A stretch of DNA of 64,000 bases, taken from NCBI GenBank assembly GCA_950295325.1, contig OX485808.1, forward strand, positions 25,936,527-26,000,526. The letters run 5' to 3'. This stretch comes from Polytrichum commune (taxonomy: Eukaryota > Streptophyta > Polytrichopsida > Polytrichales > Polytrichaceae). Position numbers and translations under genes: made by a program. Below the pieces are notes generated by a model. The model worked only from the letters and a program-made list of their open reading frames with translations. It did no database searches and had not been told where the DNA came from. Below, piece by piece: positions 1 to 64,000 of this stretch (positions are counted from its first letter, which is position 1; the number at the start of each line of letters is the position of its first letter).

Positions 1-147
1 CACAACACATTCTAATGCCTAAACTTAAATCCAAACCACACTTCACTCTTTTTATGTTTTGTGAATAATCATAACACATCCAAGTCAAACTAAAATTGGT
101 TTCGAAGAGTTAATCACCACATGTGGGCACTATTTTGGGCTCACAGA
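1..147 (-). mobile_element. LTR end fragment, same family as 61.4-62.0 kb
   Basis: Bases 1-147 match about 61,880-62,015 at a diverged but clear level, and the similarity stops in both copies exactly at the + strand word GGGCTCACA. Read on the - strand both begin TGTGAGCCCAAAATRGTGCC, the TG start expected of an LTR. The window edge cuts this copy. The assignment to an LTR is an inference from the shared sharp boundary and the TATA box in the other copy. Confidence 0.5.
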
Positions 148-335
148 TGACAACTTAAATTGATTTTTTCATCCATTTGTGCCGGGTCCCCTTGTTGAAA
201 CCTAATTTTTTGCCCTAATCTTGCTTAACCTAAGTACTTTCACTTAACTTGTTGTAAATTGTATGTCTTTTCCGTTTGCACACTTGTATGTATTTGTTTT
301 TTGTTGTGTATAAGTGTACAAGAGAAAAATTAGCG

Positions 336-2114
336 ATGGCTCCCAAGCAACAAAGGATAGATTTTGCATTTGTTCCCATTACAAAAGAGGAGAGGGCGGT
401 GGAGATTGAGAAGGAGTTTTTAAGTTTGGACCAGAGGTTAGAGGAGGAGCGCTCAAGACCAGTGGGGAGACCAAAGAAGACAGAGATGGTGTTGTTGAAG
501 CCAAAACTTGAGAAGATGAAGCGATCATGAAATGTTAGACGTTCCTACACAAACTAGTTTACTCCAGTTCTTTGGCCGCCTATTTTCAATGCAATGAAAC
601 AACATAGATGCATTGTAGGAGCTTTGAGTTTCTTGAGGGCAGCTTACATGAAACCAGGAGATCTCTCTAGTGTGTATGACAGTTTATCTAAGAATTCTAT
701 GAGAGATTGGTTCCATTCAAACGGAGAGCTGAAAGATACATACAAGAGATGTGTAGAATTTGGCACTTACTTTGCCAAATTTGTTCAACATTGTCCAGAG
801 TTAGAATCTTACCCTGTCTTGAAAGAAGAAATCTGCACAGTTTTGAAGACGATGAGGATGGCATGACAACCTCTTTATGTAGTTTGCATCCAGCCATTAA
901 TCAAAGCAATCATCCTCGACAAAACTCCACAGATTCTTGAAGGTACACATTCAACAACTTTTCATGTCTCTTATGAATGGACCAAGAATTTTGTCAAGTC
1001 TGAACTGAATTGGAGTTACCGAGCATCAACAACTGTAGCGGAAAAATTACCAAAAGACTTTGAAGAGCAGGGCAAAACAATGGCACAACGTTGTACATAT
1101 TTGGTGAAAATTCACAACATTCCTAAGGAATTAGTTGTCAACTCTGACCAAACAGGGATACATTTAGTACCTACAGGAGGATCTAGGACGTGGAAGACAA
1201 AAGGAGCCAAACATGTCAAGGTACATGGAGCAGAGGACAAGCGACAAATTACCGTTACAGTCTTTTCAACAGTAGATGGTCGTTGTTTGCCTTTCCAAGT
1301 AATTTTCCAAGGCACAACTACAAAATCTTTGCCTAAGTTAGAAGGAGGGAGAGAAGAGTGTGAATTATCAAGATGGAATATTTCCTACAGCTACAATCAC
1401 TGGTCTACATTAGAAACGTGCAAAATTTTTGTAGAGAGGATTATAAAACCTTACTTGGTTGCACAAATTGAGTTCAAGGCACTTCCAGCAGATCAAGAGA
1501 TGATCTGGCTCATAAACTATTGGAGTGTGCACATTAGCAAAGAATTTCGGGAATGGATGAAGATTCATCACCCCAAAATTCATGTGCTCTACATTCCTGC
1601 AAACTGTACAAGTGTGTTTCAACCAGCGGATGTTGTAATTCAAAGGCCCTTCAAGCATGCCTTTCGTCAAGAATTCAACCAATTCACTATGGATACTATA
1701 ACAAAGCAACTGAATGGAGGAACATATGTGCACATTGATTTTAAAATGTCCAAGCTAAAGCTTCACATTTGTCATTGGCTTTACAAGGCTTGGATTCATG
1801 TTTCAAGCAAAATTAATATGATTAGCAATGGATGGGAGCAGGCTGGACTTCTAAGAGCATTTGACAGTGAGTTTCAAAAACAAGCTATGATGGATAATAT
1901 GGTAAAACCATTGTTTAACAGCAAAGGAGAAGAAGGAGTGCAAGCTACAGATACAGAATGCAATGAAGAGATTGACGTCGAAGTGTCTTTAGACATTGTA
2001 ATGAAGAATAATTTGAGCAGAGTGGCAAAATTTTCCAAGACAATCAACTCAAATCGAATGACAACAATACGGGTGCTTGCAAGAAGAAGAAAAATTGACA
2101 AAGTTCTGATGTAA
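336..2114 (+). pseudogene. pogo/Tigger-like DDE transposase, inactivated
   Basis: One continuous + frame runs from ATG 336 (good start context, GCGATGG) to the TAA at 2112, about 590 codons, and is broken only by three in-frame stops: TGA at 528, TAG at 555 and TGA at 864. The part after 1080 is a DDE_1-type core of the pogo/Tigger/jerky group. The first acid is in NSDQTG (about 1140), and the third-acid region reads SVFQPADVV (about 1612-1640). The second catalytic position, expected as LxDxW, reads LINYWSVH, so the aspartate is replaced by asparagine. Upstream, a region around 594-860 resembles the N-terminal DNA-binding part. No frameshift is needed, which suggests recent decay by base substitution. 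Terminal inverted repeats were not located. Family identity is fairly sure; the exact clade is not. Confidence 0.82.
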
Positions 2115-2813
2115 GTTTTTCCCACTGAAGTTTTATTGCATTCAAATTAAGTGTTGCTTTAGTACATGTACTTACACATCATCTATCTTTCTATCTATCT
2201 ATCTACTTACACTCACAGACATGTCTACGTGCAAATTCAACTGCTGACTTGCAAGACACATCATAAGTACAAAAATAGTCAGCAACAAACAAATTCAACA
2301 TCTGCTTCAATTGTAATCTCGTTCAAGCTATCACCAGTTTTGTAATCACAAGCCGATTCAATGTCACTTACCTTAATTATTCTATCACTTGCTACAAGGT
2401 TGATCAAGCATGATCCTGGGTGTGAAACCAAGAATTTCCACATCCAAGTTTCCAACAGATTCCAAAACCGAATAATTTCTATAGATCCATAAACCCTTGG
2501 AGTTCAGGAGAATATTACCTTCAGCATCTCGACTCAAGCAACTGCTCCAACACCCCACGGCCCATGCATGGTCATGGTCACAGCCACAACATAGTTACGA
2601 CTTATGTTTCTGCTGGATCAATTCAGCTTGCTTAAACACTCACAGGAGCAACTCACAGGAGCAACTCACTCAACTAGTTTAGCAACTCACAGGAGAAACA
2701 ACACTCACAGGAGAAACTCATTCAACCAGATTCACAACGACTTTGACCTCTCCGGGGTGAACCTGTTTCGGAACCAGGTTGAATCTGCTTGTTTCATTCC
2801 CTAAAACCTCGAC
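2115..2813. other. Non-coding flank with short simple repeats
   Basis: I see no gene here. A TCTA microsatellite lies at about 2179-2204. A short tandem motif, CTCACAGGAG followed by CAA or AAA, occurs about four times between 2638 and 2727 with variable spacers. The stretch may contain the 3' end of the pogo-like element. Confidence 0.5.
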
Positions 2814-3235
2814 TCAAGAAAACCAAGCTCCCCGACTCAAAGATCCCGAGATGATCTCCTCGACCTTCTCCGACTGTGACTGCCTACTCCGAAACTGGAG
2901 CTGCGTCCCCTCAACCACCGGCGCCACCTTCTCTGTCCACCACCAACAACTGCTCCTCGACACCACCTCCTCGGCCTCCTCTGACTGTGAATCTGCAGGC
3001 TCCGAAACTGGAGTTGCGTCCTTCTCAATCACCGGTGCCACCTCTACCGGTGTAGCGAAATCCTCTTCCGAAGCAGGTGCCTCCTCCTCGACAGCATGTG
3101 CCTCCTCTACTGGAGCAGACACCTCCTTCTCCTCAATTGCAAGGCCTCCACCTCTTGAGCGGCTACCACCTCCTCAGCAACATGGGCCTCCTTCGATGGA
3201 GCAGCTGCCTCCTCGACGATCCAGGATGTGATAAA
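2814..3235 (-). pseudogene. Acidic Glu/Ala/Val/Pro-rich frame beyond the gypsy integrase
   Basis: Read on the - strand this GC-richer patch encodes low-complexity text rich in Glu, Ala, Val and Pro (for example VEEAHAVEEEAPASEED). It begins in one frame near 3230 and continues in another from about 3125, so there is at least one frameshift. A block of about 112 bases is repeated: the + words around 2869-2905 and 2981-3020 are near copies, the second copy being out of frame. It follows the integrase of the decayed gypsy element in the same orientation, so it may be a 3' accessory frame of that element. It could equally be an unrelated low-complexity gene fragment. The + strand 150-codon frame over it is Ser/Thr-rich shadow. 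Confidence 0.35.
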
Positions 3236-3600
3236 CGATCACTGGTAGGAAGAGGTCGTAGCAACTCCAATCTTATGCAGGCACCTGCTCGGCTGTGAGC
3301 AATGGAATTTGTGGACCCTAACTGATTTTCCAGCTCCTAAACCGTGATAATAGGATCTAATGCGCTTTACCAACCTGCGAAACTTGTAATGGCTTGCGAA
3401 CAGAGTCTGCTCACCCGACTTTCTGGATTTTCGTTCTTTTCTGAATATAATTTTCCATAATTTCGTTCTTCATGGCTTGGAATTTCTGATTTTTTTCATG
3501 TTTTTTTTTGGAATTATTTAAGAACGAACCTGCTATGGTGTTACGGTAGTGTTCTACATTGACCATATAAAGCATAAAATAGACTCATTCCTATACTATT
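3236..3600. other. Nothing recognised
   Basis: AT-rich stretch with T-runs near 3490-3510. If the gypsy element is complete, its 3' LTR should lie about here, but I see no match to the candidate LTR at 7.9-8.3 kb. Confidence 0.4.
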
Positions 3601-3639
3601 ATGATCCCGCTGGTTATAAACAAATTGTATCAAATACAA

Positions 3640-4237
3640 CCATTTATTCCAAGACTATTGTCTTTTCCCAACGTACATTCTAAACATGTCTTCAAGGCTC
3701 TTGTTGGTTTTTTCAATATGTCCATCCGTTTCTGGATGATATGCGAAACTCATACTAATTTTGATGCCACACAACTTGAACAAAGATTTCCAAAATTCAC
3801 TCACGGATTTTCTATCTATGTTACAAATTATCTATCACGGCAACCCATAATTCACAAGTATCTCTTTAAAAAACAACTCAGCTACTCCTGAAGTTTTCAC
3901 AATTGTCGTTGTAGGTATAAATTGAGCCAGCTTAGTTTGTTTATCAACGACCACATAAATGCTATCAAAGCCTTTTTGAATCCTCAAAAGATCCACAATG
4001 AAATCCATAGAAATAGACTCTCACTTCTATTAAGCATTGTCAATGGTTGCAACGACCCTGGATGTTACACTCGTTCGATATAACAAACACTTCTCGGCAT
4101 AATTTTTCACATCTCTCTTCAATCTCGGCCAAAAATAAATTTTTTTTATAACCGTATATGTTTTCTGAAACCAGATGACCTAAGATTGGAATATTGTGAT
4201 TATCATAAAAGATTTTTTTTATGATCCTCCACCTCAT
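3640..4237 (-). pseudogene. Gypsy integrase, broken
   Basis: The - strand shows the HHCC zinc-binding part around 4237-4050 (GHL...YGYKK..., with the second cysteine pair degraded), then the catalytic core in other frames. At about 4010-3890 it reads SMDFIVDLLRIQKGFDSIYV with VVVDKQTK following, containing the first catalytic aspartate region. At about 3800-3690 the text SFAYHPETDGH with a following TNKSLEDM marks the end of the core. Several frame changes separate these pieces. This DNA-joining enzyme is clearly inactive here. Confidence 0.75.
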
Positions 4238-4449
4238 GAATACAAATTATAGACTTATAATATCAAATATCCGCATTCAAAACACAAACAAAAAAATTAT
4301 CAATTTTCTTTTGAATTCTAGAATATTTCGACAAACTCTCAAAAAGAATAGAGAAAAACGGATCATCCTTGTAAAATCCCTTGATGTTGTCAAGCATAGT
4401 GTCTTTAATTAAAAAAATTGTGTTTGGAAATGGTCTACATAACAAAACA

Positions 4450-5126
4450 CCTTCTAGAATTTTTTTTTTCTCCTTGACATATTGGATCTCAAAATTGAAT
4501 TATTGCATCAATTCTATCCAACAACTTTGTCTACAATTCAAATTAGATTAACAAGTCAAATATTGTAATGACTAATGATCAGGCTCAATATTAGATTCAC
4601 TACCTAATACATATTGACGCCAAACTTTCAATGCATGAATTATCGCTAACATTCTTTTCATGAACCAAATAATTTAATTATGCATTGCTTGAATTTATTC
4701 CTTCATAAGCAATCATCATGCCTTCTTGCATCAAGTTAGCACCTATAGCCATATGAATGGCATCTGTGCATAATACCAAACTGCCTTTCAAGGGATCTAT
4801 GATCCTCAAGACTGGGACTTTTGTCACAAATTTCATAAAAGCCTCAAAAATTCTACGATAATGATTAATCCAAATGATTTAAAAAAAAATTGCCTATCAA
4901 TAAATTTGTGATGGGGGTTGTAATCTTGGAAAAATCCCTTACATACTTCCCCATATAAGTAGCCAACCCCAAGAACGTTTGACCTCAGTCTTATCCTTTG
5001 GCACCGGCCACCTAAACATAGTCTCGATCTTTTTACGATCAACTGAATCATCTTCTTCAAACAATACATGTTCAATATATTTAATCTGGTGCGAAAAAAT
5101 TGGCACTTGTTTGTTTTAGCATACAA
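4450..5126 (-). pseudogene. Gypsy RT connection and RNase H region, broken
   Basis: The frame starting near 5126 reads YAKTNKCQFF, the conserved tail of gypsy reverse transcriptase (usually YAKxSKCEFF). It continues through a region corresponding to the stretch before RNase H. Towards 4450 only scattered RNase H-like words remain, for example around 4780-4620 in other frames. Multiple frameshifts. Confidence 0.55.
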
Positions 5127-5138
5127 TTTATGTCTTCT

Positions 5139-5993
5139 CTAAACATTGAACACCTTTTTAAGGTGTTCATTATGTTCCTCCTCATTTTTTGAAAATATTA
5201 ATATGTCAACCATGAAAACAAGAGTGAAGACTCCTAGATATTCTTTGAATATAATATTCATAAGATTTATAAATGAAGCAAGTGCATTGGTAAGTCCAAA
5301 AGACATTATCAAATATTCATAGTGACAAAAAAAACTACAAAAAAACCATTTTTTCAATGTCACCTTCTTTGATTCTAATTTAATTATATCTAGTCCTCAA
5401 GTTAATTTTTGAAAACTTCTTAGCCCCCCTCAATAGATCAACTAATTCATCAAATTTGGCCAATTTATACTTGTTCTTGATGATAGACTTATTTAAACCT
5501 CTATATTCCATACATAATCTCAAACTATTATTTTTTGGAAATAATACAGGAGCACCCCATGGAGAATTATTAGGTTTAATATATCCCTTCTTTAACAAAT
5601 CTTTTGATTGAGTTTCTAATTTAACATTCTCTTTTTAAAAAAATGTCCATAGGATATTTTGGCCATCGGTGCCACACCAAGTACCAATTCAATAACATGA
5701 TTTACCTATCTTTGAGGTGGCATCCCTGGCAATTCATCTTGAAAATCATCTTGATAATTCGCAAGAAGATTTTCAACAACTATTGGTTCTTTGCAACTTG
5801 GTTTAGACTCATCTGAAATTTTACAAATATCGATTGCAAAGACTTTTTGTTTTTTTCTCAAACATCTTTTCAATTGTGTAGCAGAGAGTGAAGGTACTTT
5901 AGATAAAGCTCTCATACCTTTGATTGTGAAGGGTTTGTCATCAAATTTTTTGTCATGAACCTCTCCATGTTTGCAAACAATCCATGCGTCCAC
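5139..5993 (-). pseudogene. Gypsy reverse transcriptase with altered catalytic motif
   Basis: The - strand frame at 5993-5706 ends in ELPGMPPQR, the conserved lead-in to gypsy RT. At 5598-5380 it reads SPWGAPVLF and EYRGLNK (fingers and palm motifs). At 5363-5139 it reads SFGLTNA and FMVDILIFSK. The last corresponds to the catalytic (F/Y)xDD box, and the first aspartate is replaced by valine. The three pieces lie in different frames, so this cannot be an active enzyme. Confidence 0.8.
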
Positions 5994-6002
5994 ATCATTG
6001 AG

Positions 6003-6206
6003 CTATGATGTTCTTTGTTGATGTCTAACTAATTTTTTGTCCAAACTTCCAAATTTGCAATGGTTTGTGTTCCTTGCAATATCATAGGGACGTCCCACAG
6101 TAGACACACAATCATGTTTTAACTCACCAGTGGCTAAGAATACCTTACAAGGTTCGGTTTTAGAGACCGGCAATCCTAACTTTGATGCAAACTTAGACAA
6201 CATCAA
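6003..6206 (-). pseudogene. Gypsy aspartic protease region, remnant
   Basis: The frame contains ASKLGLPV and a following VFLATGE, the pattern seen after the DSG site in gypsy retropepsins. The active-site triplet itself should lie just upstream at about 6230-6215, where the sequence (around NSTSMLIN read from the - strand) is out of frame. Confidence 0.5.
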
Positions 6207-6562
6207 GTTATAGGTTGATCAGGAATTAATCAACATAGAAGTTGATTGATTACCAATGAACCCTTGAACCTAAAGCACTAAAGGTTCGCTCGTTACCCTC
6301 TCCTCGCAGACTGGAGCCGACACACGAACTATTTTTCTTTACCCTTCAACATTATTGGTGTTTCCACTTCCACTGCCAACGCTACAGACTGTCTTGGTCG
6401 TTTTCTTGCTGGTCACAAACAATCATTAGCTAAATATCTTGTCTCATGATAGTTGTAGCACAACCCTTTCTTTCAGTGTTGTGCTTAGTCTTTGTGGTTA
6501 AGTTTTTTGCTATGTCAGGTGTGGTTTTGTCCCTCCGGACGTTGAAACCTTTGGAATTTTTT

Positions 6563-7083
6563 TCACTTCCCAATATTTTTCACATTGCTATGATCCTTAC
6601 GAGAGACATCAAACAAAAACTTATTCTCTCTAGCTAGTTCAACATTTTCAGCCTCAAATGTTAAAACTATACTAAACACTTTTCCGAGCGTATAAGGCTT
6701 CAAAGCTTTAACATCATATTTGATTGAACTTTGTAGACCTATAACAAAGAAGATTTGTTTGACTTCATCAGATAAGTCTAAAAAATATTCGACTAATTCG
6801 TCAAACCTATCTTTGTATTCTCGAACTAACATTGTCCCCTATATGAAATATTTCAGCTGCTCTTTCATATTTTGGATATGATTACATGGTAAAAAAAATT
6901 CTAATTTTTTTTTTTGAACTTAGACCATGTCTCAACAAGACCCTTGTTGGCCTCCTCCATGTCAACGTTAACACAAGTCCACCACATATGGGCTCGTTCT
7001 CTCAACAAAAAATAAATTGCCCTCACTTTATCTTTCTCTGAAAGCTCTCCCTCAAACAAGTTTTCTATCGTTCCTAAAAACAA
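6563..7083 (-). pseudogene. Gypsy gag remnant
   Basis: Two - strand frames (7083-6901 and 6832-6563) together resemble the retrotransposon gag domain. The first reads KVRAIYFLLRERAHMWW and later TWSKFKKK; the second reads VREYKDRFDEL and ends in a Glu/Lys-rich stretch. The break lies in a T-run near 6905-6915. A zinc knuckle was not identified. Confidence 0.65.
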
Positions 7084-7902
7084 TAGAGTTGCCTCATGTT
7101 TGAGAGTAACTCCATAACTCCACCTGAGAATGTAGGTGGTTGCACGCTCTTACGGATGTCGTGCAAGAAATTATTTTTACCTAAATTTCTCTTCCTCTTT
7201 TTGTTTTCTTCGTGTCCTTCAATTTCTTGTTTTGATGAAGAGGAAGAAGTATAACATGAAGAAGAAAAAAAAATTCTTCTTTTTTTCGATTATATGTTCA
7301 TTTCTCCATAACCATAACAACGGCTTGGGAGATTGCATCGAGAATTGGTTTAGACAACGGCTCAGGGTTGGGAAGCCCACCACTTTGGTTTTTCCCCGGG
7401 GGGTGCACTTCAATGTCAAGTTGAACACCACGTGCGATAAAACAAAATCTACTTTTTACATAAAGCATCACCAATATGGTTCAAAAGTTTATGATTTTTT
7501 TTTTCATGAGTAGATATACATGGTATCTATTACATAGTAAAAATTGGTAACCAAATTTGATGATTTGTTTTTTTATAAAACATACCGTTTCTAACTAGAA
7601 TGACGCAACATTGAACTAAAAAAATGACTACAAAAAATGAAGATGACTAAAAATTTCAAAAAAATATACAAAAGATATTATCAATGGTTATGTGTATGTA
7701 GAAAAATTATCTATGGCATGTAATATAGGGTAGCAAACTTTTATCGCACGTGGCTATGAAATGTAAGGGGGTGTGATCGCCCCGTGGGTTTTTCTCAAAG
7801 GAAGCACTACCAAATGAAACCATAGTGCTCTGAAAAAAATCACAACACTATAAAAAAAAACACGAGCACAACTCAACACAATATAATTCAACAAAACAAC
7901 AT
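7084..7902. other. Leader region between gag and candidate primer-binding site
   Basis: No convincing gene. Long A and T runs occur at 7260-7290 and 7490-7510. The + strand 125-codon frame at 7136-7513 is low complexity. By position this is the 5' leader of the gypsy element, possibly with inserted sequence. Confidence 0.4.
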
Positions 7903-8300
7903 TCTAGTACCAAATTTGTAACGTACCTCATTAAATTGCTCATAAAGAATAAACAAACATTCATTAACAAAATGCTCACCTCCCAACCTAGATACACACA
8001 CAAAACATAACATGTGTTCACCTTCCCCTGAGCCCTATCTATTCATAGTATCCATAAAATACTTCTAGAAGTCTCAAGTCTTTTTATACATAGACTGAAG
8101 TCTCCTTATCTATACGCATAGATCACTTTCACGTTACTTTATATATATAATAGTCATCCAACTTCTTGTCCATCAACTTCCCATTCATCCAAGCTCCTTA
8201 GTCTTGGACATTCATCCCTACGCTTTTTTTTCTCATCCTCAACAATACATTTTCCAATTAGTCCATTACAATCATACTTGATCATTTCGTGAGATAGAGA
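7903..8300 (-). promoter_or_regulatory. Possible 5' LTR end and primer-binding site
   Basis: On the - strand, TACGTTACA (7926-7918) ends in CA and is followed by AATTTGGTACTAGA. This resembles the plant LTR end followed by a Met-tRNA primer site (TGGTATCAGA), with changes. A TATATATATA stretch at about 8141-8150 could be a TATA box. No second LTR was found to confirm it, so this is tentative. Confidence 0.3.
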
Positions 8301-8712
8301 ATCTTCACTTTAATGATGAATAAGATATTCATATGAGCATAAAATTAATGAGGGTAGTGGACACTAGCACCATTTGGATTTGCTAGTCATCTTGCACTCA
8401 ATGTGTATTTCATAGCCTACGAGATGCCAAGAAGTGGGTGCAAAAGTTGGAAGTATCCATTTAAGGCGCTCTACCTTAAATCATCTCATATGCCCTCCCA
8501 ATTGTTCATAATGATCAAATTTGGACTGATTGAACACATACCTAATCGAATACATTCACAAACATACCTTCTTGGTGTCCATCCTTACCTACAAAACCTT
8601 GCCTATACTTAAGCACCACTAAAATGTAGATTTACTTAGGTGCAAGGTTTTATAAGCTCACTTATGTCACATGCGAGGCCTCTACTAGGCCTTACATTAT
8701 GTGATGTATTAG

Positions 8713-8748
8713 ATAACCGACGAGCCGCGGAAGCGGCGAGTAGGTTAT
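8713..8748. repeat. GC-rich hairpin
   Basis: ATAACC and GGTTAT enclose GCCGC-GGAA-GCGGC, giving a two-step stem with a four-base loop. It lies five bases before the inverted-repeat element that also begins ATAACC, so it may be part of the same structure. Confidence 0.5.
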
Positions 8749-8753
8749 CAGAC

Positions 8754-8922
8754 ATAACCGGTTGTCCACTTTTCAATCGCAACCCTTGATCTTCATGATC
8801 CAAGGGCATAGGATGCAAGTTGAAAGGTGAGAAGGTTATGAGTTGCAACTTGTGATGGCGATGGTGACGGGTTGCCAATGGGATGGAGCCACATTGGCGT
8901 TGAAAAGTCAACAACCGGTTAT
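8754..8922. mobile_element. Small inverted-repeat (MITE-like) element
   Basis: The ends are inverted copies: ATAACCGGTTGTCCACTTTT at the left and its near reverse complement ending at 8922, with about 23 paired bases and two mismatches. An inner stem CCCTTGATC / GATCCAAGGG lies near 8784-8807. The element is about 169 bases. GAC flanks both sides, but the exact target duplication is not certain. Confidence 0.6.
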
Positions 8923-9930
8923 GACATAGACCCTTCCACTTGTTGACGATGGTTGATTTTAGAGTGTAGATTTCATTTGAACAACATACCTAGTCCAATA
9001 TAGTCAAAACACATGTCTTCTTGTTTGTCCATTATTAACTACAAACCTTCCCATATAGGTACACGTAGGTTAGGTTTGAGATTTCAAAACCTAAGTTATG
9101 TCACATGTGAAGCCCACATTGTTTATTGTTACATTTGTTTTTCACTCACACAAATAGGACAAATTAGGGTAGCAATAAAATATAAGTTAGGTGTGAGGTT
9201 ACATAACGTCACTTATGTTACATGTCAAGCCCTCACTAATATATACCATTGTAAGTTCAACACTGTCAAGTGTGGACACTTATATTTGATTTGTGTGGTT
9301 AGGTGTGGATCCAATAATGGACACCAAGAGGACATTTGTTTAAGTGACATTGGATTACATGCTCAAAGTTTGTTAAGAATTATAGACTCAATAGCCAACA
9401 TAATTGGGAATATATCTGTAGGGATATATATGTGCATATATACGATCATCTAATATGAACAAGAATTGTCACTTTTGACAACGAATGAGATATTCATACG
9501 AGTTCAAAATATTATGAGGAAAATGACTACGGCCACAATTCAAATTTGCTAATCAATTGGCACTAATCATCATAGCTTACGAAAAGTGGGTGCAAAGCTA
9601 AAAGTGTCCATTTCAGACCCACTTATGTTAATAATGATTGAAAGATAGAATGGTCAAGATTCAATTTTAACACATACCTAGTCCAACATGTTCTCAATAC
9701 ATATCTTCTTGGTGTCCATTTTTTCATAACAATCCTTGCCATAGAATAAATACCATTCAGTTAAAGAAAATAAAGAAAAGAAAAACTATTGTAAAGCATT
9801 TCGTCGTGAATTTGAGCCCATTGGCCATGCCTTACTCAAGAACCCTCTTGGTGTAGGGTGGAGTTTACTACCTACCTTGCTGTAGGTGGGCTCTTATTTG
9901 TGAAGTTATGTTATTTTAGTATCAATTTAC

Positions 9931-9932
<2 letters not shown>

Positions 9933-9997
<65 letters not shown>

Positions 9998-9998
9998 T
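9933..9998. repeat. Compound microsatellite (TG)n(AG)n(G)n
   Basis: About 15 TG units, then about 13 AG units, then a run of about 11 G. Confidence 0.95.
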
Positions 9999-10146
9999 AA
10001 TGGGTTCTTGTTTATTGTCAAGCTTTTTCTTATATGTACAAGGTATGTGAGATATTTGATGGCTATTTGGTGGATAGTTTTCCATTATTTTTTCATTTAA
10101 TTAATGGTTGATTCATTTTGAACACATGCCTAGTCCAATCTATTTA

Positions 10147-10717
10147 GGTTGTTTACATCATGGACCACAAAGCTGTCCCATGTCAAATGGCCCTTTTTCC
10201 ATGGTCACACTTCCATGGTCAAATTTTCAAAAAGAAATGCAATGTTCAAAACCCTTTGGGCCCCTCACTAGGTGTAAACCAAACGTGGACCAAGAGGGAG
10301 TGTTCATGTAATGTAAAGTGGATGTGCTAATTTTTTCATATATGTGCAAAAAGGATAGTTTTGGAATTCTATCATATTTCACCTTCTCCCCTTCTTCCCC
10401 CCTTCTTTCCTCTCAACTACAATAACAATTGGCACCAAAAAACTGATTAAAATGTATGAAAACAACATTTCTTTGCCGTGGTCCCTTGACTTTTGCAAAG
10501 AGAGAATCTCTTTTGCCTCTCTCACTACAAAATCCTCTAGACCATGACAATGGATAATGTAGGCATGCAATAGGCATTTTGGGGACCTCAAACTCCATGG
10601 TCACTTGGACATTTTTTCCTTAATGCAAATTGAAGTGATCCCTCGACAAGTTCAATGGCCAATCACTCTTTTAGGGGAGCAAGGGACGACTTCATGGTCC
10701 ATGCTCTAAACAACCCC
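10147..10717. mobile_element. Harbinger-like non-autonomous element, copy 1
   Basis: The ends read GG(GG)TTGTTTACATCATGGACC inward from both sides, flanked by TTA (10,144-10,146) and TCA (10,718-10,720), consistent with a three-base target duplication of the PIF/Harbinger type after one change. Internal words (CCTCACTAGGTGTAAACC, TGGGGACCT, CATTTTTTCCTTA) are shared with the copies at 57.5 and 63.4 kb. No transposase frame. 571 bases. Confidence 0.75.
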
Positions 10718-10840
10718 TCATATATATGTCTTCTTGGTGTCCATTCTTAACTGCAATCCTTTCCATATAATAAGTACCACTCAATATTGGGTGCGAGGTT
10801 ACATAACCTCATTTACATTACACGCGAAGCCTTCACTACA

Positions 10841-11340
10841 CTAAATCTTGTATATAGTGTCATATGGTATTTAATGCCACTATGGTAACTTTTCTAGTGA
10901 CACTTCTTATGAATAAATTACAAATATTGTCATCCCAACTTACCTTTAGTTCATCCAAATGTCAATCATTGAAACAAACTTTGGTGAATTCTGCATCCTA
11001 ACATTTTTGTAATGAAATATTGTTATGGATGATTGAAAGTTGGATGATAACTCACTTAGCAAGTGACTGTATTTGCAGCATTATAAATCTATGACGCCCG
11101 GAATATTTACAAGGAATGACAAATAATGTTTGGTTTCCCTTTAGTGTGACACTACATAGGCGGTTTACAATAGTATAGTATTGAGCAAGACAAATAGAAC
11201 TGGTGACACTAAATACACTATTTAGTTTACTTGGGGCATTCAGTACGCAAGCTGATTGGGCTATGGATGGGTCGTTCTCAATGGAGGAACTGAGAGAGAA
11301 CGTGAGAACAACAAATAGGAACATGGGAACGTCGTCTCTC
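10841..11340. other. No gene recognised
   Basis: Contains TGGTATTTAATGCCA-like symmetric text near 10,865-10,885. A - strand 129-codon frame spans 11,052-11,441 with no recognisable family and is probably chance. Confidence 0.4.
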
Positions 11341-13818
11341 TCGCTGCTACTGCGGTGACCAGGGCCTGCCGGGGTCCTCCTGGCTATGGCGTATGCCCTG
11401 CCGTGCACCCGGCTATGGCCATGGCCATCCACAAGCGCCAATAATAATAACCATCACCAAACGGAACGCTCGGTACGCCAAAACCTCCAAACCTTGCGCA
11501 CATCCTGCACCAGCACTGTCTCCACATTCATATTCGACGTACAATGCGATCAATCAATCTCAACAGCAGCTAGCTTAGGTTCACTAGTCGAACGGGGCAA
11601 GCAAAGGCAAGGGCACCTCTAAGGTTCGTAGCCTTCGCCGATTTTCATCGCTTTTAAGTATAACCTTATCAATTCATGATTTCCGCTAGTGGTTTATTTA
11701 ATATTTATTTAATTATTTTTTCAATTATTTTGGTCTGTTCCTCGAGGGAGGTCGGAAGTCGGGAGCTGGACTCTGTTGTCGGAATTGTGCAGTGGAGGTG
11801 TGAGAGGGGTTATTAGGTCCTTCTTTTCGGAAATTTTCTTGTTCAAGATGTGCTGATGACATTTTCTTTCTCGCGGTAAGGTATGTTATGTTGTTGAAGG
11901 TGCTTATAGCGTCTTCTTGTCATCTTGCTATCTCATTATCTCTTCTGTAGCAATGCTTTGAGATTCACGCGTCGGTCAGTATCGTGATGGAAATGTGGTA
12001 GAGGTTTGTAAAGCATTGGATATGACACGAATGAATTTCCAAGAAGATGCAGCGAAGCGACTTGGTGTAGGTGTAATAGTGCAGATAGAATAGTGTAGTG
12101 CCGCAGAGTGCTTTGTCTGTGTGAAAATTTTGCGATCGTCAGGCTCGAGGTTTTCTTGCTTATAACTAATGTTCATTGCACTGCGTATGTGAATTTCTAT
12201 CGAGTTTAGTATGTGGGGGATGGAATTTTCATTTGCAACGTACAAGAAGGTATAACGGGAGAAAGACTCTGAAACTGAATAATGTCGAAATCCAGCTGTC
12301 TTTAATTATCTTTTTGCAGGCATTTTGCCTTGACTTTTGTCATTTACACACCGGGATTATAGAAGATTAGGGAGGAAACTCCTTCCAGTTAGGATCGTCG
12401 GTAACAGACTCCGGTGAAGTAGATCGCACAGAAAGATGACATAAGGAAAGGCGCTGTGCTATTGCGAGGGTTAGTATAGTTAACATTAGTATGAATAGTT
12501 AGTACTCTTGTGCAAAGGGACAGCTGATTGGATTAGGTGGACACTTTAATGCTAGACCAAGGCATTGCTAACTCTCCCTCATCGTGTAGTTTTTGGTTCA
12601 ATGATGTGTTCACAATTGTGGGAACTTTTGGGTAACCGAGCTTGTTTTTCCTTAAACTTAATGAGTGCAGTCTAGAGAGGGGCCAACTCTTTAATGTTGT
12701 AAAGGATGAGTCTGAGTTCGATGCTTCGTCATCAGGGTTTCGATTTCCTTTTTTATTCTGATGAACAGTATAGGGTTTATTAGAGTTATGTGCCTGCATT
12801 TAATCAGCTCTGATATCCAATGCTAGACTAAGACATTGCTAACTCTTCCTGGCTCATTCTATAGTTTTTGTTTCAATGATGTGTTCTCAATTGTGAGAGC
12901 TTTTCAATATTTACACTTTCCTTAAAATTACGATTGCAGTCGGGAGAGGTGCCAGCTCTTGAATGTTCTAAAAGACGAGTTCTAGATTTGGATGCTTTAT
13001 CATCAGGGCTTCAATTTCTTTGTTTATTCTGTTGTTCAGTGTAGGATCAAATAGAATTATGTGCCTACATTTAATTAGCTTGACATGGTTGTAGTTATTT
13101 AATCCCCTCTATATATTTGCAACTAATTTAGATGATGTACAGAGATGGGGTTATTCATCAGGGAGACCTCGCATTACTGGGTCATGTTTTGAGCAGTTTC
13201 TGTTATAGTGGACATTTGATGTAATGTAGTGCTAATCATATTTGGTGTAGTATGGACATTTGTAAGCTGGAATGGATGGTTTTACACCTCCCTCTTATTG
13301 CTAAGGAGTCTATAAAAGTCCCCTAGAAAGTTTCTTAGAGTTTGTAAACTTTTTGTTGTTCAAATGGAAACAAGTAAACATTGTTCACTTGGTTGAAAGT
13401 GATTTGGTGGTAAATTTATCAATAAATTTTGTTAATAATCTCACTTCTTCAGTTATATTTTGTGGGATAGGCTTTGCCACACACAGCAGGTCATCGGTTG
13501 GTATATTCCTATGTGAAATCCTATAAGTGACGTGCTTGTGCCACTTGTCACTGAAATGGAAACAGCATCTGTAATTCACCATCAAATGTTTTAATCTAGT
13601 TTTGATGTAGCAGCCCAAGAAGATATTCTTGTCATTCAGAGTATCGAATTTTCTGATTGGTTGTGGATACTATGGAGCTTTGGGAGATGTCCTTCAAGTT
13701 TTTACATGCATATGGTGACTATGCATTTTCTATTGTGGATATGTGGTGCTTCTTGTATCATCTTATTGCGTATACTGATCTGCCACCATGTCAATCATCT
13801 CTGCAGAAAGAAGCTACA
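11341..13818 (+). promoter_or_regulatory. Probable promoter and untranslated leader of the WD40 gene
   Basis: A GC-richer, CpG-containing patch at about 11,330-11,640 contrasts with its AT-rich surroundings. It could hold the transcription start and a first non-coding exon, with AAG|GTTCGT near 11,622 a possible splice donor. CTCTGCAG at 13,799-13,806, 12 bases before the ATG, is a good acceptor for a leader intron. Short ATG frames in the patch could be upstream ORFs. All of this is inference; no transcript evidence is available. Confidence 0.35.
12548..13083. repeat. Tandem duplication, about 270 bases, two copies
   Basis: AATGCTAGAC starts both copies (12,548 and 12,819). Shared text continues through ATTGCTAACTCT, TTTCAATGATGTGTTC, CATCAGGG and TTATGTGCCT. 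The copies are roughly 80% alike by eye. They lie inside the putative leader intron of the WD40 gene. Confidence 0.85.
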
Positions 13819-16800
13819 ATGGATAGTGACTTTCAAACCGGACCCTCTCCGCACCCTGGTAAGAAGAAGCGGAGAAGAGATCGAAACAGTGTTGGAGATC
13901 CAAATCTTGCAAATCGAGGAAAGCCAATATCTGAGAAGTGGAAACCGGTGTGGATTTGGTTGCAATCATTGGAACGCAAAGAGGTTGTTGAATCAGGGGA
14001 AATTCTTGCCTGGTTAGACAATAACCCAGGCTATGCTTCAGAAATTAGAAAGCAACATACCCCTGGAGTTTTAGTTGCCTATGTCCAGAAGTGTCATCAG
14101 AGGTTGATATCTGGCCGTTATACCAAAATAGAGGACAGTAAGGTATTGCTTCTCAACCCCTAGCTATCAATGTGTGTGTTGATAAATAGCAGGGCTGGAG
14201 CTCTTTAGCCAAGGATTGATGCCATAGTGCTGGAGTTGTGAAAGAGAATTCACTGATAGGTTACAATTGCATACAGACAGATCAATGTTTGGTTCCTGCA
14301 GACCTACTATCCTTTCTCAGTGACATTGTTGGTAAGTCTTGTCTAGAATGTGGAACATGTACCGTGGTGTAGGCCAATTCCACTTGGCTTGGGTTAGAGC
14401 ACTGATGATCCTGGACAACAGATTTTATTGTCATCACTGAGAAATTTTCAATAAATTGTCCATGTGAGATTTAATATTATAATCAATTATCCTCATAAGG
14501 GGATGTTAATGGTTGCAGGGTCGAGGTTCTCCGTCAGAGCTTCCCACCAACGTCCAGCTTCCACGTGGTCTATTTGACTTAAAAGCTGTTAAAAGTGGCT
14601 CAGAAGTACAGAAAGATCTCCACCAGGTTCAATGGAGCCAACAGTTGGTACAGAATTCATTGCTACCTTCAAAGGCTGCCATTAATGAACATGGAGATGG
14701 TGAGTATGCTTATCCTGCATGAGGCCTCCCCATGCATCTGCTCATACGTGATCTTTGAAATGTCATCAAAGGTAACTTAGTATTTCCCAGAAAAAAAATT
14801 GTATGGATAAAATATGTTAAACTTCTTTATTCCCATCATTTTCCACTGGTTAATATGAGTGTCTGTTGGATTAGGCACACTTTGTAGAAGTATAGAAGTT
14901 CGGAATGTTGCCTTACCTCCCTTTCTATGGCTCCTTTGTCCTTCCTGATGTGGAATTGTCTATAAGATTGAACATAGCAATCATCTGTAATACAATACCT
15001 TCAAGCCACTTCAAGAAGTATTCAAAGCCTTCCAGTACAATACAGTCAGAAATGTGCTTATGTGCATGTGTCAGGTCTTATAGGTTTTTACGTGTGCAGA
15101 TAAGCTAGATGAAGCAAGTGTTCTTGATGCACAAACCTGGAGGGAGCAATGGCAGACTCTTTTGGACATCAAGAAAAGTGACTCTGAGGTACAAAGAATC
15201 CTTTCTTCAAACTCTTGAAGGGATATGCTAGGCAGTAGTATGAGAGCCTGTTGTGTGGCTTTTCTGCTTTACTCTAATACATGTTCTGTCATATTTGACA
15301 TCATGCAGTGTAACTGGATATAGATTCCATTCAAGACGTCTGGAGAGAGCTTTAAGCACCAGACTGCCGGAGCTTGATACATTGATTTCAGATACTCGTT
15401 GTTTGCATTTTGTGTTTGTTTGCAGTGTCCTACACAGGTGGATGTACAGACAGAGGTCCAGGTTGAGCGACAGCATCAAGGGACTAGTCCATATCCTAAG
15501 AGATCTAAACAGCCACGGTCCTATTATAGCCCAGGCAAGAAATATATTCTCTGATAAAGTTGTTGAGGATTCAATTTAGAGAGCCTATGGAAAGTTTGTG
15601 CCAGGCATAGTGGATGTAAGTCTTTAAGGTTATATTGACTGGTGAGATCATATTCATTTGGCAAGGTCTGGGTTCACCTGACAATTTCTGAAACTTTGTG
15701 TGGACATGTTCTCAATGGTACTATATTTGGTTACTATTGGTGTGATTCTGAAGTGACAAGGGAATTCTGGTTGTACAGAACCTCCAGATAAGGCGGTACT
15801 TACACACAGGGACAAAGTGTCAAATGTGGAGCCACTGGATGAAATGGACACAATCAGCAGATTCGAATTGTAGGTATTCAGAACGTTCTTTGAGTAAAAT
15901 ATTTGGCTTCTGTATTATTCTGTGTCCAAGAAAACGGTGAACATGCATTATATAGCTTTTCAGTGAACTTGGATACGAACTGGTTCGCTGAACACTCCTG
16001 TACCCAGATTTATGAATGGTAGTGCTGAACTGGACCTTCTTGGGTTCCTTCTGTCTGGATAACCTACTGTCTCTGCAGTGGTGTACATTCATTTGATTTT
16101 TTATTTGGGTCAATTGTAAGGATATATGCTAATGATGTGATTCTCTGGAACTGCTAAACCATGAGAACTTTAGTCATGTTGATAAGAATTATAGTAAGGT
16201 TACAATGATCTGGTGCAGGATAGTGAATCTAGAGATGCGGTTGAAAGAGATAGTTTCAAAATGCAAAGAGCAAACCACTGAGGCCTATGCAATGAGTAGA
16301 ACAGAGAAGCATAAGCAGGTTGGTGCTCACGATACTGGGAAAAGGAATCGAGAAGAGTCAGACACACCAGTAAATGCCTGGGCCTTTTCTGAGGCTACAA
16401 CAGGTACTGGAAAAACGACCTTGTAAATGGAAGTTTGTGTTTTCTTTCATAGAATTTTTTTAGTGTGTACCTGATGTATTTAAAGTCTAAGATGTGTACC
16501 TTACAAAATGGGTTGTATCCTGGATTTGAATGAAATTGGGGTTAAGTTACAAAAGCTTCTTGCTGCCAAGTATGCTCCTATTGGTGGTCCTTACTCGATT
16601 AGGTTAGCCAAATTTTCAGTATAAATCACCATATACAAGGTGTTTGAATAAGTTTGAGAAAACAATTTCATGTATTCTTTTTGTTGTATTTTGTCAGATC
16701 TCAATATCTGATCTTATCATATCTGTCTGAACTCATTCCCTATTTTAAACGAAATCCATAGTTCTACCATAAATATCTGTAATAGTTGATCATTCTATAC

Positions 16801-19800
16801 TTAGTTTTTCAGATTTGGTGATGTTCAATGCTAATCCTGGAAGTTCTGATCCTTTGTACATATATTCTTATTGTTCTGACCTTCAATTGAAAAACTCTGA
16901 ACAAAGTAACCTGAATAAGCTAGACAACTTTTAGCAGCCCTGAAGAAGTTTAATTTTTCTCCTTCTTGGTAGGTTTTCTCCACTTGAGCGTTGCCCTACA
17001 TTTACAAATTTGGCTCAAATGGGTCAATGGCAGAAAACTCGATGATCTTACAATCCAGTGTTTGAAGACCTCACTGCAGGAAATGGGAATGTAGCACCGA
17101 GTGTTGTGGAATCTCTAACAGAGCGAGAGCAGGGAGCTAATTCAGGAGCTGTTGCATATCGACCTAATGAGATAGGTAGTCGTGGGAAGAGGTGGACCAC
17201 TGTCCTTAATGGTAGGGTTGAAAATTATTGATCACTATGGCAACGCATATTTGTCTTGTCCACATCAATTCCGAGTTTGAATGACATTATGTTGGATTGT
17301 TTTTGGTCATAAGTTGCCAGTGTCCCTGAAATTTTAAAAATGTATGATCCAAATGCCTCTTTTCTAATTCTGGACGTTTTCCAGTGCTTGACTATATAGG
17401 ATGTATCAATAGTGACTCACTATAGGAGTTTTCTGCTCAGGATCTGTTGTGGGCTGATCATGGGATCATCTTTCTAGGAAAGGGGAAGGTGGCTTCCAAG
17501 GTTCTTTAGAATTCTGGAGCTCTAAGTATTTGAATATACTTTGCAGGGTGGGACTCACTTGGGAAGCAAAGATTAGGGCCAACAAATTGGTTACAAAATC
17601 GAGCTTATTCTTCTTGGGTGTCAAGCTGGTGTGCCTACACTTCCAGCAGTGCTATTGCTCACCCATTAGGTGGCACACGAACGGATGTGAGATTGCATGC
17701 CTTCTTGCACGTCTAGGTTACATTTGTAAAGGTTTTTAATTGCACTTCATTGAGTTCCACTCTTCTTGCTTGTATTGTGCTCACAGGAATATTTGTCAAT
17801 TTGTAGTACCAGTATGCTTTCCTTTTCTGCTCTTGCAACTGCCTTTTTCAATTGTCTTTTGATTGCATCCCATATTTTCCTCCTCGCTGAACTTCAATGT
17901 TCTTATACCATCGCCTCTACTGTTTTCAAGTGTTTTAAAAGTGTTTAATAACAAGATTCTTATGCATATTAGCGTTATTTCTTACAACACTGTACTTTTG
18001 GTCTTGGGGGGCATACAATTGTGGTCTTCAGCAAGGGATTCAGAAAGTGCTTGATGTGCGATTCCATCCAGGTGGAGATCCGCTATTGGTTGTCAGCTGC
18101 AATGAGGTCTGTTATTCTACAAAGGAAGTATCTCTTCTTTGGATCTCTTTAATATGACTGTTGGGCATTCGTCTTTCCAAGATGGCCTGCCCAACAGTTT
18201 CATGGTTGTCAAATGGCTATTTGTTACATTGCCAATGTGTTTTGGAGTGACAACACTGAAAAACGATTGTCAGCTTTTCATTGTGTATCCTATTCCAGTA
18301 CTGCATGTCTTTTTGTACTTTCCGGTGAGCCTGACAGGTGAATGCTGTGGACTGCAGCCTCCAAATGAGTTGATGCTGTATAGTCTTGAAAGTGGACGAG
18401 GAAAGCAGTTGATTGGACACAACACTCAGGTTTCTTGGATGTTCCTTGAGTTTCTCCTGCAATTCTGCACAGAGATTTGTTCTCTAGATTTATCTTGAAT
18501 TTTGTAAAAAATCCGTCCTGCTATGTATGTATACCCTAGCTTTAATTCACAGTTTTAGAAAATTCTATTGGTTGTTGTTAGTCTGTGGTACCAAGTTTCC
18601 TGACTCATATGAGGCTACCGTGAGCAGTTTTTGAGGTGCCGGTAGCTAATAATTTTGCTTCTATTCCAGATTCAGGCAGTTGAGTTTGCATTAGGAGGAG
18701 AATGTGTTGTCTCATGCGCCAGTAACATAGTCAAGGTATGTCTATGAAGTTATGCCCCAGTTTACAGACCATAATAATGGAGGATGCTTAGATAATGGGC
18801 ATTGTTTTGGTACTTGTCATCTATTCAATGCATTTCAAGGTGAGATACTTGTTACGATGCTTCTATGGTATATATAATTACTTTCTGCATTTCTTCTCCT
18901 GTGTTATAGGTGTGGGACTCATCATCAGGTACATGCCTGCACACATTAGGGCCTGGATCAGATGATGGATCTGTAGGGCATAAGAAGAAAATTAGTGCAA
19001 TGACTGTCAATCAGCTCCAACCTTGTAAGCATCTTGCTCTTGCTGGCGATAGTATCTGTGCTTATTGGTATTAGTTGTAAGTTGCTGATGCAAGTTTATT
19101 TAGCATCTACTTGTTCCAGTGAATCAAAACTTTCCCATATTGAATATGCCAGGACATGTATGCTTATAGGTCTTGCAGCAACAAGTGGAGGAGAGGGTGA
19201 CAACCAAATTCTGCTTTGGAACGTCCAGAGTGGTCAACTTGCCTCAGATCTCAATCTTGGTTACAGGTCGGTGTTTGAATTCATATTTATTTCCTTTTAA
19301 GGATCTAGTTTTGCTTGCCACTTTTGAAGCCTCTGATAATACTCTCTTGTAAAAATTTAACATGTCACCATGCTTTCATATCCCAACAGTGATTGATTTT
19401 GTCCTTGACATTTACCAGAGTCCATAGTTCTCTGTTGGTTTTGCTTGGTTTAACAGACATTGTATTAACTGATTTATGACTATGTGGATGGCAGACGGGA
19501 AGAGACAGACCTCTTATCAATGGATGCGCTTAAGTTCTGCAATGAGAAGTACCTCATATGTGGAAGTGATTCACCAGGTGGTAAACCAGCAATTGTGCAG
19601 ATTTGGGACATTGATGCCACCACTAATTTGTCAACCTTCCCTGCCCATGACACTGTAAGTCGCCTATTTGTATTGATTGGTAATGTGACCTGGTATGAAA
19701 GATGCATTTCATTCAGTCTTTCACATCATGAATCTTTGTTTACCAATCATATGTCGAACAGAATTGGTCAGATGTTTTCCAAACATTGGTTTGTTAAGAC

Positions 19801-22413
19801 TTTGCTAAAGGAATTTAGACTCCTGGTTTGATTACAATTCATCTGATTGCAGTATATCACGTGTTTGGAAACGAATGGATCCACCATCATCACAGGTAAA
19901 ATTTCTCTTGACATCACTTTTTCACTTAAGTAGGATCTCCAGCTTTTGATATCCAACCACACATGGTTCAGCTGTCTGTAATTTTGCAAAAGTAGAATCT
20001 AAAATGGTCTTGATCGGATTTTACACATAGCAAAGTGTACACTGTGTTGCTGCTTATTTTGACCTTTTTTTCTTCCTTCTCAGCTTAATCAGTGACAGCG
20101 GACAAAAGCATTCTGAATAATGTGAAAATTATCTGCCTGAATCAAAAGTGGAAGCAACGTAGAGCAAACATCAAAAAGGAGTTAATGATTCCAGGTGCCA
20201 GGGAGTGATACACGTATTGCTTAAAAGTCCTATAATACATGAGAAGAACAAGATTTAAGTACTTCTCCATCATCCATATCTAAACCATAACTTTGGCTTT
20301 GGTGAAAAAGGTGCTGGAGATGGGAGTGTTGGATTGTTTGATATGAGAACTGGTGGTAGCATTGCCCGTTTGCCACTGAGTTCATCTTGGGAGGTGAGCT
20401 ACATGCCATCCCTCCTAGAAGAGCTTTGGATATGGATCCTAGTTGTGTCTGTTGAACTTAAGGAAAAAAAAAGTATGTGTATTTTGTGTATTGGAGGTTT
20501 GACATTAATCATTAATTCCTAACTGAAATGTTCAATCCTTCATGGAGTGTTCACTGCTTAAGCAAGTTCAACAGCAATACCAGGATGACATATTCTGTTT
20601 TGCATTTGGCAATGCAAGAGGAACCCTCTGCCTGAATAAAATAGTCTAGCTAAGCAGAATGAAAGTCTAGCTAAGTACATATGTTTTGGACTCTTGTCTC
20701 TGAAGTTATTATTAAATAAGCTGTGCTAAGGAGCTCTGTTGTGTTGTGGCAGGTGACATCTGTCTCATTCAGTGCATGTGGGACTTATTTTCAAGCCTCC
20801 TGCACTGGAAACTGCACCTTCATCTGGGATACACGAATGATGCCCTTGGAGTCAGGGTCTAAATGTGTTGAGCACCCTCCACCACTAGCTCAGGAAAAAT
20901 CTTTTCGAGCCCTTCATCATCTTAGCCATGGTGACCCAATGCCCACATCAGATAATTCCTTCCAAGTGCCTGGGTATGTTCAGTTGAATATTGTGAATAT
21001 GGGTGTGGTTTCTTACATATTTCTATGGTCATCTTTGATGATGAAGAATATAAAACTGGTTGATGAGTGTTCTTTTTGAGAATTGGTTTGTCCTTCATTC
21101 TTCATATCTCTAAAATTTGACAATTTTGGTTCATTTACACGAGTTTAGAAACCATCTTAGAGCATCAAACCCTTCTTTGTCAGATCCTACAGTGGTACAA
21201 ATTAGAATCAAGACTGTTGATGTTGATCAGAGGCATAGTATAGTGCCTTATGGTATGGTCTTTAAGTTGAAATCTAGCAGCCTGCATGTTGTGATGAAAT
21301 AGTTGTCGTCCTACTACTACAAGATATGATCAACTGAGTTCTCAACATTGTTCTGATTTATTGTTGCTCGTGCTTGTAGTTATGTAGACAATGGAGATCA
21401 AGGTGTGAACGATGCACGATGGTTCCAAGGTGAAGCCATACTTGTGACTGCCAGTGGGACCGGCAGGTGACCAGATTAAACCTCTAATGCACAGTAGCGT
21501 ATCTCCATATATTCTCTGATTAAACACTTCTTGATGCACATCTATATACACAATCTGATAATTTTTTTCACATATGAGTAAGCTTCTTGCTCCTTCCATA
21601 TGATGTTAGGACCTTAAACACTGACATTGTTGGTTGTGATTGTTGTGCAGTCTTACAATGTGGGATCCAACCTTGGGGCAGCCATGTGTGCAACAAATCA
21701 CGAGTCATTCTCGTTGTATCAACACGGTTAGTGTATAGTCACAATTTATTCAGCTCTATATAAATCACAAGGAGGGTCTTTATACATCTTTGACTTGAGA
21801 ATCCAATTATTCGGACACCTGATTTGACCTTAACAAACCAATCCAGATCGTCAGTTTCCACAGTCTTCACTTGTCAATTTGAAAAAGGAAATAAGTACTT
21901 TGACTAGAGATTTTAAAGTTGGGAGTTGTTTGTCAGGGAGGGGATGCAAATGACGTTATCCTGAAAGTAATGTTGTTTGGAATTGGACTGCATGCAGGTG
22001 GCTGTATCACCTAAGGATCAATTCATCTGCACAGGAGGGGATGACCAAAAAGTGGTAAGTCTTTGGTCCAGTGATATTGGTTGTAGCCAAATGTTGAATC
22101 TCATTGCTTAAATGTTGATTCTCATGCCCTTAGTGCATACATACAACCTATCCCTTCAATGTCCGATGTTTCTGGTGCTGCTATGTCTACTAAAGTGATG
22201 TATAAGTAGGCAATTTGCATCAGATTCATCAAGATATGCTGTCCTGATTGAAACACCCTCTCATTGACGTGAGTTCTGTGTCTGTTGCTTTTATTCAACA
22301 AAAATATGATTTGTATTGTGCAGGTTTTGTACCAGAACATACAAAACCAGTCATGCCCTCGTTGGCGGCTAACACACCCTCTATGTGATAACGTAATCTC
22401 AACAGCAGGGTAG
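13819..22413 (+). CDS. WD40-repeat protein, 21 exons
   Basis: Exons: 13819-14142, 14519-14699, 15100-15188, 15426-15534, 15779-15869, 16219-16403, 17080-17211, 17547-17710, 18032-18106, 18358-18429, 18670-18735, 18910-19024, 19170-19266, 19495-19654, 19853-19895, 20311-20393, 20753-20973, 21380-21466, 21651-21726, 21998-22054, 22324-22413. All phases join, giving 838 residues. The first 110 residues hold a basic patch (KKKRRRDR, about 15-22, a possible nuclear signal) and a folded-looking segment (KPVWIWLQSLERKEVV). Residues 110-370 are polar and variable. From about 420 a WD40 propeller follows, with VWDSSSGTC, LLWNVQSGQ, QIWDIDATT, GLFDMRTGG, FIWDTRM and LTMWDPTLG marking blades. Such propellers are usually scaffolds for protein complexes; the partner is unknown. 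Intron 4 has a GC donor (15,535). The donor after exon 8 (CAC|GTCTAG) is weak. Exons 6 and 7 have longer alternatives containing a stop. I cannot name the family member. Confidence 0.85.
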
Positions 22414-23829
22414 AAAGTTGAGTGACAGATCAAGCTAGTGTAGTTTTTTGGTTGGAGGTCAAATCTGATGACTTGCTCAGGCTCTGCAAAACTTCGACAT
22501 TTGTTAGCAGAATTCATCAACTTTAAGTGGAGTCAACAAGCAGATGCTCGTCTCACAGTGAGTATCTGTTGGAGTGGCCAAAGATTCTCCAGCCAAAGTT
22601 ATGAGATTAGTCTTTTGCTGTCAAATGCTCAAGGAAAACATTTTGGAGGCAATGAAGACATACTTCCTTAAATATGTAAAGCACTCCACCTATCTGCGCC
22701 TCTGTTCTCATCATCAGTACACTGTTCATGGTATTTGGTGTCATATGCATAATAGTGTCACTTACCCTATTTTGAGGTGTATGCTAGGTTACACTAATGA
22801 CCAACAACTTAAGCGTTAGTGTCACCTCATGACACTTGCGTTCAAGTGTGCTTACTAATATCTTGGTATGATTGTGTTCAATAGTGTGATGAGGTGTATG
22901 CATGTGTTACAAATTGGTCTACAAGTTGACTAAAGTGTTTACTAATGACACTTGGCATTAGTATGTTCAAGAATATCTTCCTCTTGCATACTACAATGTA
23001 AACACATGACACATGCCATTAGTATGCTCAATAATATTTGCCCTTTGCATACTAAAACGCAAAACTATCATTGCAAGTATCCCAATATCCTATGTGAACA
23101 CCATATAACAAAGCGATCACTTAGTGAAGTTATTTATGTTGACAAGTAGTATCATATGGATAATTAGTGGACATGACACTTTGAAACTTTTGGGCATCTA
23201 GTTTAAGACCTGTGCAAATAGTGTATGTGACATTAAATACCATAAATGGTGTAGTGTGTTCAAAATGTTGAAAACTTAATATAACTAAGTATAACTTAAA
23301 CCAAAAAACCAAATATGAAAACTCTAATCTTACAACTTTTTGCATGAGAATAGGCAGTAACAATATCTCAATGTAGGGTTGCCTCAATTTGGTGTTCTTT
23401 TGCTTTGCTCAAGGGAAGTGGTAAGGGTATGTTGCCCTGATACTTATGGGCTGCCCTCTTGCTGAGTTCTAAGGAACAAATTTAAAAGTAGGGTTCTAGG
23501 GTTCTCAAAGTTTTCAATGCAATAAACTAATGAGGGAGGGGAGGTGTTGGAATAAGGTGGAGTCCATCTCCATGAAGGAAATTCAGAAGCACTTACGTTG
23601 ATTCTCAAAATTGAGTCAATCAACAAAACAACATATTTAAGGGTGCTATATTTGGAAGAGTATTGATCTTTTTGCCAAACTGTAAATTGGGTCAAATGTG
23701 CAACCAAGTTGGCCATTATCCTTTCAAATTTCAGCTTGAGTATTATAGCAACGAGACAAATCACATTAGGACATTTTCTTTTATAGTTGTGAAGGTTTTG
23801 GTGAAGGCGAATGCCCGTGAGAGCATTAC
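22414..23829. other. 3' flank of WD40 gene, then diverged repeats
   Basis: The WD40 3' untranslated region should start at 22,414; no clear polyadenylation signal was picked. From about 22,740 to 23,060 words such as 'gacacttggcattagtatgttcaa' and 'cttgcatactaxaaxgxaaa' recur two or three times at roughly 90-base spacing. The - strand 144-codon frame at 23,444-23,878 is unrecognised and partly overlaps the Tc1-like relic on the other strand. Confidence 0.4.
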
Positions 23830-24499
23830 CATAGAAGAGGTTGAATGCTAAAGTCCTATTGCAACATGGGTGTAGCACATGTGAAGTGTCAAAATTGTTG
23901 GGTATCCCTCAATCTACGTGCTCTAGGATTCATAAAGAATGTGTTCCTCATGTGCAACCTTCAAGAGGAGGGTGCCCAAGAAGCATCACCCTTGCTCAAC
24001 GATGAGTGTGTGTAAGAGGACTAGATAATGTTGTAGACCTGAGGAATGCTTTGAGTGTGCATTTGAATGTGGTAGTGAGCGCCAACACAATGAGGCGTGC
24101 ACTTCATGAAATGGGTCTTGGGTCATAAGAGAGGCAGAAGTAGCCGTTGCTCATGGCCAAGAATGTGCGTTGCAGGTTGGAATTCACTCAACATCATCAA
24201 GATTGGACTATCCATGATTGGTATAGGATGATTTTTAGGGGTGAGACTAAGATCAATCGATTTCAGTCTAATTGTCGCGCTTGGTGTTGGCCGAGGGATG
24301 GAGAATCTCAATTACAAGCTCATCATGTGAGTCAAACATGGAGGTGGTGCAATTTTTGTGTGGGGTTGTATGACTTCCCGTGGCATGGGTTACATGTGCA
24401 AGATATAGGGGACGATGACAAAAGCTCTATATCTTAGCATTCTTCAAGATGGGGTCATGAGGATAATTGCATGGTGCCATTTCAACCCTTCTTGCATTG
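23830..24499 (+). pseudogene. Tc1-like transposase relic
   Basis: Across several frames the + strand gives, in order, the N-terminal helix-turn-helix region (SKLLGIPQSTCSRIHKEC, about 23,887-23,940), SRGGCPRSITLAQR (about 23,970-24,000), the second DNA-binding segment (SANTMRRALHEMGL, about 24,080-24,120) and the start of the DDE core. The first-acid box, usually WSDETKINRF, reads FRGETKINRF (about 24,226-24,260), so the catalytic aspartate is replaced by glycine. Then come VWGCMTSRGMGYMCKI and YLSILQDGVM up to about 24,490. Several stops and frameshifts are present. The copy is interrupted at 24,500 by a small inverted-repeat element. The family call is strong; activity is excluded. Confidence 0.8.
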
Positions 24500-24763
24500 T
24501 GTGTGAAAATTGATGTAGTGAATCACTAACTTAGTTTTGAAAGTCAGTGTAATTTATTTTTAAACACTCATCATTTACTTTGGAACTGATACCTAATGAG
24601 CTAATTACACACTAACTTGACTCTAAATATCCTCACCAAGTGTCCTTTATCTGATACCCTAGCCAACTAGTCATTGCAAAGGATTGGGAAGGAATTTTCT
24701 TGTCCTTGAAACCATGCTTACCTCAAAACTGAGTCAATAACTCACTACATCAATTTTCACACA
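24500..24763. mobile_element. MITE-like element inserted in the Tc1-like relic
   Basis: TGTGTGAAAATTGATGTAGT at the left is repeated in reverse complement at the right end (24,744-24,763). Pairing extends to about 40 bases with a few mismatches (AACTTAGTTTTGA versus ACTCAGTTTTGA). 264 bases, no coding frame. The target duplication is unclear. The right flank (about 24,762 onward) reads HDEN in one frame, which could continue the transposase at its second catalytic box. Confidence 0.7.
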
Positions 24764-25960
24764 TGATGAAAACATGAAAATAAAACAAGAACATATAAAT
24801 TTTCACTTATGTAATCTAATAGTCATAATCTAATACACCATTTTCATGTCTATTGCAAAACTACACATGGAGAAACAATGAATTGAAGAGAATAGGGTTT
24901 ACAATAGGGGTACGAGGTAGTAGATAGACAATATTTGTTTATATGATAGGAGTTGTTTAAGTCTAAAATGAAATATTTTGAAATCTATTTTAGCACACTC
25001 TAGCATAATACTTTGAAAATTCAAAAATAGTTCAAAAATGATAGATTAAATTTAAAAAAATTGTGCCAAACTTTTATATGGTTCTTGTACATGGGAAAAA
25101 AATATCATGCCAAATGCGAATGTAGATAAATAGCAACAATTGTTGAAGATGTAGTCCTCTATAATAGGACAACATAACTTATTGTGGCACGTATTGTGGC
25201 CTTCACTCCTGTTAGACTGGATCTAAAAGTCTACTAAGGTGAGTGGGTCTTAAATGGATATTGTTCTCTTTGCACTCACTTCTCTAAGGATATGAACCAT
25301 GCACTGCATCTAAAGTCTTTACTACCGGAAATAATAGTGTGACATTGAATTTGTGCATGGAACGTCCAGAGGGTTGTGTAGATGATAAGGGGTCCCAATG
25401 TGAGATGGGTGTTTTTTAGTGGGAATGTTGAGAATGTCCACCATTGTAACATTGATGTTGATGATGTCCACCTTAACATCAAGCTCCCGTGTTGGTTTTG
25501 AGTCATCTACCAATAAAACTTTGAAGCTTTATAATTTTTTGCATATGAAATTCAAATAAGACATGTGATGGGGAGGTGGATTTCCATGTCAGTTATTAAC
25601 GACTATTTTTTTAGAAAAATCTAATAATAACAATCTATGCTCAACACGTAAAGTGATGGTTTTAGCACCATCTAAGGTAGAAGTGTCTAATTTTGTTACA
25701 TATCCCACTCTTGACACTTATTATGGCCCCTTTATGGGTGGCTACCATCCATTAATCGGTTAGCGCCCTCATACAATTATATTAGTCTTGTTAGAATTTG
25801 TGATGGGTGAAAATAGACTTCATTACTAGTCATCGTATCGCCTACAATCAAAATGTAGGCAAGTTGGTATAGACTTCAATTCCTTTCATAGTGCAATTCC
25901 AAATTGTTTGACTTAAGTGGTTGTGGCCCCATTTTATGGTGGGTTTGAAATCTATTAATG
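24764..25960. other. Nothing recognised
   Basis: AT-rich sequence with no supported gene. Overlapping short - strand frames at 25,276-25,513 show no family. Confidence 0.4.
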
Positions 25961-26104
25961 TAGAGGGCTCTCTATTCAAACACAAAATAAATTTCCCCTC
26001 CTCAAATTTTGCTGCATGTTATGGTCACATTCATTAAGATCCACTTGTATCCCACATGAAAAGTACATTCCGGCACATGATCAACTGAAATAGAGAGCCC
26101 TCTA
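25961..26104. mobile_element. Small inverted-repeat element
   Basis: TAGAGGGCTCTCTATT at 25,961 is matched in reverse complement at 26,089-26,104 (AATAGAGAGCCCTCTA), a perfect 16-base inverted pair. 144 bases, with ends starting TA as in Stowaway-type elements. The GAGGGCTCTC core is itself partly palindromic. Confidence 0.7.
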
Positions 26105-26217
26105 CGGTATGTTGGCATGTGGGCCCATGCAAAGTGGGTGTTGAATTAGCCAATTTGACTTAAGTCATTTTTTATATTACCTCACCTGATCCCAAGCTTT
26201 GCATAATGAGTATTAGC

Positions 26218-26243
26218 TATATATATATATATATATATATATA
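26218..26243. repeat. (TA)n microsatellite
   Basis: About 13 TA units. Confidence 0.95.
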
Positions 26244-27852
26244 GAATTCCATGCAACACCTTAGATTTCTAGCAATGGCATATATATGTGACTTGTCACT
26301 CCCACATCTATATTATCGGAAGATGTATAGTGACGACACAAGATTCAAATGAGTAGTGAGGGTGCACATGAGTATTTCTAAAGGGATTGCATTTGCTTCA
26401 TCATACGTAACTGTATGTGCTCCCTAGCTACTACAAGATTTTATGTTTCCTTGCACCCACCTGTGTGCCTAAGAAGGGTCAAATGAAGTTTGTGACTTGG
26501 ACCATCTATAAAGAAATAAGATATTATGCTTTAATTCATGTGATTTCTATGTCATTGTGCTCATAATGTACTTGCTTACCTGGGCAATGCTTTCATGTCA
26601 GCGGTGAGTAATGAGCGTTGAGTGGCAACATTTGATTTGTGAAAGTCAATTTTTTGTTGGTAATAATAGGGATGATACATTGCACATTGTGGTTATAAAA
26701 ATCAAACTCCATTCATGGTGGTTATTATACATAAAGCAAACATTTGCCACACAAATCTAAGATACAAGCACACTTATCATACTCTTTGCGATCCATGCAT
26801 AGAACCTCCTCAACTATCACGATCATCTTCTACTCCCCCATCATCCTCACTTTCACTACCATGACCATTACATTCCTTTGCCTCTACATCCACAAATGGT
26901 AATATATGGAGATCTTAACACAACTAACTGATATGATTTGGTATAATAATCATTGCCATAACTTGCACTACCACCCAACATACACTGGGATAATCATTGA
27001 GCGAGGGGGGGACATGACTTCCTTCATTTTTTTGCATACAACATTGAGAATGGATAGGAGATACTTATGTAGGAGTAAATAGACCACAAGAAATCTAAAT
27101 TTCAATATTGCCCATCCAACAAAGTTACGCTCTCAAATGGGATTTTCATGGGAATTTCTGGACATGCTTGTCATCATCCTCTAGTAACATAGGTCGGGTC
27201 TGCAAGGCTACCCACAACAAGAGATTGTGTTGTATCGCATTGAAAGGGGCCAATATGACATTTCAAAGTCTTTGTCGAATGTGACGAGGTAGTGACCACT
27301 ATGCTACCAGCATGAATAAATACACCTTTAATATGTACAAACATTGAGACAAATAAATAGTGTGCATTGACAAAATATATGGTGCCCTATAAACTATGTT
27401 CAAAACTACACATAAATCAAGCGTCAAGATCATGATCTTTGACCTTAGATGTCGGAAAAAGCAATGGCTTCTGTATAATCGGAGACGAATTCCACCACCC
27501 CAACTAATCTTCTTTGTACTTGACAAATATGAAAGTCGTTGCAATCTTTTGCAATTTCTTCAAGGACATCTTTGGTTTAGGATTGGATCTCCAATGTGTA
27601 TTTATTTGCAAAATGATTTATTCAATCAATAAGGCCATACATGAAAAATTAACACAAAAGTCATGACATGTTTACTTGAAAAGCTTAGCCTCACCTCTTT
27701 CACCAAATAAACACCATTCACTAGATCTACCACTACAAGAAGTTTCAATCTCCCTTGACCTACAAGTTCATACCACTTATTCTTAATGCATTTATTAATA
27801 ACCTCAATTTCAAGCTTCTGTGATCTTCTATCCGCCAGTGGTTTGTCTTTGT
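26244..27852. other. No supported gene; possible transposon remnant on - strand
   Basis: The - strand around 26,880-26,790 gives a Ser/Glu/Asp-rich stretch, and a frame at 27,874-27,626 (82 codons) crosses the left boundary of the next element. Neither is recognised. Text around 27,200-27,280 may be a decayed transposase end, but I cannot assign it. Confidence 0.3.
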
Positions 27853-27860
27853 AATCGTGG

Positions 27861-29231
27861 CACGGGGAGGTCACTTAGTGCATTTTAAAAACGACGTGCG
27901 GCATAATATAGGGAGGATTAAAATCATTTGACATAAAAATTATAAAAGAATTCCAAATAATGAAGGGTCCATTAAAAGTACATAAGCCCATTACAAGTAA
28001 AATAGATAGGTATAAAATATGGGCCATTCCCTTTTAGTAAAAATAATATAGGGGCTGAAAATAAGGATCTTAGCATGTATGTTTAGTAGAATCAATTTTG
28101 TACGCATGCCTCACGAGGGATGGATGAAAAATTACTCATCATTCACCCAAAAATGGATGAAATTGGAAGCCTAACTCTATGCCCGACTTCTCTTGGTGGT
28201 TTTTCTCCCCTTCTCTTTTGAAACTCTTCAACCCGATTGTAGGGCGCCCGTTTGTGCACAACATTTGAGCCTCAACGTTGTGTTTAGGGTTTAGGATTGC
28301 TTGTCGTCATCCTCTTCTCCAATCTTGTGTAGAGTTTTTTAGCCAGGCTGCGTGTTCGGATGCGGAAACCTTGAAGAGCAGGTCTGAAACGATCCACATA
28401 GATTAGTGATCGTTGAGTGTCGTGGTTATTCTAATTGTTAGTCAGTTTTTGCTCCCGAGCTTTGCAGGAACTAAGCATAGTGCATGCAGAGAGTACCAAT
28501 ATCGCGTTGCTTGTTGTCCTCCTATTCTCCAATCTTGTGTCGATATTTTCACTAGGCTGAATTTTATGATGCGAAAGCTCGCTTGCCTCGCGGATAGCAA
28601 ATGGATTGATGTAGATTGCATTATATCTACGGTAACCATGAGCTATAATTCTACAAATGAGGTGTACACTCTTGATAGGAATGTTTCAGAGCAACTGTCC
28701 AAGTTTGTGACAGAACGAACTATATAAGATTCATGACCAAGCTTAAAGTGTTTCACACTATATGGTTTTGGTCTTCACTAGCATGTAAAGTGATTTTGAA
28801 TAAATGATTTTTATGGAGCGGGTGTTGTGTTTGTGAACACACACACAATCTTGTTGTGTTTGTAAACACACACTCAATCATGTTGTGTTCCATCCTAAGT
28901 CTTCTTTTTGTATTTTCACTTTAAGTTTTTGTACTTGGTTTTTGCAATGGTACGTAATTTTTATATTTTTTTGTTGACATGCTTTTCCCATCACTTTTGC
29001 ATTGCATACATTCTTAAACTTAGTTTTTTTATTAAAAGGAATATAAACTACAAAAAATTTCAATGACATGGGCATTATAAGTAATGGTAGGGTACAAAAA
29101 AATAGGCCATTTTAGAATATTATATAATTATAGGGAGCTTTTAATTCGTGCCTTGGAGGTAAATAGCCCCTAAACAAATACCCCTCCGCCGCACGTGGTA
29201 CACAAAAATCCTACTGAGTGACCTCCCCGTG
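27861..29231. mobile_element. hAT-like non-autonomous element with 8-base target duplication
   Basis: The ends are CACGGGGAGGTCACT at the left and its exact reverse complement at the right; inverted similarity extends about 43 bases to ACGTGCGGC. AATCGTGG flanks both sides exactly (27,853-27,860 and 29,232-29,239). An 8-base duplication with CA-GGG-like ends suits the hAT superfamily. There is no transposase frame. Inside, a block with CTCCAATCTTGTGT occurs twice (about 28,318 and 28,530), and a GTGTTTGTxAACACACAC motif is repeated near 28,825-28,875. The AT and CpG content of the core differs from the flanks, so captured sequence is possible. 1371 bases. Confidence 0.8.
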
Positions 29232-29239
29232 AATCGTGG

Positions 29240-30780
29240 ATGCCTCTTCCGATGCTATCACCATGTCACGTTGCAGAAAAAATGGAAAATGTTTGGATGT
29301 GATGCACTTGTTGTGCGTCATTTTCTTTTTTGAAATCTTGTCTATTTGGAAGAGTTGTATTCGTGGAAGTAAAGGTTTGAGGAAACCAGATCTGAGGCTT
29401 TCGTATACAGGTAGTCATTTTTCAAGCAAGGTAGATGGTTAGGATTAGCAAACTCTCTTCCCGGATTCTTATGAGGAGGGTGTGCAAGCTAGAGTGATTC
29501 GGTTGTGTGACATGGTAATTGAAGAAGACATGTGACTATCGTTGTAGGAAGTTAAAGCTTTGAATGTGGATTTAGATTAGAATATAGTAGATCCAGTACC
29601 AACGATAGTTGCGATGGGTAGATGAAGACTAGGCATAGCTTAAGGAAGAAGAACACATCCCGATCTGCATCTAGGAAAACTAGGGACAAGAAGAAAAGGT
29701 TCCTAATTAGGTGTAGTTCAAATCGGAAGAAGAAGTTGTAAATCTTGGTAGATCAGGTTGGGATCTACCATGACACTAGGACAACAAGTTGATCCTAACC
29801 AAGATTGGCCACACCTCAAAATCTAGTTCACACATTAGAAAACCAACAAGATGGATTGGGTGGTAAGGAGAAAATAATGACTAGGAGGGTGGGGGGGGGG
29901 GGGGAACAACGTTAACAATTTGGACAAAATATTGCAAAAACACATTCAATCTTCATTGTTGTTTCAACATAAACAACTAGTAAAGACTATAGGGATGCCA
30001 TGACTATGGAGGAAGTCGACATGAAGTACCAAGTGATTTGAGCATAGTGTTTGCCATCCAAAGCAATCACATAGGAGAACAAGTATAACTTGGTTGAATA
30101 ATTGGGTTTCTAGCATTATTGATATAGACAATGGGGAGGGCACATGCTTATTGTAAGTGTATTATCATGCTTCATTTTTCTTTCACTATTGTACTTTAAC
30201 AAGTCATATGTTTCATATTTCAAACACATGTTTGCAATTCCATCATTCATCACAAGATCTCACTTTGGATCAATGTGCCAAGATGTTGACCTACGACCTT
30301 AGGGAACAATGCATAGCAAGTGGTTACAATAACTTGGTAATAAAATGAGACATCTATACAAGGAAATGGTAGATCACATGATTCAGGCTTTCATGCAAAT
30401 TGGTAATTATCATTCATGGCTTAAAGGTGGATCTTCAAGTAAAGGGCTTGACCAAACGTCATTGAAGTTGAAAGTTGTAGCTCACATTGATGGTCCAAAT
30501 TTCTTGCAAAAGCAATGAGGTCTTACCCAGATGTAGAGATCTCAATACAAGCAACTGTACCTTGAAGGGGTTTGGATTGATTGAATCAATTACGAGAAAA
30601 ATTGGAATTGCCTCCAGGGTCCGAGTATGATTCCCATCATCCACACAAGGTCAAGGATGTGCAAATGGACCTAATGTGGCCCTTGGCCATCCCGTCACAT
30701 TAAAAATGACATGACACCATCACATCGTGTTACGTTAAGATGTGGCGCCTTTTGACATGGTAAATTTTTTTATTACAATG
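29240..30780. other. No supported gene
   Basis: Contains a 14-base G run at 29,891-29,904. Short frames only. Text at 29,450-29,870 is purine-rich and may be an old gene fragment, but no family is recognisable. Confidence 0.4.
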
Positions 30781-31235
30781 TTTTTTTAAGATTTTTTAAG
30801 ATTTTTTGGTTGACTGCTACTAGTAGTTGACTTATAAAATAGAATTTAAATTGTCTCAAATTTTGGACTGTCAGATCTTATTGGATGCAAGATCTAATGG
30901 TCCGGAATTTATTTTGGAGTTTTGGACATTGTTTGGCTTTCTTAGAGTCGACTACTAGTAGCAGTCAATCGACCAACCAATTGCTCCAAGATGACTACTT
31001 TTGGTTGTTTGGGATAGACAACTAGTTGGTCAACCACTCCTTGTCGATTGCTTAAGAAATAACTAAAGAATTACAATCCCAAAAAACTAGACTGTCAAAT
31101 CTTGTAGCCAACAAAATCCAACGGTTCATTATTAGTTTTCGGGAAATTTTGGAATGTTTTTCCAATTGTAGTCAACCACCTTGTTGACTACAAAGTAGTA
31201 GTCGACTTAGTAGTCTACTAGACTATAAACTGTTG
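30781..31235. repeat. Diverged two-copy repeat with TAGTCGAC motifs
   Basis: A block (stop-rich, AT-rich) with 'ttgactgctactagtag ... gactgtcagatctt ... tggtcc' at about 30,815-30,920 recurs at about 31,010-31,160 ('gactgtcaaatctt ... cggttc'). Between and after them lie AGTCGACTACTAGTAGCAGTC and TAGTAGTCGACTTAGTAGTC, which are largely self-complementary. Confidence 0.5.
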
Positions 31236-33992
31236 GACTTACCCCCCTGCCAACATGACATTTTTGGGTCCGACATGATGGACACTGACGTAGAATCCTT
31301 GGACAAGGTCAATTACTCCATCCCTTGCCCTAACACAAGATTGACTAGGGCATGCACAAAGGAGTCCTTCAAACATGATGAGAATATGGTGTCTCACAAC
31401 ACGAGTGTGTTGGATTCAGAGTGCCTTGAATTACATTGGTACATTTCTAGATTACCTTATTTGTGAAGTAAAGAGTGTCAAACATTGCATGCCAACAAAT
31501 GGCATCCATGTAAGGCCAAAGCGGGGGAAGTAAACATGGCACACCCAAGCCAACTTATAGAGGTTTGAAGAAGGAATTTTGTTCCAACAACCATATACCT
31601 ATGGATTTTTGATTTTGTGGAGATGACATAAATCATTACATTAAGGGTAGCAAGAAGAGGTGGGTGACTATTTGACCAGTGAAGATTGGAACAAACATGG
31701 GAGGTTTTTGCATCGGAGGACATTGGATTCCAAATGCAACAACATGAGGCCTTGTCACCACGTCAGCATTTGGGTGCAATGGCCAACCTTCCCATTCTTT
31801 TGATCACATTTATGTGTTCTAGTGAACTTGAATGCCCACCCCAACACTCAGTCATCCGAGGCAATTCGTCGTAATATGGTGGCACCATTGGCGAAGCACA
31901 CAAATAAATAGGAGAGCGTAGTATAGCAAAGGCGCCCGTGACTGATTGCTTAAGAAGGTGTATGCCAAATCTTGAGAAGTATAAGGCGGTGCAAATACTT
32001 CCCATGTAGGAAGATAGAAATCATGAGGATTGCAAATTTTTGGGTAATTTTCTTCCTTTAATTAGAAAAAACTATGAGTTTTTGAAGCCAAAAGTTGGTC
32101 CAAACATATTAGTGATGTCTAGAGTCTACCATAACCATTCATTTTAACCGCTCAATCCTTCTCACTTTAGCAATCAAAACCAAGACATGTGGCATGACAC
32201 TATTGATTCCAATTTGATCAAAATTCAATCCTAGTCTCTTCGAAATCTAGTCTCAACCTTGTCAAAATCCTAGCATCCTATAAATTGTTGATGGGGTCTT
32301 GATCAGGAATATGTGCTTTTACTACACATATGAATGGGTATTTATGTGGTGGATGTGTCAACCATCTAGTACCCTGGATACGGATGCATCATAACCGTAG
32401 TCTGCAAGGAGGAGAAGGCACATCTTGTGTTCATTGTAGATAATCCATAATGCACTTTCCTTGGCTTTGCAAAAATGTCATCAATGGCAATGGGGAAGAG
32501 GGATCAGTGGGTATCCTACAAACACTTGTACTATGTTTTTTCAGGTATTTGTGCAAGGTTGACTATGCCACCAATGAATTCATTCACGCATCCAAATCTA
32601 GCTACAATGAGGTGATGAGTCTTCTCAAGCTCGGGTGTGGCAAAACAAGCTTAGAGCAGTGAATGTGATGAGCATGGACACATAGTTTCGTATATAGAAA
32701 CATATATGTTTGTCCATAGGAAATGTATTGCACAATATTGTTGCAAGTATGTGGTTGCTTGTCACAATAAGGTAACATTTCAATTGCGTTTTTTTATTGG
32801 TCATTCCAATATAGTGCCTATCACCATGGACCACCATGCACCTTAAAATCCATGGCACTAGGTTCAAATTTAAGATTTACACTCTCAAATAAATATATAT
32901 CCAAAATGTGTAAACCAACTAAATTGCATTACTTGCTTAAAGTAATCCTAGGTAGGAATTTGTTCCACACTGCTCACATGTCACCACTCACATGCTAGCT
33001 TCCCTCTTGCTAATCCTAATATATTAATGAAGTTAAATGCCTTGGTTAGGTAAGAGACCGTAGTGTTCAAAGTGTCCGAAGTGTCCATCATAGGCGCTTC
33101 TACCTCATGTTGAAAACAATCTTCTCACGATTGTTCCACTACTACAAATTAGAAAATAAAAGATCATATTTGCAACGCAAATGTAATGGAGGACATTGAA
33201 CATAGTGACTATGGTCATGTACAATGCTTATATTGAGCTATTTGCGGACTTGATACAGGTCATTTACATTCTACAATGATCATCCTCTAGGTGTGCAATC
33301 CGATTGGAAGCAACATAATCATTATGTATACTATTTGTTTCAGAATGATATATGAGCGTTTGCCTTTAACAACTTCTGGTGGGGAGGGCAACATGTCTGG
33401 TCTGTTGAATATAAAACTCTTCTGGGGAAACCAATAAAAATCCTCAATTGGTTGCAAAACATCACAAAAGCGTTCATACACTTAAGCATAATGAGCCCAT
33501 ATTACAGTGTTTTTTTCCTCAAGCTTATTTTCAAACCGTAACCTCATCCCAACCTTATCAACTTCCAGTGGGTTCATGTCACGTTCGTATAGTCCAGGTA
33601 CGGTGTGCAAATCATATGCATATCTACAGTATGCAAATTTCCGTATAACTTCTTGACAATCAACTTGCTACATTTAATGCACGAAACATATATCGAGCTC
33701 ATTTTATATCTGTTTATAATGGATACAACCCATAGTAACTTGAACGCAGTCTTCTCACAAATACTTCAGTCCTCAAGCATATATTTCAAGTTGTCGCCTT
33801 ATTAATGAAATCGCAGGTGCGTAAACAATGTCTGCTTACTCACTCCCAGTGTGTACAGATTATATGCAAAACTATATGCAAGTTTCCATATAATTCAAAC
33901 AAACTGGGGTAATAAGTTTCTGACTGACCTTGAAGACGAAACCAATCAATCTTTCAGTACACATGCTGGTTTTATTTACATAGTCTAGAAGC
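31236..33992. other. No supported gene
   Basis: Several short open frames (for example 31,686-31,874 + and 32,005-31,763 -) overlap on opposite strands without family resemblance. I see no tRNA, clear inverted repeat or splice-linked exon series in this 2.7 kb. Confidence 0.4.
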
Positions 33993-36900
33993 TCAGAAGG
34001 GCTGCATGTTTGTGCAATCCAAGTTTTGGCCGGGATCCACACCCAACTGCGAGCAGAAATCCTCGTAGTAGGTCACGCGGTTCGTTGCCGCCGTCGTCGC
34101 CGTTCCCGACCCGCACTCAATGCCACCGTTGATGATGTCGATCGTGACGCCGAATCCCGCGGCTCGGCCAGCGGCGGTGTCGGAGCTGCTTGGGGTCCAG
34201 TTGCCGATCATCACATCATGGCAGGAGGGCTTCGAGCCCGAGGCTGTAGTCCAGAACCAGAAGGCGGTTTTGAAGGAGAGCGTGGAGTCGGAGGCAACGA
34301 GGTCGGGATTGCTCAAGATGTCTTCGCCTACCGACCCGCTCGCGGCCCCATAGTTGTAATTCCTGTTTTCCAAGAGATCAAAATGAGTGTTTGTATGAAG
34401 AACACATTTGTGGGTTGTTACCCTTATATCATAAGGTAGGTAGATGGTCTTCAATGATCACTTTTTGGGACTAGCCCACTTCTCCGAGGCATGACATCAT
34501 TCAGCTGCTATCAGCCGTTCCATTACGATCAGTTCAGTACAGTGCTTTCACTCAGGTTTTTCAACCTGAACATGCCAATGTAGTGCTTTGCTATGAGAAA
34601 AACAAAGTGTAATTCCGAATAGAATCTGGCTTATTCCCGGCCAGATCCAACGTACAGACTCAGCAGAATAATGTTATGGAATATGAAAGACACAACTATG
34701 TAGTACGAGATGCTTAGCGAATCCAAATCAAGATTGAAGTTGCTTTCCTCCTAATTTTTGGAGCTTTGTATGACTATCTTATTCATTGTTACAGTGGGGA
34801 TTCTTGTGCTCATTATATACGGTCATATTGGTCCACCAAGCAAATTTTGTTGACTAATTTCCTGGCTTCGAATGGTTATAATATCTTTCAAACACGTCTT
34901 TTTGAAATGTGTTCATGGGAGCCACACCTAAACCCACACCACTCAAATATAGGTGTCCTCCTCCTTGGTAAGTGCTATGGAACATTGCTCCTAGAATTAG
35001 GGTATGGAAAATACCCAAAACCAACATCAGGTACCACATTCATCCACTACTGTTTAGTTGTGCCGGTGTCAAATTTTCATGTGTCAGGAAATACGATTTT
35101 GAGAGCGGATGCTAAAACACGTACCAGGAGATTTGCAGAGGTCCTCGCCCATAGTACTGCTTGCCTGCTGCGCATGGATATTGCGTATTTGTTGAATCGC
35201 AGTAATCCGACTTATTAATCTCCTCTACGTACTGAAGACCTGCATCAAGACACCCAATTTCAGCCGTACAAGTTAACATCAGACGCGAGAATAATTCTGT
35301 ATGTAGGTGAGCAGAAACTTATCAAATATTGCCAATTAGATGCACTTGATTGCCACTCAGATGCAATTGAGCAACACCGAATCAGCGTGACCAAATAGAG
35401 TCAGCAGAAAATATGTCAAAGTAGTTTGTAATTTGAACCTCACTCTTCAAAATTTCGAATATGGAATATGACTTACCTCCACTCTCTTGCATTACAGGAT
35501 CTCAGAAAGCAAATTTTGCATAGGAGTCGAGCTAATTAATTGCCAGTTAATAAATGGAGTTGAAAAACATTGTTTCATCAGCGCCAGATATTAATAGACA
35601 TTTCACCGGCAGAAATTAGGGTTACTATGAACCGCGTTTTGAATATGGCCGCCTACCTCCACTCTCGTGAATTCTGAGAGGACAAAAAGATAATTTCATG
35701 TAGAAAGAAAGCAGATTCATAAAAGTCTAATCACCAGATTCAAGGGCTAAGCTAGTCTGAACCACTTCTTTGACTATTATGGCCTACCTGCGGTCTCTTA
35801 CGTTAGATGAGCACACAAATATACTTTCATGTAGCAGAAATCAGATTCCGGAAAGCAGAAGCCAAGTAGTTGCCAATTGAATCGTCAATTTAATTGGCAT
35901 GAGCAATATTCTAATCTTAAAACAGGCGGTATTAAATCTCAAACCACTTTTCCAAACATTATGGCCTACCTCAAATCTCTTGTGTTCTGTGAGATTTTGC
36001 GTGAGAGTTGAAGCTAACTAATTGCCAGTTATTACACGGACTTGAATAAGATCCATTTATTGGCGTGAGCAATCTATAGAATCATAGTCGCAAGAGAAGC
36101 TTATTGTCATAATCTCAACCGCGCACTACTTCAAGTATGCTATCCTACCGACGATCTCTTGCATCGCATGAGTGCAGAAAGCCTTGCCTTCGCAGATTTT
36201 GGTTGTCATCTCGCTTTCAACAAAACTTGATTAATAAATATCTCGATAAATATTTGGAATCATCAACAGACAGGGTATATGTCATAATTTTCTCAATTAC
36301 ACGTTTCTTATAATATTGCACCTTACCTCCCGTCTCTTGCATCACATGAGGACAGGAAGCCGCAACTTCAAGGTTCTGGTTGTCAGAGATTTTGCGTAGG
36401 AATTGAAGCCAACAAATGTCAAGTTATTAATAATTGCACTTGAGAACAAGCACAATTCTTTGGCACAATATGGCGTTTTGCGTTATGTGAGCGCAGAAAG
36501 CTAATTCCGCGTAGGAGTCGAAGATAACTACTTCCAGCTGTAAAACAAATGCAATTGACCAACCTTCGTTCATTGGCATGAGCAACCAATAGAATCATCG
36601 CCAAAAGAAAAGGTTATCATAATAATCTCTACCACGAAGTTAGACTTCGAAAACTACAAGTTGCCTCCGGTCTCTTACGTCACGCGAGCGCAGAATCATG
36701 CTGCGACCTCACGCTTCTGGCTGGCGGAGATATTGTGTAGCAGTCCAAGCTATAATGAGTTATCAAATGCTTGAGAACACCCTTGATTCATTGGCATGAG
36801 AAATCACAGCAAGAAATCATTAACAGAAGAAAGGTTCATAATTCTGATTATCATCTCAACCGCCGCAAAGTTCTTGGAGGATTATAATGACCTACCTCCG

Positions 36901-37325
36901 GTCTCTTGCTTCACGTGAGCGCAGAAAGCCGCGACCTCGCGCTTCTGGTCATCGGAGGAGCCCGAAGTTCCGAACGACGAGTAGGCGGCTGCGGCGGCCG
37001 TGAAGGCGTCGTACGTGTAGAACGACGCGTCTCGGTTTGGGAAGAAAGTGTCGAACATGGAGCTCGACAATATGCTCCCGACTCCGCTAGTCGAGCCACC
37101 CGATGGCGGCGATGGGCTTGATCCCGTGCACGGTCCACTCTGGCAACCCGTCCCGCAATACGCATCTCCACTACCACAGTACCCGTATTGGCTACAACAC
37201 AAATTGTTCGCACAAACCGCACCCCCAGCCTGACTCCCGCAAGTTTGCGCAATCGCCACCGAAAGTTGCAGCAGAAATACGGCACAGCAGCAAGCCAGAA
37301 GCACCACCACCCTCGATTTCCCCAT
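33993..37325 (-). CDS. Hevein-domain GH19 (class IV-type) chitinase, middle exon not found
   Basis: Exon 1 (37,325-36,896) encodes a signal peptide (residues 1-26, ending VAIA|QTCG), a hevein/CBM18 chitin-binding domain with eight cysteines (about 27-68), a Ser/Pro/Gly linker and the start of the GH19 domain up to [10 protein letters not shown]. The glutamate in QETG matches the first catalytic acid. It ends in phase 1 at GGAG|GTAGGT. The last exon (34,362-33,993) starts after AAAACAG in phase 2 with NYNYGAA and carries [26 protein letters not shown] and [10 protein letters not shown]. The piece between, normally about 45-50 residues with the second catalytic acid and the YxGRGP motif, is not visible. 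Direct joining of the two exons shifts frame. TTTTCAG|GATGGG before the start suggests a leader intron. The family degrades chitin outside the cell, in defence. The gene may be broken, or its missing exon may be too diverged for me to see. Confidence 0.8.
34363..35290. other. 3' part of chitinase intron
   Basis: No GH19 middle exon is seen on the - strand. A + strand frame of 150 codons (34,766-35,218) has no recognisable family and lies opposite to the gene. Confidence 0.4.
35291..36960 (-). repeat. Tandem array of chitinase exon-1 end plus splice donor
   Basis: The + strand word CCTACCTCCGGTCTCTTGC (the exon 1 end and its 5' splice site, read backwards) recurs in decayed form at about 36,891 (the real one), 36,659, 36,473 (weak), 36,321, 36,141, 35,961, 35,781, 35,651 and 35,471, with a faint further copy near 35,300. 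Spacings are mostly about 180, with outliers from 130 to 230. Each unit continues with GAGCGCAGAAAGC (exon text), 'gattttgcgtaggagttgaagctaac', 'ttgccagttat' and 'cattggcatgagcaat' in varying states. The unit next to exon 1 keeps about 56 bases of exon homology, but with two stops. Confidence 0.85.
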
Positions 37326-38596
37326 CCTGAAAAGTAATATCAAATCAACTGATCAGCTGTAGTAACTGAGCTGCTTAGAAATTCCCAGCTTCTGCGGAGT
37401 CGACCTTACAAAAACGAACCCACCACCAAAACTGTGACCAGGCCACCAACCTCAATGTTGTTTTGGATTCCACAAATGTCTGGATTCCGGAGGCTGAAGT
37501 CGATCTCGGTATGTGGTTACACCCAAACAGGACGTTGACGATGGGATGAAGACAGTACAATATCCTCAGGGGATATAAGTTAGAGTAGCAAATCGACCGC
37601 GCATGTGAGTTGGTAAATCAAACTGTAGCTTTTGGACTTCAAACATATATATTCCACTGTAATGATGATCATGCAAGTGGAGGAATCGGTGCAAATGTTC
37701 CCTGCAGGCTAATGAATGGAAAGCTCCGACTGCGCCCGGTGGATTGACACAGAATTTGGGATGCTGAGCGTCAATTTATACTCGCTTTCATGGACTGACA
37801 TTGTAGTGGAGGGAAGCTTCCCAACGTGGACTTTTTCAGTAATAGATTGACTGGCCTACGACTGTTTCTTTTCATCAGCTAGCTTACAATAGTCCACCCT
37901 CTCTCTCTCTTTTAGTACGACACTCAATTGTCAAATGCCTCGACTATATATGACGCATTCCCTGTTGACCGAACTTTCCAGCAGTAATTTACCTCCATAC
38001 TCATAATCCCACTTTATAATCCTAATTTTTCATACATTACAGGTAGTTCATGTGCATAAGTGGTGGAATCCATACATATTTCAAGATTCACACGTAATCA
38101 GTACTTTGGAACATGCAGGAAAAGTTTGGGGAACATTGTGAGTATTTGGAAATCTTGAGGAGTCATGGGGAATGTTGTGAACATGATTCTTCGATAGAAA
38201 TGTTCTTTGGACATACTTATGTATGTTCATTATGTATACATAACCATGACATTTTACATTGAAATAGGCCATTTTCATGAAGAACTTGGATAATACGACA
38301 TTTGAGTTCAAAATGTCATGTTCCCAAGAGTACGATACTTGGATACTTTCTTGTGCGATCAAACTTGTCTTAATAAAGAGGGAGAACATACACTATTTCA
38401 AACATCGTCACGGTGCAAACAAACAAACATAGTGTATGATTATAAATCACATGACACACACACGTTTGAAAACATTGGTTTTGAAACAAAGATGGGTGGG
38501 CCAAGGTAAAAGAATATTGCATTGTTACGTTTAAGGGTAGTTTCTCAACACTTGGGGAGTTGATATTAGCACTAGTGGGGGTTTGAAGTTCAAAGC
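37326..38596 (-). promoter_or_regulatory. Upstream region of the chitinase gene
   Basis: Upstream on the - strand, possible TATA boxes lie at 37,645-37,652 and 37,942-37,952. A TTGACC word (W-box core, typical of defence genes) lies at 37,965-37,970. A CT run lies at about 37,897-37,912. Beyond 38,000 there are short frames only. These sites are short and unproven. Confidence 0.25.
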
Positions 38597-38599
38597 TTA

Positions 38600-38993
38600 G
38601 AGCATCCTCAGTCGGTCTAGGTAAAGCTCACTGCAAACCAAAACCTATCTTTTGACTGACCTAAAATTAGAAACTGAAATTACCATCATTAGAAGCACAC
38701 CTAAATAAACGTGAGATATTTCTCAAGAAAAAAGAATTGTAAAAATTTGACGTAGGTGAAATCCCTCATTGAAAACACCACATTTTCAAAATTTAGAGGG
38801 AGTGCACCAAATCTTGCTTAAAAATGGAAAGATCCTCCCACACTCCCTCCAAATTTTTGACATTTAGAGGGAGTGTGGGAGGATCTTTCCATTTTTAAGC
38901 AAGATTTGGTGCACTCCCTCTAAATTTTGAGCATTTTAAGCAAGATAGGTCTTGGTTTGCAGTGAGCTTTACCTAGACCGACTGAGGATGCTC
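38600..38993. mobile_element. Tourist-like MITE with nested hairpin
   Basis: Terminal inverted repeats of about 52 bases (starting GAGCATCCTCAGTCGG) with a single mismatch, flanked by TTA on both sides (38,597-38,599 and 38,994-38,996). The TTA duplication is the PIF/Harbinger signature. Inside, a second inverted pair of 61 bases (38,790-38,850 with 38,866-38,926) differs at one position and has a 15-base loop. 394 bases, no coding frame. Confidence 0.9.
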
Positions 38994-38996
38994 TTA

Positions 38997-40410
38997 TATC
39001 AATACGAGGATGTTGCCTTCAAGGTGTGTTGATACCGATCAACACATGCGTGATTAATACATTAAATATCATAGGTAGGCCCCTTTGCTTTGGCAACTTG
39101 CAGTTATTTGCTATCTTGGGAGCCTAAAAGATAATCTCTCATCTTTATAGGTTGCTATGGGCATAGCAATGATTAAGTTGGGTTTCTTACTTGATTGTGC
39201 ATTAATATTAATTCACAGAGTTTTCTTTTTACAAACTCTGGCCATGCGTAAAATCTTGATGTTGTAAATAAAATATTTATTACTCCGTATATATCTATGA
39301 AAATGGCATGGTTTTCTTTATCATTTTCTATTATAGAGTTGCTACCTCCAACATTATATATTTGACACATCGTCATGGGCTCATGATGGAATTTGATTAT
39401 TGGATTGCTTGTACTCATAGTGGTAATTTGCTTTGAACCTTTTGATAGGTTGTTATTAATGGTACATGGGGCCTATTTGATACCACTACTGTGTTATTTT
39501 AGTGATATGTATGGGCAAAGGAAAAGGCTGAATTAGTAAGGGATATTTGGGCTAACACTAAATCGAGGCAAGTTACAATAAGCGGTGAGCATGACTTTTT
39601 GGATAGAAAGTAAGAGATGGAGGAATTGAGCAAGAGTACAAGCTAGAAGGCAACCCATGGAGTTGGAGGGAAGATGTTGGGGGGAAATTTGAAACTGAAG
39701 ATGTGAAGGAAAATTGGAAAGTTGCAATGAAATGTATAAATGTGTTCGAAATTGGCAGCTATACCATCTGAATAAGTTTATGTGGAGAAACACCAAGCAT
39801 AATTATAAGGGGAGATATAGAGCCAGAGAAATGGAAAAAAACCACACAGGAATGGATTCCTTGAAGCACATGTTTTGTCTTGGACTGGGGTCGTTGTTGG
39901 ATGACAATGTAGCATAAGGGATCACCAAAGAGAAGTTGGGGTTGGACATGAATTCAAGAACACAAAAACAGAATGAAGAGTTGCTTGAGTCTAACATCGA
40001 CAACTAAATTGAAGAAGAGGTAAGAAGTTATCTCAAAAGGAATGTGGTCCAAGAAGTAAACAAGAACGACCTCTTGTTGGGCATTTCTAGATTAGAATAA
40101 GGTAAGTAGCAAGGGGAAAATAGCAATTCACGTATGAAACGGTGAAATTTGAGTAACAATGGAATGAAAGGCACACCCCAAGCAAATTTACAAGTCTATT
40201 TTCCAATTGGTGGGCCATGTATGCTCCACTTTGGAATTTTCTTTCTAGATACCCTATAGAGGACAAAATTTTAGCTAACGCCAACTTATAATAGGCGAGG
40301 ATGCAACCCACGGTCATGAGAATGCATTTTATCAACACAAATATTGATATTAGGACCCAAGTGACCATGTGGTGTTGTTAACCACCTTAAATCCCAGTAG
40401 TGTTGGCTTG
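38997..40410. other. No supported gene
   Basis: Short overlapping frames on both strands (for example 39,714-39,917 + and 39,796-39,533 -) without family resemblance. Purine-rich text at 39,500-40,030. Confidence 0.4.
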
Positions 40411-40781
40411 AGTCTTGACATGTACCTAACCTTGGGGAGTTTGGTTTCAAGGTTGGTCCCTCTATCATTTTGGTTAAAATTGTCCGTTTTCAGCCCCGGT
40501 CGGAAACAAAAGTTTTAAGCCTTGCAAAACTACCATCTTGGATCGGAGTTGAAGCATAACACTACTCAACAGATTCAGTTCTTCCTACATCATTAGGTTG
40601 GCACTCAATGTGGAGTGCAAAAATATGCAAGATGTTGTGATTATACTCCTAAGATTTTGTCTGTGGCCCACCCCAACCGAAGGTATGTGCTTACTAATGT
40701 TATAAAACGAGTGATTCTACCCAATAAAAGAGGAACCAACCTTGAAACCAAGCTCCTCAAGCTAAGACACATGTCAAGGCT
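40411..40781. mobile_element. Inverted-repeat element
   Basis: The arm 40,411-40,463 (containing TTTGGTTTCAAGGTTGGTCC) is the reverse complement of 40,730-40,781 (containing AACCAACCTTGAAACCAAGC), with several mismatches over about 52 bases. They enclose about 266 non-coding bases. Ends and target duplication are uncertain. Confidence 0.6.
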
Positions 40782-40859
40782 GTAATCCTTTTACCTTGAA
40801 TTATCAAACCATCGTTTTCAAACATGTGTGACCTCCACATGAGCAAGTACCTTCCATGC

Positions 40860-42010
40860 ATGAGCAAGCTACAAAGGTTGCGGTTTACGGTTTCGAACTT
40901 CCACGATTTTGTACCCTGCTTTATGGTTAGGAACTTATATATTGCCACGACTCTTGCTGACAAGTTTGGCTCTCTGGTGCAAAGAGCGTGGAAGGAAGCA
41001 CATATTTGGTTGTTTGTGGCCCATTAAGGTAAGGTAGCTTAGCTAGAGGTAAGTTCACCTATCATTATCATCCTTTTAGGCATTTGAGCACACTTTACTC
41101 TTCCTAGCTAGTATCGAAGGTAATTAAAAGAGGATTCTAACACGTCCTACCTTGTACGTTTTGGACATCATACAAGTACACCATGAATTCAAACTTGTCC
41201 GTGCACAAAGATTGTGGGTTATGGCAATGCTTTACAATACACAAGTTATCACATGTTGTTATCAAGTTGCCCACTTTAGCTATCCAATGTAAAGACTGCG
41301 GAAACATAGTACATTTCAGTTGTCCACGGCCCATTATGGTAAGGTAGGGTAAGACCACCTATAATTATCATCCTTTTAATCACCTATCAAGCACATTAAT
41401 TAGTACTATTATTAAGTCCTACCTTGCTCATTGTTGAGACTTGTTGGTGATTAAAATTTTCATCTTAAGTGTGGTGGGGTAATTACACCTATCATTAGAT
41501 TTGTCCTTTTAAGCATCTATGGGCACTTGGTATTAGTACTACACTGATGTACAATGCAAAAGAATGTGAAAACACAATACATTAAGTTGTCCATGGCCCA
41601 TTATATATGGTAAGGTAGGGTAAGTACACTTATAATTATCATCCCTTTAAGCACCTATCAAGCACAATAATTAGAACTAATACTAAGTTCTACCTTGATT
41701 ATTGTTGGGATTTGTTGGTGATTAAACATCTCATCTTAGGTTGTAGTTTTGAGGTATCGTATGAATAGACTATGAATGCCACCTTGTCCATGTGCAAAGA
41801 TTGCGGACTATGGTTTCATACTTCTATAATGCTTTACAGTAAAAATGTCATGTTTAAGTTGTTATCAAGTTGCCAACTTTAGCTTTCTAATGCAAGGAGT
41901 TCTGGAACCACATATTCGGTTGATTGCGGCCCATTAAGGTATGGTGGGGTAATTACACCTATCATTAGATTTGTCATTTTAAGCATCTATGCGGGCTCAG
42001 TATTAATACT
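40860..42010. repeat. Interleaved tandem repeats, about 0.3-0.6 kb units
   Basis: Three blocks share 'tgcaaagattg/cgg', 'ctttacaxtaxxcaag', 'gttatcaagttgcc', 'xxtttgcggcccattaaggtaaggta' and 'cctatcattatcatccttttaagcacctat' (starting about 40,860, 41,145 and 41,745). A second pair with 'acacctatcattagatttgtc' lies at about 41,490 and 41,955. AGGTAAGG words occur repeatedly. No conserved coding frame. Confidence 0.6.
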
Positions 42011-45000
42011 ACACTAATTTAATCAATATGTATGTATTTGATTTTCGTCCACCACCTTCATATTATGTTTTTGTCATGGTTTTGACCTATTTATGGATGA
42101 AACTTTGAATTTTTATTTCAATTTTTCATATGGCAGCGTTCAAAGTAAGGTAAAGTGGACCAAGATGTGGCTCCGCCACTCAATTTCTAAATTCTTCATT
42201 CAAGCGCATGAAGTTGATAACTAGGATTTAAGTGAATATGGGCTAAAGACTTGTCCAAATTAGTAATGCATCTAAGAGTAATTATTTGGACAATTGAGAC
42301 ATGCACATTGCACAACAAAGTTTATGAAGGAAGAAACTAGAAGAACGTGATGAAAATATCAATTACACATACTTTGAGAAGCAATATGATCCAACATTCC
42401 CTCTAAATGCGTATTTTTCCACAAGTGACACAGTGTACATGCAACTACAACGTGCTACAACAAGAGACGAAATCCACATCTACAAACAGTTGTTGTCATT
42501 CTATCATAGGGTCCACCGATAGAAGTGCACTATAAAATTATAGTTTGCTCAAAACTCATGATTAAGTGTACATTTACTTATTTGATGCAAGTTTAATCAT
42601 TACTTCAAAAAAAATCTTTCAATTACTTCCTCATGAATATAATACCATCTTTTGAAGGAAAAAAATACTATATAATACATATGGAGAGTAGATTTGAAAT
42701 GCAACTAATATACTGGTTGTACTTTTCATTAAAAAACAATCTTCAAATGTAAATAACTGATATTATCAAATTCTATGATTATATTGAGGATTATTCCAGT
42801 ACAACAAACGAGATTGGGCTTGCAACAAAAAAACGCGAACTGCACAGACGTGAGCAAAGTTGCACTCTTGTGTTGTAAACAAAAATAAAATAAAATTGTG
42901 TTGCACTTTCAATCCACTTTACACTGAATTTTCCAAATGTTCATCTCATTTGCATTACTTTTCAGTCACAGGAATATTTTATGTGTGTACTTTTTCTCTT
43001 TATTGAAGAATAATATTTCAAATTTCTGTTGGTCATTATGAGATTCAACATCTTCCACGATTGATGAGAAAGAAAAAAAGATTGACCGCAAATGTTATCT
43101 TCATGCATTTCTTGGCCAATTTCCATTTAAACATGAAAAGGGTCAAGACCGGTTCACTTTACCTTGCTATGGACACGATTCAGATTTTTTGTGATCATCT
43201 TGCACTCAACGTGTGCTTCATATCCCATGGAAAGCAAGTGCAAAGGGAAAAGTGTCCAAATAACACGTGTCTACCGCAGGCCGGTGAGTCTCTCTGTAGA
43301 TCGAGTCTTTCCATGAGAAGGCGAGTCCGACTTTCGTTACAAGTCGATTAGATTAGAATATACCTTGAAGCCACGATCATCATATCCATTGTTGCACAAA
43401 AGTCTTCGCCTCTCGGGTCGAGGCGGCCAAGAAGTTCACACCAAGGTCGCGTCAATATTAATGGAAGGATGATGGAATCAACGAGTACTTGCATGGAATT
43501 GACTATGAAAATCGTGCATGAAAACGGGACCAAAATGGCCTTACCTATAATGTAGTATGTACCTCATATAGTGGAAAGTGGTATTTTGGACACGAACTTC
43601 ACATCCCATTATTAATTAAGTTGCATGGTTGTGTTCCATTCTATGTTTAGTATCTAGCATGGGCCTCCACTATCTTATTTTCATGGGAAGAGACTTGGAA
43701 ATAGGAAGAAACTGACGTCAATATGAGTAATGAATAGTGTTAGTTTAATTAGAAAGAACATTCCTGAATAGTGTTGGTATGAATAGTAATTTTAGGAATA
43801 ATGTTGGAATGAATGGTGTTTCCTACGAATATTTTTTCGGATGAATAGTAATTCCTACGCATAGTGTTGGGAGTATAACTCCACCCAAGTTTCCAAGTTT
43901 AGCCTGAATGTATGAATGGTAAAAGAAGATCCATGGTTTGTTCGAGGGGCCCACAAAATATAATTGACATATTCCAAGGTCATGTCACCGACCCACATGG
44001 CTAAATAATGCCAAGCATGAATGGGAGTCCCTTCTTCCTTATATTGATCATGTTTTACCAAGCTTCAAGTCAAAGTTACTTTCATTTAATGCACATTTCT
44101 TGACCATACCATCATCAAAAGCTCTCCATGACGCAATTGGCATGTGTGGATGGATAGCATCTCACCAATGATTGTAGAGAGCCCGGCAATGTAATTACAA
44201 GTAGTCAATCTAAATGGAAAAACACAGATCCAATTTTTAAAGTGGTCATTTTTTTTTAGTAAATTTTTGGTATTTCTTATAATACACAACCGCTTGTTTC
44301 AGAAACAATTTAAATAATTTAAATAAAATAAATAAGAACTGATTTTCTTTGTCCAAGACCCAGGATCTAATCTGAATTGGTTGTCTTCAATAATCCATGT
44401 TTTCTTGCACCTCATTTGGGATGTTGACAATGGAAGGGGCTCAAGAAGCACGAGTAGAAGATAACCCTAAAGGTGTTTAAACACCAACACGTCAAAATGA
44501 AACGTCTAAATTCATTTGTCATCAATAAGTCAAAGACATTGCCTCTTAAGATAGGTGGACCCACACCCTGACATCATATTTCTTCTTCTTCTTCCAATTA
44601 CGTCACTTCTCCTAGATGATAGTAAACATGCGATTCATGCAATACAATAAAAGTCCTGATTTCGAGGTTGTAGCCATTTTCCTCATGACTTGTGGATCTT
44701 GTATGAATATTTCATTCATTACCAAACTGAAGATTCTCTTTCTTTTTAAATGGCGATAAAGACAGAAGTTGACCATCTTGCGCATCCGGTGATTGAGATC
44801 AAGAGCTTTCCATTATGGGATTTGTGTGCGTGGGTGACACCTCAGTGGTGATGTAAGTTAGACAATGGAGGATTAATCAAGACGAAGGTATTATTACGCC
44901 TAAGGTAAACAATTCTAAGTTGGTTGTTTATCTTAATTGAACACCTATATTTGAGTGGTCATAACATTTATGGCCAAGGATTTGTGGCACTCACGTAAAA

Positions 45001-46693
45001 TCATCCGGATAAGCTCATTCATATCATTGGATGAGATCAACCCCTTTAGAATGACACTTGTGGTGTTGGCTCCTTGTCTTGAGGTGACCGAAAATACTTA
45101 AAGGGTGTCTAAAACCATCCCAACCTAATTTAAAGGGTGTTAGTAAATACAAAGTTTAGTTCATCTAAAAATGAGTTTCTAGTGTAGAGCAAGTAGGTGC
45201 ACCATGTGTTGGCAACCCATCACTATTAGTCGGGATATTTCTAAGAACAAGTGGGTGTATCATGGGTTGCCAACCCATGACTACTCGTGTGGTTATTTTA
45301 AAGAAATTAGCATGCCATTTTATTGAGCCATTTAAATCTCTTTGCCCTCCCACCCTCTCATCTTTGTGTGAACGGTTCTTCTCTCCCCTCTTCATTATTT
45401 CTCCTACACTCTCACCTTTGTCATATTCTCTCTCACATCACTCACCTTGCATTACTTTTTACAAGGTATTGTTTAGTGTCTCTTAGCAATTGCAAAGTTG
45501 AAGTTTAGGGAGTAATTGATTTTTTTTGAAATTTTGCAACTTGCACTTGTTTTTGTGAAATCAATTTTTTGTGAATGAAGTGTTGTGCATTTACTTAGAC
45601 TATATGCTTCTTGTAGTAGACTTTGGGAGTACAAGTGTGGAATTCAAATGGAAGTTCTCAACTTATAACCAGTTGGACTTGGAAACACTACAATCAAGAG
45701 TGATTATGCCCAAAAATCTTACCGGACACTATCAATCATGTCTTGGAGCAAAGCTAAGGTAGATGGGTTCATTAACGATTGATTGCATCTACTGATATTG
45801 TCTACCACTAGATTCAGTTCTCATCTATTCAAAGATTAATTTCCGTTCCAAAGTCGCGAGTACCATAGCCAACTCCAGGTGTGTGACTTTGGAGCTAACC
45901 CTTTTGCAGGGTTAGGCTGATGGGTTGTTTGTGTGTCTTTTAACTTTTTGTTTCCACCAGCGCGTGAATGTGTCACCTGCATTAGGTTGATCGTCATAAG
46001 GTGACAACATGTTTGTGATAATTATGAGCTCAATATCATACAACTAGGGTTTTGGAGGCTTAGGCTAATGGTTTGTTGTGTGTGTGTGTTTGAGTTCTTT
46101 GATTCCATCTTTACCGGCGTATCAATCTTTGAATTGAATTGGGTGGAGATTTGTAAACTGACAGCAGATTTGTGACAGCCAGGAGTCTGAACTCATACAT
46201 CAGGGTTTTTCAGGTTTAGGCTTATGAAATGAATGTTTTCTTTTGGGACTATCATGAGCTTGAAATCGTGTCGCAGCGAATCTCTTCGGGGTTGGGATGA
46301 TGATTTTTTCTTCTTTGCTTATTTCACTTGATCAAATATTTAGGCTACGGTGGATTTTAATATATATTCTAGTTGAACAACTAAAGAACTCCAGTGTTTT
46401 TTTAAATGTTTTTTTAAAACTTCAACTTGTTATTTCTCAAACTTAACCGGTTTTTTATATATAACGGTTAATTTATCCCATTCATTGACTAGATGTTATT
46501 TTTTTGGAATTTTTGTGCAGAATTATCGCATTTATTCCAATTATTCTCTCTCTGGTAACCACAAAAATTTGAATGGCTCTTAACATTGAACCGATTCCCC
46601 CAACAATAGTGAACGTTGTCCTTTCGACTGTATCATTGCAACAACGGTGCAAGGTCATTCGCAAGCTAATGATTTAATCATCTTTGCTACTCT
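42011..46693. other. Mostly unrecognised AT-rich sequence
   Basis: A single copy of the 8.3-9.7 kb repeat lies at about 43,160-43,265 ('gatcatcttgcactcaacgtg'). Repeated 'tgaatagtgttgg/taatt' words lie at 43,730-43,870. A 59-base unit occurs twice in tandem at 45,189-45,306 and contains GGTTGCCAACCC. A perfect palindrome GGTGTTTAAACACC lies near 44,473-44,486. No supported gene. Confidence 0.45.
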
Positions 46694-47838
46694 TTGAGTG
46701 ACAAAGATGGTTTTTTCTTTTGTAATACCATATCTTGTGTATTGATTGTTGTAATTCATGAAAGTGAAAAATCGCGATACCTTATCTTAAATTTTATCTC
46801 TTTTGTGGATATTTCACCCATTCAGTTGAGTTTGGCTTCATCATCAAATCTTATTGACGCAACATGGAAAAATAATACAATGAATCAAGAAGAAGAAACA
46901 AATTACAACCCAATGGATGAAGATGAAACCTCCGAAAGTTTGCCGCATTTACGGGAAAGTGAGCTTCCCACCGACGAGATTGCTTAAATGAATGTGCATT
47001 GGGCTATCCGAGGAGAAGGTGCCCGGAAGAAATTTCATTGTCTTTGGGTGGAATGCAAAAGAAATTACGTAAGTAAACAATAATTAATTAATTATCATTT
47101 TTTATTAATGTCGAAGGGAAAGCAAAGGATGAAAACCGCGAATGGCGGGGCCCATGAGAACATGTTCAACCACGGTGAAAGAAAATCAAATGAACAATCT
47201 TCGCATTTTATCCAATTCATATGCTCGGCTAAAGCGACAAGATGCGAAGGTCAAATCAAGCTGGCAATCGCCGCCAAGCGACAATAGAGCAATATGCTTC
47301 ATGATGCAGCTGAAAATCCTTTGCCAGACGAATTGCCCCTCATGCCTTGTTTTTCATCTGGTCAATTAAAAATAATTTGAACTTTGTTACGTAGGGTGAT
47401 GTTATTTTCGATCCTGCAACCTGGACAACCTTCAAACGAAGCAAATCAATTCGGAACTGGATAACGAAATCAATATTGACATATATGTTTGCGCTTGCAC
47501 CCGCGTTTTTCCGCGAATGATATGAATTGAAATAATCCGTAAATATCTGTGACCTTGCTTTTAGTGAGCTCGTGAAATATAATACCAGAGCGCATCTTCA
47601 TAAAAATATGAAGTTTTTTGGAAATTTTGAAGTTTTTCTTGATTATTATATCAAGTTGAAAGTCCATCTTTGCGCATCTTCTTCGAGCATTCGTGCCCTC
47701 CAAGCTAAACGGGCGCGACATTGGCTCGGAAAATATAATCCCGAGCAAGCGATGATGACATTCATCGGAGGGTGCCAAATCTTAAGAATAGCGACGAAGC
47801 AAATTCGGTGGACGAAGATGAAGATGAAGAAAAAGTAA
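46694..47838 (+). other. Unrecognised + strand frames
   Basis: Open frames at 46,694-46,987 (ending in an acidic stretch, EEETNYNPMDEDETSE), 47,142-47,369 and 47,572-47,838 (with a Lys-rich tail) follow one another in the same direction. I recognise no domain. They could be pieces of a broken gene or of the transposable element whose transposase lies at 48.8-51.0 kb on the other strand. The middle and last frames do not join by obvious splice sites. Confidence 0.25.
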
Positions 47839-47879
47839 CACTAATAAATTAATATTCATAATATATATATATATTTGTT

Positions 47880-48570
47880 GGATACATGGATAAAATATAA
47901 TACACAATAATCATACGGTTGAAATTTTAAAATAGGCTATAATCAGATTCTATTGATTTTTTTTCATGTTGTCTTAAAAATGCAAAACAACGATGCCTTA
48001 TACATAATTATTATCATTTTATATTTTCCAGAATAAACATATGAATAAGATATCTTACAAAATAATCACATGGTTGAAGATTTAAAATAAGTTATGTCAA
48101 ATTCTATTTATTATTGTTTTCATATTATCTTTTAAATACAAAACAACGATACATTATCAATAATTATTATCATTTTACCATTTTGAAGATAAGTATAAAG
48201 ATAAGGAATCGTACATAATAATCATACGATTGAAGTATCTTATATAAATTATATTCAGATTACTTTATTATTTTGAATATACCTTATCGTTTTCATTTTC
48301 ATATTATCTTTAAAATGCAAAACAATGATACCTTATGAATAATTATCATCATTTTACAATTTTAAGAATAAGCACATAGATAAGGTATCGTACATAATAA
48401 TCATACGGTTGGGATTTTTTTTATTAGGCTATAATTAGGTTCTATTAATTTTTTTAATATACCTTATCATTTTTATTCTCATATTATATTTTTAATACAA
48501 AGAAAATATATGTCATCCATAATAGTCATCATTTTACACTTCCGAAGATAAACCTAGAAATAAGAACATC
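47880..48570. repeat. AT-rich tandem satellite, about four units
   Basis: Units of about 155-180 bases contain AAAACAACGATACCTTAT (near 47,984, 48,138 and 48,315, weaker near 48,490), 'ataattatcatcattttac' and 'gataaggtatcgtacataataatcatacggttg'. CGATACCTTATC and GATAAGGTATCG are reverse complements of each other and both occur in each unit. The same word appears outside the array at 46,771 and 49,711. Confidence 0.75.
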
Positions 48571-48789
48571 GTACAGAAAAATAATACAAAACGTCACTGA
48601 ACTAACAAAATAAATTTCTAATACAAATATTCATTATATATGATAGTCGAATTGTTCACCTATAATAATATATATGATAAAAATTATAAATTATAAAAAT
48701 TATTTCATATCTAACAATTATATCTGTAGTCATTTTCACGGCGAATTACATTAACCAGGTTTTTTTGAAAATATTATTCCATTCTACCC

Positions 48790-50960
48790 TTATTTTCTAC
48801 GAATTGAATAACCTATACTCCTATTTATTCTTGCAAATTGGGTGTCCGGATGAAGTATGCCTTGGTAGTCTACGAGACACAACTCCGACATTTGATTCAA
48901 CAACATACGAAACTCGGAAATAGCATGCTCCGTCATACAATATCCGTGTTTTTCAATCAATCTTTCAAATTTCTTATAATTTTTTGCGTGATTTTTTATT
49001 ACTATCGCATGAAATACGTCTTTATCTACTTCAATCACGTCATTTTCTTATAAGGGTTTCCACTCAATCTTCAAATCATGTAGATTAAGTGCTGCATCAT
49101 GACTCGTGTTTGGTGAAATCAATAATGACATCCTCATTCAATCCATCTTCGTCATAAAATTTTCTCTCCGTCTTAAGCATCTCAAATAATTATCTTCAAG
49201 TCGTTCATATAATACGTGTCACAATATTCAACGATAATATTTTGGTCTACATCCGTAATTTTCAATATTATTGCGGCTTGATGCTTAAAAAAATTTCCTC
49301 GAATTACATACTCGTAATCATAACATTTATAATTACGATGTGGATAGGCAAATGAATACCAATTCTCCGGAGATGTTGCGCTTCGACACATTCAATGTGT
49401 TCGTTCCTTCAAGAATTCACTCCTCGTCGATAAAATAAGATAAATTGATATTTTCTCGAATTTTAAACATCATGATTTTTTTCTTATTCATTATCAAACG
49501 TTGTGTGTAATAATTATGAATAATAGTTGTCAACATTGTGATAAGTCAATCAAGCCGCTGACTCCGCAATCTCTTGGTCATAAAACCTAACCATCTTTTC
49601 ATTGCTCCATCGTAAGATTCTATAGATGAATTTGTGTTTTGACCGGCATGAGAAAATTTTCTTACTTTTTTTATCCACATACCCTCAGCCCACATACTTA
49701 TAGTTACAATTTAAACGATACCTTATCCAATATCAATGTCTATAAAATCATCAAATTACAATACCTTATCATACAAAATTATTTCATCATAAAGTGTTGA
49801 AATTTACTATCATTTTTATACAGTTGCTCGAAATATGCTTGAAATACATCAACATTGTATAGGTATCTTTCCAATTCGTAAGTTATTCGTTGTGCACCGC
49901 GAACATCTAACGATGATACAATCCGAGCTTTCCAATAGTCTTTTGCCGTATCAAATACAAAATTTCCATTTGATTTTCATTGCTCCATAAAATGATTTTG
50001 TGTTTATTTTCATTTTATGTCCATATGCATCACCTTCTGTAAGCCATAGTAATTCCAATCTCGAGATTTTTTGTCCGATCTTATCTTCGCCAAAGCATAT
50101 GCCTTCCAATACTCCAAAACATGTCATGGACACAAATATATAGGAACATCTTCTCCAAATACGACTGTATATGCAAAATCAAATAAATAAATAAATGATG
50201 AATATGATAGAATATAGCAATATGGAAGTAAAAACATAATTTACCCATCTCAAAGCTTAGTGTTTGACTTTATCATTATCAACAACGAAAGCATTAGGAC
50301 GCCATTCTAAACGGACCGCTCGCAATTTGTTCATCAAAGGCTTCAAAAAGACAATGAGACTCTAGAATCTTGCTTATTCGTTATAATTAACGCATCGAAA
50401 GACCCATTGGGGCAAATATCGAATACTATAACTATCTAGAAAAACAAATTCACGCGTTAGTTCCAAACGTAGTATCTATAGATATAGCGGATTTATCCCC
50501 ATAATTTACCATGGCATTGAATTGCTCGGGTGATTGTAAATCCAACACAAATGTCGTATTTTTTTCCATCAATACAACTTGACTCTTGTAAAATAAACAT
50601 ATCATTTTTATTGTCCGTAATTTACGAATCAACGTTATTTGCCTCATTACTGTGTTGTTTCTACTTACCTCGTAAAAATGTACACTCAATGTTTCAAATA
50701 TTCTTTAAAACAAGAGTATTATCTTTACGCATTGGGCTAACCTATCCGTAATCAATCCGCAAATATTCGGTAATAGTCATCATAAATTTGACGAGCATTA
50801 AGGCCACTCTTCAACCTATTATCAATATAAGTCTTTAATGAATATGACCATCGTGTAGCGAGATCAGAAGGACATGCCAAAGAATTTTGATCGTTCACGT
50901 TATGTGCGGTGTTCCATCGATTTGGATGTGTTCTTCATGAAAATAGGCTAACTCTACCAT
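48790..50960 (-). pseudogene. MULE (Mutator-like) transposase relic
   Basis: On the - strand the pieces run in family order. A segment near 50,930-50,760 ends in LNARQIYDDYYRIF (MULE N-terminal region). Then 50,689-50,450 reads FVLDLQSPEQF and SIDTTFGTNA (first catalytic aspartate). Then about 50,310-50,260 reads WRPNAFVVDND (second acid region). Further downstream, 49,391-49,182 holds a SWIM-like zinc finger in which CYDYEYVIRG is followed by FFKHQAAI. Stops and frameshifts separate all pieces. The enzyme family moves Mutator elements in plants and fungi. This copy is dead, and the element with long inverted repeats starts 14 bases upstream of its N-terminal side. Confidence 0.65.
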
Positions 50961-51445
50961 ATCTCCAGGCTTAGTGTCGCAACCCTTGCTAGCCCCCTTA
51001 ACAATCTGGCTAATTTTTGTTTCTAGCAAAGGTTACGAGCGTTAACCCTTCGCATTCCGCCATGCTAATGGTTAGCTCCTCCTACCCCGGACCTTATAGT
51101 TCATAGGAGGGAAATCAACCCTCCTACTTTGCTTTCGGGACTCACCCCTTAATCGGTAACCCATTTTTTCGATGTGGACTTCTATTCATGGAAGTCCAAT
51201 CCTATGTTGATCATCGCGTTGCCGGCGTAACACTACAACAACCCGAAGCGTACTAAACAACTATGGCCTCACATTGGGCCAATGCCCATGAAGGCCGTGT
51301 CGTTTGGCCTTGGGTGGGTGAGGCCACACCACCTCACCAATATAAGCCTCTAGGACTCTACGCAGGGCCCCTATCCCACCATCAAGAGACCTTTTGTCTC
51401 TCTACCAAGAATTGGGGCCAAGTAGACCTTCCAGAGCAACTGTTC

Positions 51446-52540
51446 AAGGCTATAGTCTTTTCACTAGGACCATTCATCTCCCATCATGACTATTGTCTTC
51501 CTAAGATATTGAGTTCCATTATGATTAAGATCACAAACACCAGCTTCAGTGCTTGGCAGATTCATTGAATTCATTCCAGTCTCATGTTAGTCCTTGTCTT
51601 CAATTCCTCTTTTGATCTCACATTCTTACTTCAGTATCATTGAGCTCTCAGATTTACATTCAATTACACGCTGACAATCATCTCTCAGAGTTCTTCTTTA
51701 TTACCAAGACCATAGTCTTGCCTTAATTGAGATTTCTCTTGTCTCCCAAGAAAACTCCCTCCTCAATCACAAAGACTATAGTCTTCACTCAAGGTAATCA
51801 AGTATGAAATCTCATCATCTCTTCCCATAGGAGGTTAATTACCCAGGCCATGGCCTGGAACTATTATTAGGGATGATTTCACCAATTAAATGTAGACAAT
51901 TGCCTGGCCATGTTCAATTCCTCCAAATCATTGTATAATGATAAACTAGGAATATAGCCTGATTATGTAATTGATTCACCTCATCATGTTATTTCAATTG
52001 ATCTCACAACCAATTACACATAATGCACATGGCCATGGACTGTAAGTACTGTAGCAAAGTAAACACAGTTCTTTACATCAGTAATCCCTTCACTTTGCAA
52101 TCCCTGCAAAGTGTACTGATACACAATCTCAGACTATAGCCCTGACACTCATTTAGAATTAGTCTTCCATCCCAATATCAAGACTATTGCACGAACTTGT
52201 AAATAATATTCAGTAGACACAACAAAAGGGACAAGGTAAATCCTTCAAACCATCACAATCCAGAACTCACTCCTGGAAAGGTATTAAATTAGTATTGATA
52301 AACAATAATATCATAAAGACAATTGCCATGCACATCAGAAGTGCATTCAATTTCAGGCTTTCACTCGCACAAAAGTTCTGAATGATTAGGGAGTTCAATC
52401 TCTCTCCCAGAGATAACTAACTTCTATCTTTCTTCCTCCTCCCTTTATACTTTGTGAGGAGTCCTCCCTACCTTCCATCCTTTCATATCAGACTATAGCC
52501 TTGAAAGTTGTGCTTTTCGGAATCTGAAGACTATAGCCTA
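51446..52540. repeat. Dispersed palindromic motif AAGACTATAGTCTT
   Basis: Eight near copies: 51,446, 51,488, 51,706, 51,771, 52,131, 52,189, 52,489 and 52,526. The copy at 51,771-51,785 is nearly the full palindrome; others vary in one half (GACTATAGCC, GACTATTG). Spacing is irregular. Confidence 0.7.
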
Positions 52541-53209
52541 TTTACATTGACAATGTTTTAGGATTCTGATACAAAATTTAACCCTTTTTACACTGAAATC
52601 TGATTTGCAAAAAAGGTAAACTAAAATTTGCTATCACAGTCCCGGTCTGTTTTTTTTAAAATAAATGGGCGGGCCGGTGAAAAGAGGGTGGTGCCATGTG
52701 CCCATCCCTCTCACCCAAGGACCCGTATCCCCCATGGATGGGCGTCCCACATTTTGTGTTGTGCAAGAATGGGTGCCAAAGGACCAGCGGTCTTAACGGT
52801 CACAAGAAGGACATGTGCCGGTTAGAAAGCTCCGGTGACCGGATCAGCCGGTCACCTAGGGTACACCCTTGGATACTAAGGGCCACTTTGTTCTTCTAGT
52901 CCCTTCTTTTGAGGAGTACTCTTAGGGAATGTGTATTTTATGATGTTTTTAGAATCTAGATCTTAACAATATATATATATCTTTATATTTATATTTATTT
53001 ATATATCTATGTATAGATCTAGATATATTTCACATAATTTGAAATTTTCATTCAATAAATATATGGAAATTGATGTGCAAATCAAATATGAAAAGTTAAA
53101 TGATGATGACCTTCATTTCCGGTGACCTTCATAAAGTGTTATGTCTTATCACTCACCAAATTAAGTTAGAAATAAGGAAATTGAAAAAAACCAACACCCC
53201 ACATAGAAG

Positions 53210-53262
53210 TAGCCCTTCATAAAATGGGTGACATCACCCATTTTTTGGATGATGTCACCCGT
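53210..53262. repeat. Short nested palindromes
   Basis: ATGGGTGACATCACCCAT followed by GATGATGTCACCC gives two overlapping stems inside the core of the long inverted-repeat element. Confidence 0.5.
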
Positions 53263-53687
53263 TTCTCACCCATTTAAAACACGGACCGGGACCGGCACAT
53301 GGAACTTGGCCCTTACATGGGTGAGGTAGTGTGGCCGAACCCACCCGAGGCCGAACGGCACGGCCTCCATGAGCATTTGCCCAATGTGAGGGCATAGTTG
53401 CCTAGTATGGTTCGGTTTGTTGTAGTGTTGCTTCGGCAACGCGATGATCAATATAAGATTGGACTTTTATGGATGAAAGTCCACATCTAAGAATTGGTTA
53501 CCGATCAAGGGGTGAAACCCGAAAGCAAAGTAGGAGGGTTTGGTTCCCCTCCTATGAACTATAAGGTCCGCAGTATGGGGAGCTAACCATTGGTATGGCG
53601 AATTGCGAAGGGTTAGCGCTCGTGACCGTTGCTAGAACTGAAAAAATGACCAAGTTAATTAAGGGGAGTTAGCAAGGGTTGCGACAC

Positions 53688-55171
53688 GACCTCCAAGAAC
53701 GAACGTGCCAAATTATGTATTTCACCGTTTGATGGAGATTTGAGGAGGTAGTATGCAAGGAATTGTTTGTTTGTTGCCATTAATATAGTAGAGTTAACAC
53801 TGGATGTTCTCATAACCTCATTGGCAACACATTGGTAAGCCATATCAAGTGATTCACTGCATGTAACATTTGACACATGGTATTTATAAACATCAAATAT
53901 GTATATAAACCCTCGACATCTTAGGGGATGTAGAGTGAACATATATTTGAGAGCAGGGCATAATGCAATATATACTAGTATAGAACGACATATCTTGATT
54001 TTTCTTGGGTAGTATTTCTCACAAAAAATGGGATAAGATTCGATCCAATATATTATGTATAGTTAGAAACACCTCCATTGCGATACATATAATCACTATA
54101 TTTGTTTATGCACTGGAGATAACCAACATGCATCTTAAACATAGCATTTATAGAACGACCATAAATCCACAAATACTAGGGGCAACACAAACAAAACATC
54201 ACCATCAACAGTGAATGGCATGTGCTTGACATTTGCACATCTATGCTATCAAAACCAATTATGGTAAGATCAAATTTAGACCTTCTCCTAGACTTTGCCA
54301 ATATTAGTGTATTGATACTTGAAGAAGTTGAAGAAATATGAAGAGGTGGACGGGGAAAAGGAGATCAATAGCAAGGTAGTTTCATGCATAGTGGACTGCA
54401 AAAGATTTTATGAATAGATCTAGAAACCAAAGGTGGAATGGAAGTTCTACTTCAAAAAAGAAAAGACGATATGTATAATATATCAATAGCATGACAAACA
54501 TCATCATCCGAATTCAAGAGTAGAAGAACACTATCATCACTTGGTTTTATCATGACATTAGCCACAATATGTAGTATGACATTGGAAGTACAAGAATTAA
54601 TTGTTAGTACAATAGTAGATGCTTAAACCTAGAAATAAAAAAGACCTAAAACTCTAAATGATCTTAGATCCAAAATCTAAAAATAATCATCTTCACTCAT
54701 GTTCTTTTGTAGATATATTGTCTCCAAAATATCATTATCCACATAATACATCTTTTGCTCCATGTACATGGTTCCTATCTAGAGATTGGACCTCAAACAA
54801 TTTGTGAAATAGACCAAAAAAATTAGGAGGAAGAAGTATACCTCGATGCAAATGTAGTCGATGGTATCGTAGAAAAAATCCATGCGAAAACCAAGGAAAA
54901 ATGAGAAAGTGACAACAATAGGAACTTTGAAGAAAATGAGAACAACACTAATGACAAATATAGAGCAGATGAAGACAGAGGTGATTTGCAAAGCGTAAGT
55001 ATACACCTTGAACTTAATTTAATTGGAGCAAATAAGAGTGTTGTAGAAGTCCCAAGAGATTTAACAAGTTTCACATACTCACATATAAGCATTAATAATA
55101 ATTTAAAGAAAAATGATTGTACTTGTATCTAAATCAATATCATACGAACATTATATATATATAACCATAGA
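53688..55171. other. No supported gene
   Basis: AT-rich. Two overlapping - strand frames at 55,092-54,779 are hydrophobic and low complexity, with no family seen. Confidence 0.4.
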
Positions 55172-55380
55172 GGGATATTGCCCGTGCCGCCAATATCCTA
55201 GAGTGAAAAAATGGAAATGAGGTTAAGTAGATCTTGGGATATTGACAATGCTACCAGTATCCAAGAGAGGAAAAAAAAAAATGGGATTAGGTAGGTATTG
55301 GGTATTGGTTGTGCTACCAATACCCAAGAGTGGAAAAATATAAATGAGGTTCGATAGGTTTGGGGGTATTGGCGATATTT
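55172..55380. repeat. 64-base tandem repeat, about 3.3 copies
   Basis: Units start GGGATATTG at about 55,172 and 55,236, then GGGTATTG at 55,300 and 55,364. Each carries GTGCTACCAATATCC, AGAGTGGAAAAA and GAGGTTAGGTAGG in varied form. Confidence 0.8.
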
Positions 55381-57493
55381 TCTTTTTTCTTTTTTTTACA
55401 CTCTTTGAGCTCTGAAAAAATTAGAGAAGCCTTACACAAAAAAAAATTGAATAGCTCAAAGTAATTTATAGGACATGTCCCATAGTAGTGGTGGTTTTGC
55501 CAATGTCTAAACTTCAATTGCCTACAAATTTAAGAGACCGTAGATTAATATTTGAAATGCAAATAGGCCATTAGTTTGGCTTATTAATGTTGATAAACAT
55601 GAATGATAAAACTAATGATGTAGAATTCTCTTTGAGGTCTGTAGATTTTTTCTTAAAGATGAATTTAAGAACCATCAAATCTATTATGTTTATGTTCAAA
55701 TATTTTTTCGTGGATATGTTCAAAGCATATACATACAAAAGATGTTTTTAGAAAATGTAGGATTCTATATCAATTCTTAAAAAATCCTCAAACTCTATTG
55801 TTTTGTAAGGCCTTAGATTCATAACCTAATGTACATTCTTGGTAGATTTCAAGGTCCTTGTTTTGTAATGCCTCTTCCAGTTAGGTAATTTTAAATGTCA
55901 AAGATATTCCAAAATAATTTGGAAAACTATGAATTTTATTGGACCATTTCCATATTTATTTATTGTACAACTTGTTCACATAATTGTTTTTCATTTAAAT
56001 TCATCTTCTATGACCAAGCAATTGTAAAAATTATGTATTTAATTTTTACGCATTCAATTATTTTTAATTTTGTGATTGTATTGTCTTTTTTATTGCAGAT
56101 GGATATTAACAAGTCTTTTGATCACTTGGCTTTCAATAAATTATTGGAATGTAATGTCAATTCCATTTCTTCTCACTTGAAAGTGGAAACAATATTAATT
56201 GATCATATGTTTGTTTCAAAATTAGTAATTGAGAAGTTTTGCTCTCTACCTTCTACTAAGGCAAGGTTCTTTATTCTCTTAAATCGTTTGTTAGCTACGT
56301 CTATTCGTTCAACTCACTTTGATATTAGATGTCTTGAAATTGAAACAAGGTTTTGTTCATAGTATAGATTTAAAAGTGTATTTTTTTTATAAATCATTGA
56401 GCAACAATCATATGGAAACCCAAGATGTCAAATTTGAGTTTGTAAATTTTTGAATTATTCACAAGAAAAAATAAAGTACAAAATTTGACAAAACTTTGAA
56501 ATAACTTGAGAATCTCAAAGTTTTGTGGATAAGATATTTTGGGTTGGGACGGAAATCATCATTTACAAGCATGAAGATCAGTTATTAACAAGGTTTGTTC
56601 TAAAAGATAAATTGTTACATTCAGTGGCTCTTATATTGTTGATATCATTTTATTAACATTATTGTGTTGTCTACTACAATGCATAACCTCAACATATCAT
56701 TTTTTTATATTTGTTGATTTATTTAATAATTATATGTTGGTTGTTTCAGTCAAGTTGAACATTGACACGTAAAGATTATTCATCAATTGTATTGGCTAGA
56801 AGCTATTAGAAGTTTTCTTATTGGGAGCTTCACAAATTTGTTGATGCATGACCCGTACAAAGAATGTATTACAAAAATATTGCAATGAGGTACACACTTT
56901 ATGCATCACCTCTTTTTGGATTATTTTTAAGAATAAGTTTCATACCATACTTCCATGTTTTTAAAGTTTCATATGTTATTTTTCAACATGTTGAAGTTGA
57001 ATACTATAAAAAATTGTATATGATAAATAAACACACACACACACACATGCACATAGTCGTGTACATATTGTTCTTATCTCATTTTTCAAAAATGTTGATA
57101 AAGTTGGTTGTATTGAGGGCTCAATACTTGAGAATCGGGCCGGTGTTTGAGTTGGCCCCAGACCTGCATAAAGTCACCCTTAAATATCGTTTACTACATA
57201 CAAATTTGAATTCTTAAAAAAACATATAAGTTTATTTGAATAAACACGGAACTCAACTTAAATGTTGAACAATGTTATAAACTATGGTAATCAATAAAAT
57301 GAATGGAATTAAACTAATTTAGAGTCTGGGAAGTCAAAAGACTTATGGGACTAAAAGTACATAGGAAGCTACTTCCTTAGAGTTGTGGAGTACGGTAGCC
57401 TTCATGAGATAGAAGCTAAAATCACCTTGCAAGTCCAGCTAAAAAAAGGACTTCGGACTTGCTAATACTACATTTTCAAGAAGTGGTTGAAAC
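55381..57493. other. No supported gene
   Basis: A 155-codon + frame at 55,895-56,362 has its best-looking half after TTATTGCAG|ATGGATATT (56,100 onward), so it might be a broken exon, but no family is recognisable. A short (CA)n run lies at about 57,030-57,047. Confidence 0.35.
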
Positions 57494-57496
57494 TTA

Positions 57497-58629
57497 GGGG
57501 CGGTTTACACTATGGACCATGAAGTCGTCCCACGTAAGAGGCCTATTTTGCGTGGGACGACTTCATGGGACGACTTCCATGGTCCGAGTTACTAAAATAT
57601 TAGTTTTCATGGTTCACGGGCCCTTCACTAGGTGTAAACCGAATGTGGCCCATGAAGAATGACCATGCACCAAAAAGTGGAGGTGCTGATTTTTTTAATA
57701 CATGCCCAAAAAGGGCAATTTTGAAAAAAAATTAAGTTTGATCATTCCTTGTCTTCTCTTGGGCTTCACTTGTCTTCACTTCTTGTTAAATGTGTCGAAG
57801 ATGTGGCTTGCAAATCTTCTCACAACAATTTTTTTTAAATAAAATAAAATGAGCAATTTAATTTGTACATGCTCAATGTAATTTACATGTGACATGTACC
57901 TTGTGTTGTCACTACACTAAATAGGATATTTAGTGTTTGATTATATTTAATGTTGTTACCACCCTACCTTGCTCAACACTAATTTTCAATTCTTTGATAA
58001 TTAATGTTAGAAGATTTCCCATTGCACTTCTTTTGACTACCCTGATCTACAATCACCAAACCACTACAGATTTTTTTATTTTTTTTGCAACTGCATTTTG
58101 TAGGAATATTGGGGTGTGTAATATACCGTTGGAAAGGTATTTTCAAGACCTTTCCAACGGTATATTACACACCCCAATATTCCAAACATTACATTTGGTA
58201 GACCAAAAAAACAAATCTGCACTTGAATTCTTGAGTTCTAGATGTCCCGCGTTGTTTGGTGAAACACGTGTGAGCCGGTTTAAGGGGTAGGGCAAGGTAG
58301 TGCTGGTATGTCTCATGGGCTATGGTATAATTAAGGCACTTAAAAGGTAGATTTATTAAAAATTTATTGAAATGCTATTTCTTTGACATGGGCCCTTGCC
58401 TTTTCCTACCAGACCACTTCTCTTGCCTCTCTCAACGCAAAACCCGTTGGACCATGTCAGTGCATTTATTAGGCCTTAAAATTTATATTTTGGGGACCTC
58501 GTCCTCCATGGTCCCTCTGCCATTTTTTCCTTAGTGTAAACCAAAGTTGTCCCGGGAGAACTTCAACAGCCAATCAGCTGCCTTGCAGAGCCCTGGTCCA
58601 ACTTCATGGTCCATAGTGTAAACCGCCCC
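57497..58629. mobile_element. Harbinger-like non-autonomous element, copy 2, with nested insertion
   Basis: Ends GGGGCGGTTTACACTATGGA inverted at both sides, flanked by TTA on each side (57,494-57,496 and 58,630-58,632). Internal words match copies 1 and 3 (CCTTCACTAGGTGTAAACC, GACCATGCACCAAAAAGTGG, TTGGGGACCTC, CCATTTTTTCCTTA). It is about 560 bases longer than the other two. The extra sequence, roughly 57,840-58,370, contains the large palindrome at 58,103-58,183. No transposase. Confidence 0.85.
58103..58183. repeat. Perfect 36-base palindrome with 9-base loop
   Basis: 58,103-58,138 (starting GGAATATTGGGGTGTG) is exactly the reverse complement of 58,148-58,183. Imperfect pairing continues outward to about 58,066 and 58,222 (CAGATTTTTTTATTTT with AAAAACAAATCTG). 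It is probably the centre of a foldback element inserted in the Harbinger-like copy. Confidence 0.9.
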
Positions 58630-58652
58630 TTATTCCAAATGGAGTTAAATAA

Positions 58653-58663
58653 GGGGGGGGGGG
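58653..58663. repeat. G run
   Basis: Eleven consecutive G just outside the element at 57,497-58,629. Confidence 0.9.
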
Positions 58664-60686
58664 CACCCCAACAACGAATGTGCCTTAATTTCAACTACAT
58701 TATAAGAGCAAAAGCAACATAAATCCATTATCCTTAGAGATGGAAATAGTCAACCGCCATCTAGTTTCAATGACAACCCAACCAAGAATATTTATTACAT
58801 TTCATATTGGACACACGGTGTGTTTGATTAGGTCTACAATTTGTGTGCAACTTGCTCCCGGTTACGCCCTTCACTCAATCTGTGGATGACTTGCTTTCAA
58901 TATCAATATTACTCGTCTTCCTAGGTGTTCGAGAAAGTCATGCAAATACATGAGGTAGATTAGATGAAATGCAACTTGATCCTATGAAAAGTCGTACATG
59001 TGCAATCAAGTAAATAACTAAATAATTGATCCCACAAATGATGGGAGGAAACAATATTCTCACTTCCAATCGTGTGTCCAATTGTGTCCAATTGTGATCA
59101 TTGTCTCATCATTCCTCATTGGGGTAGTTTGTTATCTACATTGGAGGAGATTGGCGGGGCTTGGTTAATGGGAGGACAAGGATCTAAGGAAAATTGACTA
59201 TGCTAAGTTAAAACGTCGTGTGTTTCATATGGTTCAAAGTTGAATTCATTCTTTTGATGTTGAAGAAACGATATTCCATGATTTGGGTTCAAAAGCATAT
59301 TCAACACACATTTATGGTTCATATGCACCACGTAGTTGAGAGAACTAGTCCCGGGGGGTAGACTCTTCATTAGAAACCTAAATGATGTGCGTGAATCACT
59401 AGGAAATTCAACCCCCTTATATGTGAGAAGTTTATCAAGAAACAACAATGTATACATACAAATGGCAGACTAGATAATGGACTCATGTATTTATATTAAG
59501 TGTTCATTTTGATGTGATAAATGCATACAAAATATAAATCATGATTTCAATATGGTTTTCTGACATGTAAAGTCCATGTTCACTCTCTAATGAGAAAGTT
59601 ATTGAATGTCTTTTCATCCATAGCATGTAACTCAAAGATTGCATCAAACAAACAAAGACAAGAGCAAAATAACCTAGCCACAATTCATAAAGCAAAACTT
59701 AAAGGAGCCCATGAGCACTCCAAGGGTCTCCAGCTTGTCCTAGAACCCTAACAAGAATAAACAAGGGAGCCATTGAGGATAACTAACACATGAAAATAAC
59801 GGATGAAAATGTGAATTAGATGAAACTAACACATCTCTTGTCAAAAAATTCTTTGAACCTTAGGGCCCCTTTTTGTACATCTACCTTAACTGCAAAAATA
59901 ATAATAGCCTTTTTAATGTACATGCTAGAGAAAATTAATGACTTATGTATACTATGTATGCTAGTGCCTCAAATATTATCCCTTCTTACACTCACATTAG
60001 TTTGTACGTGGTATGAAGAGTCCACCCTCTGGAGAATTAGTCACATTATGAGTTATTGAAGATCAAGTAACCAAAAGGCTAATTAACTAAAACAATGGTC
60101 ATATCGCCCACATCATCTAGTTAGGAGAATTAGCTAACAATGTAAATTAGTGAGAATCAACTAACTAATATGTTATCTAAATGATCTTATACCTACATCC
60201 CCAAGTAAAACTAACAATGGTTGACCAATTTAAGAGAGTAGTAAGGGTTGACCGGCCAAAGTTTTATTCAAATTGCCCAAGTTTTGAACATGATACTAAA
60301 AAAAGACCGTTATGGATTTTGTGGCCCACACCATTTGTGTTTCACTGTGAGGCCAAACCCACCACCCTTAAGCGTCCTAGTCCGGGTGAGGGAATGGTTA
60401 TCACATTTGTGTTCGCATAAATCCATCTTACCAATTTCGTAAACATCCAATTCAATTCCCATCAAATGTTGCACACCAATCCATTCCACGATAATATTAC
60501 AAGCGTTAATAAACGCTCTTCTCTATCATCACAATCATAAAGCCCTCCTAGCTTGCTAATGAACTAGGTATTGAACTAACATGAAGTAATAGCCTAATTA
60601 CTTCACTATCTCTACACCTAAGGTAGCACCATGGTCCCCTCTAATCATCTACCTAACTACAATTGTAAGCCCCGGCTATATCAGTT
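58664..60686. other. No supported gene
   Basis: Short frames only (for example 59,457-59,203 -, 60,181-60,420 +). No family recognised. Confidence 0.4.
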
Positions 60687-61142
60687 AGGACCTTGGAATG
60701 TGACTGTATAACCCCCTGGCTGCGACTGCCTCAGCTTCGAAATGATCAGCGAACCCTGGACTGGGACTGTATAATCCCCTGCTGCGACAGCCTCAACTTC
60801 GAAATGACCAGCAAAGCCCTGGACTGGGACTGTATAACCCCCTGTTGCGACTGCCTCAACTTCGAAATGACCAGCAAAGCCCTGGACTGGGACTGTATAA
60901 CCCCATGGCTGCGACTGCCTCAGCTTCGAAATGACCAGCGAACCTTGGATTGGGACTGTATAACCCCCTGGCTGCGACTGCCTCAGCTTCGAAATGGCCA
61001 GCAAAGCCCTGGGCCCTGGAACTGCATAACCCCCTGGCTGCGACTGCCTCAGCTTCGAAATAACTAGCAAGGCCCTGGAAATGGGATTGTATAACCCCAT
61101 GGGGCTGCGACTGCCTCAGCTTCGAAATAACCAGTAAGGCTC
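60687..61142. repeat. 63-base minisatellite, seven copies
   Basis: The unit reads GGACTGGGACTGTATAACCC, then the segment CCTGGCTGCGACTGCCTCAG, then CTTCGAAATGACCAGCAAAG and CCCT. Copies run from 59 to about 71 bases, most being 62 or 63. Because 63 is a multiple of three, frames stay open through several units on both strands, which explains the 124- and 139-codon frames here. Confidence 0.92.
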
Positions 61143-61280
61143 TGGAGCTGAACTCAACCTAACATTCTCAACTATCTACATAATCCTACCCAACTCACCA
61201 TCTAATTACTTCTAAACAACTCACTAATTATACTAACACCTACCTAATTCACACATTCTCTAAGAGCTCCCAAAGTCCTA

Positions 61281-61336
61281 GAGAGAAGAGGGGGAGAGAG
61301 AGAGGAGGAGGAGGAAAGGAGAGGAGAGGGAAGAGA
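61281..61336 (+). repeat. Purine tract
   Basis: About 55 bases almost entirely A and G (GAAGAGGGGGAGAGAGAGAG and onward). It could be a polypurine tract of a retroelement on the + strand or a simple repeat. Confidence 0.6.
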
Positions 61337-61379
61337 TATTTAAATTCAACATGAATGTGGATACTACAATTCTAAATGC

Positions 61380-62015
61380 CATGATTTCAAACACTATAAA
61401 TCTAAATATCATGAATCTAAATTCTATAAGTCACATACAACAAGGTAAGCTCTAAATGTCTCAACCAAAGACTACTCCTAACAAATGTCAAACTAACTTC
61501 AAGGTGAATTAGTCTTGGTTCTTCACCTTGAGACCTTGCACACACATGTGCTCCGTTCTTGCTTCCTACACCCACACTTATAACACGTGGGGTGCCAAGG
61601 AGCACAAAGGAAAGAGGATGAAAGAGGGAAAAGTGAGGGTTTATATAGTGAGTTGAGAGGGAGTAGGTGAGCACCCCCAAGGCTCAACATAAGCCTTTTG
61701 ATTCTTTGCTACTTTGTAGGCTCTCATCCTATCTTCTAAGCCTTTGTCTTTTAAACTAACAACATAGATCCTAATTCAAACATTTAACTCAAGGAACTAC
61801 CATTGGTTCACCACCCCCCACGCTCACCTAACTAAGGAACCTCTTCACGCTACTAACTTCTAATAAATTCATTCCACACTAGCCTAATGTCTAAACATAA
61901 CTTCATTCAAACTTCACTCTTTTTATATTTTTGTGGATAATCATAAAACATCAAAACGTAACTTCTAATGGTTTTGAAGGGTTAAGCACACATGTGGGCA
62001 CCATTTTGGGCTCAC
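61380..62015 (-). mobile_element. LTR of the family also seen at base 1
   Basis: On the - strand it starts TGTGAGCCCAAAATGGTGCC at 62,015, the same start as the copy at base 147. A TATATAAACCC box lies at about 61,646-61,636, followed by the expected start region. The far end of the LTR is not fixed; my lower limit is a guess. No coding internal region was recognised next to it, so it may belong to a non-autonomous element that includes the minisatellite. Confidence 0.5.
61636..61647 (-). promoter_or_regulatory. Probable LTR TATA box
   Basis: CTATATAAACCC on the - strand, about 370 bases from the LTR start, a usual LTR promoter position. Confidence 0.45.
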
Positions 62016-63119
62016 ATTAATTATAAACATGAAATTAAATATTATTATTGATCTCAATTTTAACACTATAAATATTATTATAGTATTGTTTCATCAATAA
62101 GAATTTATGATTTAAATTGTATGTTGATTTTGGATGATGTAAGAAATAGTGTGGTCCACCTCATAGCCCAACGGAGAAGAGATGTCTAAAATGAGAGGTG
62201 GCATTCATGAAGAAAAATCAAACTAATCATTGGAATAATTTAGTTAGTATAATGGGTATGTTTAAATTAAGTTTTTTCACAAAACAAGGTCCAATACTTA
62301 GCTAACTTCTAGTTTGATAGCTTTTAATTAAAACTAAGTTTTAACTAGGTGAAGCGGGCGTGAGATTAATAAGCCCTTATATAGATCATCTACCCCATAT
62401 GTTAGCTAATCTCTTAATTGGGTGGTGCTCACATATAACTAACTCGAATGTTTCCAATATCATACTTACTTTGGTTATTTACTAACCAAAGCCTTAACCA
62501 GAAAGTGTGGATGGACCCTAAGTAACTTAGGGATTGATCTTTAAGATGGCTTTGACTTCAAGTTAGCATTTGAGACTCTGAATTAATCTAGTGGGATCCA
62601 CATGGAATAAACTACACTAAATATACCAATCAATGGGTGTGGGACATTAGTAAAGGTGATACTAAATTCCTTTATGCTATGAAATTAATGCCACAAAAGA
62701 TCTAGTAAGCATTATTCATCCTAGCACTTGGCCCTATAGTAGAGGCGCTTATTCCCGGTGAGGACCTCACCAACAATCTATAAGGTACCAAAATATTGAT
62801 CAAGTTGGGAATGATTTTCCGATATGGTTGGGACTAAATTTCAATCAAGCCGGAACCCAAAGTACATGAAACATGTCTAAGTTTTGGGTGCTAAAGTGAC
62901 GAGGAATGAGCAATTACAACAAGCGATTAAGGCAAACTCTAGACATTTGGCTTCAAAAATTCATAATAATTCCAATTTAAGGAATTAAATTATAGAATTT
63001 TTTTGAGTCCTCCTAATTTCTATCTTCCTACATGGAAGAAAATCGGACCACCTTATACTCGTCCAAATCTAGCACAAAATCTATGAAGTGATTAGCTATA
63101 GGTGCCTCTAGTCTACTCA
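62016..63119. other. No supported gene
   Basis: AT-rich. A 15-base perfect palindrome GGTGAGGACCTCACC lies at about 62,758-62,772. Nothing else recognised. Confidence 0.4.
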
Positions 63120-63250
63120 TTGAAAGTACGGGCATTTGGCATGCACGTACATGCACTTGGCACTATGCATTAAAGTATTGGCACTTGGCACTTTTCACTA
63201 AAAGTTTCGGAACGTGGCACTAAGTTATTCACTAACAAGTATGTGGCACT
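63120..63250. repeat. Short tandem repeat with GGCACTTGGCAC
   Basis: Units of about 40-45 bases carry 'ttcactaaaagtxtxggxacxtggcac' three to four times. Confidence 0.6.
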
Positions 63251-63416
63251 TCCCAATCACAAACACACATTTTATCTTGAAATATATAGTTAACAAGCAT
63301 GTATTCATGAATTTATTGTCACTCGATAAAAAAATTCAACCCTTGGCAACTTTGAGATTTGGCTAGATTGTGCGTGTGACTTGAAGTAATACCACCCTCA
63401 TTAATTGATATAGTTG

Positions 63417-63994
63417 GGGTTGTTTACACCATGTACCATGAAGTCGTCCCAAGGCCCTGTAAAATATGTAATTTGTTGTTGAACTCGTCCCAAGACCACT
63501 TCGGTTTACAACAAGGAAAAAATGTCAGAGTGACCATGGAGTTCAAGGTCCCCAAAAGACATGTATTGACGCCTACATTATACACGGACATGGTCCAATG
63601 GGTTTTGTGGTGGGAGAGGCAAAAGAGGTGCTCTGATAGAAAAAGGCAAGGGCCCATGGCAAAGAAAGATTATTATGATAATATTTTGATGAATTTTTTT
63701 TGGGGAAGAGAAAACAAATATGAGAGAAGACAAGAGAATGGTCAAACTTGATTTTATTTTATTTTTCAAAATTGCCTTTTTTGGGGGCATATATTAAATC
63801 AACGACACATTCATTTTTTGGTGCATGGTCATTCCTCTTAGTTCACATTTGGTTTACACCTAGTGAGGGGCCCAAAGGCTTTGTAAATTCATTTTTAAAG
63901 AAATTAGACCATGGAAGTTGGACCATGAAGTCATACCATGGAAACATGCCATCTTCCATGGTTCGACTTCATGGTCCGTGGTGTAAACTAACAC
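63417..63994. mobile_element. Harbinger-like non-autonomous element, copy 3
   Basis: Ends GGGTTGTTTACACCATGTAC (left) and the inverse reading GTGTTAGTTTACACCACGGA (right), flanked by TTG (63,414-63,416) and TTA (63,995-63,997). It lies in the opposite orientation to copies 1 and 2: the 'ccattttttcctt'-side words come first (as AAGGAAAAAATG at about 63,513). 578 bases, close to copy 1. No transposase frame. Confidence 0.8.
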
Positions 63995-64000
63995 TTAATG

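Follow-up and report, generated by a model that had tools for sequence, protein, structure and literature searches.

Zhuo et al. reportedly described, in 2007, human introns that arose from tandem arrays with repeated splice signals; it is the tandem array with its repeated splice signals that would liken those introns to the locus considered here. In the potato RdRp gene, a tandem genomic duplication lies over an exon-intron boundary and the splice signals were inherited (PMC4974935). The likeness to the present case is that of a plant gene with a boundary-crossing tandem duplication that passes on splice signals. The potato event, however, is one acceptor-side duplication that gave a new intron with RNA-seq support, whereas here eight donor-side copies lie inside an old intron and are known from sequence alone. 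Duplication of an exon piece bearing AGGT is also a recognised route to intron gain, as a review (PMC3443670) and a Drosophila study (PMC2891723) set out, citing Gao and Lynch 2009 and Hellsten 2011 on such gain. Tandem copies carrying AG/GT (the slash marks the splice point) are common to that route and to our locus but the outcome differs, as the chitinase described below acquired no new intron; its old intron was enlarged and its donor multiplied.

A sequence-only reading of this locus stated that no named system resembles it. This has to be narrowed, since boundary-crossing tandem duplication is described in the sources above (PMC4974935, PMC3443670). The multi-copy donor ladder itself was not found described in the literature searched, which covers few subscription papers.

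The chitinase gene and its first intron

The window (the whole stretch of Polytrichum commune DNA that was analysed, 64,000 nt) carries on its minus strand, at 37325-33993, an intact three-exon chitinase gene with an N-terminal chitin-binding domain followed by a GH19 domain. Exon 1 (36896..37325) has a hydrophobic N-terminus, a signal peptide as judged by eye, encodes the chitin-binding domain and the start of the GH19 domain, and ends ...HVKQETG/G in phase 1. It is followed on the same strand by intron 1 (35240..36895; 1656 nt, GTAGGT...GATGCAG), exon 2 (35125..35239), intron 2 (35124-34363) and exon 3 with the stop codon (33993..34362). When joined, the three exons give an open reading frame of 304 aa. 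Chitin_bind_1 (PF00187) scores 49.5 bits against a cut-off of 27.8, and for Glyco_hydro_19 (PF00182; cut-off 25.5) the open frame of exon 1 scores 42.8 bits, that of exon 2 38.2 and that of exon 3 165.8.

The genome (408 Mb in 64 contigs) was searched for members of the family with a tool that scores its best candidates only, and the 22 exon matches obtained correspond to eight GH19 loci, namely the studied gene and seven others (L012-L018, all seven of which were read and compared). Relative to the nearest of these, L012, dN/dS is 0.22 for exon 1 (dS 0.96), 0.19 for exon 2 (dS 1.25) and 0.04 for exon 3 (dS 2.3, saturated). The chitinase exons are under purifying selection and their reading frame is intact. 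Exons 2 and 3 lie behind the donor ladder, and from the selection acting on them we infer that full-length splicing from the first donor is still frequent enough.

Nine units, each centred on a donor, make up the array in intron 1: one has the true donor (U0) and the other eight are decayed copies (U1-U8). Every unit comprises an exon 1 end, a 5' splice site and the first stretch of intron. When the gene region (4.2 kb) was compared with itself by BLAST, it returned 13 direct-repeat pairs (E 4e-4 to 1e-19, 64-79% identity), all of them inside the end of exon 1 and intron 1. None of three controls made by first-order Markov resampling of the whole window contained a local repeat pair at E <= 1e-6. 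About nine decayed exon-end and donor copies had been counted through the intron in the sequence-only reading, and self-comparison and alignment confirm nine homologous units. Tandem Repeats Finder did not detect the intron 1 array, as expected given that the copies are so diverged.

The homology begins within the real exon 1 at about 36957, ~62 nt before the exon end, and the source of the repeated exon piece is the last 62 nt of exon 1 (36896..36957, minus strand). The first unit (36665..36895; all units are on the minus strand) contains the true donor, GAG/GTAGGT, and its intron part, then the exon-tail copy that leads to U1. In the second (36468..36664) the donor of U1 has decayed to GAG/GCAACT, and in the third (36327..36467) the donor of U2 is lost and ~100 nt are missing after it. 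The fourth (36149..36326) carries the U3 donor GAG/GTAAGG, stronger than the true donor; the fifth (35970..36148) has the weak U4 donor TCG/GTAGGA. Strong donors are present in the sixth (35788..35969; U5, GAG/GTAGGC), seventh (35657..35787; U6, CAG/GTAGGC) and eighth (35477..35656; U7, GAG/GTAGGC) units. Copy U8 (35309..35476) has the best donor of the intron, GAG/GTAAGT, and after it, at 35463-35309, an incomplete tenth intron part (nhmmer E 0.001, where the model was built from the array's own units); the U8 intron part was aligned at fixed length, with some letters dropped.

The first intron bases of U0 to U8 are at 36895 (real), 36664, 36467, 36326, 36148, 35969, 35787, 35656 and 35476, giving spacings of 231, 197, 141, 178, 179, 182, 131 and 180 nt. 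A spacing of mostly about 180 nt had been proposed; four of the eight intervals are of 178-182 nt. As the units adjoin almost without gaps between them, an overlooked copy with a lost donor is unlikely.

Strength and conservation of the copied donors

Donor strength was scored with a plant donor weight matrix and background that are approximations and not derived from the Polytrichum genome. Based on this matrix, U0 and five copies take the top six places among the 86 GTs of the intron: U8 (11.2), U3 (10.1), U6 (9.6), U0 (9.55), and U5 and U7 (8.7 each). Three copies outscore the true donor, U6 only barely (9.64 vs 9.55). The best GT outside the copies scores 7.8, and U4 scores 5.0 (rank 13). 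Two of the eight copies have no GT, as U1 reads GC and the site in U2 is gone, probably by deletion. Pairing energies with the 5' end of U1 RNA, using a 5' end present in both of the U1 loci read of the 42 listed, agree with the matrix: here the seven best of the 86 GTs are U0 and six copies. A separate observation is that the 42 U1 RNA genes over the cut-off in the genome include several close together on C5 and C6.

Equally strong donors occur elsewhere in the window at 0.36 per kb and strand (44 in 121 kb-strands), a rate at which 1.65 kb would contain 0.6. Apart from true donors, a single strong one is present in the first introns of the seven paralogues (in L017). Intron 1 contains several donors of predicted usable strength, as would an alternative 5' splice-site cluster. 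The sequence-only reading had noted stronger AGGTAAG donors at 36,321 and 35,471; these are U3 and U8 (first intron bases 36326 and 35476), and both outscore the true donor. Its proposal of a ladder of competing donors after a GH19 exon is likewise in agreement with the predicted strengths and with the U1 RNA pairing.

The same reading placed the donor box among the best-kept parts of the unit. Averaged over all pairs of the nine rows, AGGTA has an identity of 0.86, as compared with 0.687 in the nine-column box, 0.674 in the exon tail (-32..-4) and 0.53 in the intron part. The AGGTA core is the second best kept of 183 five-column windows and the nine-column box only the 15th of 179, in a unit alignment that has U2 as a gap from position +1 onward and so favours the donor side; the tree, branch-length and control-array tests use this same alignment. 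Based on an ungapped comparison with U2 placed 2 nt off, AGGTA is third (tied) of 85 windows, with 0.778 vs 0.833 at -11. The donor box is better kept than the intron part but not clearly above the exon tail.

Under a uniform-rate model fitted outside the tail and box, all three regions are too conserved (core P about 1e-4, tail 5e-5, box 0.007-0.01); when the model is fitted to all columns, P is 0.0016 for the core, 0.0017 for the tail and 0.04 for the box. Cells kept relative to U0, counted with the U2 box placed ungapped, number 52/72 for the nine-column box and 167/224 for the exon tail. The core, counted over all copies, shows no significant excess over the tail (34/40 vs 167/224 cells, P 0.23). 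Five strong donors survive among the eight copies, as against 1.2-2.2 expected under a star model of neutral decay with exon-tail divergence (P 0.004-0.03, depending on ancestor and rate). With U2 set aside as a deletion, a choice made only after the data were seen, the six functional donor positions are kept in 39/42 cells compared with 145/195 for the exon tail (P 0.008); with U2 included there is no excess (40/48 vs 167/224, P 0.26), the counts of 39/42 and 40/48 having been made by hand from the alignment. The neighbouring upstream window AAGAG, five purine-rich bases, is kept even better than the core (37/40 cells). In the real exon this window codes for part of the QET motif, which offers another explanation for its conservation. 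Three control arrays from the same genome contain no equally extreme window, with 4-5 units each and less power. Taken as a whole, these comparisons give a weak hint that donors may have been retained beyond neutral decay.

On a fixed tree, the internal branch length is 0.08 for the exon tail and 0.66 for the intron columns, and 149 of 150 simulations gave a higher internal fraction than that of the tail. There is no clear shortening of the branches that lead to the individual copies (exon 2.03 vs intron 2.52, P 0.12). Such a concentration of exon-tail conservation on internal branches fits a constrained real exon end that served as a recurring source, with copies then decaying freely. It suggests that the exon tail owes most of its conservation to copies having arisen from the constrained real exon, or having exchanged sequence with it. 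Identity to U0 declines with distance for both the exon part (rho -0.74, one-sided P 0.02) and the intron part (rho -0.69, P 0.03), a pattern consistent with growth at the exon side. The donor box behaves the other way round, its identity to U0 increasing with distance (rho +0.82).

We also considered the donor box as a uniquely conserved element. This was rejected, as conservation is no lower in the exon tail and internal branches carry part of the signal.

Origin of the array and rival readings

We consider neutral tandem expansion, begun at the exon-intron boundary and leaving potential decoy donors, to be the most economical reading, and give it a probability of about two in three. Intron 1 would have expanded, probably from a few hundred bases, to its 1656 nt via repeated local tandem duplication. 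The first duplicated segment would have spanned the boundary between exon 1 and intron 1, and by straddling it would have supplied every unit with some exon 1 sequence, the 5' splice site and the intron start; 24-62 nt of exon 1 and roughly 80-170 nt of intron start remain per unit. Further units would have been added later by unequal exchange or slippage with the real exon end, and decay would have followed everywhere except at that end. The starting length and the mode of growth are what we infer from the array as it now stands, as is the view that the extra donors are mostly passive leftovers; any of them, if used, would close the reading frame four residues beyond the junction.

Local tandem duplications, mostly decayed, are common in this genome. 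Within the window, local direct repeats occur at nine places including the intron 1 array and cover 5239 of the 64,000 bases (E <= 1e-6). The other eight places, with 63-89% identity, are 8487-9743, 12548-13086, 28297-28576, 40958-42021, 45902-46226, 47903-48722, 55173-55376 and 60687-61146. Tandem repeats were also found in four of six other 10-kb pieces of the genome, which were picked by round coordinates and not at random (3826 of 60,000 bases, E <= 1e-7). Among the stretches holding the seven paralogues, five (L012, L013, L015, L016 and L017) have local repeats and L014 and L018 have none (E <= 1e-3). In the sister genes L012 and L013, the end of exon 3 and the 3' UTR have been tandemly copied just downstream with 68-69% identity (2476-2629 and 2705-2850 in L012; 2766-2919 and 3007-3152 in L013), a second exon-end duplication in the chitinase family. 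Junk expansion, one of the options raised by the sequence-only reading, fits the intron 1 array best given how common such duplications are; its other options, a source of splice variants or a brake on splicing, are hypothetical roles.

Three further structures were seen in these surveys. The reverse complement of L017 (about 1146-3255) has an intron 1 array of its own, in which five units of about 240-335 nt were found that do not include the exon end. At 1628-1923, intron 1 of L013 holds a ~290 nt inverted-repeat insertion, absent from the near-identical L012, which is bounded by TTTGCAAAG on both sides and resembles a small DNA transposon whose insertion duplicated 9 nt of target. At 60690-61134 in the window, a 63-nt unit is repeated seven times and is open in two frames (139 aa on the minus strand, 124 aa on the plus strand), and may or may not be coding.

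Simple budding from U0 does not account for every feature of the array. One upstream piece of the exon copy is missing from U2, U6, U7 and U8 alike, and from U5 more is missing, whereas U0, U1 and U3 keep the piece. Budding from U0 without exchange between units leaves the shared loss unexplained, which counts against neutral expansion in its plainest form; exchange between units is likely, with no simple order of duplication. Supports in the unit tree range from 41 to 87. When copies were matched to exon ends at two columns, six of eight and five of eight were of the window type as opposed to the L012 type, and two columns are too few for the array to be dated from this comparison. No array of the exon 1 end was seen in the seven GH19 paralogues that the best-candidate search yielded. 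A DNA search of the genome for dispersed copies returned only the locus itself and two exon matches, with a tool that skips common words and may miss diverged remote copies.

Gain of intron 1 was also considered as an origin. It was rejected on the position of the intron, which interrupts about the same codon in all seven of the paralogues read.

Selection may instead have kept the copies of the 5' splice site, with their exon tails, while the remainder of each unit drifted by tens of percent, such that the choice between a productive first donor and non-productive later ones sets chitinase output. We regard this ladder under selection as unlikely. Another reading, to which we give slightly less credence and which we find doubtful, is that the copies act as poison donors, kept by selection because their occasional use leads to a premature stop that lowers or tunes chitinase output. 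Readthrough past the true donor meets a TAA after residue 147 (...QETGGRSL, then stop) for all eight of the later donors, before most of the GH19 domain; a transcript spliced from any copy would therefore be non-productive. Splicing from U8, the highest-scoring donor, to the acceptor at 35240 would give a 237-nt intron. Five copies with scores of 8.7-11.2 around the 9.55 of the true donor, where chance predicts 0.6, together with the excess of surviving strong donors and the well-kept purine-rich AAGAG, speak for poison donors. However, of the eight copy donors three are weak or gone, conservation of the core does not significantly exceed that of the exon tail once all copies are counted, and the QET motif offers another explanation for AAGAG.

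The copies could also be putative U1 snRNP sites that are not spliced but shield a long intron from premature cleavage and polyadenylation. This protection by U1 (telescripting) is reported for introns in Arabidopsis (PMC11489095), and putative intronic U1 sites in the chitinase could act likewise. The top ranks held by U0 and six copies in U1 RNA pairing agree with such a role, as do four polyadenylation-signal-like hexamers within intron 1, but hexamers of this kind are common in AT-rich DNA. In addition, first introns of 905-2555 nt occur in four paralogues, none of which has more than one strong extra donor there, so such sites are not general to the long first introns of the family, and we consider this protective role very unlikely.

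Decayed alternative or tandem coding exons, in place of intron expansion, are improbable in the extreme and largely refuted: the copies do hold 24-62 nt of coding sequence, but they lie in varied frames relative to exon 1, U1 has in-frame stops, the unit takes in the intron start, and only some copies have an acceptor-like CAG upstream. We give hardly any weight to ratchet-type (recursive) splicing, in which the copies would serve as paired acceptors and donors for stepwise removal, since intron 1 is far shorter than the introns known to need such splicing and, by eye in the alignment, copies other than U7 (good acceptor tttttgtcctctcag) and U5 (weaker, aatctcacag), each 17 nt before its donor, lack the combination of tract and AG there. 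For Arabidopsis, recursive splicing has been put forward to account for a one-nucleotide exon (PMC4674806).

As an observation in its own right, the exon tail of U7 at 35657-35673 of the window has become a good acceptor (tttttgtcctctcag) and makes a 17-nt exon possible, with a weaker version in U5.

Implications for donor choice

From copy to copy one donor recurs, each time within an exon context of its own and at a distance that is known, and all copies share a single intron and acceptor. The array thereby forms a natural test series for how a plant spliceosome chooses among nearly equal donors and for how long an idle donor survives. If the extra donors are used, local duplication would be a simple brake on a gene that leaves the protein untouched. 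If they are silent, strong donors near an acceptor can be ignored by splicing.
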